Assembly (NCBI GenBank): GCA_027451445.1
Contig: DAIDJG010000094.1
Coordinates: forward strand, 1 to 56,949
Source: Singulisphaera sp.
GTDB taxonomy: Bacteria; Planctomycetota; Planctomycetia; Isosphaerales; Isosphaeraceae
DNA: 56,949 nucleotides
Reading direction: 5' to 3'
In this document: positions 1 through 56,949 of the stretch, piece by piece
Numbering within the stretch: position 1 is the stretch's first letter
Layout of the letters: each line of letters begins with the position of its first letter
Made by a program: the position numbers and the translations under genes
The notes under the pieces: generated by a model
Seen by the model: the letters and a program-made list of their open reading frames with translations, nothing else
What the model was told of the DNA's origin: nothing
Databases searched by the model: none

Positions 1-332
1 GCGGAGCGTGCGAATGAGGTGAGGTCGTGGACTTCGGCGAGGTAGTAAGTGACCGTTTTGACGACCTTGCGGCCGCGGCGGATGTAGGTGTAGGAGAGGC
101 TGCGTTCGAAGCCTTCGCGGAAGGACCAGTCGGTGAGGCCAGTCTCTTCCTGGAACTCGCGCGCGGCGGTCTGGCGCGTGGTTTCGCCGGCCTCCATGCC
201 CCCTTTGGGGAATTCCCACTTGGCGCGGGGATTGCGCACCGTGGCCGAGTGGAGTACCAGGTAAACAGGTCCCTGGTCCCCCTCCACGCGATAGGGGATG
301 ACACCAGCGGAGCGCTCGTGGGTCGTGGTCAT
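1..332 (-). CDS. Nudix hydrolase, C-terminus cut by window edge
   Basis: Reading leftwards from the ATG at 330-332, the protein begins MTTTHERSAGVIPYRVEGD and has a complete Nudix box around residues 40-62: a G-x5-E segment followed by the REFQEETGL core. That core binds the metal and hydrolyses nucleoside-diphosphate-linked substrates. The order (short strand, box, then an RGRKVVKTVTYYLAE strand) resembles the small Ap4A-hydrolase or MutT-like branch, but the substrate cannot be set from sequence. About 110 residues are visible; the C-terminus lies outside the window. Its start codon overlaps the stop of the upstream lipoyl-like gene in an ATGA arrangement, which implies translational coupling. 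The long plus-strand reading frame over this region is an antisense shadow. Confidence 0.85.
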   Translation of the reverse strand, partial: MTTTHERSAGVIPYRVEGDQGPVYLVLHSATVRNPRAKWEFPKGGMEAGETTRQTAAREFQEETGLTDWSFREGFERSLSYTYIRRGRKVVKTVTYYLAEVHDLTSFARS

Positions 333-625
333 TGGGGGCGACGGTCTGACGGCGCGACGTTGTCGTCGTCGCCTCCGTCCTCGCTGGCGGCCACCAAACC
401 AAGCACGGCCCCGGGCGACACGCGGACGTCCTCGTGTTCCCGAATCTCGGCCAAACGGCCGGTTGTCGGCGCGGGTACGTCAAATGTTGCCGGACCGGCA
501 AGGACTTCGACCAGCCGGTCCCCTTCCCAAACTTCCTCTCCCCGCGCAGCGAACCAATGGCTCACAACAATCGGCACATCCGGACCGGTTCCCAGGTCGG
601 GCAGGATCACTGCCTCCAAACGCAT
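329..625 (-). CDS. Lipoyl/biotinyl-like domain protein lacking the attachment lysine
   Basis: A 98-residue protein that is almost entirely one biotinyl/lipoyl-like fold. It opens with MRLEAVILPDLGTG, continues through an ARGEEVWEGDRLVEVLAG segment and a VPAPTTGRLAEI turn, and ends its fold with HEDVRVSPGAVLGLV. This matches the barrel of 2-oxoacid dehydrogenase E2 lipoyl domains. In those domains the central hairpin carries a DKA motif whose lysine is modified. Here the aligned stretch is AGPA, so no modifiable lysine is present. The C-terminal tail is acidic. It lies directly upstream of the Nudix gene with a 4-base overlap, so the two are probably one transcript. It could be a degenerate carrier or a purely structural barrel; the function is unknown. 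Confidence 0.75.
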   Translation of the reverse strand: MRLEAVILPDLGTGPDVPIVVSHWFAARGEEVWEGDRLVEVLAGPATFDVPAPTTGRLAEIREHEDVRVSPGAVLGLVAASEDGGDDDNVAPSDRRPQ

Positions 626-937
626 GGCGAACCCCGTCTTGTTCTTCCTTATTCTGACCTATTCGACCGGCAAAGCTCGCGTTAAGGGCGGACCCTTCGC
701 GCGCTCCGATCACACAATTCTCAGCATATCCCCGCTGCCGAAATGACGCCAGAGCGATTACTTGCCGATCCCCCACGTTTTACACACGAGTCCGATTGGC
801 GTCGGGGAGGATTTTCACGAAACTTTCCCCTCGATCGCAGGGTTTTTCACATAACCAACGACCATCGTTTGGTATCCTAAAGTGGTCGGAGATGGGCAAA
901 ACTCGCCGCGGGGCACCGCTTCATCGAAGGGAAGAGC
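626..937. other. Intergenic, divergent promoter region
   Basis: About 310 bases separate the divergently read lipoyl-like gene and the redoxin fusion gene. No convincing gene is seen. Near 853-873 there is a small interrupted palindrome (ACCAACG facing CGTTTGGT) close to an AT-richer patch, which could be an operator or part of a promoter. This is weak. Confidence 0.35.
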
Positions 938-2857
938 ATGACGAGTCGCGCAATGCGTTTCGCAGTCTTCGTTCTGGCTCTCGGAGGGGTCCTTGCCACG
1001 TCGTCGCGCGCCGACGACGATTCATCCGTCACTCGGCGAGTCGGCCGTGGGGTGGCGGACTTCACGCTCAAGGACGCCACGAGTACGTCAGAGCACTTTG
1101 TTCGGCTCTACAGCTTTCGCGGTAAGAAGGCAGTTGTCCTGGTGTTCCTCGGCATCGATTGCCCGGTCGGGAACCTGTACGTGCCCCGGCTCTCAGAACT
1201 GAACACCGAGTACAAGGACAAGGGCGTCATCTTCCTCGGCATCAACGCCAACGCTCACGACACTGAGTCCGAGATCGCCGCGCACGCCCGCGAGCACGGC
1301 ATCAACTTTCCCGTGTTGAAGGACAAGAACAACCTCGCGACCGACATCGCCCGCGCCGAGCGGACGTGCGAGGTCCTCGTGATCGACGGCCGTGCGCGGC
1401 TTTGCTACCGAGGGGCGATCGACGACCAGTACGGCCAGGGGACCCGCAAGGAGAAGCCGACCGAAAACTATCTGCGCGACGCGCTCGACGCCGTGCTGGC
1501 CGGAAAACCAGTGGCGGTGAAGGGAACACCCGTGGCAGGCTGCCTTATCGACCGAGCCGAGTCGAAGCGAAGTGGCCCCCGCGTCCGAGGCGCATCGGCC
1601 GCGTTGGCGGCGGCGTGGGAGGCGAAGGAAGGCTCGGCGGAGATTGAGGTTGGCAAGGTGACCTTTGCCGCCGATGCCGCGCCGATCTTCCAGAACAAGT
1701 GCCAATCGTGCCACCGTCCGGGCCAGGCCGCTCCTTTCTCGCTGTTGACGTATGACGATGCGCGCAAGCACTCAGCGATGATCCGCGAGGTCGTGGAAGA
1801 GCGCCGGATGCCCCCGTGGCACGCTGATCCGCGTTACAGCCACTTTAGCAATGACCGCAGCCTGTCGGCCAAGGACCGCGCCACGCTGCTGGCCTGGGTC
1901 GATCAGGGCTCGCCGCTCGGCGACCCCGCCAAGCTCCCCGCCGCGAGGACGTTCCCGGAAGGTTGGTCGATCGGCACGCCCGACGTGGTCTTCGAGATCC
2001 CCCAGCCCTATGACGTCGCGGCGCAAGGCGTTCTGGACTACGTCCACATGAAGGTGTCGACCAACTTCAAGGAAGACATGTGGGTCCAGGCCGCCGAGGC
2101 TGTCCCGGGCGACCGGGGGGTGGTCCATCACATCATCGTTTACGTCGACGATCACAAGGGCCGAAGGCCCAGCGACGGGCATCTCTGCGGTTATGCGCCC
2201 GGTGACATGCCCTCGGTCTATCCTGCGGGCGTCGCCAAACGGATCCCGGCCGGCGCGGATCTCGTCTTCCAGCTTCACTATACTCCGAACGGTCAGCCCA
2301 GGACCGATCGATCGAAGGTGGGCCTGATCTTTGCGAAGGAACCCGTCAAGCACGAAGCGCATACGCACGGGATCGCAAACCACATCTTCGAGATCAAGCC
2401 ACGTGAGGACAACAAGGAAGTGATCTCAACGATGACCGTCCTGAACGACGCTCATCTCCTCAGCTTCATGCCCCACATGCACCTGCGCGGGAAGGATTTC
2501 CGCTACAACGTCACCTACCCCGACGGCCGCAAGGAAACCCTCCTTTCTGTGCCGGCCTACGACTTCGGCTGGCAGAGCTACTACACGCTCGACAAGCCAC
2601 TCGCTCTTCCGCACGGTACGCGCATCGAGTGCATCGCCCACTTCGACAACTCGTCCGCAAACCCGTACAACCCCGACCCCGAGCAGACCGTCACCTGGGG
2701 CGAGCAAACGTTCCAGGAAATGATGATCGGCTACATCGACTACGTTGATGATGCGCCGTTCGATCCGAAAAACCCGGCCACGACCTCGGCGGCAAACTCG
2801 CCCGAAACGATCGTCAAGGCCCTTCGATCCTTGAGCGCGCGCAAGGCATCACGCTAA
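938..2857 (+). CDS. Exported redoxin / cytochrome c / copper monooxygenase-like fusion
   Basis: A 639-residue protein with a signal peptide (about residues 1-25). Three modules follow. Residues 35-190 are a peroxiredoxin/thioredoxin-like fold with GIDCPVGN, giving Cys75 as the only candidate peroxidatic cysteine. Residues 240-330 are a cytochrome c-like module with haem motif CQSCH (255-259) and MPPW (291-294), probably with methionine as the second ligand. Residues 345-620 resemble the copper type II ascorbate-dependent monooxygenase fold, with paired histidines (397-398), an HYTPNG strand and the HMHLRGK motif (513-519). Family knowledge suggests a periplasmic or surface redox enzyme, but the substrate is unknown. 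A GAAGGGA ribosome site lies about 8 bases before the ATG. It stands alone between minus-strand neighbours. Confidence 0.85.
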   Translation: MTSRAMRFAVFVLALGGVLATSSRADDDSSVTRRVGRGVADFTLKDATSTSEHFVRLYSFRGKKAVVLVFLGIDCPVGNLYVPRLSELNTEYKDKGVIFLGINANAHDTESEIAAHAREHGINFPVLKDKNNLATDIARAERTCEVLVIDGRARLCYRGAIDDQYGQGTRKEKPTENYLRDALDAVLAGKPVAVKGTPVAGCLIDRAESKRSGPRVRGASAALAAAWEAKEGSAEIEVGKVTFAADAAPIFQNKCQSCHRPGQAAPFSLLTYDDARKHSAMIREVVEERRMPPWHADPRYSHFSNDRSLSAKDRATLLAWVDQGSPLGDPAKLPAARTFPEGWSIGTPDVVFEIPQPYDVAAQGVLDYVHMKVSTNFKEDMWVQAAEAVPGDRGVVHHIIVYVDDHKGRRPSDGHLCGYAPGDMPSVYPAGVAKRIPAGADLVFQLHYTPNGQPRTDRSKVGLIFAKEPVKHEAHTHGIANHIFEIKPREDNKEVISTMTVLNDAHLLSFMPHMHLRGKDFRYNVTYPDGRKETLLSVPAYDFGWQSYYTLDKPLALPHGTRIECIAHFDNSSANPYNPDPEQTVTWGEQTFQEMMIGYIDYVDDAPFDPKNPATTSAANSPETIVKALRSLSARKASR

Positions 2858-2899
2858 CCTCGGGTGTTCTTTTATCGCGTGTTCATGTATCGATTTAAT

Positions 2900-2960
2900 G
2901 AGGGTGAGACTCCGTCCGAGCCAGCTTTGATCCGACGGCGCGTCTTCGGGCCGTCGGATC
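2900..2960 (+). repeat. Half copy of REPIN-like palindromic repeat
   Basis: It begins with a diverged form of the conserved arm (about 2900-2925, containing CTCCGTCCGAGCCAGC). A perfect 11-bp hairpin follows: GATCCGACGGC at 2929-2939 pairs with 2950-2960, and the loop carries GTCTTCGG. The same arm and loop occur, doubled and head to head, at 9277-9441 and 40836-40994. Only one half is present here, like a single REP unit next to paired REPINs. Confidence 0.8.
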
Positions 2961-3066
2961 ATCGCGTGTAACGGAACTTGTGAAGCGGGTACCCGCACAT
3001 CGCACGTTTTCTCCCGCAACGCCAAGTGTGCCGGTCCGCCCGCTCGCGCTCGCGTGCCTCCGGTCA

Positions 3067-3630
3067 TTAGCCGTCTAACAAACGATCCCTCATCGGATGG
3101 TCGCGTGTCACAGGATCGCCGGTGCTTTCCGACTCCTTTGGACGCCAGCCGAACAGGGCGAGCTTCTCTCTCCGAGCGAGATCCAACCAGCGGCGAATGA
3201 CGGAAGCCGCTTGGTCCCACGTGCAATGCGTGAGCTCGCGATAGCGGCGTGTCGCCGCAGGCTGTCGACCGTCCATAATGAGACTGTCGATCTCGACGAC
3301 CCCGTCCGCAGCGTTCCTGGCCTCGGGGAGGTCTGGTACATCGAAATAGGGACCCCATTCCATGACCTCGAGAAGCTCCTTGGCCAGGGCGTTCCCATGC
3401 TTCTCAATCGTCGCGCGAACCTCTTCGGGTTTCGCGTGCGTCCACACGAGCCCGCACGCCAGGCAGCAAAGCGAGCCGTTGGACAAGCCGACGCCGGGGT
3501 TTCTTACCAGCCACGCAGTGAATCGAAGTCCGCGCGGAATGAATACAGCGACCCCGCTCTCACCAACTCCCGAAAGGGAGCCACTGACCACGTTCGACGA
3601 GCAGCACTTCGGGCATTGGTGCGATTCCAT
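3067..3630 (-). CDS. Zinc-ribbon hypothetical protein
   Basis: A 187-residue protein. The N-terminus has a split zinc ribbon: CPKC near residues 6-9 and CLAC in the SLCCLACGLVW strand near residue 57, as in many small bacterial zinc-ribbon proteins. The middle is a charged helical stretch. The C-terminal third is helical and rich in Arg/Trp (QAASVIRRWLDLARREK). No enzyme motif is visible. A strong GGGAGG ribosome site sits 9 bases before the ATG, supporting this start. It lies 56 bases past the end of the ABC operon on the same strand, so it may be co-transcribed. The function is not recognisable. Confidence 0.6.
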   Translation of the reverse strand: MESHQCPKCCSSNVVSGSLSGVGESGVAVFIPRGLRFTAWLVRNPGVGLSNGSLCCLACGLVWTHAKPEEVRATIEKHGNALAKELLEVMEWGPYFDVPDLPEARNAADGVVEIDSLIMDGRQPAATRRYRELTHCTWDQAASVIRRWLDLARREKLALFGWRPKESESTGDPVTRDHPMRDRLLDG

Positions 3631-3685
3631 GGAGCGGACCTCCCGAATTTGCGAAGCGATGCCCTTTCACTCGAGCGGCCTCGCC

Positions 3686-4552
3686 TTATCCCCCTTCCGG
3701 CGTCTTCACCGTGATCTCACGCCGCCCAAACAGCCACGCTGCCGCCCCGCCCAGCCCCACCGCTGCGCCGAGCAGCGTCCAGAGGGCTTCCTCGCCGCTC
3801 GGAGCTTCGCTCAGGTTGATCGTCCATGAGCTCACGTGCAAATCCAGCCAGCGCTCGGAGAGGATGCGGACATACCACAACACGGTTAGGCGCCGAACCA
3901 TGAAGTCGATGTTCGCGAAGACGCCTTCAAACACCACAATATAACCAACTCCAAACAGCAACACCCAGCGCACCAGCAGGCTCAACCCTCCGAAGAGCGC
4001 AACATACACCAGCAGCGAGAGTGCCGAGAGCGCCGACACTTGCGCCGCTCGTTTCGGCAGAATCTCCCCCCAGAAATCGCTGGTCCCCCAATGGATGGCC
4101 GCGAGGGTCACGGCGAGAAAGACTGCTGAGAGCGCGGCACACACGCACCACGCGGCCAGGAGTTTCGCGGCGTAGATCGAAGGGCGGGGCAGGGGGCGGA
4201 TCAACAGGTATGTGATCGTCTGCCCCTCGACCTCATCGCGGATCATCCCCGACGCCAGAACCAGGGCCGAGAGCGGGACGAGGGCCTGCGGGATCATGTA
4301 AAAAACGAGGATCTCCTCGGTCGCTTCGACGTTTTCATCGTACCGGGGGTTGTAATAACGTGCCAGAAGCGCAAGGCCCGCCGGCAACAGGAACAGCGCC
4401 CCCAGCGCCAGCAAGCGGCGGCCGCGCACGAACTGCCAGACCGACACCCGGAAGAGCGTCCACCACGCTCCGAAGCTGAATCGGCCTGATGGCCGTGCGG
4501 GGCGGTCGAGCGTTGCTTGCGGAGGTCCGAGGGCCGCGGGGGTCGAGCTCAT
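3686..4552 (-). CDS. ABC-2 type transporter permease
   Basis: A 288-residue integral membrane protein with about six hydrophobic segments. The ABC-2 permease hallmark is present: a first helix after a basic patch (VRGRRLLALGALFLL), then an SGMIRDEVEGQTITYLLIRPLPR element, which matches the conserved EREEGT-type cytoplasmic hairpin preceding 'RPLPR'. It follows the ATP-binding gene with an ATGA overlap and is the last gene of a four-gene operon. It presumably pairs with the ATPase at 4549-5496 to move an unknown substrate or to act in envelope maintenance. The cargo cannot be told from sequence. Confidence 0.85.
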   Translation of the reverse strand: MSSTPAALGPPQATLDRPARPSGRFSFGAWWTLFRVSVWQFVRGRRLLALGALFLLPAGLALLARYYNPRYDENVEATEEILVFYMIPQALVPLSALVLASGMIRDEVEGQTITYLLIRPLPRPSIYAAKLLAAWCVCAALSAVFLAVTLAAIHWGTSDFWGEILPKRAAQVSALSALSLLVYVALFGGLSLLVRWVLLFGVGYIVVFEGVFANIDFMVRRLTVLWYVRILSERWLDLHVSSWTINLSEAPSGEEALWTLLGAAVGLGGAAAWLFGRREITVKTPEGG

Positions 4553-5496
4553 GGATTCACCAGGTAGCGGAAGACGGCGTCCAGGTTGTCGTCGTCGGAT
4601 TCAACTCGTTCGATGGCCGTCCCCTCTTCGAGCGCGATCCGCGAGAGCCGGCCGTAAAAGGCGTCGGGGGAGCGTGTCTCGACCAGGATTCCCCCCTGCA
4701 CCCTCGCCAGCTCCACGCCCACCACGTCATCGAACGCGACGAGCTTCGCCGCGAGGGCGCGGTCGTTCTCGCTCTTCAGGACGATCCGGTGCGGGTGCTT
4801 GTCGATCAGGTCGCGGATCTCGCGCACGTGGCCCTCGGCGACCAGCCGCCCTCGGTTGATCAGGACGACGCGCGGGGTGATCGCCTCAACTTCGTGAAGC
4901 ACGTGGCTCGAGAGAATTACGCTCCGTCCCAGCTCGCCGTACCGTCGGATGATTGCGACGAGGTCGCGACGGGCCACGGGGTCCGTCCCGGTGAGCGGCT
5001 CGTCGAGGAAGAGGACCTGCGGGTCATGCACGACGGCTTGCGCCAGCTTCGTCCGCTGCCGCATCCCTTTGGAATAGCCGCCGATGGCGCGGTCGGCGTG
5101 CTCGGTCATCCCAACCTCATCCAGGACCCGGGCTGTGGCCTCGCGCGCGACCGGTCCGGGCAGACCGCCGAGCCGGGCACAGAAGTCGACGAACTGGCGC
5201 CCGGTCATCCACTCGTAGAAGGCGTCCTGTTCGGGACAGAGGCCGATGTCGCGATTGAGCGACGGGTTGTTCCACGCACGTCGGCCGAGCACGCGCACTT
5301 CGCCCTGGCTCGCCCGGAGCTGGCCGGTGGCGAGCTGGAGGAATGTGCTCTTACCCGCCCCGTTGGGTCCGAGCAGCCCGGTGATCCCCGGGGCGACGCC
5401 GAGCGTCAGCTTGTTGACGCCGATCACGTTGCCATACCACTTCGAGACCCCGCGGAACTCGACCACAGGCGGGGCCTTCTCGGTTGCTGGGATCAT
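4549..5496 (-). CDS. ABC transporter ATP-binding protein
   Basis: A 315-residue ABC ATPase of the type paired with ABC-2 permeases. It has Walker A GPNGAGKST near residue 43, signature YSKGMRQR, Walker B VLFLDEPLTGTDP and the H-loop SSHVLHE. A C-terminal regulatory domain of about 80 residues follows. The frame is open far upstream, but the start chosen is the ATG at 5494-5496 (MIPATEK), because it overlaps the stop of the preceding permease (ATGA) and gives the normal family length. Its own stop overlaps the start of the last permease in the same way, so stoichiometric translation is likely. Confidence 0.9.
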   Translation of the reverse strand: MIPATEKAPPVVEFRGVSKWYGNVIGVNKLTLGVAPGITGLLGPNGAGKSTFLQLATGQLRASQGEVRVLGRRAWNNPSLNRDIGLCPEQDAFYEWMTGRQFVDFCARLGGLPGPVAREATARVLDEVGMTEHADRAIGGYSKGMRQRTKLAQAVVHDPQVLFLDEPLTGTDPVARRDLVAIIRRYGELGRSVILSSHVLHEVEAITPRVVLINRGRLVAEGHVREIRDLIDKHPHRIVLKSENDRALAAKLVAFDDVVGVELARVQGGILVETRSPDAFYGRLSRIALEEGTAIERVESDDDNLDAVFRYLVNP

Positions 5497-6563
5497 CGGA
5501 GACGGTCCATCGACTTGATGCGGGTGGAAAGGGTCCAGGCCGACAGCACGAACAATCCTCCCAGCACACCCGCCGACCACGTCCAGGGGTGCCTCAAGTT
5601 TTCCGGCGTTCGCAAGAGCAGGGGTGCCTCGTCTTCTGAAGGCGGTGGCGGCAGGGGTCTGCGCCGGCCCCGCCCGCGGCCAAACGGCAGCGAGGCACGG
5701 AGCGCCTCCTGCCCAGTGTCGCGGCCGGCTGCCCAAAGCGCCAGAAACTTCTGGCGGGCCGAGGCCGTGTCGAGCGCCTCCTCGTGGAGGCGGTGGAGGT
5801 TGGTCGCGTACGAGACCAGAGGGCACCAGTCGCGGCGGACCGAATTCTCGAGCACCTCCGCCGTCATGTTCCCCACGACCCAGAGCCCGATCCAGACAGC
5901 CCCCACCAGCCGCGAGTTCCTGGACAGCGACGAGATCGCGAGCATGAGGCTTCCCGCCGACACCACGATAACCAGGCCGAACACGATCGAGCCTGCGAGG
6001 AGTCTCCACGTATCGCGAAACACGCTGACATCAAGGCTGAACGCGAACCCCAGGGCATACGCCACAACCGCCGGCGCCACCGACGCCGCCGCGATGAAGC
6101 AGCCGATCACGCCGAGCTTCCCCAGAAAATAGTCGACTCGCCGGATCGGTCTCGAGAAGTAGAGCGGCATGGCGTTGAACCGGAGGTCCTGGCTTACCAG
6201 GTCCGGACCGACCGCGAGCACCAGGAGCATCGTGAAAAACGTCTCGACCAGGAAGAACTGGTTGAACGCCAGCGTCCACACAGCGCTTCGGTAAGCCTTC
6301 GGTCCCATACGGACCTCGTCGGGCAATCCTCGCACCAGGAACATGAGCGGTTCGAGCAGCCGAGACTGCTGTTCCAGCAGCCCCCAGAACACGAGCACCG
6401 CCGCCAGCATGAGCGCCGGCACAAATGCCGTGGCGATCAGCCATTTGGTCCTCCGCCGGCGCATCTGCTGCCGGACCCCTTGCCGGGTTACCGCAAGCCA
6501 GCGCCAGGCGTGGCCCGAGACAGCACCTCGCCAATGTTGGTAGCCTTGATCGAAGATCGGCAT
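5493..6563 (-). CDS. ABC-2 type transporter permease with proline/arginine-rich loop
   Basis: A 356-residue membrane protein starting MPIFDQGYQHWRG. This N-terminus is shared by ABC-2 permeases in which a short soluble segment precedes a basic RRRRTKW membrane-entry patch. About six membrane segments are visible, with the cytoplasmic AMPLYFSRPIRRVDYFLGK element typical of the family. Late in the protein a low-complexity basic and proline-rich loop (about residues 295-315) precedes the last helix. The start at 6561-6563 overlaps the stop of the upstream ATPase (TGATG). It is probably the partner of the ATPase at 6563-7474. Confidence 0.85.
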   Translation of the reverse strand: MPIFDQGYQHWRGAVSGHAWRWLAVTRQGVRQQMRRRRTKWLIATAFVPALMLAAVLVFWGLLEQQSRLLEPLMFLVRGLPDEVRMGPKAYRSAVWTLAFNQFFLVETFFTMLLVLAVGPDLVSQDLRFNAMPLYFSRPIRRVDYFLGKLGVIGCFIAAASVAPAVVAYALGFAFSLDVSVFRDTWRLLAGSIVFGLVIVVSAGSLMLAISSLSRNSRLVGAVWIGLWVVGNMTAEVLENSVRRDWCPLVSYATNLHRLHEEALDTASARQKFLALWAAGRDTGQEALRASLPFGRGRGRRRPLPPPPSEDEAPLLLRTPENLRHPWTWSAGVLGGLFVLSAWTLSTRIKSMDRLR

Positions 6564-7474
6564 CAGGCGAGTTCCTCGACGGCCTTGAGGAAGACTTCCT
6601 CGAGCGTGTTGCGCACCGGCTTGAGCGAGCGGATCTGCTCTCCCAGGTCGAGAGTGGCCCTCCAGAGCGTCGCCGTGGCCTCGCCTTCCGGCAGTTCGAC
6701 GCGCAATGAGTCGTCCCTGGTTTCGACCTGGCACCCCAAGTTTGCCAGGTGTCTGCCGAAGGCGTTCGCGTCCTCTTTGACGCGGATCTCAAACGCGGGC
6801 CGGTCGGCCCTCGTCAGTTCGGCGAGGCTCCCTTGCGCCAGGACGCGGCCGCGGCCCATGACGAGCACATAATTGCAGACCGCCTCGACATCGGGCATGA
6901 GGTGGCTGGAGAAGAGCAGGCTCATCCCCTTGTTCCGGGACAGGTCGCGCGCCAGCTCCAGCACCTCGATCCGGCCGGCCGGGTCCATGCCGTTGGTCGG
7001 CTCGTCGAGGATCACCATCCTCGGGTCGTGCACGATCGCCGAGGCGATCTTGAGCCGCTGTTTCATCCCTGTCGAGTACGAGTCCACCTTGCGATACCGT
7101 GCCTCGCCGAGTCCCACGTAGTCGAGCACCTCATGGGCTCGCTGCATGGCGTCGGTCCGGGCCATGCCCGAGAGCTCACCCGCGTAGGCGACGAACTCCA
7201 CTCCATCCACGCCCGGAAACAGGCATTCATCTTCCGGCACGAATCCGACGAGCTGCCGCACCTGGAGCGGCCGGCGCCGGATGTCGAGCCCGAGCACGTT
7301 CCCGCCCCCGGCGTCGACCCGAATCAAGCCCATCAACGCGCGGATCATCGTCGTCTTCCCCGCGCCGTTGGGCCCGAGCAGCCCAATCGCCCCCTCGGGC
7401 ACGGCAACGGTCAGGTCCCGCAATGCGGTGATGCGGCCGTAGGTCTTGGTGAGATTGGCGAGGTCGAACAGCAT
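6563..7474 (-). CDS. ABC transporter ATP-binding protein, first gene of operon
   Basis: A 303-residue ABC ATPase with Walker A GPNGAGKTT, signature YSTGMKQR, Walker B MVILDEPTNGMDP and the H-loop SSHLMPD. A C-terminal domain of about 75 residues follows, as in ABC-2 exporter ATPases. The ATG at 7472-7474 (MLFDLANLTKTYG) is chosen because it starts right at the first beta-strand of the fold and has an AAGGG ribosome site. The open frame further upstream has no domain content. It heads a four-gene minus-strand operon (ATPase, permease, ATPase, permease), every junction of which overlaps by 1 to 4 bases. Confidence 0.9.
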   Translation of the reverse strand: MLFDLANLTKTYGRITALRDLTVAVPEGAIGLLGPNGAGKTTMIRALMGLIRVDAGGGNVLGLDIRRRPLQVRQLVGFVPEDECLFPGVDGVEFVAYAGELSGMARTDAMQRAHEVLDYVGLGEARYRKVDSYSTGMKQRLKIASAIVHDPRMVILDEPTNGMDPAGRIEVLELARDLSRNKGMSLLFSSHLMPDVEAVCNYVLVMGRGRVLAQGSLAELTRADRPAFEIRVKEDANAFGRHLANLGCQVETRDDSLRVELPEGEATATLWRATLDLGEQIRSLKPVRNTLEEVFLKAVEELA

Positions 7475-7703
7475 CGGGTGCCCTTGGGCGTAATCGGGGA
7501 CGTGAGCTTTAAACCATTCGTTGTCCCGCGATGAATATTGTGCGTCAGGTGAGGCGGTTGGTTCAACTGTCTCCTTCCACACGGCCGAGCCTCCTTCACG
7601 GCGCCCCGCGGTGGTACAATCCGGCCGCCGAGTTCCTCCGCCCCTTTGCACAGTCAATCTGATCGGGGGCGAAGTCGGCTCAGGACCCTGGAGGACCGTC
7701 GTC

Positions 7704-9224
7704 ATGACGTCCCTTGCGCCCGAGATCCCGTCGGGTCGACGCGACCACTTTCTCGAGGAGCTGCGGGCGACGTTCGCCGACCGGAGCGGAAAGGCGGCTC
7801 TGGTCCATAGAGAGTCCACTTACAGTTACGGCGACCTCAATCGCCAGGCCGAGCGCTGCGCGGGCTGGCTGCAAGCGCTCGGCGTCGAGCCCGAGAGTTG
7901 CGTGGTCGTGGCCTCGGCGGAGAAGCGACCGTTCCTGGCGGCCCACCTTGGTGCGATCTTCGCCGGCGCGATCTCGCTGCCGTTGAATCCCCGCTTCACG
8001 CGCGACGAGCTCCGCTACTTCCTGGCCGACAGCGCTGCCAGGGTGGCCGTCGTCGGGCCGGACCTTCGTGCGCTGGTCGAAGAGCTCAAGCCCGAGTTGC
8101 CCGACTTGCGCGCCATCGTCGACGCCGAGACCGCCTGGGAGCCGCCTGAGCACACCTACCGCGCTCCCACCGTTTCGGCGGACGACCCCTGCCTGATGCT
8201 TTACAGTTCGGGCACGACCGGCCGTCCCAAAGGGGTGGTTCATACCCACGCGAATCTCGCGGCCAGCCTTCACGCGCTCGGCGACTGCTGGCGATTCACG
8301 CCCGACGACATTACGACCAACGTCCTGCCGCTGTTCCATATCCACGGCCTGTCGTTCGCCACGCACCTGAGCCTCCTTACGGGGGGTTGCATGCGCATGG
8401 TCGATACGTTCCACCCTCGCCGCACGCTCGATGAGGTCGGCAAGGGGACGGTTTTCATGTCGATCCCAACGTTTTACTACGCCTTCCTCGACCGCCCTGA
8501 ATTTGCCGAGGCCGCAAAAGGGTGGGGAAATGTTCGGCTTTTCACTTGCGGCTCGGCGCCGATTCGGCCCGAGGTACTCCCCGGTCTGGAAGCCATTTTA
8601 GGCCGACCGGTGATCAACCGCTACGGCATGACGGAAGGCCATGTCCTGACGAGCTTGCCGCTTGACGGTCCCTGGCCGCAAGGCGCGGTGGGGTTGCCCT
8701 TGAGAGGGATCGAACTTTCGGTCACGCGTGACGACGGCACACCCGCCGAGGCGGGCGAGGTGGGGTCCGTTCGGGTCCGCGGCCCGAACCTGTTCCGCGA
8801 GTACTGGCGAAACCCGGAGGCCACACGTGCTGCATTCGCCTCGGGCTGGTTCGACACCGGCGACCTGGGCATGCGCGACGCCGCGGGGTTGCTGACCCTG
8901 GTCGGTCGCAAGCACGATATGATCATTACGAGCGGGTTTAACGTCTACCCGCAAGTTGTGGAACGGGTGATCAACGAATGCCCCGGCGTGAAGGAATCCG
9001 CCGTTCTGGGACTGCCCGACGATCGCCGGGGGGAGCGCGTTGTTGCGGTCGTCGTCCGCGACGACCCGGCGCTCGACGAGCGCGGGCTGCGAACGCATTG
9101 CGCGGAGCACCTGGTGGACTACCAGCGGCCGGTCGCGATCGTGTTCACCGATAGCTTGCCGCGAAATGCCATGGGCAAGGTGCTGCGACGGGAATTGCGT
9201 GACGAGCTGTCGGTACGGGGCTGA
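7704..9224 (+). CDS. matB: AMP-dependent acyl-CoA ligase, malonyl-CoA synthetase-like
   Basis: A 506-residue class I adenylate-forming enzyme. It has the phosphate-binding loop SSGTTGRPKG (about 168-177), PLFHIHGL, the RYGMTE adenine motif, the WFDTGDLG hinge region and the C-terminal catalytic lysine in NAMGKVLRREL (Lys492). It activates a carboxylic acid to an acyl-adenylate and then the CoA thioester. The PLFHIHGL to LLTGG segment and the NPRFTRDELRYFL strand look MatB-like. The next gene is a MatC-family malonate carrier, so malonate is the favoured substrate; a medium-chain fatty acid is the alternative. GGAGG lies 9 bases before the ATG at 7704, which is preferred over upstream in-frame starts. 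The gene symbol is inferred from context. Confidence 0.7.
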   Translation: MTSLAPEIPSGRRDHFLEELRATFADRSGKAALVHRESTYSYGDLNRQAERCAGWLQALGVEPESCVVVASAEKRPFLAAHLGAIFAGAISLPLNPRFTRDELRYFLADSAARVAVVGPDLRALVEELKPELPDLRAIVDAETAWEPPEHTYRAPTVSADDPCLMLYSSGTTGRPKGVVHTHANLAASLHALGDCWRFTPDDITTNVLPLFHIHGLSFATHLSLLTGGCMRMVDTFHPRRTLDEVGKGTVFMSIPTFYYAFLDRPEFAEAAKGWGNVRLFTCGSAPIRPEVLPGLEAILGRPVINRYGMTEGHVLTSLPLDGPWPQGAVGLPLRGIELSVTRDDGTPAEAGEVGSVRVRGPNLFREYWRNPEATRAAFASGWFDTGDLGMRDAAGLLTLVGRKHDMIITSGFNVYPQVVERVINECPGVKESAVLGLPDDRRGERVVAVVVRDDPALDERGLRTHCAEHLVDYQRPVAIVFTDSLPRNAMGKVLRRELRDELSVRG

Positions 9225-9276
9225 GGGCTTGCACGAGAAAAACGCCTACGACTCAACAGAAACTCATTCGTATATT

Positions 9277-9441
9277 TGGGAGGGCGAGGCTCCGTCCGAG
9301 CCAGCTTTGATCCCACGGCGAATCTTCGAGCCGTGGGATCAAAGCGTGTCGAGCCGAGGCCGCTGATCACACGCGATGTTCCGATGCCTCGAAGACTCGC
9401 CATCGGAACAAGGCTGGCTCGGACGGAGCCTCGCCCTCCCA
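9277..9441. repeat. REPIN-like compound palindrome, full copy
   Basis: Outer arms 9277-9305 and 9413-9441 are 29-bp perfect inverted repeats. Inside are two perfect hairpins: 9309-9319 with 9330-9340 (11 bp), and 9377-9386 with 9401-9410 (10 bp). The two stems have unrelated sequences, yet both loops carry the same core (ATCTTCGA, and GTCTTCGA read on the minus strand), in opposite orientation. The element fills the gap between the matB-like and matC-like genes. Short frames over it are not genes. Confidence 0.9.
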
Positions 9442-9501
9442 TAATCATCGAGCACATGGCAAATCGTCAAATGATTTATATGGCGTGCCTAAGGAACAAA
9501 C

Positions 9502-10785
9502 ATGACACTGGCCTGGATCTCGCTCGCCGCGCTCCTGATCGTGATCGTCGCCAGTTGCACGACACCGGTCAATCCGGGGATTCTCTCCGTCGTCCTTGCA
9601 TGGGTGATCGGGGTCTATGTGGCGCCGAGGATGGGTAACCCGATTGGACCGAAGGCCGTGATGGCGGGGTTCCCGACGGAACTGTTTCTGACGCTGGCAG
9701 GAGTCACGCTCCTCTTCGCACAAGCGCAAGTGAACGGCACAATGGAGCGTGTCGCGCGGTTGGGCGTTCGCTGCTGCCGGGGCAACGTCGGCCTGATCCC
9801 CATCATGTTCTTCGGCCTGACGCTGACGATCGCCTCGATCGGGGCGGGGAACATCGCGGCGGCCGCGCTAATTGGCCCGCTGGCCATGGCCGTCGCGAGC
9901 CGGGTGGGCATACCGGCATTCCTTATGACCATCATGGTCGCGCACGGTGCGGTGGCGGGTGCGCTCTCGCCGATCGCGCCCACGGGCATCATCGCCAACA
10001 ACCTGATGAGGCGAATGGGCATGTCCGGCTTCGAGTGGCACAACTATATCTCCAACCTCCTGGCGAACTCGCTCGTGGCCTTCGGCGGCTACTTCGTCTT
10101 TGGCGGCCGACGTCTCCTGAGCGTTGTCGATCCCGAGCACGACTCCGTCGGACGCACGGATGCGGATTCGTCCGGAGCCGCCGCCGCCGCACGCTTTGGC
10201 TGGAAACATGCAGTCACACTGAGCGTGATCGTTTCGCTCGTCATCGGGGTCGTTGGCTTCGGTGAACATGTAGGGATTGGGGCATTCGCCGGCGCCGTCC
10301 TGCTTTCGTTGATCGGGGCGGCCGACGAGAAAGAGGCGATCCGTGGCATGCCCTGGGGTGTAATCCTGATGGTTTGCGGCGTCACGGTTTTGACGGCCCT
10401 GCTCGAGAAGACGGGCGGGATCGATCTGTTCACCACGATCCTGGTGCGGTTTTCGACCACGCGATCGGTCAACGGATTGATCGCGCTGGTGACGGGGCTG
10501 ATCTCAGTCTACAGCAGTACGGCAGGAGTGGTTTTGCCGACGTTCCTGCCAAGTGTTCCGGGGCTGGTGGAGAAACTGGGCGGAGGCAACCCAGCGAGCA
10601 TTGCCTCCTCCATCCTGATCGGTGGGCATCTGGTGGACGTCTCCCCCCTCTCGACCATCGGCGCCTTGTGCGTCGCCGGGACCTCGGCAAGCGAGGATCG
10701 CCGCCGGCTCTTCAACCGTGTCCTGATCTGGGGCCTGTCTATGTCCGTCGTCGGCGCCGTGATATGCTACGTGGCCTTCGGATAG
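9502..10785 (+). CDS. matC: MatC-family dicarboxylate (malonate) carrier
   Basis: A 427-residue membrane transporter with about 11-12 hydrophobic segments. The N-terminal half fits the MatC_N domain: it opens with a first helix, has the AGFPTELFLTLAGVTLLFAQ stretch, then QVNGTMERV, NVGLIPIMFF and the SPIAPTG re-entrant motif near residue 155. The C-terminal half repeats the carrier fold with an SPLSTIGALC counterpart near residue 380, typical of two-fold ion-transporter architecture. Malonate or another C3-C4 dicarboxylate is the likely substrate. An AAGGA ribosome site lies 6 bases before the ATG. It follows the acyl-CoA ligase, separated only by the repeat at 9277-9441. Confidence 0.75.
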   Translation: MTLAWISLAALLIVIVASCTTPVNPGILSVVLAWVIGVYVAPRMGNPIGPKAVMAGFPTELFLTLAGVTLLFAQAQVNGTMERVARLGVRCCRGNVGLIPIMFFGLTLTIASIGAGNIAAAALIGPLAMAVASRVGIPAFLMTIMVAHGAVAGALSPIAPTGIIANNLMRRMGMSGFEWHNYISNLLANSLVAFGGYFVFGGRRLLSVVDPEHDSVGRTDADSSGAAAAARFGWKHAVTLSVIVSLVIGVVGFGEHVGIGAFAGAVLLSLIGAADEKEAIRGMPWGVILMVCGVTVLTALLEKTGGIDLFTTILVRFSTTRSVNGLIALVTGLISVYSSTAGVVLPTFLPSVPGLVEKLGGGNPASIASSILIGGHLVDVSPLSTIGALCVAGTSASEDRRRLFNRVLIWGLSMSVVGAVICYVAFG

Positions 10786-10816
10786 GATGATGACTGTGCC
10801 ATCGGGGAGGTCGAGG

Positions 10817-12031
10817 ATGGGTGAAACGCGGCTGGCCCCTCGCGTGGCCGGGCTCAGGCCCACCGCAGTGAACCAGGTGCTGCGGGAGGTCAAACAGGTC
10901 CAGTCGGCGGGTGGCGATCTCGTGTCGTTGATGCGCGGTCAGCCCGACACTCCGACACCCTCGCACATCGTCGAGGCGGCTCACCAAGCTCTTCGCGCGG
11001 GCCGGACAGGCTATCCCGACAACCAGGGGGAGCCAGGCCTGCGCCGGGCGATCGCGGAGCGATTGGCCCTCGACCACGGTCTGGAGTACGACCCGAACCA
11101 GGAAATCCTCGTCACCGACGGCGCCACGCTCGGCCTCTCCACGGCGCTGGCCGCGCTGATCGAGCCGGGTGATGAAGTCCTGGTGCCCGATCCGATCTAC
11201 GACGCCTACGAATCGCCGATTCGTCTCTGGGGCGGCCGTTCCGTCGCTGTTCCGTCGTCGGTTCAACAAGGCCGGTTTTGCTTCCGTCGCGATGCGCTCG
11301 AGCGTTGCTACCGGCCGTCGGTTCGAATTGTCCTGCTCAACACCCCCTGGAACCCAGTCGGCACGGTCCTGACGCGTGACGAACTCCAGGACATCCTGGA
11401 TTTTGCCGAGGCGCACGACCTGTTCGTGCTGAGCGACGAGATCTATGAAAAGCTCGTTTACGACGGTCGGACCCACCTGTCGCCGGCCGCCCTGTCGACA
11501 GAGGCACGCCGGCGTTGCATTGTCGTGAACAGTCTGTCCAAGACGTACGCCATGACCGGCTGGCGCGTCGGCTACTGCGCGGGGTCTGCGGAGGTCATCG
11601 CCGCGATGGGCTTGGTCTTGCAGCAGTCGAGCCGAGGACCGGCCACGTTCGTGCAGGACGCGGCCGAAGCGGCGCTGCGGTCGGCGCAATCGTGCGTGCA
11701 ACGGATGGCCGAGGAGTATCAGGCCCGTCGCGGCCTGGTGCTGGAACGCCTTCGGGACATCCCCGGCGTCGAAGCACTCACGCCGGAGGGGGGATTGTTC
11801 GTCATGGTCGACGTTCGGCGGCTGGGCCGCTCCTCGGACGAGGTGCGGCAGTATTTGCTCCACGAGGCCGGGGTGGTCGTCATCCACGGCGCGGCGTACG
11901 GTGCCGGGGGCGAGGGCACGCTCCGGGTCTCCTTCGCGGCGGGCGGGGAGACCCTGGAACGTGGTCTGGATCGGCTCCGGAACGGGCTCCTGCGGCTGGC
12001 GGAAGCAGGCGAGCGGGAGGCGGTGGAATGA
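10817..12031 (+). CDS. Class I/II pyridoxal-phosphate aminotransferase
   Basis: A 404-residue fold-type I aminotransferase. The lysine that binds PLP is Lys242 in NSLSKTYAMTGWRVGY; the cofactor-binding NTPWNPVG, the SDEIYEKLVYDG strand and the C-terminal RVSFA arginine for the substrate carboxylate are all present. The family includes aspartate, aromatic and branched-chain aminotransferases; specificity is not readable. The ATG at 10817 is chosen over the ATGATG at 10787 because GGGGAGG lies 6 bases before it. Its stop overlaps the start of the next gene (ATGA), so it is coupled to the FAD/Fe-S dehydrogenase. An oxidation/transamination pair acting on a 2-hydroxy or 2-oxo acid is a reasonable inference. 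Confidence 0.85.
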   Translation: MGETRLAPRVAGLRPTAVNQVLREVKQVQSAGGDLVSLMRGQPDTPTPSHIVEAAHQALRAGRTGYPDNQGEPGLRRAIAERLALDHGLEYDPNQEILVTDGATLGLSTALAALIEPGDEVLVPDPIYDAYESPIRLWGGRSVAVPSSVQQGRFCFRRDALERCYRPSVRIVLLNTPWNPVGTVLTRDELQDILDFAEAHDLFVLSDEIYEKLVYDGRTHLSPAALSTEARRRCIVVNSLSKTYAMTGWRVGYCAGSAEVIAAMGLVLQQSSRGPATFVQDAAEAALRSAQSCVQRMAEEYQARRGLVLERLRDIPGVEALTPEGGLFVMVDVRRLGRSSDEVRQYLLHEAGVVVIHGAAYGAGGEGTLRVSFAAGGETLERGLDRLRNGLLRLAEAGEREAVE

Positions 12032-14994
12032 GCGCCAACGGCCTGCCCGTGCTGAATGGCGAGCCCGAACTGGCCGGGTTCTACTCGGAGCTGGAGGGGT
12101 CCGTCAGGGGCGAGGTCCGGTTCGATCGGCTCAGCCGCGCTCTCTACTCGACCGATGCGAGCGTCTACCAGATCGTGCCCGCGGCGATCGTCCTGCCGGA
12201 GACGGAGCGCGACGTCGTGGCCACGGTCCAGACGTGTGAGTGCTATGGCGTGCCCCTGACGGCGCGGGGGGGTGGAACCTCTCAGGCCGGTCAGTCCATC
12301 GGCGCTGGAGTGATCCTCGATACGTCCAAATACCTGAACCGCATCCTCGAGATCGATGCCGAAAAGCGACGAGTCCGCGTCCAGCCGGGATGTGTGCTCG
12401 ACGATCTGAACGCCCAACTGCGGCCGCTCGGGCTCCAGTTCGCGCCCGACATCTCGACATCGAACCGGGCGACGATCGGCGGGATGGTCGCCAACAACTC
12501 CTCGGGCGCACGGTCGGTCATCTACGGCAAAACCATCGATCACGTCCACGAGTTGAAAGTCGTCCTGTCTGACGGAACCGTCATCCAGTGCGCACCTCTC
12601 GATGGTTCGCAGCTTGAGGCGAAGTGCGCGCAGGACGACCTGGAAGGTGAGTGCTACCGCACGGTGCGCCGACTCGCCAGCGAGCAGGCGAAGGAGATCG
12701 AACGGCGGTTTCCCAAGATCCTCCGCCGCGTTGGGGGATACAACCTCGATGCGTTCCGAGGTGAGGCCTTCAACCTCGCCCATTTGTTCGTCGGCTCGGA
12801 GGGGACGCTCGGGGTCGTCGTCGAGGCCACGCTCAAGCTCGTCGAGTTGCCGCGGGCCCGGGCCACGCTCGTCATCGAGTTCGATGACCTGCTCGATGCT
12901 CTGGCCATCACCCCGACGATTCTGACCCACCGGCCGGCGGCCGTCGAGGTCGTCGACCGTTACGTGCTCGACAGCACGAAGCTGAACCCGGAAGCGTCCC
13001 GGCTGCGTGCGTTCCTGCGAAGCGATCCGGGCGCGATTCTCCTCGTCGAGCTCTACGGCGAGGGCCCTGGCGACCTCAACCCGAGGCTCGATGCACTGGA
13101 GGCCGACCTGCGTTCGCGAGGCCTGGGCGATCGCCTGCTCCGCGCCACCGAAGCCGCCGAACAAGCCCGGATCTGGAAGCTGCGTACGCTGGCGCTGGGG
13201 CTGTCGATGGCCGAGAAGGGGGACGCGAAGGCGATATCGTTCGTCGAGGACACCGCCGTCGCTCCGGAGCGTCTGCGCGACTATATCGAAAAGTTTCTAC
13301 GCATCATCGCGCGCCACGGCACGAAGGCCGGCGTCTATGCGCACGCTTCGGTCGGCTGCCTGCACGTTCGACCGGTCATCAATCTCAAGACGAAGGAAGG
13401 CGTACGAAGGTTCCAGGCGATCGCCGCGGAGGTCGCCGCGCTGGTGCTCGAGTATGGCGGTGCGCTCTCCGGAGAGCACGGCGATGGTCTGGTACGGAGC
13501 CCCTTTCAGGAGAAAATGTACGGCCCCCAGCTCTACGCGGCTTTTCGTAAGCTGAAGCGGACCTTCGATCCTCGGGGCGTACTGAATCCCGGTAAGATCG
13601 TCAACGCCCCGCCCCTGACGACGAATCTCCGGTTTGGAGCCGCCTACGTCACGCCGGACGTTCCGACGCTCTTCGACTTTTCCATCGACGGCGGGTTCAC
13701 GCGTTCGGTCGAGCTCTGCGCTGGGGTCGGCGAGTGCCGCAAGACGCGTACGGGGACCATGTGCCCGTCGTACCAGGCGACGCGCGACGAATGCGACAGC
13801 ACCCGAGGACGGGCCAACGTGCTTCGCCTGGCAATTACGGGCCAGGCCGGCCTGCAAGGCTTGACCGACCCGGCGGTGCGTGAGGTTCTCGATCTCTGCC
13901 TCGAGTGCAAGGCGTGCAAGGCCGAGTGCCCGACGAACGTCGACATGGCGCGTCTCAAGGCCGAGACTCTGTACCAGATTCACCGGGAAACTGGCGTGCC
14001 CTGGCGCAACCGCCTATTTGGACACGTGGCCGAAGTCGGCCGATGGGGCTCTCGGCTGTCGCCCGTCTCGAACTGGGTGCTTCGGAGCGGCCTGGGTCGC
14101 CGGATCGCCGAGAAACTCCTTGGGATCGATCGTCGCCGACTACCACCTCGTTTCGCCGGCCGGACGCTCGTCTCGCGCCTGGGACGCCTTCTCGCAGAGA
14201 CGCCGCCCCGCGACTCGCCGCCCGGCATCCTGCTCCTCCCCGACACGTTCGCAAACTACTACGAGCCGGACGTCGGCGAGGCCGCCGCGACACTCTTCGA
14301 ACGCGCTGGCCGCCGCGTGGCCCTGGGACCTCGCAAGTTTGCGTGCTGCGGCCGTCCGCTGATCTCCAATGGCCTCCTCGATCGCGCGGCTGCATTGGCG
14401 GCGCAGAACGTCGAGAGCCTTTGGCCGTGGGTCGAACAGGGTTGGAAAGTCGTTGCCTGCGAGCCAAGCTGTCTTCTGACGCTCAAGGACGACTACCCGG
14501 CGCTCGTGCGGGACGAGGCCCAGCGCCGAGCGTTGACGATCGCCAACGCATGCCAGACGTTTGAAGAGGCTCTCGACTCGGTGATCGGCTCGGAGTCGGG
14601 GACGCCGGAGCGGTTGCAATTCGGCGATGGCCCCAAGCGCATCCTTGTCCAGGGCCATTGTCACCAGCGATCCCTCGTCGGCATGGGCCCGACGCTCCGC
14701 CTGCTGCGACGGATTCCGAATGCTGACGTCGTTGACCTCGACGCCGGTTGCTGCGGCATGGCCGGCTCCTTCGGCTACGAGTCGGAACACTACGATGTCT
14801 CGCGGCTCGTCGGCGAGCACAGGCTTTTCCCGGCCCTGCGCAGCGGCGACCCCGACGCCGTCGTGGTGGCTCCCGGCTTCTCGTGCCGGCTTCAGATCGA
14901 CCACTTCACCGGCCGGTTCGCCACGCACCCGGCTCCACTTTTGTGCCGTCTGATAGGGCAAGCTCCCGCAACGACCGAAGCCGGTAACAGATAA
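12028..14994 (+). CDS. FAD-linked oxidase fused to Fe-S reductase, GlcD/GlcF or YdiJ-like
   Basis: A 988-residue two-part flavoprotein. The first part (about residues 40-530) is a PCMH-type FAD domain with ARGGGTSQAGQSIG and NNSSGARSVIYGKT, plus a C-terminal substrate domain ending in SGEHGDGLVRSPF and a DPRGVLNPGKI finish. The second part has a cysteine-bearing MCPSY motif (about 580), a CLECKACKAECP cluster motif (about 623-634) and two CCG motifs (about 771 and 907), as in GlcF/HdrD modules. This layout is that of YdiJ-like D-2-hydroxyacid (D-2-hydroxyglutarate or D-lactate) dehydrogenases that pass electrons to the quinone pool. The ATG at 12028 overlaps the aminotransferase stop and has GGGAGG upstream. 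The substrate is inferred. Confidence 0.85.
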   Translation: MSANGLPVLNGEPELAGFYSELEGSVRGEVRFDRLSRALYSTDASVYQIVPAAIVLPETERDVVATVQTCECYGVPLTARGGGTSQAGQSIGAGVILDTSKYLNRILEIDAEKRRVRVQPGCVLDDLNAQLRPLGLQFAPDISTSNRATIGGMVANNSSGARSVIYGKTIDHVHELKVVLSDGTVIQCAPLDGSQLEAKCAQDDLEGECYRTVRRLASEQAKEIERRFPKILRRVGGYNLDAFRGEAFNLAHLFVGSEGTLGVVVEATLKLVELPRARATLVIEFDDLLDALAITPTILTHRPAAVEVVDRYVLDSTKLNPEASRLRAFLRSDPGAILLVELYGEGPGDLNPRLDALEADLRSRGLGDRLLRATEAAEQARIWKLRTLALGLSMAEKGDAKAISFVEDTAVAPERLRDYIEKFLRIIARHGTKAGVYAHASVGCLHVRPVINLKTKEGVRRFQAIAAEVAALVLEYGGALSGEHGDGLVRSPFQEKMYGPQLYAAFRKLKRTFDPRGVLNPGKIVNAPPLTTNLRFGAAYVTPDVPTLFDFSIDGGFTRSVELCAGVGECRKTRTGTMCPSYQATRDECDSTRGRANVLRLAITGQAGLQGLTDPAVREVLDLCLECKACKAECPTNVDMARLKAETLYQIHRETGVPWRNRLFGHVAEVGRWGSRLSPVSNWVLRSGLGRRIAEKLLGIDRRRLPPRFAGRTLVSRLGRLLAETPPRDSPPGILLLPDTFANYYEPDVGEAAATLFERAGRRVALGPRKFACCGRPLISNGLLDRAAALAAQNVESLWPWVEQGWKVVACEPSCLLTLKDDYPALVRDEAQRRALTIANACQTFEEALDSVIGSESGTPERLQFGDGPKRILVQGHCHQRSLVGMGPTLRLLRRIPNADVVDLDAGCCGMAGSFGYESEHYDVSRLVGEHRLFPALRSGDPDAVVVAPGFSCRLQIDHFTGRFATHPAPLLCRLIGQAPATTEAGNR

Positions 14995-15144
14995 GTCCTC
15001 CATCGGTGAGGGGTGGGGACTGACTTCGGCCCCTTCTCGACAGTCGCTGCTTTTCATGGCTGGCGACTCCATGTAAATTATGTGCATCGTCAGTTCGGCT
15101 CTGTCGCTCATTAGGATTCTCAACGCATTTGTGAGGCCTTACCC

Positions 15145-17103
15145 ATGAATACAATGATTGCGACCGAGTCAGAAGCGGCGCCTCCCCACGAGCCTTCCTC
15201 CCATGAGGGGCACCACGGAGGACACCACGGAGCGAGCCTGGCGGCGCTCACGTTCGGTGCCCTCGGCGTGGTCTTCGGCGACATCGGCACCAGTCCGCTG
15301 TACACGTTGAAGGAATGCCTCCTCGCCGCCGGGGGCGAGAAAGCGACCAACGAAGACCTGTTCGGCATCCTTTCCCTGATGTTCTGGTCGCTCTTCCTTG
15401 TCGTCACAATCAAATATCTCGTTTTCGTCATGCAGGCGCACCATGACGGCGAGGGCGGGATTTTCTCACTGCTCGCGCTCGTTCCGGAGCGCTTTCGGAC
15501 GAAATCGACTGGAGGGGGTAAGGTCACGCTCATGGCACTCCTGGCGGTGATCGGCGCCTCGTTGCTCTACGGTGACGGCGTGATCACACCGGCGATCTCG
15601 GTCCTGAGTGCGGTCGAGGGCCTCGCCGATGTCAGTCCGCGATTCTCGTCTCTCGTCGTTCCGATCACCTGCGTGATTCTGATCGCTCTCTTCGCGATCC
15701 AAAGGTTCGGGACCGGGAGCGTCGGCAAACTGTTCGGGCCGGTGATGGTGCTCTGGTTCGTCACGATGGCATTGCTGGGCGTCTATCACATCGTTCAGGA
15801 ACCGAGAATCCTGACCGCGCTCTCACCGCACCACGGACTCGTGTTCTTCCAACACCACGGGCTGCGTGGCATGCTCATCCTCGGATCGGTCGTGCTGGTC
15901 GTGACGGGCGGCGAGGCGTTATATGCGGACATGGGTCATTTCGGCATTCGCCCCATCCGGCTGGCGTGGATGGCCTTTGTTTTACCGGCTCTCGTGCTGG
16001 GCTATCTGGGACAGGGTGCGCTGATCTTGCGTGATCCCAAGGTCATCGAGCATCCGTTCTTCGCGATGGTGCCGAACGGTCTGTGGAGGTACCTGCTCGT
16101 CGCGCTCTCGAGTGCCGCCACTGTGATCGCCTCACAGGCCCTGATCTCAGGCGCGTTTTCGCTCACCCGCCAGGCGATGGTGCTGGGCTATCTGCCGCGC
16201 ATGACGATCAAGCACACCGCGTATCACACCGAGGGGCAGATCTATATCCCTGAGGTTAACGCGTTGCTTGGAATTGGCTGCCTCGCGCTGGTGTTGACGT
16301 TTCGTCATTCGGTGAAACTGGCTGCGGCCTACGGCATCGCCGTGACCGGGACGATGGCGATCACCTCGATCCTCTACTACATCGTGATCCGTAACACCTG
16401 GGGCTGGAGCCGGTTGAAGGCCGGCGCGTTGCTCCTTTTGTTCCTGGGCCTGGACATCCCGTTCTTGCTGGCGAACCTCTTCAAGTTTTTCGAGGGTGGT
16501 TACATCCCGATGCTCATCGGTGCCGGCCTGATCGCGGGCATGTTGATCTGGAGCCGGGGCCGGACCCTCGTGATGGAGCAATACGCTCACCGCTACCCAA
16601 GCCTCGAATCGGCGAAGCCCGCGCTCGATCGATCGCTCGCCGCGCGGGTGCCAGGGAGCGGCGTTTTCCTGGCTCCGAGTCCCGACCACGTCCCGCCGAC
16701 GCTCGTCCACATCGTCGAGCGGAGTCGCTCGCTCCACGAGGTTGTCGTTTTCCTGACCGTCCACAAGACCACCACGGCGGTGGTGCCGGCAAACTCACGC
16801 TACCAGGTCACCAATCTGGGCGATGGTTTCTACAAACTCGTTGTGTCGTTCGGGTTCATGGAGGAGCCGCTCCTCGTCCCCGTGCTCCAGGAGATCACCC
16901 GAGCCGGGCTCATCCCTTTCAATCCCGAAGATACGACGTACTACGTCGGGCACGAGTCCGTCATCGCGGAAGATGAGTCGATGATCAACCTGGTGGCCGA
17001 GAACATTTTTGCCTACCTCAATCGCAACGCCGTCAATGAGGAGAAGCGGTACGGGATGCCAGTGAACCAGGTCGTTGAGATCGGGACGCGGATCGTCATA
17101 TAG
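15145..17103 (+). CDS. kup: Kup-type potassium uptake transporter
   Basis: A 652-residue protein with about 12 membrane segments and the Kup signature in the first helix, GALGVVFGDIGTSPLYTLKE. A conserved GDGVITPAISVLSAVEGL follows in the third helix region, as does the GGEALYADMGHFG motif. A cytoplasmic C-terminal domain of about 150 residues is present (VPANSRYQVTNLGDGFYKL). It imports K+ coupled to protons. The N-terminus carries a His-rich segment before the first helix that is longer than usual. It is apparently monocistronic. No c-di-AMP-type riboswitch was recognised in the 150-base leader. Confidence 0.93.
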   Translation: MNTMIATESEAAPPHEPSSHEGHHGGHHGASLAALTFGALGVVFGDIGTSPLYTLKECLLAAGGEKATNEDLFGILSLMFWSLFLVVTIKYLVFVMQAHHDGEGGIFSLLALVPERFRTKSTGGGKVTLMALLAVIGASLLYGDGVITPAISVLSAVEGLADVSPRFSSLVVPITCVILIALFAIQRFGTGSVGKLFGPVMVLWFVTMALLGVYHIVQEPRILTALSPHHGLVFFQHHGLRGMLILGSVVLVVTGGEALYADMGHFGIRPIRLAWMAFVLPALVLGYLGQGALILRDPKVIEHPFFAMVPNGLWRYLLVALSSAATVIASQALISGAFSLTRQAMVLGYLPRMTIKHTAYHTEGQIYIPEVNALLGIGCLALVLTFRHSVKLAAAYGIAVTGTMAITSILYYIVIRNTWGWSRLKAGALLLLFLGLDIPFLLANLFKFFEGGYIPMLIGAGLIAGMLIWSRGRTLVMEQYAHRYPSLESAKPALDRSLAARVPGSGVFLAPSPDHVPPTLVHIVERSRSLHEVVVFLTVHKTTTAVVPANSRYQVTNLGDGFYKLVVSFGFMEEPLLVPVLQEITRAGLIPFNPEDTTYYVGHESVIAEDESMINLVAENIFAYLNRNAVNEEKRYGMPVNQVVEIGTRIVI

Positions 17104-17215
17104 ACGCCATTGACGATGCTGGACCGAAATGACACGAAGGTAGATCCCCTTTATGATCGGGGACCTCCTCATGGCGTCCGATTCATTGGAAATTCGTGTC
17201 CAACCGACATCCCTC

Positions 17216-17232
17216 GCGTGGCAACGCCACGC
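17216..17232 (+). terminator. Small GC-rich hairpin downstream of kup
   Basis: A perfect 7-bp stem (GCGTGGC with GCCACGC) and a 3-base loop lie 113 bases after the kup stop. There is no T-run after it, so it is at best a weak or factor-assisted terminator. Confidence 0.3.
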
Positions 17233-17338
17233 TTCGGCGTTCGGTTCCCCAACGCCTTGCGGTGCGATCGACCGTGGGATATACGTCGAAGTCCAAGAAT
17301 GCCGACGCTGACCCTTGATACGCTCCGGATCAACCTCC

Positions 17339-18727
17339 ATGAACGACTCCCAACCGCTCCGCGTGCCCGTCCTGTCGTTATTTACGTTGCTGCTCGCAGT
17401 CACGTCCGACGCGACGCTCCGGGCCCAGCAGGCTCCGTACGACGTCTTCCCGTCCGCCGATCCACCTTACTATCGGGTGCGGTACGAACCTTCGAAGACA
17501 GCCGGTGAACTATCCTACGGCGTGAATTACACGGTCTGGATCCCGCGCGACGCGAAAACGCTGCGCGGGGTGATTGTGCACCAGCATGGCTGCGGCGAGG
17601 GATCGTGCAAGTCGGGGCTCACAGGTGCGTACGACCTGCACTGGCAGGCCCTCGCCAGAAAGCACGATTGCGCGCTCGTGGCTCCCGCGTACGAGCAGCC
17701 TGAGAAGGCGGACTGTCAGTTGTGGTGCGATCCTCGCAATGGTTCGAGTGCGGCGTTCCAGAGGGCGCTGGCCGACCTGGGCGCGAAATCGGGGCATCCG
17801 GAACTGGCCAAGGTCCCGTGGGCGCTTTGGGGCCATAGCGGGGGCGGCCACTGGGCGGGCGGAATGGTGATGATGCACCCGGAACGCATCGCGGCCGCGT
17901 GGCTCCGCTCGGGCGTGCCGCTTTTGAAAGCGAACCCAGACCGTCCCACGATCAAGGCACACACGCTCCCGGACCAGGCGCTCATGGTGCCAATGATGTG
18001 CAACCTCGGCACCAAGGAAGGCGTCACGGTCAAGGATGATCGATTCTCGGCGGTATGGCCTGCGAACGAGGAGTTCTTTCTAACCGTTCGCGGCAAAGGC
18101 GGACTGATCGGCGTTGCGGTGGATCCACTCTCCAGCCACGACTGTGGCAATCAGCGCTATCTCGCGATTCCGTGGCTCGATGCCTGCTTGACCGCCCGTC
18201 TGCCGAAAGGCCCGGGCGAACCGTTGAACGCCATGCCTGCGAGCGACATTTGGCTCGCGACTCCCACGGGCAATGAGGCGCTGCCTGCCTCGAAGTTTTC
18301 CGAGGATGCCCAGAAGGCAGGTTGGCTCCCCAACGCGGCCGTTGCGAGGGCGTGGATGCAGTATGTCAAGGATACCAACGTCCTCGACACGACCCCGCCG
18401 CCCGCGCCCACGAACCTGCGCGTGGAGGGAAACCGACTGAGCTGGGAGTGTGATGCGGACCTCGAGAGCGGGCTGGCCGGGTTCGTGATCGAACGCGATG
18501 GAGCGTCGCTCGCCAACCTTCCCGACAAGGCCAAGAACCCCTTCGGCCGGCCCCTCTTTCAGAACCTGCAATACAGCGACACGCCCACCCAACCACTCGT
18601 CGCGATGCAATTCACGGACGCGACGGCGAAACCCGGCGCCAGCCATGAATACCGCGTCATCGCCGTGAATTCCGCCGGGCTCAAGTCGCAGCCGAGCGAA
18701 GCCATTAGCGTGAACTCGAAGCATTGA
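17339..18727 (+). CDS. Exported alpha/beta hydrolase with fibronectin-like tail
   Basis: About 462 residues. A signal peptide is followed by an alpha/beta-hydrolase domain whose nucleophile elbow is GHSGGG (about residue 165), after a VHQHGCGEG oxyanion-type strand. Six or more cysteines in the domain (CGEGSC, CQLWC, CGN) suggest disulphides and an extracytoplasmic site. After a [14 protein letters not shown] linker, the last 110 residues form a fibronectin type III-like domain. It could be an esterase or peptidase-type hydrolase of polymers; the adjacent GH10 xylanase favours a carbohydrate esterase, but this is inference. The start is chosen at 17339 (MNDSQ); an in-frame start 24 bases upstream is possible. 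Confidence 0.75.
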
Positions 18728-18731
18728 TTGA

Positions 18732-18752
18732 CGCGATCGTTTATCGATCGCG
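18732..18752 (+). terminator. Perfect 8-bp hairpin between hydrolase and xylanase
   Basis: CGCGATCG at 18732-18739 pairs with 18745-18752 around the loop TTTAT, starting 5 bases after the hydrolase stop and ending 12 bases before the xylanase start. No T-run follows, so it could be an attenuating or mRNA-stabilising structure rather than a terminator. Confidence 0.45.
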
Positions 18753-18764
18753 CTGGGGATCGCC

Positions 18765-19964
18765 ATGGACAGCACACTTTCGGCTCGGACATTCGCACGG
18801 CTCGTCGCAACGGCTTTGATGGTTTCTGTTCCCCGTGCGAATGGCCAGACCGATGCTCCACCGCCGAGGGCCCGTGTCGCGGCGGAATCGGCGGCGGGCG
18901 TTAAGGCGACGACCGACGCCTCGGGTGAGACGCTCCGAGGCGCCGTGAAGGGACGATTCCTGATCGGTGCAGCGCTGATGTCTCGGCAGCTCAACGACCC
19001 GAAGCTCACGGATCTGGTCGCGCAACAGTTCGACTGCCTCACGGGCGAGAACGAGTTCAAGCCCGCGAGTCTCCAGCCAGCGCCGGGGCGGTTCAACTTT
19101 GCGCCGGCGGACCGGATCATCGACTTCGCCCAGCGCCAGAATATGAGGGTGGTGGGGCACACCCTCTGCTGGCATAACCAGTCGCCCGCCTGGATGTTCC
19201 GCGGCGCGGACGGCAAGCCGTTAGCGCGCGACGAGGGCCTTCGCAATCTCAAGGGTCACATCGACGCGGTCGTGGGGCACTTCAAGGGAAAGGTGATTGG
19301 CTGGGATGTCGTCAACGAGGCGATCAGCGACGAGGGCGATGAATACCTACGCAATACGCCGGCGCGGCGGGCGATCGGCGACGATTACATCATCAAGGCG
19401 TTCGAGTTTGCACACGTCGCCGACCCCGGCGCCGAGTTGTATTACAACGACTACGCGAACGAGTACGCCGGAAAGCGCGCAAAGACGATCCGACTGATAC
19501 GCGAGTTGAAGTCCAGGGGTGTGCGTCTCGACGCCGTTGGCATGCAGTGTCATCTGAAGCTGAGCGATCCCGATGGGCCGGAGCAGTTGGACCAGGCGAT
19601 CACGGCCTACGCCGGCGAGGGTGTGAAAGTCGTGATCAGCGAGCTCGACGTCGATGTGCTGGCGCGCGGGAACCGAGGCGCTGACGTGGCCGCTCGCGAG
19701 CGGGCGGGTGCAAACCCGTATCCCGGCGACCTTCCCCCTGACGTGGCCGAGAGGCAGGCGACGTACTACCGCAGGGTCTTCGAGGTTGTCCGGAAGCACG
19801 CGGGGGTTGTCACGCGGGTGACACTGTGGGGCACCCATGACGGGACGTCGTGGTTGAACAACTGGCCGGTCCGCGGACGAACGAATCACGCTCTGCTGTG
19901 GGACCGGGCGCTCCAGCCCAAACCGGCCCTCAAGGCTGTCCTGGGCGTCCTTGCCGCGCCTTGA
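18765..19964 (+). CDS. Exported GH10 endo-1,4-beta-xylanase
   Basis: A 399-residue protein. A signal peptide (about 1-27) and a short Ala-rich linker precede a single GH10 barrel. The family motifs are intact: ENEFKPASL, GHTLCWHNQSPAW, the acid/base glutamate Glu185 in WDVVNEA, and the nucleophile Glu293 in ISELDVDV. It ends with the LWGTHDGTSW and ALLWD strands. It cleaves internal beta-1,4-xylosidic bonds of xylan and probably acts outside the cytoplasm. It lacks a separate carbohydrate-binding module. It lies 37 bases after the exported hydrolase and on the same strand, so co-expression in plant polymer breakdown is plausible. Confidence 0.93.
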   Translation: MDSTLSARTFARLVATALMVSVPRANGQTDAPPPRARVAAESAAGVKATTDASGETLRGAVKGRFLIGAALMSRQLNDPKLTDLVAQQFDCLTGENEFKPASLQPAPGRFNFAPADRIIDFAQRQNMRVVGHTLCWHNQSPAWMFRGADGKPLARDEGLRNLKGHIDAVVGHFKGKVIGWDVVNEAISDEGDEYLRNTPARRAIGDDYIIKAFEFAHVADPGAELYYNDYANEYAGKRAKTIRLIRELKSRGVRLDAVGMQCHLKLSDPDGPEQLDQAITAYAGEGVKVVISELDVDVLARGNRGADVAARERAGANPYPGDLPPDVAERQATYYRRVFEVVRKHAGVVTRVTLWGTHDGTSWLNNWPVRGRTNHALLWDRALQPKPALKAVLGVLAAP

Positions 19965-20042
19965 ACGGATTCGGTCGCCGAGGTGGTGAAAACGAGATCC
20001 TCATCGTGATCGAAAAGCGGTGCGGGATCCGGCATGTAGGCT

Positions 20043-22679
20043 CTACCGTGCGCCGACAAACTCCTGCGGATACGGGACTCCGTTACCGCGTGCCGAATGC
20101 CAGAGGATGCGATTGAAGGTGTCCTCGTCCGCCTCGTCGGCCTCGTCGAGGGCGAGCTTCAGTGACTCGCGCGCCCAATGGAGCGCTTCACCCTTCAACT
20201 TTTCCAGGGGCGGATTCATTTCGTCGAGAGCGATCGCGTTTGGCACGCACGTGTACGCCGTCAGGTCCGCGTGGTCCTGGAAGCAGTGGCGCATCGGCGT
20301 GGCGGAGAGGTCGAGCTGGTTCATCGGCGGGAGACCGAGGATCAGCTCGATCGTCTTGACCATGCCGGTCTGATTGTAGCCGGTCGAATCGACGAATCCC
20401 CGCTTCGTGTAGGGGCTAATGACGAGCGCCACGGTGCGGTGGCCGTCCACGTGATCAAAACCGTTCTGCGGGTCATCCTCGACCGAGAGGATGCACGTGT
20501 CTTTCCAAAACGGACTGCGAGTGACGGCTTCGACCACCATACCCAGCGCCAGGTCGTTGTCCGCGACCATTGCACGTGGGGTGGGCGAGTCGGGGCGTGT
20601 GCCGTTGGTGTGGTCGCACGGCAGATAGAGGTAAACCAGGTTGGGCAACTCCCCCTTGCGCTCGTACGCTTTCAACTCCTCGATGAACACCTTGGCGCGG
20701 TAAACGTCGGGGATCGACATTACGAAGCCCGGATAGGCCGGGTGCGTGTAGGGCTTGAGCGCTGCGACGTTCACGCGGGCCTCGACGGGGAACTTGCCCG
20801 CCGCGGTCTTGTATTCCGCGTACATGTCGGACCAGGTCGAACCTTTGGGGGCCTCGGGACGAACGAACTCACCGAAGTTGAAGAACGTCTTTTTGTGGGC
20901 CAGCGCGTTGTCCCAGAGGAACCCACTCGAAGCGAAGGCGAGCGGGTCACTCCCTTCATACGGATAACTGCGCGTGAAGCCGCCGAACGCCTTCTCGAGA
21001 TAGTCGGTGACGTACGCTTCGTTCACCCACTGATGCCCGTCGGCGCTGAGCACGCCGCTACAGTAGAAGTTGTCGAAGAGCGTGAACTCGCGTGCCAGCT
21101 TGTGGTGGTTCGGTGTTACGTCTTCGCCGTACATGACGAGCTTCGAGTCGCCGTTGCCCTGCTTCATGTCGCCAAAGACCTGATCGTAGGTGCGGTTTTC
21201 CTTGATCACGTAGATGACGTGCTTGATGACCGACGGCTCGCCGTGTCGTTCAGGGACCGCCAACGGCGCAGCGTCCGGCCGAGGCCGCTCCAGGCCGGCA
21301 AGGCTGTAGGCCAGGCGATTGTTCGCGTTGACGGTGTCGGTGTACCTGGTGAGCTGCGCGTCGTCGGGAACGTCGATGATCGAGACGCTGCCGAGGTGGT
21401 CGTGCGAGTTCATCCCCTTCTCGTCGGCGCGCGGTTTTCGCTCGCCCGACTTCTGGCGGGCGACGGAACCAAGGCCCTTGACGTTGGCGACGAACAACTG
21501 CTTGCCGTCTTGCGACACAACGACTGCGCCGGGGTACCAGCCAGTTGGGATCAGTCCTACGAGCCGGCTTTGCTGCCGCCGAGTATCGGTCGCGGAGCAC
21601 GACCTGGCACCGAGGCGAACCACGGCGACGCCGTTGTTTGTGCCGTTGGCGACGTAGAGTGTCTGGCCGTCGGGACTCAGGGTGAGAGCGTTGCAGCCGC
21701 TGCCGAACGGGAGCCGGCCTTCGGGACGGCAAGGGATGGTCTCGACGACCTCGTCATCCTCGGTGCGGATCACGGACACCGTGTCGCTGTTCGCGTTGGC
21801 GACGTAGACGAACCGTCCGTCTTCGCTCTTCGACATTCCGCTGGGGTGCAGCCCGACGGGGATCGACTTGGTGCGCTGCCATTTGCCGTCGGTCAGGGTC
21901 AGAACGGAGACGGTTCCCTGGGCGGCGATCCCGCGGGCATCAACTTGTATCCGCGTGCCGGAACTGTCCGCTTGACGATCGCCGTCCATCGGCGGGTCGC
22001 CACCCCAGTTCGTGATGTAGCAACGGTTGGGCCGCGTGCTGACGATCGCGTAGGGGGCCACACCGACGGTGACCTCTTGCAGAACCTTACGCTCGACCAA
22101 ATACAGAAGCTGAACGGTGTTGCCGCGCGTGGAGGCGGCCCAGAGCGTCTCCTCTGACCCGAGAGAAATGCCCGCCGCGTGGGAGGCTCCGCCGTTTCGC
22201 GGTTTCTTCAGTTCGATCGGGTCGTCCCAGGCATATTGACCATCATCGCCGCGGGAGGCGATTCGGATGTGGTCCTTCGCGTCCGAGGCATAAACCCGTC
22301 CACGGTGGACCAGCAGCCCGGTCACGCTGAATCCGGTCGGGGACACCAGCGTCTGCGCGACCTCCCCCTTGGCGATGTCGATGAACACGAGGTCTCGGAG
22401 GTTCTTGACGACCAGAGTCTGTCCGTCGTCGGTCAGGGCAAGGTCCACCGGCCGGCCGGGAAACGTGATCTGTTTCCCCGCAGGCGTCAGGATCTGGTTG
22501 CTCGGGACCACGATGCGTCCATCAGACTGGCGGCCGACCTGGAGACGGTCCTGGTCATCGGCACTCGAGGGTGGGGGTGAAAGCGTGGCGATGGCGAGCG
22601 CGACGAGCGTGGTTACGGTTTTTCCCGGGACTCCTGGAGAGCGTGCATAACTGGGGGACGGGACCACGCGGATCGGCAT
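20043..22679 (-). CDS. YVTN beta-propeller / phosphoesterase fusion, exported
   Basis: An 878-residue protein starting at the ATG 22677-22679 (MPIRVVPSPSYARS), which is followed by a signal peptide ending near SSADDQ. Residues about 60-500 are YVTN/YncE-type propeller repeats (VYVANANSDTVSVI, LYVANGTNNGVAVV). Residues about 525-870 are a phosphoesterase domain of the AcpA/phospholipase C family, with KHVIYVIKENRTYDQVFGD, the SVEDDPQNGFDHVDGHR metal-site motif and SPYTKRG. The expected activity is hydrolysis of phosphomonoesters or phosphodiesters in the periplasm. The frame is open 456 bases further upstream, but that part has no domain and no signal peptide. It is convergent with the xylanase. 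Confidence 0.88.
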   Translation of the reverse strand: MPIRVVPSPSYARSPGVPGKTVTTLVALAIATLSPPPSSADDQDRLQVGRQSDGRIVVPSNQILTPAGKQITFPGRPVDLALTDDGQTLVVKNLRDLVFIDIAKGEVAQTLVSPTGFSVTGLLVHRGRVYASDAKDHIRIASRGDDGQYAWDDPIELKKPRNGGASHAAGISLGSEETLWAASTRGNTVQLLYLVERKVLQEVTVGVAPYAIVSTRPNRCYITNWGGDPPMDGDRQADSSGTRIQVDARGIAAQGTVSVLTLTDGKWQRTKSIPVGLHPSGMSKSEDGRFVYVANANSDTVSVIRTEDDEVVETIPCRPEGRLPFGSGCNALTLSPDGQTLYVANGTNNGVAVVRLGARSCSATDTRRQQSRLVGLIPTGWYPGAVVVSQDGKQLFVANVKGLGSVARQKSGERKPRADEKGMNSHDHLGSVSIIDVPDDAQLTRYTDTVNANNRLAYSLAGLERPRPDAAPLAVPERHGEPSVIKHVIYVIKENRTYDQVFGDMKQGNGDSKLVMYGEDVTPNHHKLAREFTLFDNFYCSGVLSADGHQWVNEAYVTDYLEKAFGGFTRSYPYEGSDPLAFASSGFLWDNALAHKKTFFNFGEFVRPEAPKGSTWSDMYAEYKTAAGKFPVEARVNVAALKPYTHPAYPGFVMSIPDVYRAKVFIEELKAYERKGELPNLVYLYLPCDHTNGTRPDSPTPRAMVADNDLALGMVVEAVTRSPFWKDTCILSVEDDPQNGFDHVDGHRTVALVISPYTKRGFVDSTGYNQTGMVKTIELILGLPPMNQLDLSATPMRHCFQDHADLTAYTCVPNAIALDEMNPPLEKLKGEALHWARESLKLALDEADEADEDTFNRILWHSARGNGVPYPQEFVGAR

Positions 22680-23059
22680 GGGGAACCTCACGGTGTGTTT
22701 TCGGGGCGAGCGGGACCTGGTGGCGAGTGCGCGCTCGGTCGCGCGCCGAGCAGCAAGGAGTCGGACGTCTGCGAGTCGGTCGAGAGGCATCCTATAGGCG
22801 CGTGCGTCATCGAACAAGGCGTTCGGGGATCCTCGGCGAACGTCGCCGATTGCGCGGCACTGTGTCGGCTCCAGGACGAGTGGCCGGCCGAAGGGCTCGC
22901 AGGTCATGAATGGCTCCAAGAACTGTGTCTGCTTCCGCGGGCGCTTCGGTTCGGCTATCCTGGCCACCGTGGTCAATGCAACCGACGCGAACTCGATATA
23001 CCTTGCACGCGGTTCGATCAGAAACTGCGAAGCATAGTCCATTTCCACGAGGAATGCTG
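22680..23059. other. Divergent intergenic region
   Basis: About 380 bases between the phosphoesterase and ceramidase-like genes, read outwards in both directions. No gene or long repeat was recognised; it presumably holds both promoters. Confidence 0.4.
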
Positions 23060-24439
23060 ATGCGACATCTTCTTCACGTGATCCTCTGCGTGGCGCTTGG
23101 TTTGACAGGGTTCGCGGCCGAAAGCCACGGTGCACCGGCGGATGGCAACCCCTGGAAGGCCGGGGTGGCTGCCGTCTTGATTACGCCCGAGAAGGAGCTC
23201 TGGATGGCCGGGTACGCGTCGCGGAACAAGCCGGCCGAGGGTAAAGAAACCGAGCTTTACGGAAAGGCAGTGGCCCTTGAAGATGCTCAGGGGGCGCGGC
23301 TCGTGATGGTCACCCTGGACCTCATCGGCGTGCCGCGCACATTGCGAAAGAGCCTGGAGAAGCGCTGCGGAGAAGCCTACAAACTGCCGCCGGAGGGATT
23401 GTTACTCAACGCGTCGCACACGCACAGCGGTCCGGAGTTTCGCGTTGGCCGGCTCCCCTGGGACGACGGCAACCTCAAGCCGACCCGGGACAGTGAAGCG
23501 TATGGCGAGCATCTGGAGGAACAGCTCTTCAAACTGATCGGCGAGGCACTCGACCACCTGAGTCCGGCCAAGCTCGGGTACTCACACGCGCGGGCCGGGT
23601 TTGCGATGAACCGGCGTCTGCCCTCGCCCAAGGGGTACCAGAACAGCCCGAATCCGGACGGACCCGTCGACCAGTCCGTGCCCGTGCTGCGCGTCGAGGG
23701 CGAGGGCGGCAAGCTTCTCGCCGTGGTGTTCGGCTACGCGTGCCATAACACGTCGCTGGCGCTTTACAAGTGGAATGCCGATTATGCCGGTTACGCGCAG
23801 GAATTTCTGCAGGCCAACCATCCGGGGACGGTCGCGTTGTTCATGATGGGCTGCGGCGGCGATCAGAACCCTTATCCGCGCAAGACCGTTGAGATGGCGC
23901 AACAGCACGGCCGCGCCCTCGCTAACGGCGTGGAGACCGCACTTTCCGTTGCTCCTCGCGAGGTGAACGGTCCGTTGCGATCGGCGTACGGCGAAGTCGC
24001 GCTCGACTACGACGCCATTCCAACGGCGGAGGAATTCCGGCAGCGCCTCGAGTCCAAGAACAAGGTCGAGGCCGACCACGCGAAGCGCTTCCTCGCGCGA
24101 CTGGACGCCGGGGAGAAACTCGCTATGAGCTATCCGTGCCCCGTGCAGGTCATCCGCTTTGGCGACGACCTCGTGCTGGTCGCCATCGGCGGCGAGACGT
24201 GCGTGGACTATTCGCTCCGGCTCAAGAAAGAGCTTGCGGGCGAGGCGGCCGTCTGGATCGCTGGCTATAGCAATGATGTGATGGGTTATATCCCCAGCCG
24301 CCGCGTCCGCGAGGAGGGCGGGTACGAGGCCACCGAGGCGATGCGCTACAGCCGAACCCACCCGGCACCCTGGGCGCCGACACTCGAGGAAAAGATCATC
24401 GGCAAGGTCCACGAACTCGACCGCGGCCTGAAGCGCTGA
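23060..24439 (+). CDS. Neutral/alkaline ceramidase-like exported protein
   Basis: A 459-residue protein with a signal peptide (about 1-24, MRHLLHVILCVALGLTGFAA). It matches the neutral/alkaline non-lysosomal ceramidase N-terminal domain: KAGVAAVLITPEKELWMAGY near the start, the zinc-site-like NASHTHSGPE, FGYACHNTSLAL, and a GCGGDQNP loop. In that family these histidines bind a zinc and the serine region hydrolyses the amide of ceramide. Many bacterial members have this single domain without proven ceramidase activity, so the substrate is uncertain. A GAGGA ribosome site 6 bases upstream selects the ATG at 23060 over the one at 23054. It is convergent with the MFS gene. Confidence 0.85.
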   Translation: MRHLLHVILCVALGLTGFAAESHGAPADGNPWKAGVAAVLITPEKELWMAGYASRNKPAEGKETELYGKAVALEDAQGARLVMVTLDLIGVPRTLRKSLEKRCGEAYKLPPEGLLLNASHTHSGPEFRVGRLPWDDGNLKPTRDSEAYGEHLEEQLFKLIGEALDHLSPAKLGYSHARAGFAMNRRLPSPKGYQNSPNPDGPVDQSVPVLRVEGEGGKLLAVVFGYACHNTSLALYKWNADYAGYAQEFLQANHPGTVALFMMGCGGDQNPYPRKTVEMAQQHGRALANGVETALSVAPREVNGPLRSAYGEVALDYDAIPTAEEFRQRLESKNKVEADHAKRFLARLDAGEKLAMSYPCPVQVIRFGDDLVLVAIGGETCVDYSLRLKKELAGEAAVWIAGYSNDVMGYIPSRRVREEGGYEATEAMRYSRTHPAPWAPTLEEKIIGKVHELDRGLKR

Positions 24440-24464
24440 GTGCAGACGCAATCTGTGAGGTTCG

Positions 24465-25700
24465 TTACCTTACGGTTTCACGTTTCGGCCGGATCAACAA
24501 AACCAGGGCGACCGAGACAAGGGCAGCGGCGGCGAACAGGCCAAAGACGAGGCTGAGCGGGACGTGGCGGTCGCGGAGCCAGCCGAAGCCCCAGTCGGCC
24601 AGGCCGCCGCAACTGATGCTGACAAGGTTCATGATCCCGTAGCCCGTCGCGCGCAGCTCGGGCCGGACGATCTGGGCCAAAATCGGCATGTTGTTGCCGT
24701 CGAAGAAGCCCCAGCCGATCCCGAATACAATCAAGGCCGCGGCGGCGAACGTCAGCGTGCCGGCATAGCCGACACCGAAGATCGCGGGGGCAATGAGGAT
24801 CATCCCCACGGCGCTAACGTAGATCCGCCCGCGCTCGTTTGATCGCATCAAGCGGTCGGCAAGCCAGCCGCCGACCAGTGAGCCGAAAATGGCCGCGACT
24901 TGCCAGTAGACGGTCGCCGTTACGCCCGCCCGTCCTTGACCGATGCCGAATCGCTCCTTGAGGATCGCCGGCATCCAGTCGCGGACCACCCAACCCGCCA
25001 GGGCCGGCAGCGTGAAGTAGAGGACCAGAAGGATGAACGACGGGTTCGAAAGGAGTTCACCGGCCGCGCGCAGCGGCGTGGCGGTCTTGCGGTTGGCCTC
25101 CTCGTCTGGCCTCGGGGCGTCGCGCAGGGCGAGGAGTAGCGGGAGGGCGTAAAGCATTCCCAAGACCCCGCAGGCGTTGAACCCGGACCGCCAGCCGAGG
25201 TCCGGAGCGTCTGCGACGTAGCCGCCGAAGCCGCCGGCAATCACCCCGCAGTAGATCGCCATCTGGTGCAGCCCAACCGCTCGCGACCGGGTGCGGCCGG
25301 TGTGCAGCTCGGCGATCAGCGCGAGGGCGGCGGGGATGTAGAAGGCCTCGCTGATCCCCATCAGGGACCGTGCATGGAGCAGCTCGTCGTAGTTATTGAT
25401 GTGCCCCGTCCACCAGGTGACCGCCGACCAGACGAACAGGCTCGCACAGATCGTCAGCCGTCGGCTGAACCGGTCGGCGATGTAACCGCCGATGGGGCTC
25501 AGGAACGCGTAGACCCATTTGAACTGGCCGAGCATCAGGCCCCAGTTCGTGTCGGTCGCGATCGAGGGGACGTCGGCCATCACCGAATACTTCATCGACG
25601 CCAGCATCTGGCGATCGAGGTAATTCAGCAGGGCGACGGGCAAAAGTAGGATGACGGTCAGCCAGGCCGTGCGCTCGAAGGAGGGCGGTCTCATCGGCAT
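24465..25700 (-). CDS. Major facilitator superfamily transporter
   Basis: A 411-residue permease with 12 predicted membrane segments. The first helix ends with NYLDRQMLAS, which resembles anion:cation symporters and spinster-like transporters. The conserved loop 2-3 motif GGYIADRFSRR is present. The loop 8-9 equivalent is GGWLADRLMRS. No substrate can be assigned. It converges with the ceramidase-like gene across 25 bases. Its upstream leader contains a strong stem-loop at 25780-25860. Confidence 0.88.
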   Translation of the reverse strand: MPMRPPSFERTAWLTVILLLPVALLNYLDRQMLASMKYSVMADVPSIATDTNWGLMLGQFKWVYAFLSPIGGYIADRFSRRLTICASLFVWSAVTWWTGHINNYDELLHARSLMGISEAFYIPAALALIAELHTGRTRSRAVGLHQMAIYCGVIAGGFGGYVADAPDLGWRSGFNACGVLGMLYALPLLLALRDAPRPDEEANRKTATPLRAAGELLSNPSFILLVLYFTLPALAGWVVRDWMPAILKERFGIGQGRAGVTATVYWQVAAIFGSLVGGWLADRLMRSNERGRIYVSAVGMILIAPAIFGVGYAGTLTFAAAALIVFGIGWGFFDGNNMPILAQIVRPELRATGYGIMNLVSISCGGLADWGFGWLRDRHVPLSLVFGLFAAAALVSVALVLLIRPKRETVR

Positions 25701-26464
25701 CGATCGGCGACTCCTCGTCCCCCCCGGGCCGGAAGGATCCGAACTCGATAGCGCGAAGCCTCACAATCCGGAATGGGCGCGACGCGACAGTCTGCGGCTC
25801 TCGAAGGATGCTCAGCGTACCTTGCGCTGCGCCGAACTGCGAGAGCCGAGTGTCGCGTTGACATTTGGAGGGCTGACGCGCCGGCGGCTGAACAGAGATC
25901 CATCTGGGCGGTGCGTGTCTGGAGATTCAGGGAATCGTCCGGCTGTCCCACCAGGCCAGAGGTGCGCAATTGGCCATCCGGTACCAGGTTACTCGAACTA
26001 CCCAGATCCCCAGAAGGGATGCCGCGAGACGCTAACGAAAGAAGATAAATTGCCCGAAAATAACTTGTGAACTCTGAAACCAATGGTGCTAAAGGAGTTA
26101 CGTGCTGTACGGCAAACTCGCCCGGTGAGTTGTTCCGAAATCAATGGTACGTCTCGGGTTACGTGATAGGAGCCGGTGTTGCTGCGAAACGGCCGTCCAA
26201 AACGAACACATTCCACTCGTCGAAGTGACGGCACAAGATTTGAACGCCTTCACTCCTCCGCGCAGCCGAAAACTGTTCCGACTCTTCACTCAGGAAGGGC
26301 ACCGATAATCACCTCGCGAATTCCCCGTCGCTCGCTTTTCACCTAGCTTTCCAACACTTTTGGTCTTGACGGGCCGATGTCGCGTCGCCTTTACTATTAC
26401 GAAATCCAATTTTACACTCGGTCCATTATCACATTTTTGCCGATACTCGATCGGGCGGGGATGC
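25701..26464. other. Long divergent intergenic region before the LysR gene
   Basis: About 765 bases between the MFS gene and the LysR gene. The left part is GC-rich and holds the stem-loop at 25780-25860. From about 26030 onward it is clearly more AT-rich than the surroundings, as expected of promoter DNA. A TTGACG box at about 26366 could belong to the LysR promoter, though spacing to TTTACT is 18. The short frames here have no recognisable protein. Confidence 0.45.
25780..25860. other. Long two-part stem-loop in MFS leader
   Basis: Bases 25780-25789 pair with 25851-25860 (10 pairs, one G-U). After a 5/2 internal loop, CGGCTCTCG (25795-25803) pairs perfectly with 25840-25848. A smaller CAGCG/CGCTG hairpin sits inside. 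It is 80-160 bases upstream of the minus-strand MFS start, so it could fold in that mRNA leader. It does not resemble the other repeats of this window. Confidence 0.6.
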
Positions 26465-27418
26465 ATGCAGTTCGAGGCGCTCAAGATCTACTGCGACGTG
26501 GTGCGCTGGGCGAGTTTCTCGCGAGGGGCGGAGGAGAACCAGATCTCCCAGTCGTCGGCGAGCCAGGCAGTGCGCGCGATCGAGGAGCGGCTCGGAGTGA
26601 AGTTGATCGACCGCACGAAGCGACCGTTCAAGCTGACCCCGCAGGGGAAGCTTTATTACGACGAGTGCAAGGATCTGGTCGGTCGGTACCTCGAAATCGA
26701 GACGCGCGTGAAAGGGCTGGAGAACGATCAGAACGTGGTGGGTACGGTCAGGGTGGCGCTGATCTATTCGGTCGGCTTGCACCACATGAGCCAGTACGTC
26801 CACACGTTCGGCGAGCTCTATCCGGGAGCGGACGTCCGCCTGGAGTTCCTGCACCCGACGCGCGTGGTTGAGAGCGTTAGCAAGGACCGGGCCGAGCTCG
26901 GGATCGTCTCCTTCCCGAAGAAGTGGCCCAAGCTGACGGTGATCCCCTGGCGCGAGGAGGAGATGGTCCTCGCGGTTCACCCCTCGCATCCGCTCGCCCG
27001 CCGTGACGGCGTGAGCTTCAGCCAGCTCGACCGGCTCAAGCTGGTCGGCTTCGATTCCGATCTCCCGATCCGCCGCGCGATCGATCGGGTCCTGCACCAT
27101 CACAAAGTGCAGGTGCAAGTTGTTCTGGAATTCGATAACATTGAGAATATCAAACGAGCCGTGGAGATCCCGGGAGGCGCGGCGCTATTGCCGGAGCCGA
27201 CCGTGGCGCGGGAGGTGGAGTCGGGTTCCCTGGTCGCGTTGCCCATCGAAGGACAGGATCCCGAACACCGTCTGACTCGCCCACTGGCGATTCTTCACCG
27301 CGGCGACCGGCAGCTCAGTCTGACGGCGTCGCGATTCCTCAAGTTGCTCACGACGGAGGACGCGGGACCCCTCGCCGCGTCCGCCGCCACCAACGGCCAC
27401 CTCTCTCACGACGCCTGA
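26465..27418 (+). CDS. LysR-type transcriptional regulator, probable glutamate synthase regulator
   Basis: A 317-residue LysR protein. The winged-helix DNA-binding domain covers about residues 1-60, with the recognition region NQISQSSASQAVRAIEERLG. A linker helix and a periplasmic-binding-like effector domain (about 90-295) follow. The ATG at 26465 fits the canonical family N-terminus (MQFEALKIYCDVV). It lies 164 bases upstream of gltB on the same strand, which is unlike the usual divergent LysR arrangement. Control of gltBD in response to a nitrogen or carbon signal, like GltC of Bacillus, is an inference from position only. Confidence 0.88.
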   Translation: MQFEALKIYCDVVRWASFSRGAEENQISQSSASQAVRAIEERLGVKLIDRTKRPFKLTPQGKLYYDECKDLVGRYLEIETRVKGLENDQNVVGTVRVALIYSVGLHHMSQYVHTFGELYPGADVRLEFLHPTRVVESVSKDRAELGIVSFPKKWPKLTVIPWREEEMVLAVHPSHPLARRDGVSFSQLDRLKLVGFDSDLPIRRAIDRVLHHHKVQVQVVLEFDNIENIKRAVEIPGGAALLPEPTVAREVESGSLVALPIEGQDPEHRLTRPLAILHRGDRQLSLTASRFLKLLTTEDAGPLAASAATNGHLSHDA

Positions 27419-27582
27419 AGGTTTGACCTGGAACGGCTGCTGGAGAGAGGCAAGGGCCTCCCTCCAACTGCGTCGGCGGGAACCGATCCGGGGCGTTGTG
27501 AGGCCGGCTGACCCCGCCCACCCAAACGAAGTGACTGCAAGAGAACGAGACCACGAGACGCGCTGTAGAAGGATATGTCATC

Positions 27583-30500
27583 ATGAACTCAAATCGACCG
27601 GACCCGCAGGGACTCTATGACCCTCGGTACGAACACGATAGCTGCGGCGTCGGTTTCGTGGTGGACCTCAAGGGACGCAAATCGCACACGATCGTGCGCC
27701 AGGGGCTCACGGCGCTCTCCAACCTCAACCACCGGGGCGCGTGCGGATGTGAGGACAACACGGGAGACGGGGCAGGCTGTCTGATCCAGATCCCGCATGA
27801 ATTCATGGTCGAACGCTGCGAGCCGCTCGGGATCACGCTGCCCGAGCCGGGCCGCTATGGGGTCGGCGCGTTTTTCACGTCGCCGATCTTTGCCCAGCAG
27901 GAATTCGGCAAGCGGCTGTTCGAGTCGATCGTCAAGGAAGAGGGGCTGACGTTCCTTGGCTGGCGGCGGCTCCGCACGAATAACGCGTCGCTCGGCGAGA
28001 GTGCCAGGCGGGTCGAGCCGTCAATGTTCCACGCGTTCATCGAGGCGCCTTATGTCGATACCGACCGCTTCGAACGCAAGCTCTTCGTTGTTCGTAAGCG
28101 GTTTGAACGCTCCATCGAAATCTCGGGGCTCGACGACCACCGGTTCTTCTACTTCTCGAGCCTGTCGTGCCGCACGCTTGTGTATAAGGGGATGCTCACA
28201 CCGGACCAGCTCCCCGAATACTTCGCCGACGATCTGGACGACCCGAAGCTCATCAGCGCGTTGTGCATGTTCCACTCGCGGTTCTCGACCAACACGTTCC
28301 CGAGCTGGGAGCTGGCGCACCCCTACCGGATGATCTCGCACAACGGTGAGATCAACACCCTCCGCGGCAACATCAACTGGATGCGGGCACGCGAAGCGCT
28401 CTTCGCCTCCAACCTCTACGAGCCAGGAGACGTCGAGAAGCTCAAGCCGATCATTCGCGAAGGGCTGAGCGACACGGCCTGCCTCGACAACGCGGTCGAA
28501 CTGCTGGTGAAGTCGGGCTACTCGCTCCCACATGCGATGATGATGCTGATTCCCGAGGCGTGGGACAACCACGAGACGATGTCGCAGGCAAAGAAAGACT
28601 TCTACGCCTATCACACCTGCCTGATGGAAGCGTGGGACGGTCCGGCGTCGATCGGCTTCACCGACGGCAAGGCGATCGGTGCGGTGCTCGACCGCAACGG
28701 CTTGCGGCCGAGCCGCTACGTCGTAACCAAGGACGGCCTGGTAATCATGGCCTCTGAGGTTGGTGCGCTCGACATTGCCCCCGAAGACATCGTGCTGAAA
28801 GGCCGGCTCGAGCCGGGCAAGATGTTCCTCGTGAACATGGAGGAAGGGCGGATCGTCGACGACGAGGAGCTGAAGCACTCGATCGCGACGGCCAAGCCGT
28901 ACGGCAAGTGGCTAAAGGAGTACATGGTCCCCCTGGCCGAGCTCCCCGAGGCGCCTCATGTGCCGGGTCCGGACCACGAGACGCTGCTTCACCGGCAGCA
29001 GGCGTTTGGTTACACGCTCGAAGACCTCAAGTACATCCTCAGCCCGATGGGCAACGCGGGCGAGGAAGCGATTGGCTCGATGGGAACCGACACGCCGCTG
29101 GCGGTGCTCTCGGATCGTGCCCAGCCGCTCTTCAACTACTTCAAGCAGCTTTTCGCGCAGGTCACCAACCCGCCGCTCGATGCCATCCGCGAGGCGCTCG
29201 TCACGTCGGTGATGACCGGGGCCGGCGGCGAGGGCAACCTGCTGGAGCCGCAGCCGGAGAGCTGCCGCCAGATCGCGCTCGACTTGCCGGTGATCGACAA
29301 CGACGAGCTCGCCCGGCTCAAGCTGCTCGACGGCTGGCGCGGGTTCAAGTCGGTGGTCTTGCCGATGCTCTTCCCCGCGGCCGAAGGGGCGAAGGGGATG
29401 GAGCGGGCGCTGGAAGAGCTGTTCCAGAAGGCCAGTGAGGCGATCAACGATGGGGCCAATCTGCTGATACTCTCCGATCGGGGCGTGGACAGTCAAACCG
29501 CCCCGATCCCCTCACTCCTCGCCTGTGCGGGGCTGCACCACCACCTCGTTCGCCAAGGGCTGCGGACCCGCGCGGGGCTGGTGATGGAATGCGGCGACGC
29601 GCGGGAGGTCCACCACTTCGCGCTGTTGCTTGGTTACGGCGCCGGGACGATCAACCCTTACGTGGCGTTCGAGACACTCGACGACATGATTCAGCAAGGG
29701 ATGATCAAGCCCGAGATCAACCACGCCGAGGCGGTGTACCGGTATCGGAAGGCGATCAAGAAGGGGGTCGTGAAGGTGATGTCCAAGATGGGCATCAGCA
29801 CGATCCAGAGCTACCGAGGGGCCCAGATCTTCGAGGCGATCGGGTTGAACCAGGAGTTCGTCGATCGCTACTTCGACAAGACGGCCTCGCGCATCGGGGG
29901 CGTCGGCCTGGAGGAGATCGCGCGGGAGACGCTCTTCCACCACCACCGGGCTTATGCCGAGCGCGAGGTCGGGCCGCACATCCTCGAGGAGGGGGGCCAG
30001 TACCAGTGGCGCAGGGATGGGGAGTATCACCTGTTCAACCCTGAGACTGTCTTCAAGCTGCAGCACGCCACGCAGACCGGCCGGTACGAGATCTTCAAGA
30101 AGTACACGCAGCTCGTGGATAATCAGAACGAGCGGCTCTGCACGTTGCGCGGGCTCTTCCGGTTCAAGTTCGACCAGGCCACGCCGGTGCCCATCGAGGA
30201 GGTCGAGTCGGTCGAGTCGATCTGCAAGCGGTTCGCCAGCGGCGCAATGTCCTACGGCTCGATCAGCGGCGAGGCCCACGAAACCCTGGCCATCGCCATG
30301 AATCGGCTGGGAGGCAAGAGCAACACGGGCGAAGGCGGCGAGGACCCGGCACGGTTCCAGCCATTGCCCAACGGCGACAGCAAGCGCAGTGCGATCAAGC
30401 AAGTGGCGTCGGGACGGTTCGGTGTGACGAGTGAATACCTCGTCAACTCCGACGAACTCCAGATCAAGATGGCGCAAGGGGCCAAGCCGGGCGAAGGAGG

Positions 30501-32145
30501 ACAGCTTCCCGGGCACAAGGTTTGGCCCTGGATCGCCAAGGTCCGTCACTCGACGCCGGGCGTGGGCCTGATCAGCCCGCCGCCGCACCACGACATTTAC
30601 TCGATCGAAGACCTTGCGCAACTGATCCACGACCTCAAGAACTCGAACCCGCGGGCACGCATCAGCGTCAAGCTCGTGGCCGAGGTCGGGGTCGGCACCG
30701 TGGCTGCGGGCGTGGCGAAGGCACACAGTGACGTTGTCTTGATTTCGGGCCATGACGGCGGGACGGGTGCGAGCCCCTTGACGTCGCTGAAACACGCGGG
30801 CATTCCGTGGGAACTGGGCCTCGCCGAGACGCAGCAAACGCTCGTCCTGAACCGGCTGCGCGACCGCATCGTCGTGCAGACGGACGGTCAGATGAAGACG
30901 GGACGCGACGTGGTCATCGCGGCGCTCCTGGGTGCGGAGGAATACGGATTCGCAACCGCCCCGCTCGTTGTGATGGGCTGCATCATGATGCGGGTCTGTC
31001 ACCTCGACACCTGCCCCGTCGGGATCGCGACGCAGAACCCCAAGCTCCGCGAGAAGTTCACGGGCAAAGCCGAGCACGTCGTCAACTTCTTCAAGTTCGT
31101 CGCCCAGGAAGTTCGCGAGCTGATGGCGCAGCTCGGATTCCGCACGGTCGACGAGATGATCGGCCGCAGCGATCTGCTGGACATGAAAGAGGCCGTCAAC
31201 CATTACAAGGCCAAGGGGCTCGACTTCAGCAAGATCTTCTACCGGCCGAAGATGGGGGCGGAAGTCGCGGTGCGTTGCGTGATCCCGCAAGATCACGGGA
31301 TCGACAAGGCCCTCGATGTCACAACCCTGGTCCCCGCCTGTGCGCCCGCCCTGGAACGGGGGGAAGCGGTCGAGCTCGACTTGCCGATTCGCAACGTCAA
31401 TCGGACCGTGGGTACGATTCTCGGGAGCGAGCTGACGCGCAAATACGGCGCCGCGGGGTTGCCCGACGATACGATCAAAATCAAGTTCCACGGTTCCGCA
31501 GGTCAGAGCTTTGGCGCGTTTGTTCCTCGGGGAATCACGCTGACGATCGAGGGTGACGCGAACGACTACGTGGGCAAAGGCCTCTCGGGCGGTAAGCTCA
31601 TTATTTATCCGCCGAAGGTCTCGACCTTCGTGCCCGAGGACAACATCCTGATCGGCAACGTCGCCCTCTACGGGGCGACCGGTGGCCGGGCGTTCTTCCG
31701 CGGCCGCGCGGGCGAGCGATTCTGCGTGCGGAACAGCGGCGCGATGGCGGTCGTCGAGGGGACGGGCGACCATTGCTGTGAATACATGACCGCCGGCGTG
31801 GCGGTCGTCATCGGACCGACCGGCCGCAACTTCGCCGCCGGCATGAGCGGTGGGACGGCGTTCGTGTTTGACGAATCGGGCGACTTCCAGCAGCGCTGCA
31901 ACCTGGAGATGGTCGACCTCGAGCCGCTCCGCGAACCGGACGACCTGGAACTCCTGCGCGACCTCCTCATCCAGCACGCCGGCTACACAGGAAGCACGGT
32001 GGCGGCTCGCATCCTCAGCGATTGGGATTGGGCGGTCGGGAAGTTCTGGAAGGTCATGCCGCTCGACTACCGGCGCATTCTGAACGAACAGAAGAAGAAC
32101 GCCGAGGCGAACCGACCAGCGGAGGAAGAAATCGTCCATAGATAA
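27583..32145 (+). CDS. gltB: Glutamate synthase large (alpha) subunit
   Basis: A 1520-residue subunit that makes two glutamates from glutamine and 2-oxoglutarate. A 20-residue propeptide precedes the catalytic Cys21 (EHDSCGVGF) of the class II glutaminase domain. The central domain and the FMN-binding synthase domain follow, with [10 protein letters not shown] and the 3Fe-4S motif Cys1133-x5-Cys1139-x4-Cys1144 (CHLDTCPVG). The GXGXG beta-helix domain forms the C-terminus ([14 protein letters not shown]). The length matches the family. An AAGGA site lies about 10 bases before the ATG. The stop codon lies 12 bases from an inserted inverted-repeat element that separates it from gltD. Confidence 0.97.
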
Positions 32146-32156
32146 AAAAGAGGAGA

Positions 32157-32188
32157 TTTATCCGCAGATGTCGCAGATGGACGCAGAT
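32157..32188 (+). repeat. Left arm with three GCAGATG iterons
   Basis: It contains three copies of GCAGATG or GCAGAT in near-tandem (starting at 32164, 32173 and 32183), 9 and 10 bases apart. The third continues as GCAGATG through base 32189. Two of these copies supply in-frame ATG codons for the GxxExxY gene. Confidence 0.85.
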
Positions 32189-32578
32189 GAAGAAGGCGGA
32201 AAGCCAGGCGATCCGCAGACTTATGCGATCATCGGCGCAGCTATGGAAGTCCATCGTCAGTTAGGGCATGGATTTGCGGAACCGGTTTACCAGGATGCTC
32301 TGGAGGTTGAATTCACAGAGCGTGGGATAAGTTTCCGGCGAGAGCTTGAAATACCGGTTCTTTACAAGGGACAGCACCTCAAGAGTAAATACAAACCCGA
32401 TTTTCTCTGCTTCGATTCGATCGTTGTTGAGCTTAAGGCGCTTGCGAAGTTGACGACTTGCGAGTACGCACAGGTCATCAATTATCTCAAAGCCACCGGA
32501 TACTCCCGCGGATTACTCGTGAACTTCGGAACCTCCCGGCTCGAGTATAAACGCTTTATCCGGTCAAGTTCTTCTTAA
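32168..32578 (+). CDS. GxxExxY family PD-(D/E)XK nuclease-like protein
   Basis: A 136-residue protein of the GxxExxY family (TIGR04256, within the PDDEXK_3 clan). The name motif is at 35-41 (GFAEPVY), after the conserved IIGAAMEVHRQLG helix. The nuclease-like core reads PD (77-78), then Glu88 and Lys90 in VVELKAL, followed by a conserved Gln102 in AQVINYLKATG. These are the residues expected of a PD-(D/E)XK active site; catalysis has not been shown for the family to my knowledge. The chosen ATG (32168) is inside the left repeat arm, with GAGGAG 12 bases upstream; ATG 32177 is an alternative. The stop TAA is at the edge of the right arm. The gene is inserted between gltB and gltD. Confidence 0.85.
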   Translation: MSQMDADEEGGKPGDPQTYAIIGAAMEVHRQLGHGFAEPVYQDALEVEFTERGISFRRELEIPVLYKGQHLKSKYKPDFLCFDSIVVELKALAKLTTCEYAQVINYLKATGYSRGLLVNFGTSRLEYKRFIRSSSS

Positions 32579-32609
32579 TCTGCGTCCATCTGCGACATCT
32601 GCGGATAAA
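32578..32609 (-). repeat. Right arm with three iterons, inverted
   Basis: A perfect reverse complement of 32157-32188. It overlaps the last base of the GxxExxY stop codon. In an mRNA running through gltB into gltD, the two arms could pair into a 32-bp helix enclosing the gene. Confidence 0.85.
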
Positions 32610-32644
32610 CTCTTTGTCTTTTTCCGCCGATGATTCCGTTCGTT

Positions 32645-32649
32645 GGAGG
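32645..32649 (+). promoter_or_regulatory. Ribosome binding site deciding the gltD start
   Basis: GGAGG followed by TGA lies 6 bases before the GTG at 32656 and only 3 before the GTG at 32653. The spacing and the conserved MGKPTGF N-terminus select 32656. Confidence 0.7.
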
Positions 32650-32655
32650 TGAGTG

Positions 32656-34128
32656 GTGGGTAAGCCGACCGGATTCATGGAGATTCCCCGCGAGACGCCA
32701 AGCCGGCGGCCGATCCCGGAGCGAGTCAACGATTATCTCGAGGTCTACAATCCCTTTCCCGAGGAGAAGCTGCGAGCCCAGGGGGCGCGCTGCATGGACT
32801 GCGGGATTCCGTTTTGTCATCAAGGGTGCCCGCTCGGGAACCTGATCCCGGACTGGAACGACCTCGTCTATCGCAACCAGTGGCGGGCCGCGCTCGACCG
32901 CCTGCATGCGACGAACAACTTCCCCGAGTTCACCGGCACGCTTTGCCCTGCCCCTTGCGAGGCGTCGTGCGTGCTGGGGATCAACAGCGATCCCGTGACG
33001 ATCAAACAGGTCGAGCTGAGCATCATCGACCGTGGCTGGGCCGAGGGCTGGGTCGTGCCGGAGCCGCCGAAGGTGCGCACCGGGAAGACCGTGGCCATCG
33101 TCGGCTCGGGTCCCGCAGGTCTTGCCGCCGCGCAACAGCTCGCCAGAGCCGGGCACGACGTCACGGTCTTCGAACGCGCGGATCGCATCGGCGGCCTCTT
33201 GCGCTATGGGATCCCCGACTTCAAAATGGAGAAGTGGCGGCTCGACCGGCGACTCGAACAAATGGAGGCGGAAGGGGTCAGATTCCGGCCCAGCACAAAT
33301 GTTGGCGTGGACATCACTGCAAAAGACTTGCTTGCGCAGTTCGACGCCGTTTGCCTGTGCGGAGGCGCGACCGAGGGGCGCGACCTCAAGATCCCCGGGC
33401 GCGACCTCAAGGGCATTCACTTCGCGATGGAGTACCTGCCGCTTCAGAACAAGCGCGGGGCGGGAGACCAACTCGCCGACGCCGAGTTCATCACCGCCAA
33501 AGGGAAGGCCGTCATCATCATCGGCGGCGGCGACACCGGAGCGGACTGCCTGGGAACGGCCCATCGTCAGCACTGCAAGAGCGTGCATCAATTTGAAATC
33601 GTGCCGCGTCCGCCCGACAGTCGTGCGCCCATCAACCCCTGGCCGCAGTGGTCAAACATCTTCCGGGTCTCTTCCGCTCATGAAGAGGGCGGGATCCGGG
33701 AGTACCAGATCAGCACGAAGCGGTTCGTTGGCGAGAACGGGCACGTAACCGCGCTCGAGACGGTGCGGGTCGAGATGAAGAATGTCGACGGCCGCATGCA
33801 ATTTGTCGAGCAACCAGGGACCGAGCAGATCTACAAGGGAGACCTGGTCCTGCTGGCCATGGGGTTCCTCGGCCCCGAACGGCCCGGCCTGCTCGAGCAA
33901 CTTGGTGTGAACCTCGATGCCCAGGGGAACGTGAAGGCCGACGCCGACAAACGGACGAGTATCGACAAAGTCTTCACCGCGGGCGACATGACCCGAGGTC
34001 AGAGCCTGATCGTTTGGGCAATTGCCGAAGGGCGCCATGCGGCACATTCGATCGACATGTTCTTGATGGGACAATCGGAGCTTCCGCGGCCTTTGGAGTT
34101 CGGGAACAACGCGCGCCCGTTCAATTGA
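32656..34128 (+). CDS. gltD: Glutamate synthase small (beta) subunit
   Basis: A 490-residue NADPH-oxidising subunit that feeds electrons through FAD and Fe-S centres to GltB. It starts with GTG and the classic MGKPTGF. The N-terminal 4Fe-4S cysteines are in [17 protein letters not shown] and CPAPCEASC. The FAD site is [15 protein letters not shown] and the NADPH site is [11 protein letters not shown]. The conserved C-terminal [16 protein letters not shown] is present. Expression now depends on transcription through, or a promoter within, the GxxExxY element that separates it from gltB. It is convergent with the DUF1559 gene. Confidence 0.97.
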
Positions 34129-34145
34129 TGTTGCGAGACGCGTCG

Positions 34146-34943
34146 TCAAGGATAAAACGAGGGCACGGTGAGCACCTGGCCGCCTGGGTACATACCCAGG
34201 TAGGCGATGGGCTTGGTGACCGATTGGGCGTGTCCGTCGAGGTAAAGGACGTTTGAAGTTCCATGCCGGTTCCAGGGGATCCAGGTGTCAAGCACCTGGG
34301 TGCCGAGCCAGATATCGTAATCGTCCTGCCTCGGGTCGGTCGCGGCGATGGGGTTGTTGATGTTCGCATCGATGACGGCTCCGTCGCGCTCGTTGAAGGC
34401 GACGAAGTTGGACGTACCGATCTCGTACTGAACTCGCGGGAGGGTCCAGCGGCCGTACCTGACGGTCTTGTGGCTCAACTGCGAATTCATGAGGTAACTC
34501 GTCCGGTTGGCGATACCGTCGATGCGCCCTGTGTTGGGATCGACATAGGGCTGCACGATCGAAGTGTCGGACTGGCATCGGTAGATGAGTTCGTCATGGA
34601 TTTGCGTGCCCCCCTTGGCGATCGCGTCGTTGGCGAACGTCGGGTTGACGTACGGCATGATCCTGTCTTCCCAGTAGATTTCGGCGAACGACTCCGCTGC
34701 CCGAACCTCAGACAGGCTGTCGGCGTTGAACGGGTGGTGCAGGAAGAATTGTCCGTTCCAATCGTCGAAGTACTGGAGCATGCCCAGCCCGATTTGGTGC
34801 AGGTGGCTCTGACAGTCCATGCGCCGCGCGGCCTCCCGCGCGTTCTGCACGGCGGGGAGCAGCAATCCGAGCAGGACCGCGATCAGGGCCATGACCACGA
34901 GCAGTTCGATCAGGGTAAACCCAGCTCTCCTTCGCTGTGGCAT
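34146..34943 (-). CDS. DUF1559 prepilin-type protein
   Basis: A 265-residue member of the large planctomycete DUF1559 family. The prepilin signal [20 protein letters not shown] is cleaved after Gly8 and methylated at Phe. It is followed by [20 protein letters not shown] and a pseudopilin-like globular domain. The C-terminal family motif is normally H-x9-DG. Here [11 protein letters not shown] gives H-x8-DG, one residue shorter. These proteins occur in dozens of copies per genome and are thought to be secretion pseudopilins; their specific role is unknown. It ends 17 bases from the gltD stop, so the genes converge. Confidence 0.92.
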
Positions 34944-35355
34944 GGCGCGTTCTCGACACAGATCGCAAAGGAACCTCGCGGTGTATTACGAAGATCCGTA
35001 AAGATAATACCGCCGAGGAGCGAAGACAAGGTTCCCGGTGGGGATTCCGTGGTCCGCACCGCACAAGCCGGCACCCGGGAGAGCGTTCCGATCAAGACTT
35101 ATGAGTTTTTTCCCGGCCTCTCACGGTGTGTTCGACGCTGATCATGACGAGAAGGGGATGCTTATGCGCGCTTTGAGCGCCGAAGAGCGCGGGAATACGG
35201 GTTCTCGACAGCAGTTCCGGGCCGGTGCCAAACGTCAATTTGCGCGGTCGGGAAGCTCGATAAGGTTTGACGAGTCAAGACTTTTGCCGATAATAGGTTA
35301 GGTCCGAATTCACGCCGCAGCCGTCCGGCTCATTTGCCTTCCAGAGGTTGCCGTC
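34944..35355. other. Divergent intergenic region with promoter
   Basis: About 410 bases between the DUF1559 gene and the membrane-fusion protein gene, which are read outwards. The right part holds a good promoter (35267-35294). No gene was seen. Confidence 0.5.
35267..35294 (+). promoter_or_regulatory. Sigma70-like promoter for membrane-fusion protein gene
   Basis: TTGACG (35267-35272) and GATAAT (35289-35294) with a 16-base spacer, each 5 of 6 to consensus. It would give a leader of about 55 bases before the ATG at 35356. Confidence 0.6.
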
Positions 35356-37449
35356 ATGTCACTGGATTTCAACGCCTCGCCGACTGCGCCCGCCGCCTTG
35401 AAGCTGGAGATCCCCGAGGGGCCGAAGAAGTTCAAGGGATGGATCCGTTTCGCCATCTTCGCGGTGATCGTCGGCGCGGGGGTTTTGGCCTGGCAGTCGG
35501 GCGTGCAACTCACCCAGCTTTGGGGCCAAAACCGGCCATCACTGGAGAGCTTGCTGGTCGACGAGGGGGAGTTGGAGATCTTCGTTACGGAGAACGGCGT
35601 CCTCGAGAGCGCGGATAATGCGACGGTCCGTTGCCAGGTTGAGGCGTTGATCGGTCAGGTTGGGGGCGCTCAAGGCCAGGGGGGCATGCAGAGCGGCGGG
35701 CGCGGCGGTCAAGGCGGGCAGGGGGGTCAGGGTGGTGGCGCAGGAGGGGCTCAAGGCGGCAACCCTCAGCAAGCGCAAGCCGCCGCAATCGCCGCACAGC
35801 AAGCCGCTCAGAAGAAAGCGGGCATGCCCAAGGTTCGAGCGGGTGCGCGAAAACCATCGGCCAGTGCGTCCAAGAAAAGTTCTTCCGCGACGGCCCCGGC
35901 TCCCGGTGGAGCCGCCCCAGCCGCCGGAGGAGCCGCCCCAGCCGCCGGAGGCGGTGGCGCCAGCGCCGGTGGCGGAATGGGCGGCGCTGGTGGCGGCGGC
36001 GGCGGCGGTGCCGGTGGAGCAGCGCCCGCTGCCGGTGCCGGTGGAGCGGCTCCCGTGGGAGCCAAGCCAATGATCCGAAGTTTCAGCTATCAGGTGCCGC
36101 CCCATATGCCCTTGCGGCCGAAGGTCGCGGTGCAGGCTGTGTCCAAGCAGCAGGCGGTGGACCCCGCGCAGTTGGGCGGGCGCGGAGGCCGCGGTGGCGG
36201 AGGACGAGGCGGTCAGCAACAATCGATGGAAAAACCGGGCTCGACTCGAATCATTTCCATCCTGCCCGAAGGAACGCGCGTCAAGCAGGGGGACATCGTC
36301 TGCGAACTCGATTCGGCCCCGTTCCGCGACGAACTCCAGTCGCAAATGATCCGCTACAACCAGGCGGAAGCGTGGGTGACGCAGGCAAAGTCCATCCTCG
36401 AGAGCAACGAGATCACCCTCAGTGAGTATCGTGACGGCATCCACCCTCAGGACATTCAGATCCTCCAAAACTACGTCAAGACGTGCGAAGTCGAGAACGA
36501 ACGCGCCACAAAGAACGCGGAGTGGTCGCGCGCGATGGTCGCGAAAGGTTTCCGGGCCAAGACCCAGCTCGATGCCGACCTGCTTGCCCTCCAGCAAACA
36601 GAGATCGCGTTGACCGAGGCGAAAGGGATGCAAGTTCGCCTCGAGAAGTTCACCGCTCCGCGCCTGCTAAAAGCCCTGGAGGCGAAGAACGAGGCGATCA
36701 AGGCCGACCTGCTGACTCAGGAGGCCGCGTTCGCACTCGAACGCGAGCGTCGCGACAAGCTCCAGAAGATGGTCGATAACTGCACGCTACGGGCACCGCG
36801 CGATGGGATCGTGGTATATCACAACCAGTCGAATAGCTGGGGCCGCATGGAGGCCCAGATCCAGGAGGGGATGACGGTTCGTGAGGGACAGCCCATTTTC
36901 GACCTCCCCAATCCTCAGCACATGCAGGTGCGTGCGCGGATCAATGAGACGAAGCTCGCTCAGGTCAAGGAAGGCATGTCCGTCTCGATTCGTCTGGACG
37001 CGTTCCCGGACCGCATTCTTCGTGGGAAGGTCTCTGAGGTGATGCCGATCTCGGCCCCGGCGAACGGACCGACATCCGACGTCCGCATCTACTACGCGGT
37101 GATCGATCTTGAAAGTGAGTTCGATGAGCTGCGCCCTGGGCTGAGCGCCGAGGTCGACTTCTACGTGGGTACGTTATCAACGGTCACTCGTGTACCGCTC
37201 CAGGCGGTCCGCCATGTCAAGGCGGACACATACGTCGTCGTCAAGCTTCCCCCTTCGAAGGACTCGTCGGGCCCTCGGTGGCGTTGGGCGAAGGTCCAAC
37301 TGGGTGCGAGTAACGAGAATTTTGCCGAAGTGCTCGCGGGACTCAAGCCGGGCGACAAAGTCTTGGCGCATCCTGAGCAACTCCCCGCCCCTCGGCTGGA
37401 GCGGTCGGCTCCCGCGGTGGCTCAGTCGAGTACGGCGCCCAGCTTCTGA
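35356..37449 (+). CDS. HlyD/RND-type membrane-fusion protein with Gly/Ala-rich insertion
   Basis: A 697-residue periplasmic adaptor. A cytoplasmic tail and one membrane helix (about 31-47) are followed by the VTENGVLESADNATVRC strand that opens the family's beta domain. The lipoyl half-motif resumes at about 300 (ILPEGTRVKQGDIVCELDS). A long coiled-coil hairpin spans about 330-475, then the second lipoyl half (TLRAPRDGIVVYH), a beta-barrel and a membrane-proximal domain. Between residues about 97 and 295 lies a low-complexity Gly, Ala, Pro and Gln-rich insertion that splits the adaptor. Partners are normally a MacB-like ABC permease plus an outer-membrane channel, but none is adjacent. Confidence 0.85.
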   Translation: MSLDFNASPTAPAALKLEIPEGPKKFKGWIRFAIFAVIVGAGVLAWQSGVQLTQLWGQNRPSLESLLVDEGELEIFVTENGVLESADNATVRCQVEALIGQVGGAQGQGGMQSGGRGGQGGQGGQGGGAGGAQGGNPQQAQAAAIAAQQAAQKKAGMPKVRAGARKPSASASKKSSSATAPAPGGAAPAAGGAAPAAGGGGASAGGGMGGAGGGGGGGAGGAAPAAGAGGAAPVGAKPMIRSFSYQVPPHMPLRPKVAVQAVSKQQAVDPAQLGGRGGRGGGGRGGQQQSMEKPGSTRIISILPEGTRVKQGDIVCELDSAPFRDELQSQMIRYNQAEAWVTQAKSILESNEITLSEYRDGIHPQDIQILQNYVKTCEVENERATKNAEWSRAMVAKGFRAKTQLDADLLALQQTEIALTEAKGMQVRLEKFTAPRLLKALEAKNEAIKADLLTQEAAFALERERRDKLQKMVDNCTLRAPRDGIVVYHNQSNSWGRMEAQIQEGMTVREGQPIFDLPNPQHMQVRARINETKLAQVKEGMSVSIRLDAFPDRILRGKVSEVMPISAPANGPTSDVRIYYAVIDLESEFDELRPGLSAEVDFYVGTLSTVTRVPLQAVRHVKADTYVVVKLPPSKDSSGPRWRWAKVQLGASNENFAEVLAGLKPGDKVLAHPEQLPAPRLERSAPAVAQSSTAPSF

Positions 37450-37488
37450 TGCTGGCCCTGTTCAAGGAACGACGGAGCCCGCTGGCCG

Positions 37489-38481
37489 TCAACGCGGCTG
37501 ATCGCTCCGATGTTTGCGAAGCGCCTCGAGGGTTCGGGTCATGTCCGGTGGGAGCGGGGCCTCGAAGCTTAGCGGCTGGCCTGTGAGCGGGTGGACCAGC
37601 CGGAGCGAGTGCGCATGAAGCGCCTGGCGATCGAGGAGGACCTGGGCGTCGTCCGTGGTCGTGATGTCCTCGAACGTGATTCGGTCGCGGCCGGAGTAGA
37701 GCTTGTCGGCGAGGATCGGACAGCCGATGTGCGCGAGGTGAACGCGAATCTGATGCGTCCGTCCCGTTGATGGCTTGCAGCGCACCAATGCGAATCCTCG
37801 GAAGCGTTCCAGAACCTCGTAGAACGTGAGTGCTTCCTTGCCGCCGTCTTCGGGGAGGCGGATCGCCATCTTTTCCCGGTTTGTCGGATGCGGGCCAATC
37901 GGTCGCTCGATGTAGTCGCTGTCGCACGGAGGGAAGCCCGAGACGAGCGCAAGATACTGCTTCTGGATGGTGCGCTGCTCGAACTGAAGCGCGAGTTGCC
38001 GGTGTGCGATGTCATCTTTCGCCACAATCAACAGGCCGGTTGTGTCGCGGTCGAGGCGGTGGACGATCCCGGGTCGGTTCTCACCGGCGAGCGTTGAGAG
38101 CGAGTCGAAGTGGAACTGAAGCGCATTGACAAGCGTTCCCGACCAGTGCCCTTTGGCCGGGTGCGTGACCATGCCCGGGGGCTTGTTCACGATCGTGAAG
38201 GCCGCGTCTTCGAAGACGACATCGATGGGGATCTCTTCAGGAACGGGCGCCGTGTCGGCCAGCTCCGGGAGCCAGACGCGAATCTCATCACCCAGCCGAA
38301 CGCGGTACGACGCTTTCACGGGCTGCCCGTTGACCAGAACGGCCTGCGCGTCGATCACTTTTTGGAAAACGCTGCGCGAATAGTCCGGGTAACGGCTCGA
38401 CAAATACGCGTCGATCCGCTTCCCCTCCATGCGGGCCTTTACCGTGAAACTACTGGGTGTCTTTGAGAGTTCGGGCGGCAT
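37489..38481 (-). CDS. RluA-family pseudouridine synthase (RluD-like)
   Basis: About 330 residues. An S4 RNA-binding domain (about 18-70, RIDAYLSSRYPDYSRSVFQK) is followed by the catalytic domain with HRLDRDTTGLL, where Asp144 is the nucleophile that turns uridine into pseudouridine. The GRTHQIRVHL and LHAHSL motifs are also present. RluD and relatives act on helix 69 of 23S rRNA, but RluB/C-type targets cannot be excluded. The ATG at 38481 begins shortly before the S4 domain; a GTG 42 bases upstream is possible. It is convergent with the membrane-fusion protein gene. Confidence 0.9.
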   Translation of the reverse strand: MPPELSKTPSSFTVKARMEGKRIDAYLSSRYPDYSRSVFQKVIDAQAVLVNGQPVKASYRVRLGDEIRVWLPELADTAPVPEEIPIDVVFEDAAFTIVNKPPGMVTHPAKGHWSGTLVNALQFHFDSLSTLAGENRPGIVHRLDRDTTGLLIVAKDDIAHRQLALQFEQRTIQKQYLALVSGFPPCDSDYIERPIGPHPTNREKMAIRLPEDGGKEALTFYEVLERFRGFALVRCKPSTGRTHQIRVHLAHIGCPILADKLYSGRDRITFEDITTTDDAQVLLDRQALHAHSLRLVHPLTGQPLSFEAPLPPDMTRTLEALRKHRSDQPR

Positions 38482-38586
38482 GGAATGAGGAGGGAAGACC
38501 GATTCCGGGGTGGTCGTTACCACCCCGGAGCGAATCGAGGTTCGGACGTGATAGGCCTTGAGATGAGCAGCCGAAGCCCGCTGTTC

Positions 38587-38943
38587 TCAGTTTGCGTTCT
38601 TTTTCTTCGCGGCGACTTCGATCTTGGAGGCAACGCCCTTGTCGTGGGTCACCGTCACGCCCATGCCTTTCCGGCCCTTTTCAATGGCTCTGCCGACACC
38701 CTTGGAGATCTTCTCCAGGTCAATCTTCGAGGAACCCTTCGGCGTGACGAAGTCTGTATCGTCCGTCGTGGTGATCTCGACTTCCTTGTCGCTCCCTTTC
38801 TCGACGACCGTCAGCTTCTTGCCCGCGACGTCAACCTTGGTGATGACGCCCATGAGCTCGTCCGCGATCACAGGACCCACGATCACGGCGAGGGCCATGA
38901 CGCCTGCAACGATGGACAGAAAAAATGTTCGGCGGTTCTTCAT
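38587..38943 (-). CDS. Small secreted hypothetical protein
   Basis: A 118-residue protein with a clear signal peptide (MKNRRTFFLSIVAGVMALAV, cleaved near IADE). The mature part is very rich in lysine, threonine and aspartate, and looks like one small beta fold (GVITKVDVAGKKLTVVEKG). It ends in a lysine-rich AAKKKNAN tail. A GAGGAG ribosome site lies about 11 bases upstream. It has no recognised family and no obvious partner. Confidence 0.7.
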   Translation of the reverse strand: MKNRRTFFLSIVAGVMALAVIVGPVIADELMGVITKVDVAGKKLTVVEKGSDKEVEITTTDDTDFVTPKGSSKIDLEKISKGVGRAIEKGRKGMGVTVTHDKGVASKIEVAAKKKNAN

Positions 38944-39152
38944 AGGACCAGAATCTCCTCGAACCTGAGCGGCTCAACGCCCAGGCATGCGCCGGTCGCG
39001 GTCCTGACAGGGAACGCGTCTAGAGACAGCACACGCCGTGGCTGGAGGCGGCCTATTATCAACCCCGGCATTCCAGGAAGGTAGTGAAAAGCCCCGCGGC
39101 AACGCTGTTTTTGACCAGCCCCCCACCATGCTCTCATGGTGGACTGGGTCCT

Positions 39153-40109
39153 CTACGGCTTCGACTTGGCGGGTGGCGCAAACACGTCCGGTGGCAGTTC
39201 CGCCTTCGGCGTGGAGCCATCAGTTGATCCGGGTTCGGTTGCCGCCTTGTCTTTGGGCGGCGGTGGCGGAAGAAGCACGGGCGCCGGCATCTCGTCCTTG
39301 GTCGCGGTTTTCTCCGAATCCGACTTGGTTGGCGTTGGCGGGAGCAGGGACGGAGGAAGGAGACTCGAAGCGTCCGGTACACCTCCGACCGGCGGATGGC
39401 CTAACGGTAGCGAGAAAGGATTACCCTCGCCAGCGGGCGGAAGCGTCGCGGTCATCGGTTTGAATTCATAAAGCTGCTTGTAGAACGCGACGCTCTCGGG
39501 CTTGCGCAGCGTTTCGGCGGTTTCTCGCGCGAGCTTTGCATCGGCGGTGTCCGGCCACGTCTTCGCCACGAGCTCATATTTCTCGATGGCCCGGTCGAGC
39601 TTGTTGCTCGCCTCGAGCGACCGTGCCAGGCCGAGCAAGGCCGCGCGCTTCATCGGGTCGCCGTCGGGTGTCTCATCGGCAACCTTCTGGAAGAGGTCGA
39701 TCGCCTTGCGTAGCTGAGGTTCAGCCGCGTCACGATTCTGGGGTAGGTCGAGAAACCCCTTCTCATAGAATTCCGCGGCCGACTGCAAGAGCGCCCACTG
39801 CGCGGCCGGCGACTTCGGGAATTTCTCGGCCAGCTCGGCCCGTTCGCTGGGAGTCTTGGTGTTCTGCAACTCGTTCCATGCTTCGTCCGACTGGGCTCGG
39901 CCCAGTGAGATCCCGCTCCCCAGGACGGCTAACCCGACCACCACGAGCACAAGAGCGCCCAGCAGGCTCCAAAAACGCGTCGGGTTGTCCATCGCCCGGC
40001 GCAGCCAGCGCGCCAGCAGATTCAAATCCTCTTCGGGATTATGAATCACCGTGGGGACGACGTGTTGCAATTGGTGTTTCACCACGGGCGAGCGCGGCTC
40101 GTCTTTCAT
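39153..40109 (-). CDS. Membrane-anchored TPR-like protein
   Basis: A 318-residue protein. A cytoplasmic N-terminus of about 40 residues and a single membrane helix (about 46-70, WSLLGALVLVVVGLAVLGSG) are followed by helical tetratricopeptide-like repeats (about 75-215, with SAAEFYEKGFLDLPQNRD and LLGLARSLEASNKLDRAIEKY). The C-terminal 100 residues are a proline-rich, low-complexity tail. The topology resembles YfgM/BamD-type helper proteins, which support envelope assembly, but no specific family is claimed. It stands on its own between the small secreted protein gene and the PilZ gene. Confidence 0.7.
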   Translation of the reverse strand: MKDEPRSPVVKHQLQHVVPTVIHNPEEDLNLLARWLRRAMDNPTRFWSLLGALVLVVVGLAVLGSGISLGRAQSDEAWNELQNTKTPSERAELAEKFPKSPAAQWALLQSAAEFYEKGFLDLPQNRDAAEPQLRKAIDLFQKVADETPDGDPMKRAALLGLARSLEASNKLDRAIEKYELVAKTWPDTADAKLARETAETLRKPESVAFYKQLYEFKPMTATLPPAGEGNPFSLPLGHPPVGGVPDASSLLPPSLLPPTPTKSDSEKTATKDEMPAPVLLPPPPPKDKAATEPGSTDGSTPKAELPPDVFAPPAKSKP

Positions 40110-40288
40110 CCTAGGTCTCGCTTAGATCCTGAAGCGACGACGGGGACTCTTCCTTTTCCCGTCGATGCACATTCCCCAGGCTATGCTACCATTTTCGCCG
40201 GCAGGCTTTCAACCTGGCTCAACGGTTCGGAGATCGCACGACGGCCGCCCGTCTCTCGGCGCATGTTCTCGCTGAGCTTGGCTCAACG

Positions 40289-40699
40289 TCACGGGCGATC
40301 GGTCTTGGGGCGCGGAGGGACGGGGCGCTCGGTTCCGAAGTTTGCGATCGCCGCCTTGAAGAAGTCGAACGGGCACGATGCCGGGAAGGTCACCCGGAGC
40401 ACATGCATTCCCCGCCGGACGACTTCGGCATCGACCACCGTCATCTCGATCCAACCGAACTGGGGCGACTCTTGCAGGCAGATCCACACCGCGGTCTCGA
40501 GCGGAGGCAGTGTTTCCGCCAGCAGCGAGGCGCCGGTGAGACTAAGATCCTTCAACAACGCATCGGTGGTGCGGTATTCATCACCTTCCCACCAACCGAG
40601 GAGAAGGCGGTGACAGATCGTCGAATAACGCAGCGCCCCTCGGCGGTCGTCTTGCTGTGCGGGCGGCGGTGGGGGAACAGTACCGTTCGTTTCGCGCAT
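40289..40699 (-). CDS. PilZ domain protein
   Basis: About 136 residues. After a proline-rich lead, the two PilZ motifs are present: RxxxR (Arg20 to Arg24, RRGALR) and DxSxxG (DLSLTG, 51-56). They fit a c-di-GMP receptor, followed by the small beta-barrel. The ATG at 40699 is selected because GGAG lies 11 bases upstream, and the frame further up has no domain content. It probably binds c-di-GMP and acts as an adaptor in motility, polysaccharide or surface control; the partner is not evident. Confidence 0.75.
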   Translation of the reverse strand: MRETNGTVPPPPPAQQDDRRGALRYSTICHRLLLGWWEGDEYRTTDALLKDLSLTGASLLAETLPPLETAVWICLQESPQFGWIEMTVVDAEVVRRGMHVLRVTFPASCPFDFFKAAIANFGTERPVPPRPKTDRP

Positions 40700-40835
40700 G
40701 GTTTGGTGACTCCATTTGCAAAACTCTAGGTTGCCGATTCGGGCCGCTGAGACTTGCGTTGGAAAAAAACGTAACGTGAGCTCTAAGCGCGCCGGCACGA
40801 GTAAAGTCGTCAACTTTTTACCGTTGCGAAACATC

Positions 40836-40994
40836 GGGAGGGCGAGGCTCCGTCCGAGCCAGCCTTGTTCCGATGACGAGTCTTCGAGTCATTGGAACAT
40901 CGCGAGCCGTGAGCGAGCGTCGACGCGCGGTGATCCCGCGGCTCGAAGACTTGCCTCGGGATCAAAGCTGGCTCGGACGGAGCCTCGCCCTCCC
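40836..40994. repeat. REPIN-like compound palindrome, second full copy
   Basis: Outer arms 40836-40863 and 40967-40994 are a perfect 28-bp inverted repeat, identical to the arms at 9277-9441. Hairpin one pairs 40866-40877 with 40888-40899 (12 positions, one G-T wobble), loop GAGTCTTCGA. Hairpin two pairs 40932-40941 with 40954-40963 (9 of 10), with the loop core GTCTTCGA on the minus strand. Stem sequences differ from the first copy. It fills most of the gap between the PilZ gene and the flavoprotein gene. Confidence 0.9.
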
Positions 40995-41029
40995 AAATCC
41001 ATGAATGATGCTTCGTTGACTCGAAGGCT

Positions 41030-41695
41030 TTATTTGTGCCCGAGCCCTTCGGTCGACTCCGTCGTCGAAGCCCACAATCGCACCGTCTCTGCCAAGACCG
41101 CGACTTCGGCCATCGCCCCCACGCCGACATCCCCGCAGGCGAGCCGCTTCGCCTGGGGTGGAACCAACACCAACCGGGGCGCATGCCGCGCGAAGATTTC
41201 GGCCGCGGCGTCGAGCTCCCACGAATCCGGTAGGGCACCCTCTGCGCGATCGCTCAACAGCAACCGCAGATGACGGAGCGTCACCGGGCTCTGCCACATA
41301 AGAGTGTTCATCGCAGGCGCCAGGATGACGGGTCGCGTGAAGTCCCAGGCACGGAAGACACAGGTCAGGAAGTTGTCAGAAAGACCCAAGGTGAATTTCG
41401 CGAGCGTATTCGCATCAAGCGGCGCAACGATCAACAGATCGGCCCACTGGCGGAATGCGATGTGAAGCACAGGATCATCGCGCTGGTACCGGTCGCCGGC
41501 CCATTCGTCGGCATCCCGAAAGAGCGGGCCGCCCGAGGGATCGACAGGGCCGAGTGCGCAGGGGTCGAAGAAATGGAGCGCGGGCTCGGTCGCGACCACG
41601 CGCACTTCGTGCCCTTGCCCGACGAGCGCCTCAAAGAGCGCAGGCGTTCGTATGGCCGCGACGGAGCCGGTCACGCCCAGGAGGATCCGCGCCAT
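41030..41695 (-). CDS. CoaC-like flavoprotein (phosphopantothenoylcysteine decarboxylase)
   Basis: A 221-residue flavoprotein of the HFCD family. It has an N-terminal FMN site (LLGVTGSVAAIRTPAL), the active-site His78 (LHIAFRQWADLLIVAP), the PAMN motif (127-130, in APAMNTLMWQSP) and the LACGDVGVGAMAE clamp region. It is expected to decarboxylate 4'-phosphopantothenoylcysteine to 4'-phosphopantetheine in coenzyme A synthesis. It carries no CoaB synthetase domain, so CoaB must be elsewhere. The ATG at 41695 starts the fold exactly; the frame extends further upstream but overlaps the preceding gene. Confidence 0.85.
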   Translation of the reverse strand: MARILLGVTGSVAAIRTPALFEALVGQGHEVRVVATEPALHFFDPCALGPVDPSGGPLFRDADEWAGDRYQRDDPVLHIAFRQWADLLIVAPLDANTLAKFTLGLSDNFLTCVFRAWDFTRPVILAPAMNTLMWQSPVTLRHLRLLLSDRAEGALPDSWELDAAAEIFARHAPRLVLVPPQAKRLACGDVGVGAMAEVAVLAETVRLWASTTESTEGLGHK

Positions 41696-41775
41696 CAGCG
41701 TCTCGCGACATGGTTCACGGGGAGACCGGCGGGGGGAGAGCCCGCCGTCATGAAGGGAACTCGACCGGGATTCGC

Positions 41776-42015
41776 TCAGCGGCGATCGGCCGAGAGGGGC
41801 TCGACCGTTTCGTTGATCGCGCGCGTCAGGTTGTTCCAAAGTTCCCTGCGCAGTTGGTAAGTCTCGCGACGGGTCAGCAGGAGCCGCTCCGAGGCCCTTT
41901 GCGTCAACACCGTCACAATCGCCTTGAGGTCGGTTTGAACCAATCCCTCGAGGCCCTCGAGCTCGTGAGGCAAATCCAGCGCTTGAAGTGAAATCTGTTG
42001 GTGACAAGCAGCCAT
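41776..42015 (-). CDS. Small hypothetical protein upstream of CoaC-like gene
   Basis: A 79-residue, highly charged, helical protein (LVQTDLKAIVTVLTQRASERLLLTRRE). The reason to believe it is its AAGGAGGG ribosome site at 42022-42029, 6 bases before the ATG. In other bacteria the small omega subunit of RNA polymerase (rpoZ) often precedes coaBC, but the sequence lacks enough of that family's signature for me to call it. It lies 80 bases upstream of the CoaC-like gene on the same strand. Confidence 0.55.
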   Translation of the reverse strand: MAACHQQISLQALDLPHELEGLEGLVQTDLKAIVTVLTQRASERLLLTRRETYQLRRELWNNLTRAINETVEPLSADRR

Positions 42016-42471
42016 TCAGAACCCTCCTTGGCTGAGAGGGAAAGGCGGATGCACGGATTCCTTACCGCGCGTGCTGAGAGGCTAATCCGCCTTCAAGCCT
42101 CCAGTCAAGTTTTTTCCGTTCGAACTTCTCGTTCGCATGAAAGTCGTAAGGACGTCGATTCGACAGATCGTCGACTCTCTTTACCATATACGTACGCAAC
42201 TGCCGCGCCGTTCTTTCCTTTTAGCCTAGAATACGATTTCCGCAGAAGACAGCGAATTCCCCGGTCGGTTCGATGACTGAGAACAGCTCCCGCTTAGAGT
42301 CTGTCCCAATAGTGCGAGAAGCGTGGAAATGGGGACTGGCTCCGGACGTCTTCGAACGGTGCCAGTCTCCATTTCCACGCTTCTCGCTCCGCCGGAAAAG
42401 GGGGACAGGCACCTCGAAGACTCGGAGCCAGTCCCCCTTTTCCGGCTCCGCTTCGCTTCCGGGACAGACTC
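42016..42471. other. Intergenic region mostly filled by a repeat
   Basis: About 455 bases. The left half (42016-42292) has a lower GC share than neighbours and probably holds the promoter of the leftward small gene; no gene is seen. The right half is the nested palindrome 42293-42475. Confidence 0.5.
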
Positions 42472-42475
42472 TTAG
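42293..42475. repeat. Nested double-hairpin palindrome, second repeat family
   Basis: Outer arms 42293-42307 and 42461-42475 match at 14 of 15 positions. Hairpin A: 42314-42340 with 42361-42387 (26 of 27). Hairpin B: 42391-42410 with 42427-42446 (19 of 20). Loop A contains GTCTTCGA on the plus strand and loop B on the minus strand, so two opposed units are joined. Arm and stem sequences are unrelated to the 9277 family. The right arm overlaps the stop codon of the Mrr-like gene. Confidence 0.9.
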
Positions 42476-43296
42476 AACCACGCCGGCTCAGGTTCGCGCT
42501 GCGCGCCTGGGCCGAGTGCCTGCTGGACGAGCTCGACGAGCCGAGGACCGTCGATCAACTCGATGGGGTGCTCAGCGGCGAACTTTTCGGCCGCGAGTGA
42601 AAACGTGCGCGTCGTCACAAAGAACCCCTTGTGCCCGCGCAGATGCTGCATCGTACCGAGGAACTTCTGGAGCTCGGGAGAACCGACGACTCCCCGACTG
42701 TGATACTTGCACTGAACGATCGCGAGCAACCCAGCGCGCTGAACGCGCAGGTCGGCCCCCTGATCGCCCGTGCCACCGACTTGCTCAACCTCGTAACCCA
42801 TCGCCTCAAACAGCTCGCCGACGAACTCCTCGAAACCCTCAGGAGTCAACGACGCGAGCTGCGCGAGCTTGAGATCCGCGCGCTGGGCCTGCCGGCGCAG
42901 TCGCTCGACTGCCTCGCGGCCGTCGCGAACCGAGTCACGCAGGGCTTGCACACGTGTTTCCGTCGCAGCGCGTTCCACACCGTCGAGGCGCGCTGCATAA
43001 CGTTCGACTTTGAACAAAGCATTCTCGATCGTGTTGTCGAGCCTCGTCCGCTCCGCGCGGGTGAGCTGATTCTGAAACCTCCGAAAGATCGCGAAGTCCA
43101 GGTGTTCGAACGCCCCGGCCAACTCTTCGGGAGAGCGGATCGCGGGTGCTTCTTCCTGATACGGAACCGTGGTCCAGAGCAATCCTTGATGCTCACTTGA
43201 CGTTGCTCGGTCCTCAGCGGCGTGGGTCTTGAGCCACTCCAGGATCATCGAGGCGCACTGCGGTCCCAGACACTCCTTCGCAGGTTGTTCTTTCAC
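42472..43296 (-). CDS. Mrr-like restriction endonuclease-fold protein
   Basis: About 274 residues. An N-terminal part with two cysteines (ECLGPQC) precedes a helical, coiled-coil-like middle (about 80-145). The C-terminal 120 residues are an Mrr_cat nuclease: GFEEFVGELFEAMGYEVEQV, then Asp182 in DQGADLRV, and Gln195-x-Lys197 in VQCKYHSRG, followed by ELIDGPRLVEL. Mrr enzymes cut methylated or foreign DNA. No methyltransferase or specificity partner is adjacent, so it would be a stand-alone type IV-like nuclease. The start is taken as GTG 43296 with an AGGA site; ATG 43248 is the alternative. The stop lies in the nested palindrome. Confidence 0.8.
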   Translation of the reverse strand: MKEQPAKECLGPQCASMILEWLKTHAAEDRATSSEHQGLLWTTVPYQEEAPAIRSPEELAGAFEHLDFAIFRRFQNQLTRAERTRLDNTIENALFKVERYAARLDGVERAATETRVQALRDSVRDGREAVERLRRQAQRADLKLAQLASLTPEGFEEFVGELFEAMGYEVEQVGGTGDQGADLRVQRAGLLAIVQCKYHSRGVVGSPELQKFLGTMQHLRGHKGFFVTTRTFSLAAEKFAAEHPIELIDGPRLVELVQQALGPGAQREPEPAWF

Positions 43297-43391
43297 GACC
43301 TTGTTCCTAACTACGTCGGACCTTGAACGCCGTGACAGCCGATTCCTTCTCGGGGCGTTTCGCAGACCAAGGGACGCTTTCTTGATGACCC

Positions 43392-43455
43392 AACAGCACC
43401 AACGCCCGCTGCGACGGTGGATTGCCGTCGGGCGGGCGCTGCGCAGCGTGCTGTT
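43392..43455 (-). terminator. Three-step imperfect hairpin after the YHS-like gene
   Basis: AACAGCAC (43392-43399) pairs with 43448-43455, CGCCCGC (43403-43409) with 43432-43438, and GACGG (43413-43417) with 43425-43429, separated by internal loops. It begins at the end of the leftward YHS-like gene (stop at 43470) and is upstream of the Mrr-like start. It could end transcription, but there is no T-run. Confidence 0.45.
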
Positions 43456-43469
43456 ACGAACCGCATCGA

Positions 43470-44537
43470 TCAATTGCTGAGCGCTTTGATGCGGGCCGCG
43501 GCGACCTTGGCCTGCGGCGAGTCGGAATATTTCTTGACGATATCCTGATAGGACTTCAACGCCGCGGCGGTCTTTCCGGCTTTTTCGAGGTTCTGGGCGA
43601 TCTTCAGATCGGACGCTGCTTTGGCGGCCGCCTTGTCATCGGCCGGCTTGGCGGCGGGTTCGTCCGCCGGTTCGTCCGCTGTGGACTTCGCCTTCGGTGC
43701 CGATCCGGCCTTCTTCTTGGGCATGTCCTTCTTCTTCTTCGGCGTGTCGACGAGTCCTTCGAACGCACCATCATCCTTGCCACTGCTGGCGACGGCAGGC
43801 TTCGAGGGCGACTTGGCCTCCTGCTCGGCGCGGAGGGCGGCCTTCTTGACGTACTTCTCGGGGTTCTCGTTGAACTCGTCGCGGCAGCCGGTGCAGCAGA
43901 CCGGGTACGACTTCCCCTGGTAGCTCACCGTCAACGTCGCCGAGCCGCCAGTGAGGATGCACTTGGGCAAGTTGGCCGCCGCGGCGCCCGCAGCGAACGA
44001 CTCACCCTCTTTGGTAACGCCGATGTCATAAACGCGCTTGAACTGGGGCGAGTCGGCTTCCTTCTGCGACACCCAGATCGTGTAGCGGATCTTGTCGGCG
44101 TTGGGGAACATCACGATCTGTTCCTTCGCTTCACCCGCTTTGCCGACGAGGTCGAGCGTCAAGCGTTTGCCCGTCTTGTCGAGCGTGCCGACGAACGTGC
44201 GGGGCTTGCCGGCGGAGTCGGTCCCCTCAAGGGTGTATTGCTTCTTGGCGTCGTCGTAGGTGAGCTGGCCTTTCGCAATGGTCTTGTCCCCTTCCAGGGT
44301 CGCGGTCATCCCGACCGGCACGCCCTTGACGAACTTCCAGGCCCACATGTGCTTCTCTTCCCAACCCTTGACGCGATTGGCCAGGGGGACGCCCGCTCCT
44401 TTCCAGGCGCCGATCAGGTATTCGAACGGGGCAAGAGAGGGAGGGACATCCGCGTCTTCCGAGTCGGCGGCTCTCGCCGGCGCGATTCCCACGAGCACGA
44501 TCCCCAACAGTCCCAGCACCCCAATGCCTCGCGCCAT
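43470..44537 (-). CDS. Exported YHS-like metal-site protein with lysine-rich linker
   Basis: A 355-residue protein. A signal peptide (about 1-23) is followed by a beta-rich domain (about 35-180, with GAWKGAGVPLANRVKGWEEK) of the DUF1579-like type. A YHS/TRASH-like metal site follows: Cys193 in LPKCILTGG and CCTGC at 214-218. The CCTGCRDEFNENPEKYV end is the YHS signature and suggests copper or zinc binding. A lysine/alanine-rich spacer (about 235-300) leads to a short C-terminal TPR-like helical pair. Strong GGAGG lies about 7 bases before the ATG at 44537, shorter than the longest frame. A role in metal handling is an inference from the YHS motif. Confidence 0.8.
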   Translation of the reverse strand: MARGIGVLGLLGIVLVGIAPARAADSEDADVPPSLAPFEYLIGAWKGAGVPLANRVKGWEEKHMWAWKFVKGVPVGMTATLEGDKTIAKGQLTYDDAKKQYTLEGTDSAGKPRTFVGTLDKTGKRLTLDLVGKAGEAKEQIVMFPNADKIRYTIWVSQKEADSPQFKRVYDIGVTKEGESFAAGAAAANLPKCILTGGSATLTVSYQGKSYPVCCTGCRDEFNENPEKYVKKAALRAEQEAKSPSKPAVASSGKDDGAFEGLVDTPKKKKDMPKKKAGSAPKAKSTADEPADEPAAKPADDKAAAKAASDLKIAQNLEKAGKTAAALKSYQDIVKKYSDSPQAKVAAARIKALSN

Positions 44538-44692
44538 CGCCAAGCCTCCCTCCGGGACCGTCAAAGGCCCCACCGAGTTTCCGACCAGACTCGCCAGCAT
44601 GCATCATTGTAGCAAGGCAACTGGATGGAAACATCCCTCTACCGGGCCAAATCGGAATCCCGTTTGGGCCGTGGCGGATGGAGATGATGAGT

Positions 44693-45397
44693 TCACGTGA
44701 CCGCCTCGTCCGAGCGTGGAGTCACCGGCAGCCTCCCAGGTTTCTCGGGGTTGCTCACGATGTAGATCGTCTGAATGCGGCCGTGGACGGGATCGAGGAT
44801 CAGGGCGCTGATCGGCCGGTCGTTCGCGTAGGTAAGGATTCCGGGATGGCCGTTGATCTCGGCCGTTCGTACAGTGCGCTGCGCTGGCACTCGCGTACGC
44901 AGTGCCCCAATCATGAAGCGGACGACGCGATCGGCCCCCCGGATCGGCCGCAAGGCCGCCGATGCCTTGCCGCCGCCGTCAGTCCAGAGGACGACGTCCT
45001 CGGCGAGAAGCGAGACCAGTCCCTGAAGGTCGCCGTCGTCGCTCGCTTTGAGGAACTGCCCCATGAGCTCCTCCCCTCGCTGGGGCGACGGCTCGAACCG
45101 AGGCCGTCTCTGGGCGAGCTGCTATCGTGCTCGCCGCAGCAACTGCCGGCAGTTCACTTCGCACTTGCCGAGGATCTGTCCGATCTCCGCAAACTCGTAG
45201 TCGAAGATCTCGCGCAACAGAAATACCGACCGTTCCACGGGTGAGAGACTCTCGAGCAGCACCAGGAACGCCATCGAGAGCGCCTCGGCGAGCCGGTCGT
45301 CGCTCTCTTCGGCCCCTCGCAGCGTGACCAGGGCTCCGGTAGCCACGGTCCGACGTAATGTTCGCGATTCGCTCGGGCGGACCTGCGGCTCGCTCAT
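44693..45397 (-). pseudogene. Truncated ECF41-type (SigJ-like) sigma factor with internal amber codon
   Basis: The frame reads, from 45397, a linker, then the sigma region 4 (LSPVERSVFLLREIFDYEF and GKCEVNCRQLLRRAR), then a TAG at 45122-45124. It continues in the same frame with QLAQRRPRFE and the SnoaL-like C-terminal domain of ECF41 factors (LWTDGGGKASAALRP, HPGILTYANDRPI, TIYIVSNPEK). In intact relatives this is one protein. A single C-to-T change (CAG to TAG) would explain the stop. The whole sigma region 2, which binds the -10 element, is missing from the N-terminus. The gene therefore looks dead or is a decaying remnant. Alternatively the two halves are made separately, from the ATG at 45064, which has GGAG just upstream. 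Confidence 0.8.
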
Positions 45398-46199
45398 CGT
45401 CCTGGAGCGTTGGCCCCGAACTGTCATATTAGGCCTTTTCAGGGCAGAACGCCGGGAAAACACGCGCGCAAATGACCAGGTCGGGAGCGGAGCCACCAAA
45501 CGCGTTGTATGGGCGAGGTCTCATCAGGCCGTAGTACCGGCCGCTTTCGATCCCTACGTCTTCTGAGAGCAGTCGGGAGCGGCTACGAGTTGTATTGTAG
45601 CTATATAAGGCTAGGAAGGCGATCGCCGCCCATGTCGTTTCGATCGGGATCTCATGGGTCCATCTCATCGGTCAACCACGCCGCAAGACGCTGTTCAGGC
45701 TGAAGGCATCAGTCCGTTGATGGCCCCCGAATCGACGGCGCAAAAGAATTGGGAGAACGAGGCTTATTGGAATAATTCAAATCGATTAAAAATCAGGGTT
45801 GGGAGTTTTAGTGCGTTTAGTGCAATTCCGCAGTCTGTATGCGGAATGATGGATTTCTCGACGACGCCGATCGCCAGAATCTCCGAATAGGAAACAAGAT
45901 ACGCAAAGAACACGAATCTCCTAGTCGTATTTTTTCTTCGTTTCCGACGGAATTCTCTTTTGCTACCCATTTTACCGAGTATAACTTTATTGTGGATTGT
46001 AGCGATTGGGTGGGTTGGGGCGGTTCGTCGGTCATATCGCAACGGCCAATGCCTAAGTCGCTACTCCGCGGTTCGTCGCCCGTCCGGAACCGTGGCGGCG
46101 AGTCGCTCGCAACGATCGACTCGGAAGCAGTTGAGAGGCAAGCGAAATCGATATCGTCCGTCCCATTTGCGGGTGAAAGTCTATTTGGAGAATGCACCC
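45398..46199. other. Long intergenic region with AT-rich block before giant gene
   Basis: About 800 bases without a convincing gene. From about 45740 to 46010 the sequence is much more AT-rich than the rest of the window (AATAATTC, TTTTTTCTTCG), with a perfect hairpin at 45825-45847 and a TATAAC box near 45975. It probably holds the promoter and leader of the giant gene at 46200. The sigma region 2 missing from the adjacent pseudogene was looked for here and not found. Confidence 0.5.
45825..45847. other. Perfect 8-bp hairpin in AT-rich leader
   Basis: ATTCCGCA at 45825-45832 pairs with TGCGGAAT at 45840-45847 around a 7-base loop. It may be an operator or leader structure upstream of the giant gene. 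Confidence 0.5.
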
Positions 46200-49187
46200 A
46201 TGAGCCTTTTTTCACGATCTCGCCTGTGGGGCCGGATGCCCTTTCGAATCGGTTCCTTCCTCAGAGTTTCGCGCCAGCCTCGGCACACGACTCGCCGACA
46301 GCGCACCATGACGCTTGATCTGCTCGAGGGGCGAATCGCGCCGGCGGTTGCGGGCAATCTGTTCGTGCAGGGGACCACGCTCATCTGGGCGGGTACCGAC
46401 GCGGCTAACGTTCTCACGGTGACGACTCCCGGCCCCAACGAGATTTCGTTCACCGATGCTGCGGGCACGACCATTTCGACGGTGCCTGGTTTCGCGAGCG
46501 GCAACACGGTCACCGGCACGATTCCGAGCTACATCACGTCGGTCGCCATCAACGGCAACAACGGCGTGGACGTTATTTCTCTCGGTAACAACCCGACGAA
46601 CAATGCGCCGGGCAACCCCGTGTTGTTGAGCCGGGGCTTGATCGTTACCGCCGAGACGATTGTGGTGAACAACAGCGTTGAGACGAGCGGAGGGGCGATC
46701 GGTAAGAACCTGACGCTCAACGGTCTCGTGACGATCGCTTCGAACGACCCCGGCAATCCCGTGGTCATCGGTTCCAACGCCGCACCCCTGGCGGGCGACA
46801 TCACGATCAATGGGACGCTGGTCGACAGTGTTGCCAACAACACGTTGACACTCGACGCCGGCACCGGCTCTGCGTTGGCGGGCAACGTGACGGTGACCGG
46901 GACCCTTTCGGTCTCCGGTGTGAACACATCGCTTGTTGTTAACGGAAACAACGTCGGCCTGGGAATCACTCAGACCAACTTCGGCGGCACCGGCGCCGTC
47001 GCGATCACGGCTCAGAACGCGGTGACGCTCCATGGCGCGATGAAGTCAGGCGGATCCGTCACGATCAACGCGAACCAGGACAACGGGGGCAGCGAGAGCT
47101 TCAGTACGACCGGGAACATCACGACCAATGGCGCGGCCATCTCGGTCAACGCGGGCGGAACGGGCAATATCACGGTTCAGACGCTCGATACCACCGATGT
47201 CAGCAATCCGTTTGCGGACATGGTCCTTCTCACGGCAGGAGGGGCGATCGTTGATGGCAACGGCACGGGTGATAACGTCCACGCCAACACCTTGAGCGTT
47301 CAGGCGGGGACGACGATCAATCTCGACACTGAGGTCTCCAATCTCTTCGGACCGGCTACAGCTTTCGCGGCCGGGGGCTCGATCACGATTCGCAACTCCA
47401 CGATGCCTCTCGCGGTGTCGCAGTTGGAGACCAACAATGGTTCCATCACGATCAGCAATGCGGGCGGCGGCATCGATGTCGGTACGCTCGGTCCTGTCTT
47501 CGCGAACGGCAAGTTCCAGACGTTGACGTTGACCACCACGGGCTCGGGCTCGGATATCAGTTTCACTGCTGTGCCGTTCGACTCGATGAACCCGCTGACG
47601 ACGGGTCCCTCGGGAGCGGCAAGTGGGGCGGTCACGATCAGCTCCGGCGGCGCCATTGTGAACGACTCCGGGACGACCGCGCCCACCACGGCGCTGGAAG
47701 GCGCGAGCATGAGGCTGACCGCCGCGACCACGATCGGCACCGACACAGGCTCGTTCACTGCGCTAACGCTGAGCACCACGCAGCTCAGCGCGGATGTGGA
47801 AGGCCCCTCGGCCGGGGGGATCAACATCTACAACGGCGGTGTCGTTGACACCACCGGAGCGGGGAGCCCCATCCCGGACCTGACGCTGTACCAGCTCACA
47901 ACCGCGAGCACCAGCACCACCAACGGTGCCATCAACTTCATCACGGCGGGCGACCTCACGGTGGATGGTCCTGTCGCGACGAATGGGACCGATGGTTCGG
48001 GCAACTCGGTCACCATGTCGGCGGACTCGGCGCTCTCGACCAACACCAAGCAAGGTGTGTTCCAGCTCAACGGGGCCAACATCGCCGGCCCGGGCAACGT
48101 CGAGTTGATCCTGGTCACGCAGTTCAGCATGGACTCGCTCTCCACCGTCACAGGCGGGAACGTGGAATTCTTAGCTCCTGTGGCGCCTCCGGGCGGGCTG
48201 CCCGTGGGGATGAACATCGGAGGGAAGGTCACCGCGGCGGGCACGCTCCAGGTCGTCGGCGCGGCGCAGAACAGCCCGAACGTCATCGGCATCTCGGGCC
48301 AGCTCGCCTCCGGAGGTGACCTCAGCATCCTGGGCAACACGGGGGGCACTTCCGATAGCGACGTCATCTCGGTCGCGGGTCAACTCGCCTCGGGAGGCAG
48401 CGTGACGATTGGCAGCGCCGCCTCCACGAGTAGCAGCACAACGCTCGTGGTCAGTGGGAGTGTGGCGGCCGCGAACAGCGTGACCCTGAATGGCAACACG
48501 ACCGGTTCGACGACTGTCCTGATCACGAACCCCGCCACCCTGACCGATGGCGGCGCGGGGACTTTGACGCTCCAGGGTGGTGCGACCGGTTCGACGTTCT
48601 ACCAGGTGGACGGGACGCTGAACGGGATAGGGAGCGGCGGCGTGGTGCTCGCGGGATCGACCGGGTCGGGAACGTCGGTGATTGACACCACCGGAACGAT
48701 CACCTCGCTTGGCGCTGTTGCCGTCACCGGTGGAACGACCGGCAGCCTCGACCTCAACGCCTCGGGTTCGATCACTGGCAGTGGTGCGGGCGCGACGAGC
48801 GCCGTGATATTCACCGGCAGCAGCAACGCCAGCAACACGTTCAACGTGAGCGGCCGGATCACCGCGCTGGGAACCGATTTCACGATCCAGGCCGGTAACG
48901 CGGGCGACACTGTCATCGTCACTGGCCCAGTCGTCACGGGCACGACGGCCAACATGAGGGGCGGCGCGGGGCTGGATCTGTTCACGATCGCTCCGTCGAC
49001 CGGCAGCACGTTCACTTTCTTCAACAGTGGCGCCGGGGCGGATTCGCTTACGATTGACACCAATCCCGCCTTCATCCTCCAGTCCGACCCGGCGTTCGCC
49101 ACGCCGATCTTGTTCCAGTCGACCACGGGATTCCTCCCGTGGACTCGGATGACCGGCACGTGGGTGGTTTCGCCGGCGGTCTCCTGA
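46200..49187 (+). CDS. Large secreted beta-strand-repeat protein
   Basis: A 995-residue protein. A basic N-terminus (RLWGRMPFRIGSFLRVSRQ, RRQRTM) leads into LDLLEGRIAPAVAG, a motif that resembles the LE-x-R-x-x-x-A leader of large planctomycete extracellular proteins. After it come about 900 residues of Thr, Gly, Ser, Asn and Val-rich short strands (NVTVTGTLSVSGVN, GSVTIGSAAS) with no catalytic motif. It probably folds into a long beta-helix or solenoid at the cell surface. There is no typical autotransporter barrel at the C-terminus. The ATG at 46200 is chosen because GGAG lies 9 bases upstream and the motif follows; the frame is open 240 bases further up. A terminator follows at 49221. Confidence 0.75.
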   Translation: MSLFSRSRLWGRMPFRIGSFLRVSRQPRHTTRRQRTMTLDLLEGRIAPAVAGNLFVQGTTLIWAGTDAANVLTVTTPGPNEISFTDAAGTTISTVPGFASGNTVTGTIPSYITSVAINGNNGVDVISLGNNPTNNAPGNPVLLSRGLIVTAETIVVNNSVETSGGAIGKNLTLNGLVTIASNDPGNPVVIGSNAAPLAGDITINGTLVDSVANNTLTLDAGTGSALAGNVTVTGTLSVSGVNTSLVVNGNNVGLGITQTNFGGTGAVAITAQNAVTLHGAMKSGGSVTINANQDNGGSESFSTTGNITTNGAAISVNAGGTGNITVQTLDTTDVSNPFADMVLLTAGGAIVDGNGTGDNVHANTLSVQAGTTINLDTEVSNLFGPATAFAAGGSITIRNSTMPLAVSQLETNNGSITISNAGGGIDVGTLGPVFANGKFQTLTLTTTGSGSDISFTAVPFDSMNPLTTGPSGAASGAVTISSGGAIVNDSGTTAPTTALEGASMRLTAATTIGTDTGSFTALTLSTTQLSADVEGPSAGGINIYNGGVVDTTGAGSPIPDLTLYQLTTASTSTTNGAINFITAGDLTVDGPVATNGTDGSGNSVTMSADSALSTNTKQGVFQLNGANIAGPGNVELILVTQFSMDSLSTVTGGNVEFLAPVAPPGGLPVGMNIGGKVTAAGTLQVVGAAQNSPNVIGISGQLASGGDLSILGNTGGTSDSDVISVAGQLASGGSVTIGSAASTSSSTTLVVSGSVAAANSVTLNGNTTGSTTVLITNPATLTDGGAGTLTLQGGATGSTFYQVDGTLNGIGSGGVVLAGSTGSGTSVIDTTGTITSLGAVAVTGGTTGSLDLNASGSITGSGAGATSAVIFTGSSNASNTFNVSGRITALGTDFTIQAGNAGDTVIVTGPVVTGTTANMRGGAGLDLFTIAPSTGSTFTFFNSGAGADSLTIDTNPAFILQSDPAFATPILFQSTTGFLPWTRMTGTWVVSPAVS

Positions 49188-49220
49188 CCGCCGCCGGATC
49201 CAGGTCATGAAACGTGGAGC

Positions 49221-49252
49221 TGGGGCGGGCGTCGCCAGGCCCGCCCCATTTT
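49221..49252 (+). terminator. Rho-independent terminator after the giant gene
   Basis: A perfect 10-bp GC-rich stem (TGGGGCGGGC at 49221-49230 with 49239-49248) and an 8-base loop are followed by TTTT, 34 bases after the stop codon. Confidence 0.85.
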
Positions 49253-49831
49253 CGTCCCTGCGGAACGCGATAAGGCAGGCGGTTCTGCGCGAAAGCATGT
49301 ACCCTCACCGCATGGAGTATGTGAGGCACATCTTCTTGGGCGTCAACGGCTTATGAATTGTTTCACAGGGTACCGCAAAGGCCGCGAAGACGCGCACTTT
49401 CGCAGAATTCCGATGACTCCGTAAATCGCGAGAACTTGGACCCCGCATGGTCCGTATATTCCTTCGGTGCAAAATGAGCAGGTTTTGCGGGCGCTGACAC
49501 CGCGGCGAGTGCCTGGCACTCTGCAAGCCGTGCGTGAGCATCGAAATGGGGTATCACGCGTCGAGCGAGGTCTGCGGGGGGAGAGCGTAGAGGCTGAACT
49601 CCCGCAACGGGCAGTAGGCGCCGTCGACCCTCGCTACCGCTGCAACTGCGACCGAGATCGAAAGTCGGGCTGGCATCAAGAACCGCGAGACGTGGGCGTC
49701 TTTCGAGTCACGGGAATGCGCGCGGGTCGACCGTTCGTACCAGGCGCGGCTCGCTCCCGCTCAGAACGACAATTGAGTTCCCTGACCATCCACCTAGATT
49801 GAGATCACTTGAGCACAAGGCAGGTTGAACC
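49253..49831. other. Intergenic region between giant genes
   Basis: About 580 bases. No tRNA, repeat or convincing gene was recognised. The part near 49430-49480 is AT-richer and may be a promoter for the second giant gene. Confidence 0.4.
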
Positions 49832-52800
49832 ATGTTCCGATCGAATCCGTCACGCGAGTTGGGGTTGTTTCGATCCAAGCGAGGGCAGCGGCGCGATCGG
49901 GCTGTGCGTCAAAAGACCGCGATCTCGCGCGGGGCAGGATTCGAGCGGCTGGAGGACCGCATAGTTTTGGCCACAGCGGCGCTTGTCGGGAATAACCTGC
50001 AAATCGCCTTCTCGGCCGGCGGAAGCACGGCGGAAAACGTAACTGTATCGGACGATGGTACGAACATCACCGTCAGCGGCGCGACTCCCATCGGTCCCTT
50101 CACGGGGTCGGTGGGGGTCGGTTCAGTCAACCAGATCACTGTTTCAGACACAGGCAATAGCACGAATCAGACACTCGCGTTCGCTGGTTCAACGACGTTC
50201 GCTCTATCCAATGGTCTGAGCGTCACACAGAGCAGCGGTGCTAGAACGCTTGATGTCACCTTCAACAATGGGGTTGACGCGACTGGCAGTTCCGGTCCGA
50301 TCACGGTCGGGTCAATGGCTGGAGGTGGTCTCGACTCGATCACGTTGAGCGCAGGCGAGGTTCTCTCGACGGCGTCTGGCGACATCACGATGTTTGCCAG
50401 CACTGGAACGACAGCACCGGTTGGTGCCATCACGATCGATGGTCCGGTCTCGACGACCGGCGGAAGCATCAACATCACCGGAATTACTTCCGCTGCAACC
50501 GCAGGCGGCGCCTACGGCGTGGATATAGATCACTCGACGGGGAACTCCGGAAGCTTGAGCGCGGGTGGCACGGGGACGGTGTTTGTTTCCGGCACGGGTA
50601 GTCTTGCGGCCACCGGCACCACAAACTACGGTGTTTATCTCAATACGGGAAAAAGTTCGAATTCCCCATTCATCACGGCAAATAATGGTGCCATTACCGT
50701 CGTGGGAACGGCCGGCGCCAATAGCTATGGGGTCTATCTCGATGACGGTTCGACGATCCAGACGTTGAATAATAATTCGATTATGATCCAATCTGACAGC
50801 CTGGCCTTTGCCGACACAAAGGTCAGTGTGTCGGCCGGAACGGGCGCCGTCACTCTTCTCACGAGGACAACGGGCACCACTATCAACCTCGGCTCTGCCG
50901 GCGGACCGACCGTCGGCGAGCTGGATCTTTCCGACACCCTTCTCGACCAGGTCACTGCGGGCACGATCCAGATTGGCGACAGCAACGCCGGAGATGTCAC
51001 CGTCAGTGCCAGCATCACGCGTAAATCCGCGACAAACCTCTCCGTGACCACCGGCGGCAGTATTAATTTCAGCACTAACCCCTCCACCCTGAATGCCGGC
51101 GGCGGCAACGTCTTTTTGACCACGGGGACCAGCGGGTCGATCACCGCCACGACAAATGGAGTGGATGTGATCGCAACCTCCGCCACGTTGAGCGCTGGCT
51201 CCGGTGGTATTGGCGTCTCGGGCACACCGATCCTGGTCACCACTTCGACCTTGGGCTTCACAGCCACAGGCAGCGGCCAGGTCTGGATTAGCGAGTCCAA
51301 TGGCGCCACGGTCAGCGGTACGGCGGGAAGCGGCAGCATCAATTTGGTGACGGGCACGGGGGACTGGACCGTCGGTGGTAACATCACCACGACCGGCAAC
51401 GCCACGCTCACCGCCAGCAAAGGGAACATCGTCGAGTCGTTGGGCACCGTGAGCGGGAACCAGGTCAACTTGATCACTGGCGGGACCACGGGCACGATCG
51501 GCGCGTCGGGTACGCCGGTTCTCACGTCGGCCAACGCGCTTGCGTTCACCGGCACCGGGGCTGGTCAGGTCTGGATCACCGAGGCGAACAGCGCTACCGT
51601 CAGCGGCACGACGGGGAGCGGCAGCATCAACCTGGTGGCGACGGCGGGTGACTGGACGATCGGCGGCGCGATCACGACCACGGGCAACACGACGCTGACC
51701 GCCAGCGCAGGGAACATCATTGAGTCGTCGGGCACGTTGAGCGGCAACGTGGTCACGCTCAACGCCGGGGGTACCAATGGCGCCATTGGTGCGTTGGGTA
51801 CGCCGGTGCTAGTGTCGTCCTCGTCCCTCGCATTCATGGCGAACACCTTGGGTAGTGGCCAGGTCTGGATCACCGAAGCCAACGGTGCCACGGTGAGCGG
51901 TGCGGCGGGAAGCGGCAGCATCAACCTGGTGACGACGACAGCTAATTGGACGATTGGGAATAACATCACCACCACGGGCGACACCACGCTGACCGCCAGC
52001 GCGGGGAACATTATTGAGTCGTCGGGCACGGTGAGCGGGAACCTCGTAACTCTGACCGCAAGCGGGACCAACGGCGCCATCGGCGCATCGGGCACTCCGG
52101 TGCTTGTGTCGTCCACGACGCTCGCATTCACGGCGAATAACGCGGGAAATGGTCAGGTCTGGATCACCGAGGCCAACGGCGCGACCGTCAGCGGCACGGC
52201 GGGTACCGGAAATATCAACCTGGTCTCGACCATCGGCAGTCTGACGATCAATACGGCTGGGATCTCGACCGGCGGCAACGTGTCGATGACCGCGACCGGA
52301 ACGGGCGGGGGTATTCTCGAGGTAGCAACTCCAGGGACTGTCACCGGCAATAACGTCGTGCTGACCGCGGATGCCGGAGGCATCGGCACGGTGGCGAGCC
52401 CGATCGTTCTGAACACCGTGACGATCACCGCTTCGACGACCAGCAACACCGGCATCAACCTCTCGGAGACCGCGACCACGAACATCACGTCCCCGGGCTT
52501 GAATGCCGGCAGCGGTACGATTGATCTCGAAGGCGGCACGTTCAATCTATCGACCTCGAACTTGATCAACACCGGCAGCGAGCTCGAGGTCGACGCCGGC
52601 ACGTTTGGCATCAGCACGTTCAGCAACACGGTGGCCCAACTGATCGTCAACGGCGGCAGCGTGACCGGCAGCTCGGGCGTCTTGACCAGCACGGCGTTCA
52701 TCGACACGCGGAGCGGTTCGGTCAGCGCGATCCTCGCCGGAGCGAATGGTCTGACGCAGAGTACCGCGGGGGCGACGGCGCTTTCCGGAGCGAATACGTT

Positions 52801-55800
52801 TACGGGCGGGGTCACGATCAACGGCGGAACGCTCCAGCTTGGGAGCACCGGCGCGTTGAATGCGACGACCCCGAACGCGGTGACCTTCGGCGCTTCAAGC
52901 ACGGGCGATCTGCAGCTGCACGGTCAAAGCGTCACGATCGCTGGTCTGTCAACGAGTTCACCCGTGGGCACGCCGGTCGTCGAGAACGCCAACGCCACGG
53001 CTGCCACGCTGACGGTGAACAACTCCTCGTCCAACACCTTCGCGGGCACGCTCCAGAACGGCACGGGCGGCGGCGTGCTGAGCCTCACTATGTCGGGTGC
53101 AAGCACACTCATCCTCACGGGCACCAACACGTACACCGGCACGACGAAGGTTAGTAACGGAACGCTCCAGGTCGACGGCTCCCTCGCCTCAGGCAGCCCG
53201 GTGACGGTGCAGAGCGGGGCGACGTTGGACGGGACCGGGACGGTCAATGGATCCGTCGACGTCCTGAGCGGTGGTCATTTCCATCCCGGCCATAGCCCGG
53301 GGATCATCACGACCGGCGCCCTGACGCTCGAGTCGAGCTCGAACTTCGACGTGGATCTCGCTGGCCCATTGCCGGGCGTCGGCGGCTACAGCCAGGTCAT
53401 CACCACGGGCACTCCCACCCTGACGGGGTCGAAGCTCAATATCAACCCGACCTACACGCCCTCGGGGAGCACGTTCATCGACCTGATCCACAACACGAGC
53501 GGCAACCCGGTCGTCGGCACCTTCAGCGGCTACGCGGAAGGAGCCACGGTGAACGTCAACGGCGTGAACCTGACGCTCAGTTACGTCGGTGGTTCCACAG
53601 GGCACGATGTCACGTTGTCGGCTGCCGGTGCGTTCACCTACACGGATACCACGGGTGGCAACACCTTTACAGTGAAGCAGTCTGGCTCGGATGTCGTGCT
53701 CTACAATGGAGCAACGCCCATTGACACACGGCCCATGTCGTTGATCACGTCCTACACGATCACCGATAGCAGCACGGTGTCTGACACTTTCATCGTGGAT
53801 TACTCCGGAGGCAACCCAATCACCTCCGGTGGTCTCTTCGTCAACGGCTCGACCACGGGCACGTCCGACCAACTGAATATCACCGGCGGCAGCGCGACGA
53901 CGATTACCGACACATTCACTAATGCTCACGATGGTACAGTGAATCTCGACGGCTCGCTCATTACGTACACCGGGCTGAGCCCGATCTCCGACAACATGAG
54001 CGTGACGAGCCGCGTCTTTGTGTTCAACAACGCGGGCAACGCGATCAACCTTACGGACGGTACGACCCCCAACGACGGTAAGATGACCATCTCGGACCCG
54101 GGCAATGCCGAGACGGTGCCTGACTTCACGGTGCCGAGCGCCTCGCTCGAAATCGACACGGGAACGGGGGTGACGAACTCGGTGACGGTGTCGTCGGTCG
54201 ACCAGCAGTTCTTTGCCTCGCTGATCATCAAGGGGAATACGGGCACCGATACGGTCAATTTGAATGCGCCGCTGAGCTTGGGCTCGCCGACGTCGGCCGG
54301 CAACCTCACGGTGACGAACGCCGAGACGATCAACCTGAATGCCAGCGTGAGCACGAATGCGAACGCGATCGCAACGGCCGGCACCGTCAACCTGGCTGGG
54401 CCGGTTACCCTTGGGGCGGGTGTGAGCATCGATACCCATGCCGCGACCAGCGGCAATATCATGTTCGGGAGCACCATCGCCGGCGGGGGGAATACGCTGA
54501 GCCTGAACAGCGGGTCGAACGGCACGATCTCGGTGACGGGTGGCGTCTCGAACGTGAGCACGCTGACCGTGGTGAACAGCGGCGGCGCGACGTTCGGCAG
54601 CACGCTCGGGGCGGGGACGGTCGACCTTCAGAATACGAACGGTTTGGTCAAGTTCGTCGGTACCGCGACGATTACAACCTTGACCACGCACGCCCAGCTC
54701 TACAGCGTCGAGTTTGACCCGGGGGGGACCATCACCAACGCGGCCAGCTTCCTGAACACGGGAAGCGTGACTCTGGGCGATTCGTCCGGCAGTTCGACCA
54801 CCTTCACGGGCGGCCTCGACACGACGGGCGGGCCCAGTGGCACGAACCTCGCGGGCACCGTCGCAACCACGAACACGGCGTTGAAGCTTGGGGCCGCGAC
54901 CCTGACAGCGGCCACGACCCTCAATTCGGGCGGCGGGGCGATCCAGGGTTCTTCGGTCACCGGCGGCGGCAACACGCTGGGCCTGAATAGCGGAACGACG
55001 GGGACCATCACGTTCTCGGGCGCTGTGGACAACGTGTCGACGCTGACGATCTCTCAGAGCAACGGTGCAACGTTCTCCGGCAGTCTCGGGGCGGTGACGG
55101 CTGGGGCGGTCACGATCAGCGACACGCAAGGAGGTAAGACCGTCGCGTTCGACGGCAGCACAAAGATCACAACCCTGACCGCAACCGGAACGGCCAACGC
55201 CTACAACGTCACGGTGGACGGTGCGACCAACGCGATCACGACCGCGTCGCTCGCCAACACGGGCGCGGTGACACTTGGGCAATCAGGCGGCACGACGACG
55301 GTCACGAACGGTATCAATACCACCGCTGAGGCAGGCGGAACGACAATCGCGGGGACCATCCAGACGGACGGCCAGGCGATCGACCTGGGCGGTACTCACA
55401 GCGTCACACTTGGCGCGGACGCCTCGCTCGACGCTACGCACAACGCCCACCCGGCCGGAGCGGCCATCACGCTGGGGGCGATCACGGGTGCATCTCATGC
55501 ACTGGCGCTGAACAGCGGAACCGGAGGCACGATCAGCGGCACGAGCGCTGACGCGGTGAGCACCCTGACGATCACTCAGAGCAACGGCACGGCGTTCTCG
55601 GGCGCCGTTGGCTCGGGAACGGCCGGGGCCGTGAGCATCACGGATACTCAGTCCGGAAAGACGGTGGCCTTCGACGGCAACACGCATATCACCACGCTGA
55701 CTGTCCCCGCCACCTCGCACACCTATAACGTCACCCTCGACGGCATGACCAACATCGTGGACAACGCCGCCGCGTTCCACAATTCGGGTGTCGTGACGCT

Positions 55801-56949
55801 GGGCCAGGCACTCGGGACGACGACGTTCACCGGGGGCCTCGACACCTCGAGCGGCCCGAGCAACACGAACCTCGCCGGCACAATTGCCACCACCAATACG
55901 GCCTTGACGCTTGGCAAGGTGACACTTACCGCCGCCACGATCACCGACTCCGGGGCCGGCACGCTCGACTTCAAGGGAGCGGTCGATGGCAACTACTCGC
56001 TCAACGCCAACAGCACCGTCACGACGACGTTCGAGCAACCCGTCGGCGGCTCGAACGCGCTCACAAGCCTGACGACGAATTCCGGCGGAACGACGGTTAT
56101 CGACACGACGGTCGTCAACACCTTGGGCACGCAGTCTTACAACGACGGCGTGACCGTGGGCGCGAACGCGACGTTGACCGGCGCCGGGATCTCTTTCGGT
56201 TCGACGGTCGATGCGAACACCGACGGCAGCAATTCGCTCAACGTTTCCGACAGTGGGACGACCACGTTTAGCGACACGGTGGGCGGCACGCACCCGCTCC
56301 TGGCCCTGAGTATCAACGGTGGCGGGACCACGGATCTCAACGGCGGCGGAATCGCCACCACAACGGGCGGCCAGGCGTATCACAATGCTGTGCTGCTCGG
56401 CACGAAGGCCGCCTCGCTCACGACCACGAGCGCGTCGCCGATCGAGTTCTTCAACACGGTCGATGGTGGCGTCAACCTGGCGATCAACTCGGGGAGCACC
56501 GCGACGAAATTCGATATGGCCGTCGGTAGCGGGACTCCCATCGGTAGCGGCACAGGAGCGTCCATCGCGCTCACCTCGTCCGGGCCGACGACGTTCAGCA
56601 GCACCGTCAAGAGCGCCACGGGCATCACGGCCACCGGGCCGGTCACGTTCGACAACAACGTTACCATCAACGGAGCAGGGACGGCCTCGGACCTGCAAGG
56701 CGACGTCACCCTCAACAACGGCCTGACCTTCGGTTCGGCCGGTGACGTGAGCTTCGGCACCACCAGCGCCAATACCTTGACCCTCTCCAGCGGTTCGCCG
56801 ACGATCTCGACCACTGGCACCGGTGCGGTCACCATCAACTCGGCCGTTACGGGCAACACCAACGACTTGACGATTAACGCGGCAGGCGCGGTGACGCTCA
56901 ACGGGGCGCTCTCCAACATGGGGAAGGTCGCCGTCACCAGCAGCGGGAG
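49832..56949 (+). CDS. Giant repetitive secreted protein, C-terminus beyond window
   Basis: An open frame of over 2370 residues that runs off the window. It starts MFRSNPSRELGLFRSKRGQ and has a basic N-terminus and then GFERLEDRIVLATAALV, again an LE-x-R-type leader, paralogous to the neighbour. Its body is Thr/Gly/Ser-rich beta repeats. It contains 96-98 residue tandem units (51281-52222), passages like the autotransporter-associated beta-strand repeat (LILTGTNTYTGTTKVSNGTL near 53100-53170; ANTFTGGVTINGGTLQLG near 52793), and a second family of about 170-residue units (54803, 55301, 55826). The role is presumably adhesion, surface layer or matrix. The opposite-strand long frames are shadows of this gene. 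Confidence 0.8.
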   Translation, partial: MFRSNPSRELGLFRSKRGQRRDRAVRQKTAISRGAGFERLEDRIVLATAALVGNNLQIAFSAGGSTAENVTVSDDGTNITVSGATPIGPFTGSVGVGSVNQITVSDTGNSTNQTLAFAGSTTFALSNGLSVTQSSGARTLDVTFNNGVDATGSSGPITVGSMAGGGLDSITLSAGEVLSTASGDITMFASTGTTAPVGAITIDGPVSTTGGSINITGITSAATAGGAYGVDIDHSTGNSGSLSAGGTGTVFVSGTGSLAATGTTNYGVYLNTGKSSNSPFITANNGAITVVGTAGANSYGVYLDDGSTIQTLNNNSIMIQSDSLAFADTKVSVSAGTGAVTLLTRTTGTTINLGSAGGPTVGELDLSDTLLDQVTAGTIQIGDSNAGDVTVSASITRKSATNLSVTTGGSINFSTNPSTLNAGGGNVFLTTGTSGSITATTNGVDVIATSATLSAGSGGIGVSGTPILVTTSTLGFTATGSGQVWISESNGATVSGTAGSGSINLVTGTGDWTVGGNITTTGNATLTASKGNIVESLGTVSGNQVNLITGGTTGTIGASGTPVLTSANALAFTGTGAGQVWITEANSATVSGTTGSGSINLVATAGDWTIGGAITTTGNTTLTASAGNIIESSGTLSGNVVTLNAGGTNGAIGALGTPVLVSSSSLAFMANTLGSGQVWITEANGATVSGAAGSGSINLVTTTANWTIGNNITTTGDTTLTASAGNIIESSGTVSGNLVTLTASGTNGAIGASGTPVLVSSTTLAFTANNAGNGQVWITEANGATVSGTAGTGNINLVSTIGSLTINTAGISTGGNVSMTATGTGGGILEVATPGTVTGNNVVLTADAGGIGTVASPIVLNTVTITASTTSNTGINLSETATTNITSPGLNAGSGTIDLEGGTFNLSTSNLINTGSELEVDAGTFGISTFSNTVAQLIVNGGSVTGSSGVLTSTAFIDTRSGSVSAILAGANGLTQSTAGATALSGANTFTGGVTINGGTLQLGSTGALNATTPNAVTFGASSTGDLQLHGQSVTIAGLSTSSPVGTPVVENANATAATLTVNNSSSNTFAGTLQNGTGGGVLSLTMSGASTLILTGTNTYTGTTKVSNGTLQVDGSLASGSPVTVQSGATLDGTGTVNGSVDVLSGGHFHPGHSPGIITTGALTLESSSNFDVDLAGPLPGVGGYSQVITTGTPTLTGSKLNINPTYTPSGSTFIDLIHNTSGNPVVGTFSGYAEGATVNVNGVNLTLSYVGGSTGHDVTLSAAGAFTYTDTTGGNTFTVKQSGSDVVLYNGATPIDTRPMSLITSYTITDSSTVSDTFIVDYSGGNPITSGGLFVNGSTTGTSDQLNITGGSATTITDTFTNAHDGTVNLDGSLITYTGLSPISDNMSVTSRVFVFNNAGNAINLTDGTTPNDGKMTISDPGNAETVPDFTVPSASLEIDTGTGVTNSVTVSSVDQQFFASLIIKGNTGTDTVNLNAPLSLGSPTSAGNLTVTNAETINLNASVSTNANAIATAGTVNLAGPVTLGAGVSIDTHAATSGNIMFGSTIAGGGNTLSLNSGSNGTISVTGGVSNVSTLTVVNSGGATFGSTLGAGTVDLQNTNGLVKFVGTATITTLTTHAQLYSVEFDPGGTITNAASFLNTGSVTLGDSSGSSTTFTGGLDTTGGPSGTNLAGTVATTNTALKLGAATLTAATTLNSGGGAIQGSSVTGGGNTLGLNSGTTGTITFSGAVDNVSTLTISQSNGATFSGSLGAVTAGAVTISDTQGGKTVAFDGSTKITTLTATGTANAYNVTVDGATNAITTASLANTGAVTLGQSGGTTTVTNGINTTAEAGGTTIAGTIQTDGQAIDLGGTHSVTLGADASLDATHNAHPAGAAITLGAITGASHALALNSGTGGTISGTSADAVSTLTITQSNGTAFSGAVGSGTAGAVSITDTQSGKTVAFDGNTHITTLTVPATSHTYNVTLDGMTNIVDNAAAFHNSGVVTLGQALGTTTFTGGLDTSSGPSNTNLAGTIATTNTALTLGKVTLTAATITDSGAGTLDFKGAVDGNYSLNANSTVTTTFEQPVGGSNALTSLTTNSGGTTVIDTTVVNTLGTQSYNDGVTVGANATLTGAGISFGSTVDANTDGSNSLNVSDSGTTTFSDTVGGTHPLLALSINGGGTTDLNGGGIATTTGGQAYHNAVLLGTKAASLTTTSASPIEFFNTVDGGVNLAINSGSTATKFDMAVGSGTPIGSGTGASIALTSSGPTTFSSTVKSATGITATGPVTFDNNVTINGAGTASDLQGDVTLNNGLTFGSAGDVSFGTTSANTLTLSSGSPTISTTGTGAVTINSAVTGNTNDLTINAAGAVTLNGALSNMGKVAVTSSG
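51281..52222 (+). repeat. Tandem coding repeat in the giant protein
   Basis: Units start at 51281, 51569, 51863 and 52157 (spacing 288, 294, 294 bases; 96-98 residues). Each begins GQVWI(T/S)E and contains ATVSG, then a GS(I)NLV strand and an ITTTGN(T/A)TLTAS block. The fourth diverges after about 20 residues. Confidence 0.85.

Follow-up and report, generated by a model that had tools for sequence, protein, structure and literature searches.

The genome analysed (G000; 10.9 Mb in 622 contigs, Isosphaeraceae-like) harbours two kinds of small, non-coding mobile DNA in hundreds of copies, both built of nested hairpins. The ends and stems differ between the two repeat families and the apex is constant, which suggests a shared origin; as folded single strands, both could possibly be served by a common enzyme. 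The families are designated F1 (the family of the element at position 42293) and F2 (that of the element at 9277). The window is the whole stretch of DNA that was analysed, contig 94 of this genome (56,949 nucleotides). Relatives of the same family that carry the repeats include Aquisphaera insulae and several soil MAGs.

Loop motif in the window and in the genome

The initial annotation attributed the motif RTCTTCGR to seven hairpin loops of the window, always oriented toward the arm on the same side. All seven were read at these places and in this orientation, with the motif on the + strand in left hairpins and on the - strand in right hairpins:

2940-2949: loop GCGTCTTCGG
9320-9329: loop GAATCTTCGA
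9387: loop CCTCGAAGACTCGC
40878-40887, + strand: loop GAGTCTTCGA
40942: loop CTCGAAGACTTG
42346: loop ACGTCTTCGAAC
42411: loop ACCTCGAAGACTCG

The octamer RTCTTCGR alone is weak evidence. Its 26 occurrences in the window are twice the expectation (12.2 +/- 3.6 in shuffles), and the matches outside hairpins are mostly background, since such an octamer is frequent in this GC-rich genome. What settles the matter is the longer apex: genome-wide, the 12-mer CGAGTCTTCGAG has 324 occurrences, versus 2 for the reversed control pattern. In 712 kb read directly, a sample picked partly for containing F1 or F2 copies, GAGTCTTCGA occupies 99 sites, 98 of them in the two families (69 F2, 29 F1, 1 elsewhere), and 97 of the 99 lie at a hairpin apex. 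The left F1 hairpin carries an extended form of the loop, GGACGTCTTCGGAC.

The genome-wide scan of hairpin loops, proposed earlier as a possible refutation, gave a mixed answer: the motif is far above background, but many other loops exist. Of 32 strong hairpins of all kinds, 25 carry a different loop; the motif is therefore ruled out as a trait of hairpins generally and belongs to the two repeat families. Further strong hairpin families with other loops (TTCGGAACCCC, GCGCAAGCGAGG, CGTAGACCTCACGC) are located at L044:15264, L061:9131, L046:5794, L041:9286 and L069:12400.

The window also includes repeats of other types. A 39-nt inverted repeat (97% complementary, CGCAGATG units) at 32157-32195 and 32571-32609 lies on either side of a small ORF, and direct repeats of 280 and 150-190 nt are situated in large minus-strand ORFs (51269-52248 and 54795-55966), probably corresponding to a repetitive protein.

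Anatomy and insertion of the F1 and F2 elements

F1 is an IS5-like MITE with two REPIN-type hairpins inside. The boundaries of the copy at 42293 were corrected to a 175-bp unit, exactly 42297-42471, plus a TTA duplication on both sides:

42294-42296: left target-site duplication TTA
42297-42307, + strand: left terminal inverted repeat of the F1 MITE, GAGTCTGTCCC
42314-42387, + strand: F1 hairpin A with REP-type arms GGGGACTGGCTCC and GGTGCCAGTCTCC and apex GGACGTCTTCGAAC (42344-42357)
42391-42446, - strand: F1 hairpin B with REP-type arms, two T.T mismatches and apex CGAGTCTTCGAG (42413-42424, - strand)
42461-42471, - strand: right terminal inverted repeat of the F1 MITE
42472-42474: right target-site duplication TTA, which also forms the stop codon of an Mrr-type gene (42472-43473, - strand)

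The terminal inverted repeats (TIRs), the TNA duplications and an empty orthologous locus identify F1 as a MITE with the IS5-group type of duplication. Duplication of a TNA target is a property of IS5 groups. In F1, TIRs are accompanied by a duplication of this fixed length: identical TNA triplets stand at both ends in 12 of 24 MITE copies, where 1/64 per copy is expected. The orthologous locus of G001 is without the element and has TCA in place of TTA; homology restarts there exactly at the duplication, with a clean right boundary and a left boundary that could not be aligned. The Mrr-type restriction endonuclease gene stays whole, because the MITE duplication coincides with its stop codon. 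No autonomous IS with the TIR GAGTCTGTCCC was found beside the six DUF4096 transposases (the only family searched), and with no matching TIR these were rejected as F1 partners. The F1 hairpin core also occurs outside the IS5-like MITE, in a different basal stem (CCTAACAAAA...), at L049:17197 and L061:9602.

F2 is a REPIN that belongs to a second lineage of RAYTs (REP-associated tyrosine transposases), and G000 is the only genome in which two hairpins with the common apex lie within its spacer. Its copies in the window consist of the following parts:

9278-9440: F2 element with REP arms GGGAGGGCGAGGCTCCGTCCGAGCCAGC at both ends and two inner hairpins
9307-9342, + strand: left hairpin (A type) of this element, loop GAATCTTCGA at 9320-9329
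9376-9411, - strand: right hairpin (T type), loop GAGTCTTCGA on the - strand
40836-40994: F2 element of the 159-bp type, loops at 40878-40887 (+) and 40943-40952 (-)
40781-40835, + strand: left outer inverted segment around the 40836 copy (GGGCTCGGGCA...), common to copies of the 159 type
40995-41045, - strand: right outer inverted segment around the 40836 copy
2899-2969, + strand: degenerate F2 half-copy with one arm and one hairpin, loop GCGTCTTCGG (2940-2949)

The arms of F2, in which GGAG is present, number 216 in G000; like F1, and as in REPINs, the family is dispersed in high copy number. Each of the 34 typable elements combines one A-type (GATC) and one T-type (GTTC) hairpin. Most F2 cores are themselves enclosed by larger inverted segments, which fall into at least two unrelated kinds, and the elements are therefore nested palindromes. 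A direct repeat abutting the core was found in none of 36; around copies of the 165 type, a putative TA-duplicating MITE with the TIR GAGCGGTTT has identical flanking dinucleotides in 6 of 11 cases, 5 of these being TA. A third inverted context (CGCAAGCGATTG...CAATGCGCG) surrounds the F2 core at L013:1387-1550, with an IS200-like gene on one side and putative cas2 and cas4 genes on the other. The distance of 300 bp between this copy and the IS200-like gene was judged to be chance, because the gene's own REPs are GCCTGGGGC repeats.

Constraint on the apex and RAYT linkage in relatives

Among 87 F2 half-copies the mean pairwise difference is 0.018 in the loop, 0.020 in the REP arm and 0.023 at fixed stem positions, and it rises to 0.40 at stem pairs 4-7 and to 0.39 in the downstream spacer. 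At the loop positions, conservation is 98-100%. All four pair types occur at stem pairs 4-7, where the Watson-Crick fraction is 0.80-0.82 versus 0.58-0.59 +/- 0.02 (about 2.5%) in shuffles that take no account of kinship among the copies (z about 9-10). The apex, a part of the spacer, is thus as conserved as the arm, and the less conserved spacer of REPINs is not seen here. This pattern looks like a protein footprint, in which the loop and the loop-proximal and basal pairs would be read and the middle of the stem would simply have to pair.

Outside G000 the distribution of the two families is different. The apex in the F2 context is present in 180 copies in G000 and in 0-1 copies in each of 44 other Isosphaerales genomes, the same genus included; the genome from that genus has no F2-type hairpins. 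The F2 arm in relatives forms a plain REP or a REPIN with an unrelated short spacer and no such inner hairpins (plain doublets in G024, G005 and G017). F1 hairpins with arms GGGGACWGGCWCC number about 190 in G000, occur in 13 of 58 other genomes searched and stand alone in many Isosphaeraceae. Since the search pattern fixed the stem core GGGGACWGGCWCC, only the variation of the loop is informative, and the loop does change: it is GACGGCTKCGAG in G012, GGAGCGCAGCGCAG in G017 and G030, GGGGTACTCGACC in G002, and GAGTCTTCGAG in G000, G005, G033 and G009. The F1 loops of G017, G030 and G021 have GCGCAGC or GCGAAGC cores, resembling GCGAAGC, a very stable DNA mini-hairpin. Of about 50 copies of the F1 stem, 37 retain both T.T mismatches, which can be likened to the unpaired bulge preserved in the substrate of E. 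coli TnpA_REP (PMC8266576).

Two claims of the initial annotation are thereby narrowed. A constant loop on covarying stems holds within G000, where the F2 loop differs by 0.018 and pairs 4-7 are compensated, but not as a general rule, the F1 loop being different among relatives. Recognition of the loop by a common factor agrees with the constraint on the F2 loop in G000, which is what a recognised part would have, but the motif is no universal tag, F1 loops being genome-specific.

F1 hairpin arms match the REPs of a lineage of RAYT genes (Y1 HUH transposases) of Isosphaeraceae. In G012, a RAYT gene has two F1 hairpins immediately upstream, and F2-like REPs accompany a RAYT gene as well (two upstream and four inverted downstream). 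In G029 (7.7 Mb) there are only two strict F1 hairpins, one of which adjoins a RAYT gene with a further variant next to it. F1-type RAYT genes are flanked by inverted AAAAGGGGAC repeats at 3.2 per kb within 350 bp versus 0.19 per kb beyond, overlapping matches inflating both figures alike. One RAYT lineage (L199, L200-L209 and other Isosphaeraceae loci) has inverted AAAAGGGGAC(ATTCTAC) repeats on both sides and represents a REP class without the GTAG tag. In the fragmented G000 assembly (622 contigs), no RAYT gene is flanked by REPs that match those of F1 or F2 exactly; the flanks are of the same style as those of F1-type RAYTs, with different REPs, and these genes were ruled out as direct carriers. 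In G000, the nearest homologue of the F2-type RAYT is only about 28% identical; an intact G000 homologue (C360) shares 51% identity with the protein of the G012 RAYT C129. F1 or F2 REPs flanking a RAYT gene of the same genome are thus found in G012 (F1 and F2) and G029 (F1), and not in G000.

Origin of the common apex and comparison with known systems

The two families, described earlier as unrelated, are not simply so, as the apex CGAGTCTTCGAG is common to both in G000 and appears best explained by descent. It is fairly probable that F1 and F2 are nested non-autonomous single-stranded DNA elements, whose common apical spacer goes back to one ancestor and is probably maintained by a single Y1 transposase. 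The apex could have begun as the spacer of an F1 REPIN and then passed to F2 in the lineage of G000. F1 REPIN hairpins would have been captured by an IS5-like MITE, and the copies of both families could spread in the form of folded single strands through the action of a Y1 transposase; we infer the descent of the apex, the enzyme and the single-stranded step. This transposase would make contact with the REP arm, the apex and the pairs next to the loop, whereas at stem positions 4-7 pairing alone would suffice. Contacts with loops or unpaired stem bases are described for TnpA_REP proteins (PMC8266576). The weak point of the Y1 transposase reading is that the G000 assembly is without a RAYT carrying exactly the F1 or F2 REPs. 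Because the F1 loop varies by genome in relatives, loop recognition would have to be lineage-specific: a single universal loop-binding factor is excluded on this comparison, and a lineage-specific one would still be compatible. More tentatively, the constant loop may be a common handle by which one single-strand transposase processes both families, one of them hitch-hiking via a captured hairpin tip.

The common apex could also be a founder effect, a rather unlikely course in which the spacer was copied once from F1 to an F2 ancestor and recent bursts spread it with no recognition involved. The confinement of the F2-type apex to G000 and the free variation of the F1 loop among related genomes agree with this. 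However, the F2 spacer and four stem pairs have diverged by 0.39-0.40 per site and the loop by only 0.018, and such uneven divergence argues against a recent burst, which would leave all sites alike. Convergence of independent loops on one stable apex is very improbable: stable tips do seem favoured, as other genomes have other compact apices (e.g., GCGAAGC-like mini-hairpins in G030 and G021), but 12 identical bases in two families of one genome could hardly arise in this way while other stable apices were available (324 occurrences versus 2 for the control).

A role in host RNA, as bidirectional terminators, mRNA stabilisers, targets of RNA-binding proteins or partners in kissing of opposed loops, is improbable too. 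Predicted folds are strong, the copies in the window are intergenic, and the apex on one strand is predicted to form tandem G.A pairs with a UCUU tetraloop. Against this, an Rfam scan of the window gave no match, F2-type hairpins are absent in the same-genus genome and number 0-1 elsewhere, and target duplications are a mark of mobile DNA. For the kissing interaction suggested by the initial annotation no evidence was obtained, and it was dismissed as a trivial by-product of the palindromic layout: every inverted-repeat element necessarily has left and right loops that are complementary.

Among known systems, F1 is similar to IS5-family MITEs in its short TIR, 3-bp TNA duplication, size of about 175 bp and lack of coding capacity. 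It differs in its interior, formed by two REPIN hairpins, and in that no autonomous partner was found among DUF4096 transposases. REPINs inside classic DDE-type MITEs combine two unrelated mobility systems on one piece of DNA. IS200/IS605 ends (IS608, ISDra2) likewise have a left and a right hairpin that differ from each other and contain unpaired stem bases, and Y1 transposases contact the loop and mismatched bases (PMC8266576); in F1 and F2, in contrast, the two hairpins are inverted to each other and enclose no transposase gene. GTAG/CGTC palindromic repeats, members of which are reported in Planctomycetes, are palindromic repeats with family-specific loops (PMC3733652), whereas the feet of F1 and F2 are without GTAG or CGTC (GGAG in F2 arms, AAAAGGGGAC in F1-type RAYTs).

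REPINs are thought to be read via the REP arm and foot, with a spacer that matters mainly for length and folding. In the present case the apex within the spacer is constrained like the arm and is common to two families. The closest system is the REPIN or BIME with its RAYT (REPtron; PMC3116915, PMC6006769), which shares inverted REP doublets forming hairpins, high intergenic copy number, REPs beside RAYT genes (seen here in relatives) and compensatory changes in the spacer. It differs in that the present spacer additionally contains two hairpins whose apex is invariant, and in that a matching RAYT was not found in G000. Known REPIN spacers also have compensatory changes, yet are less conserved than the REP arms (PMC3116915), and the invariant apex in the F2 spacer departs from them. 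If a transposase reads the apex, non-autonomous elements could change enzymes, or use one in common, by capturing a loop. The variable paired positions 4-7 amount to a natural survey of the stem bases that matter.
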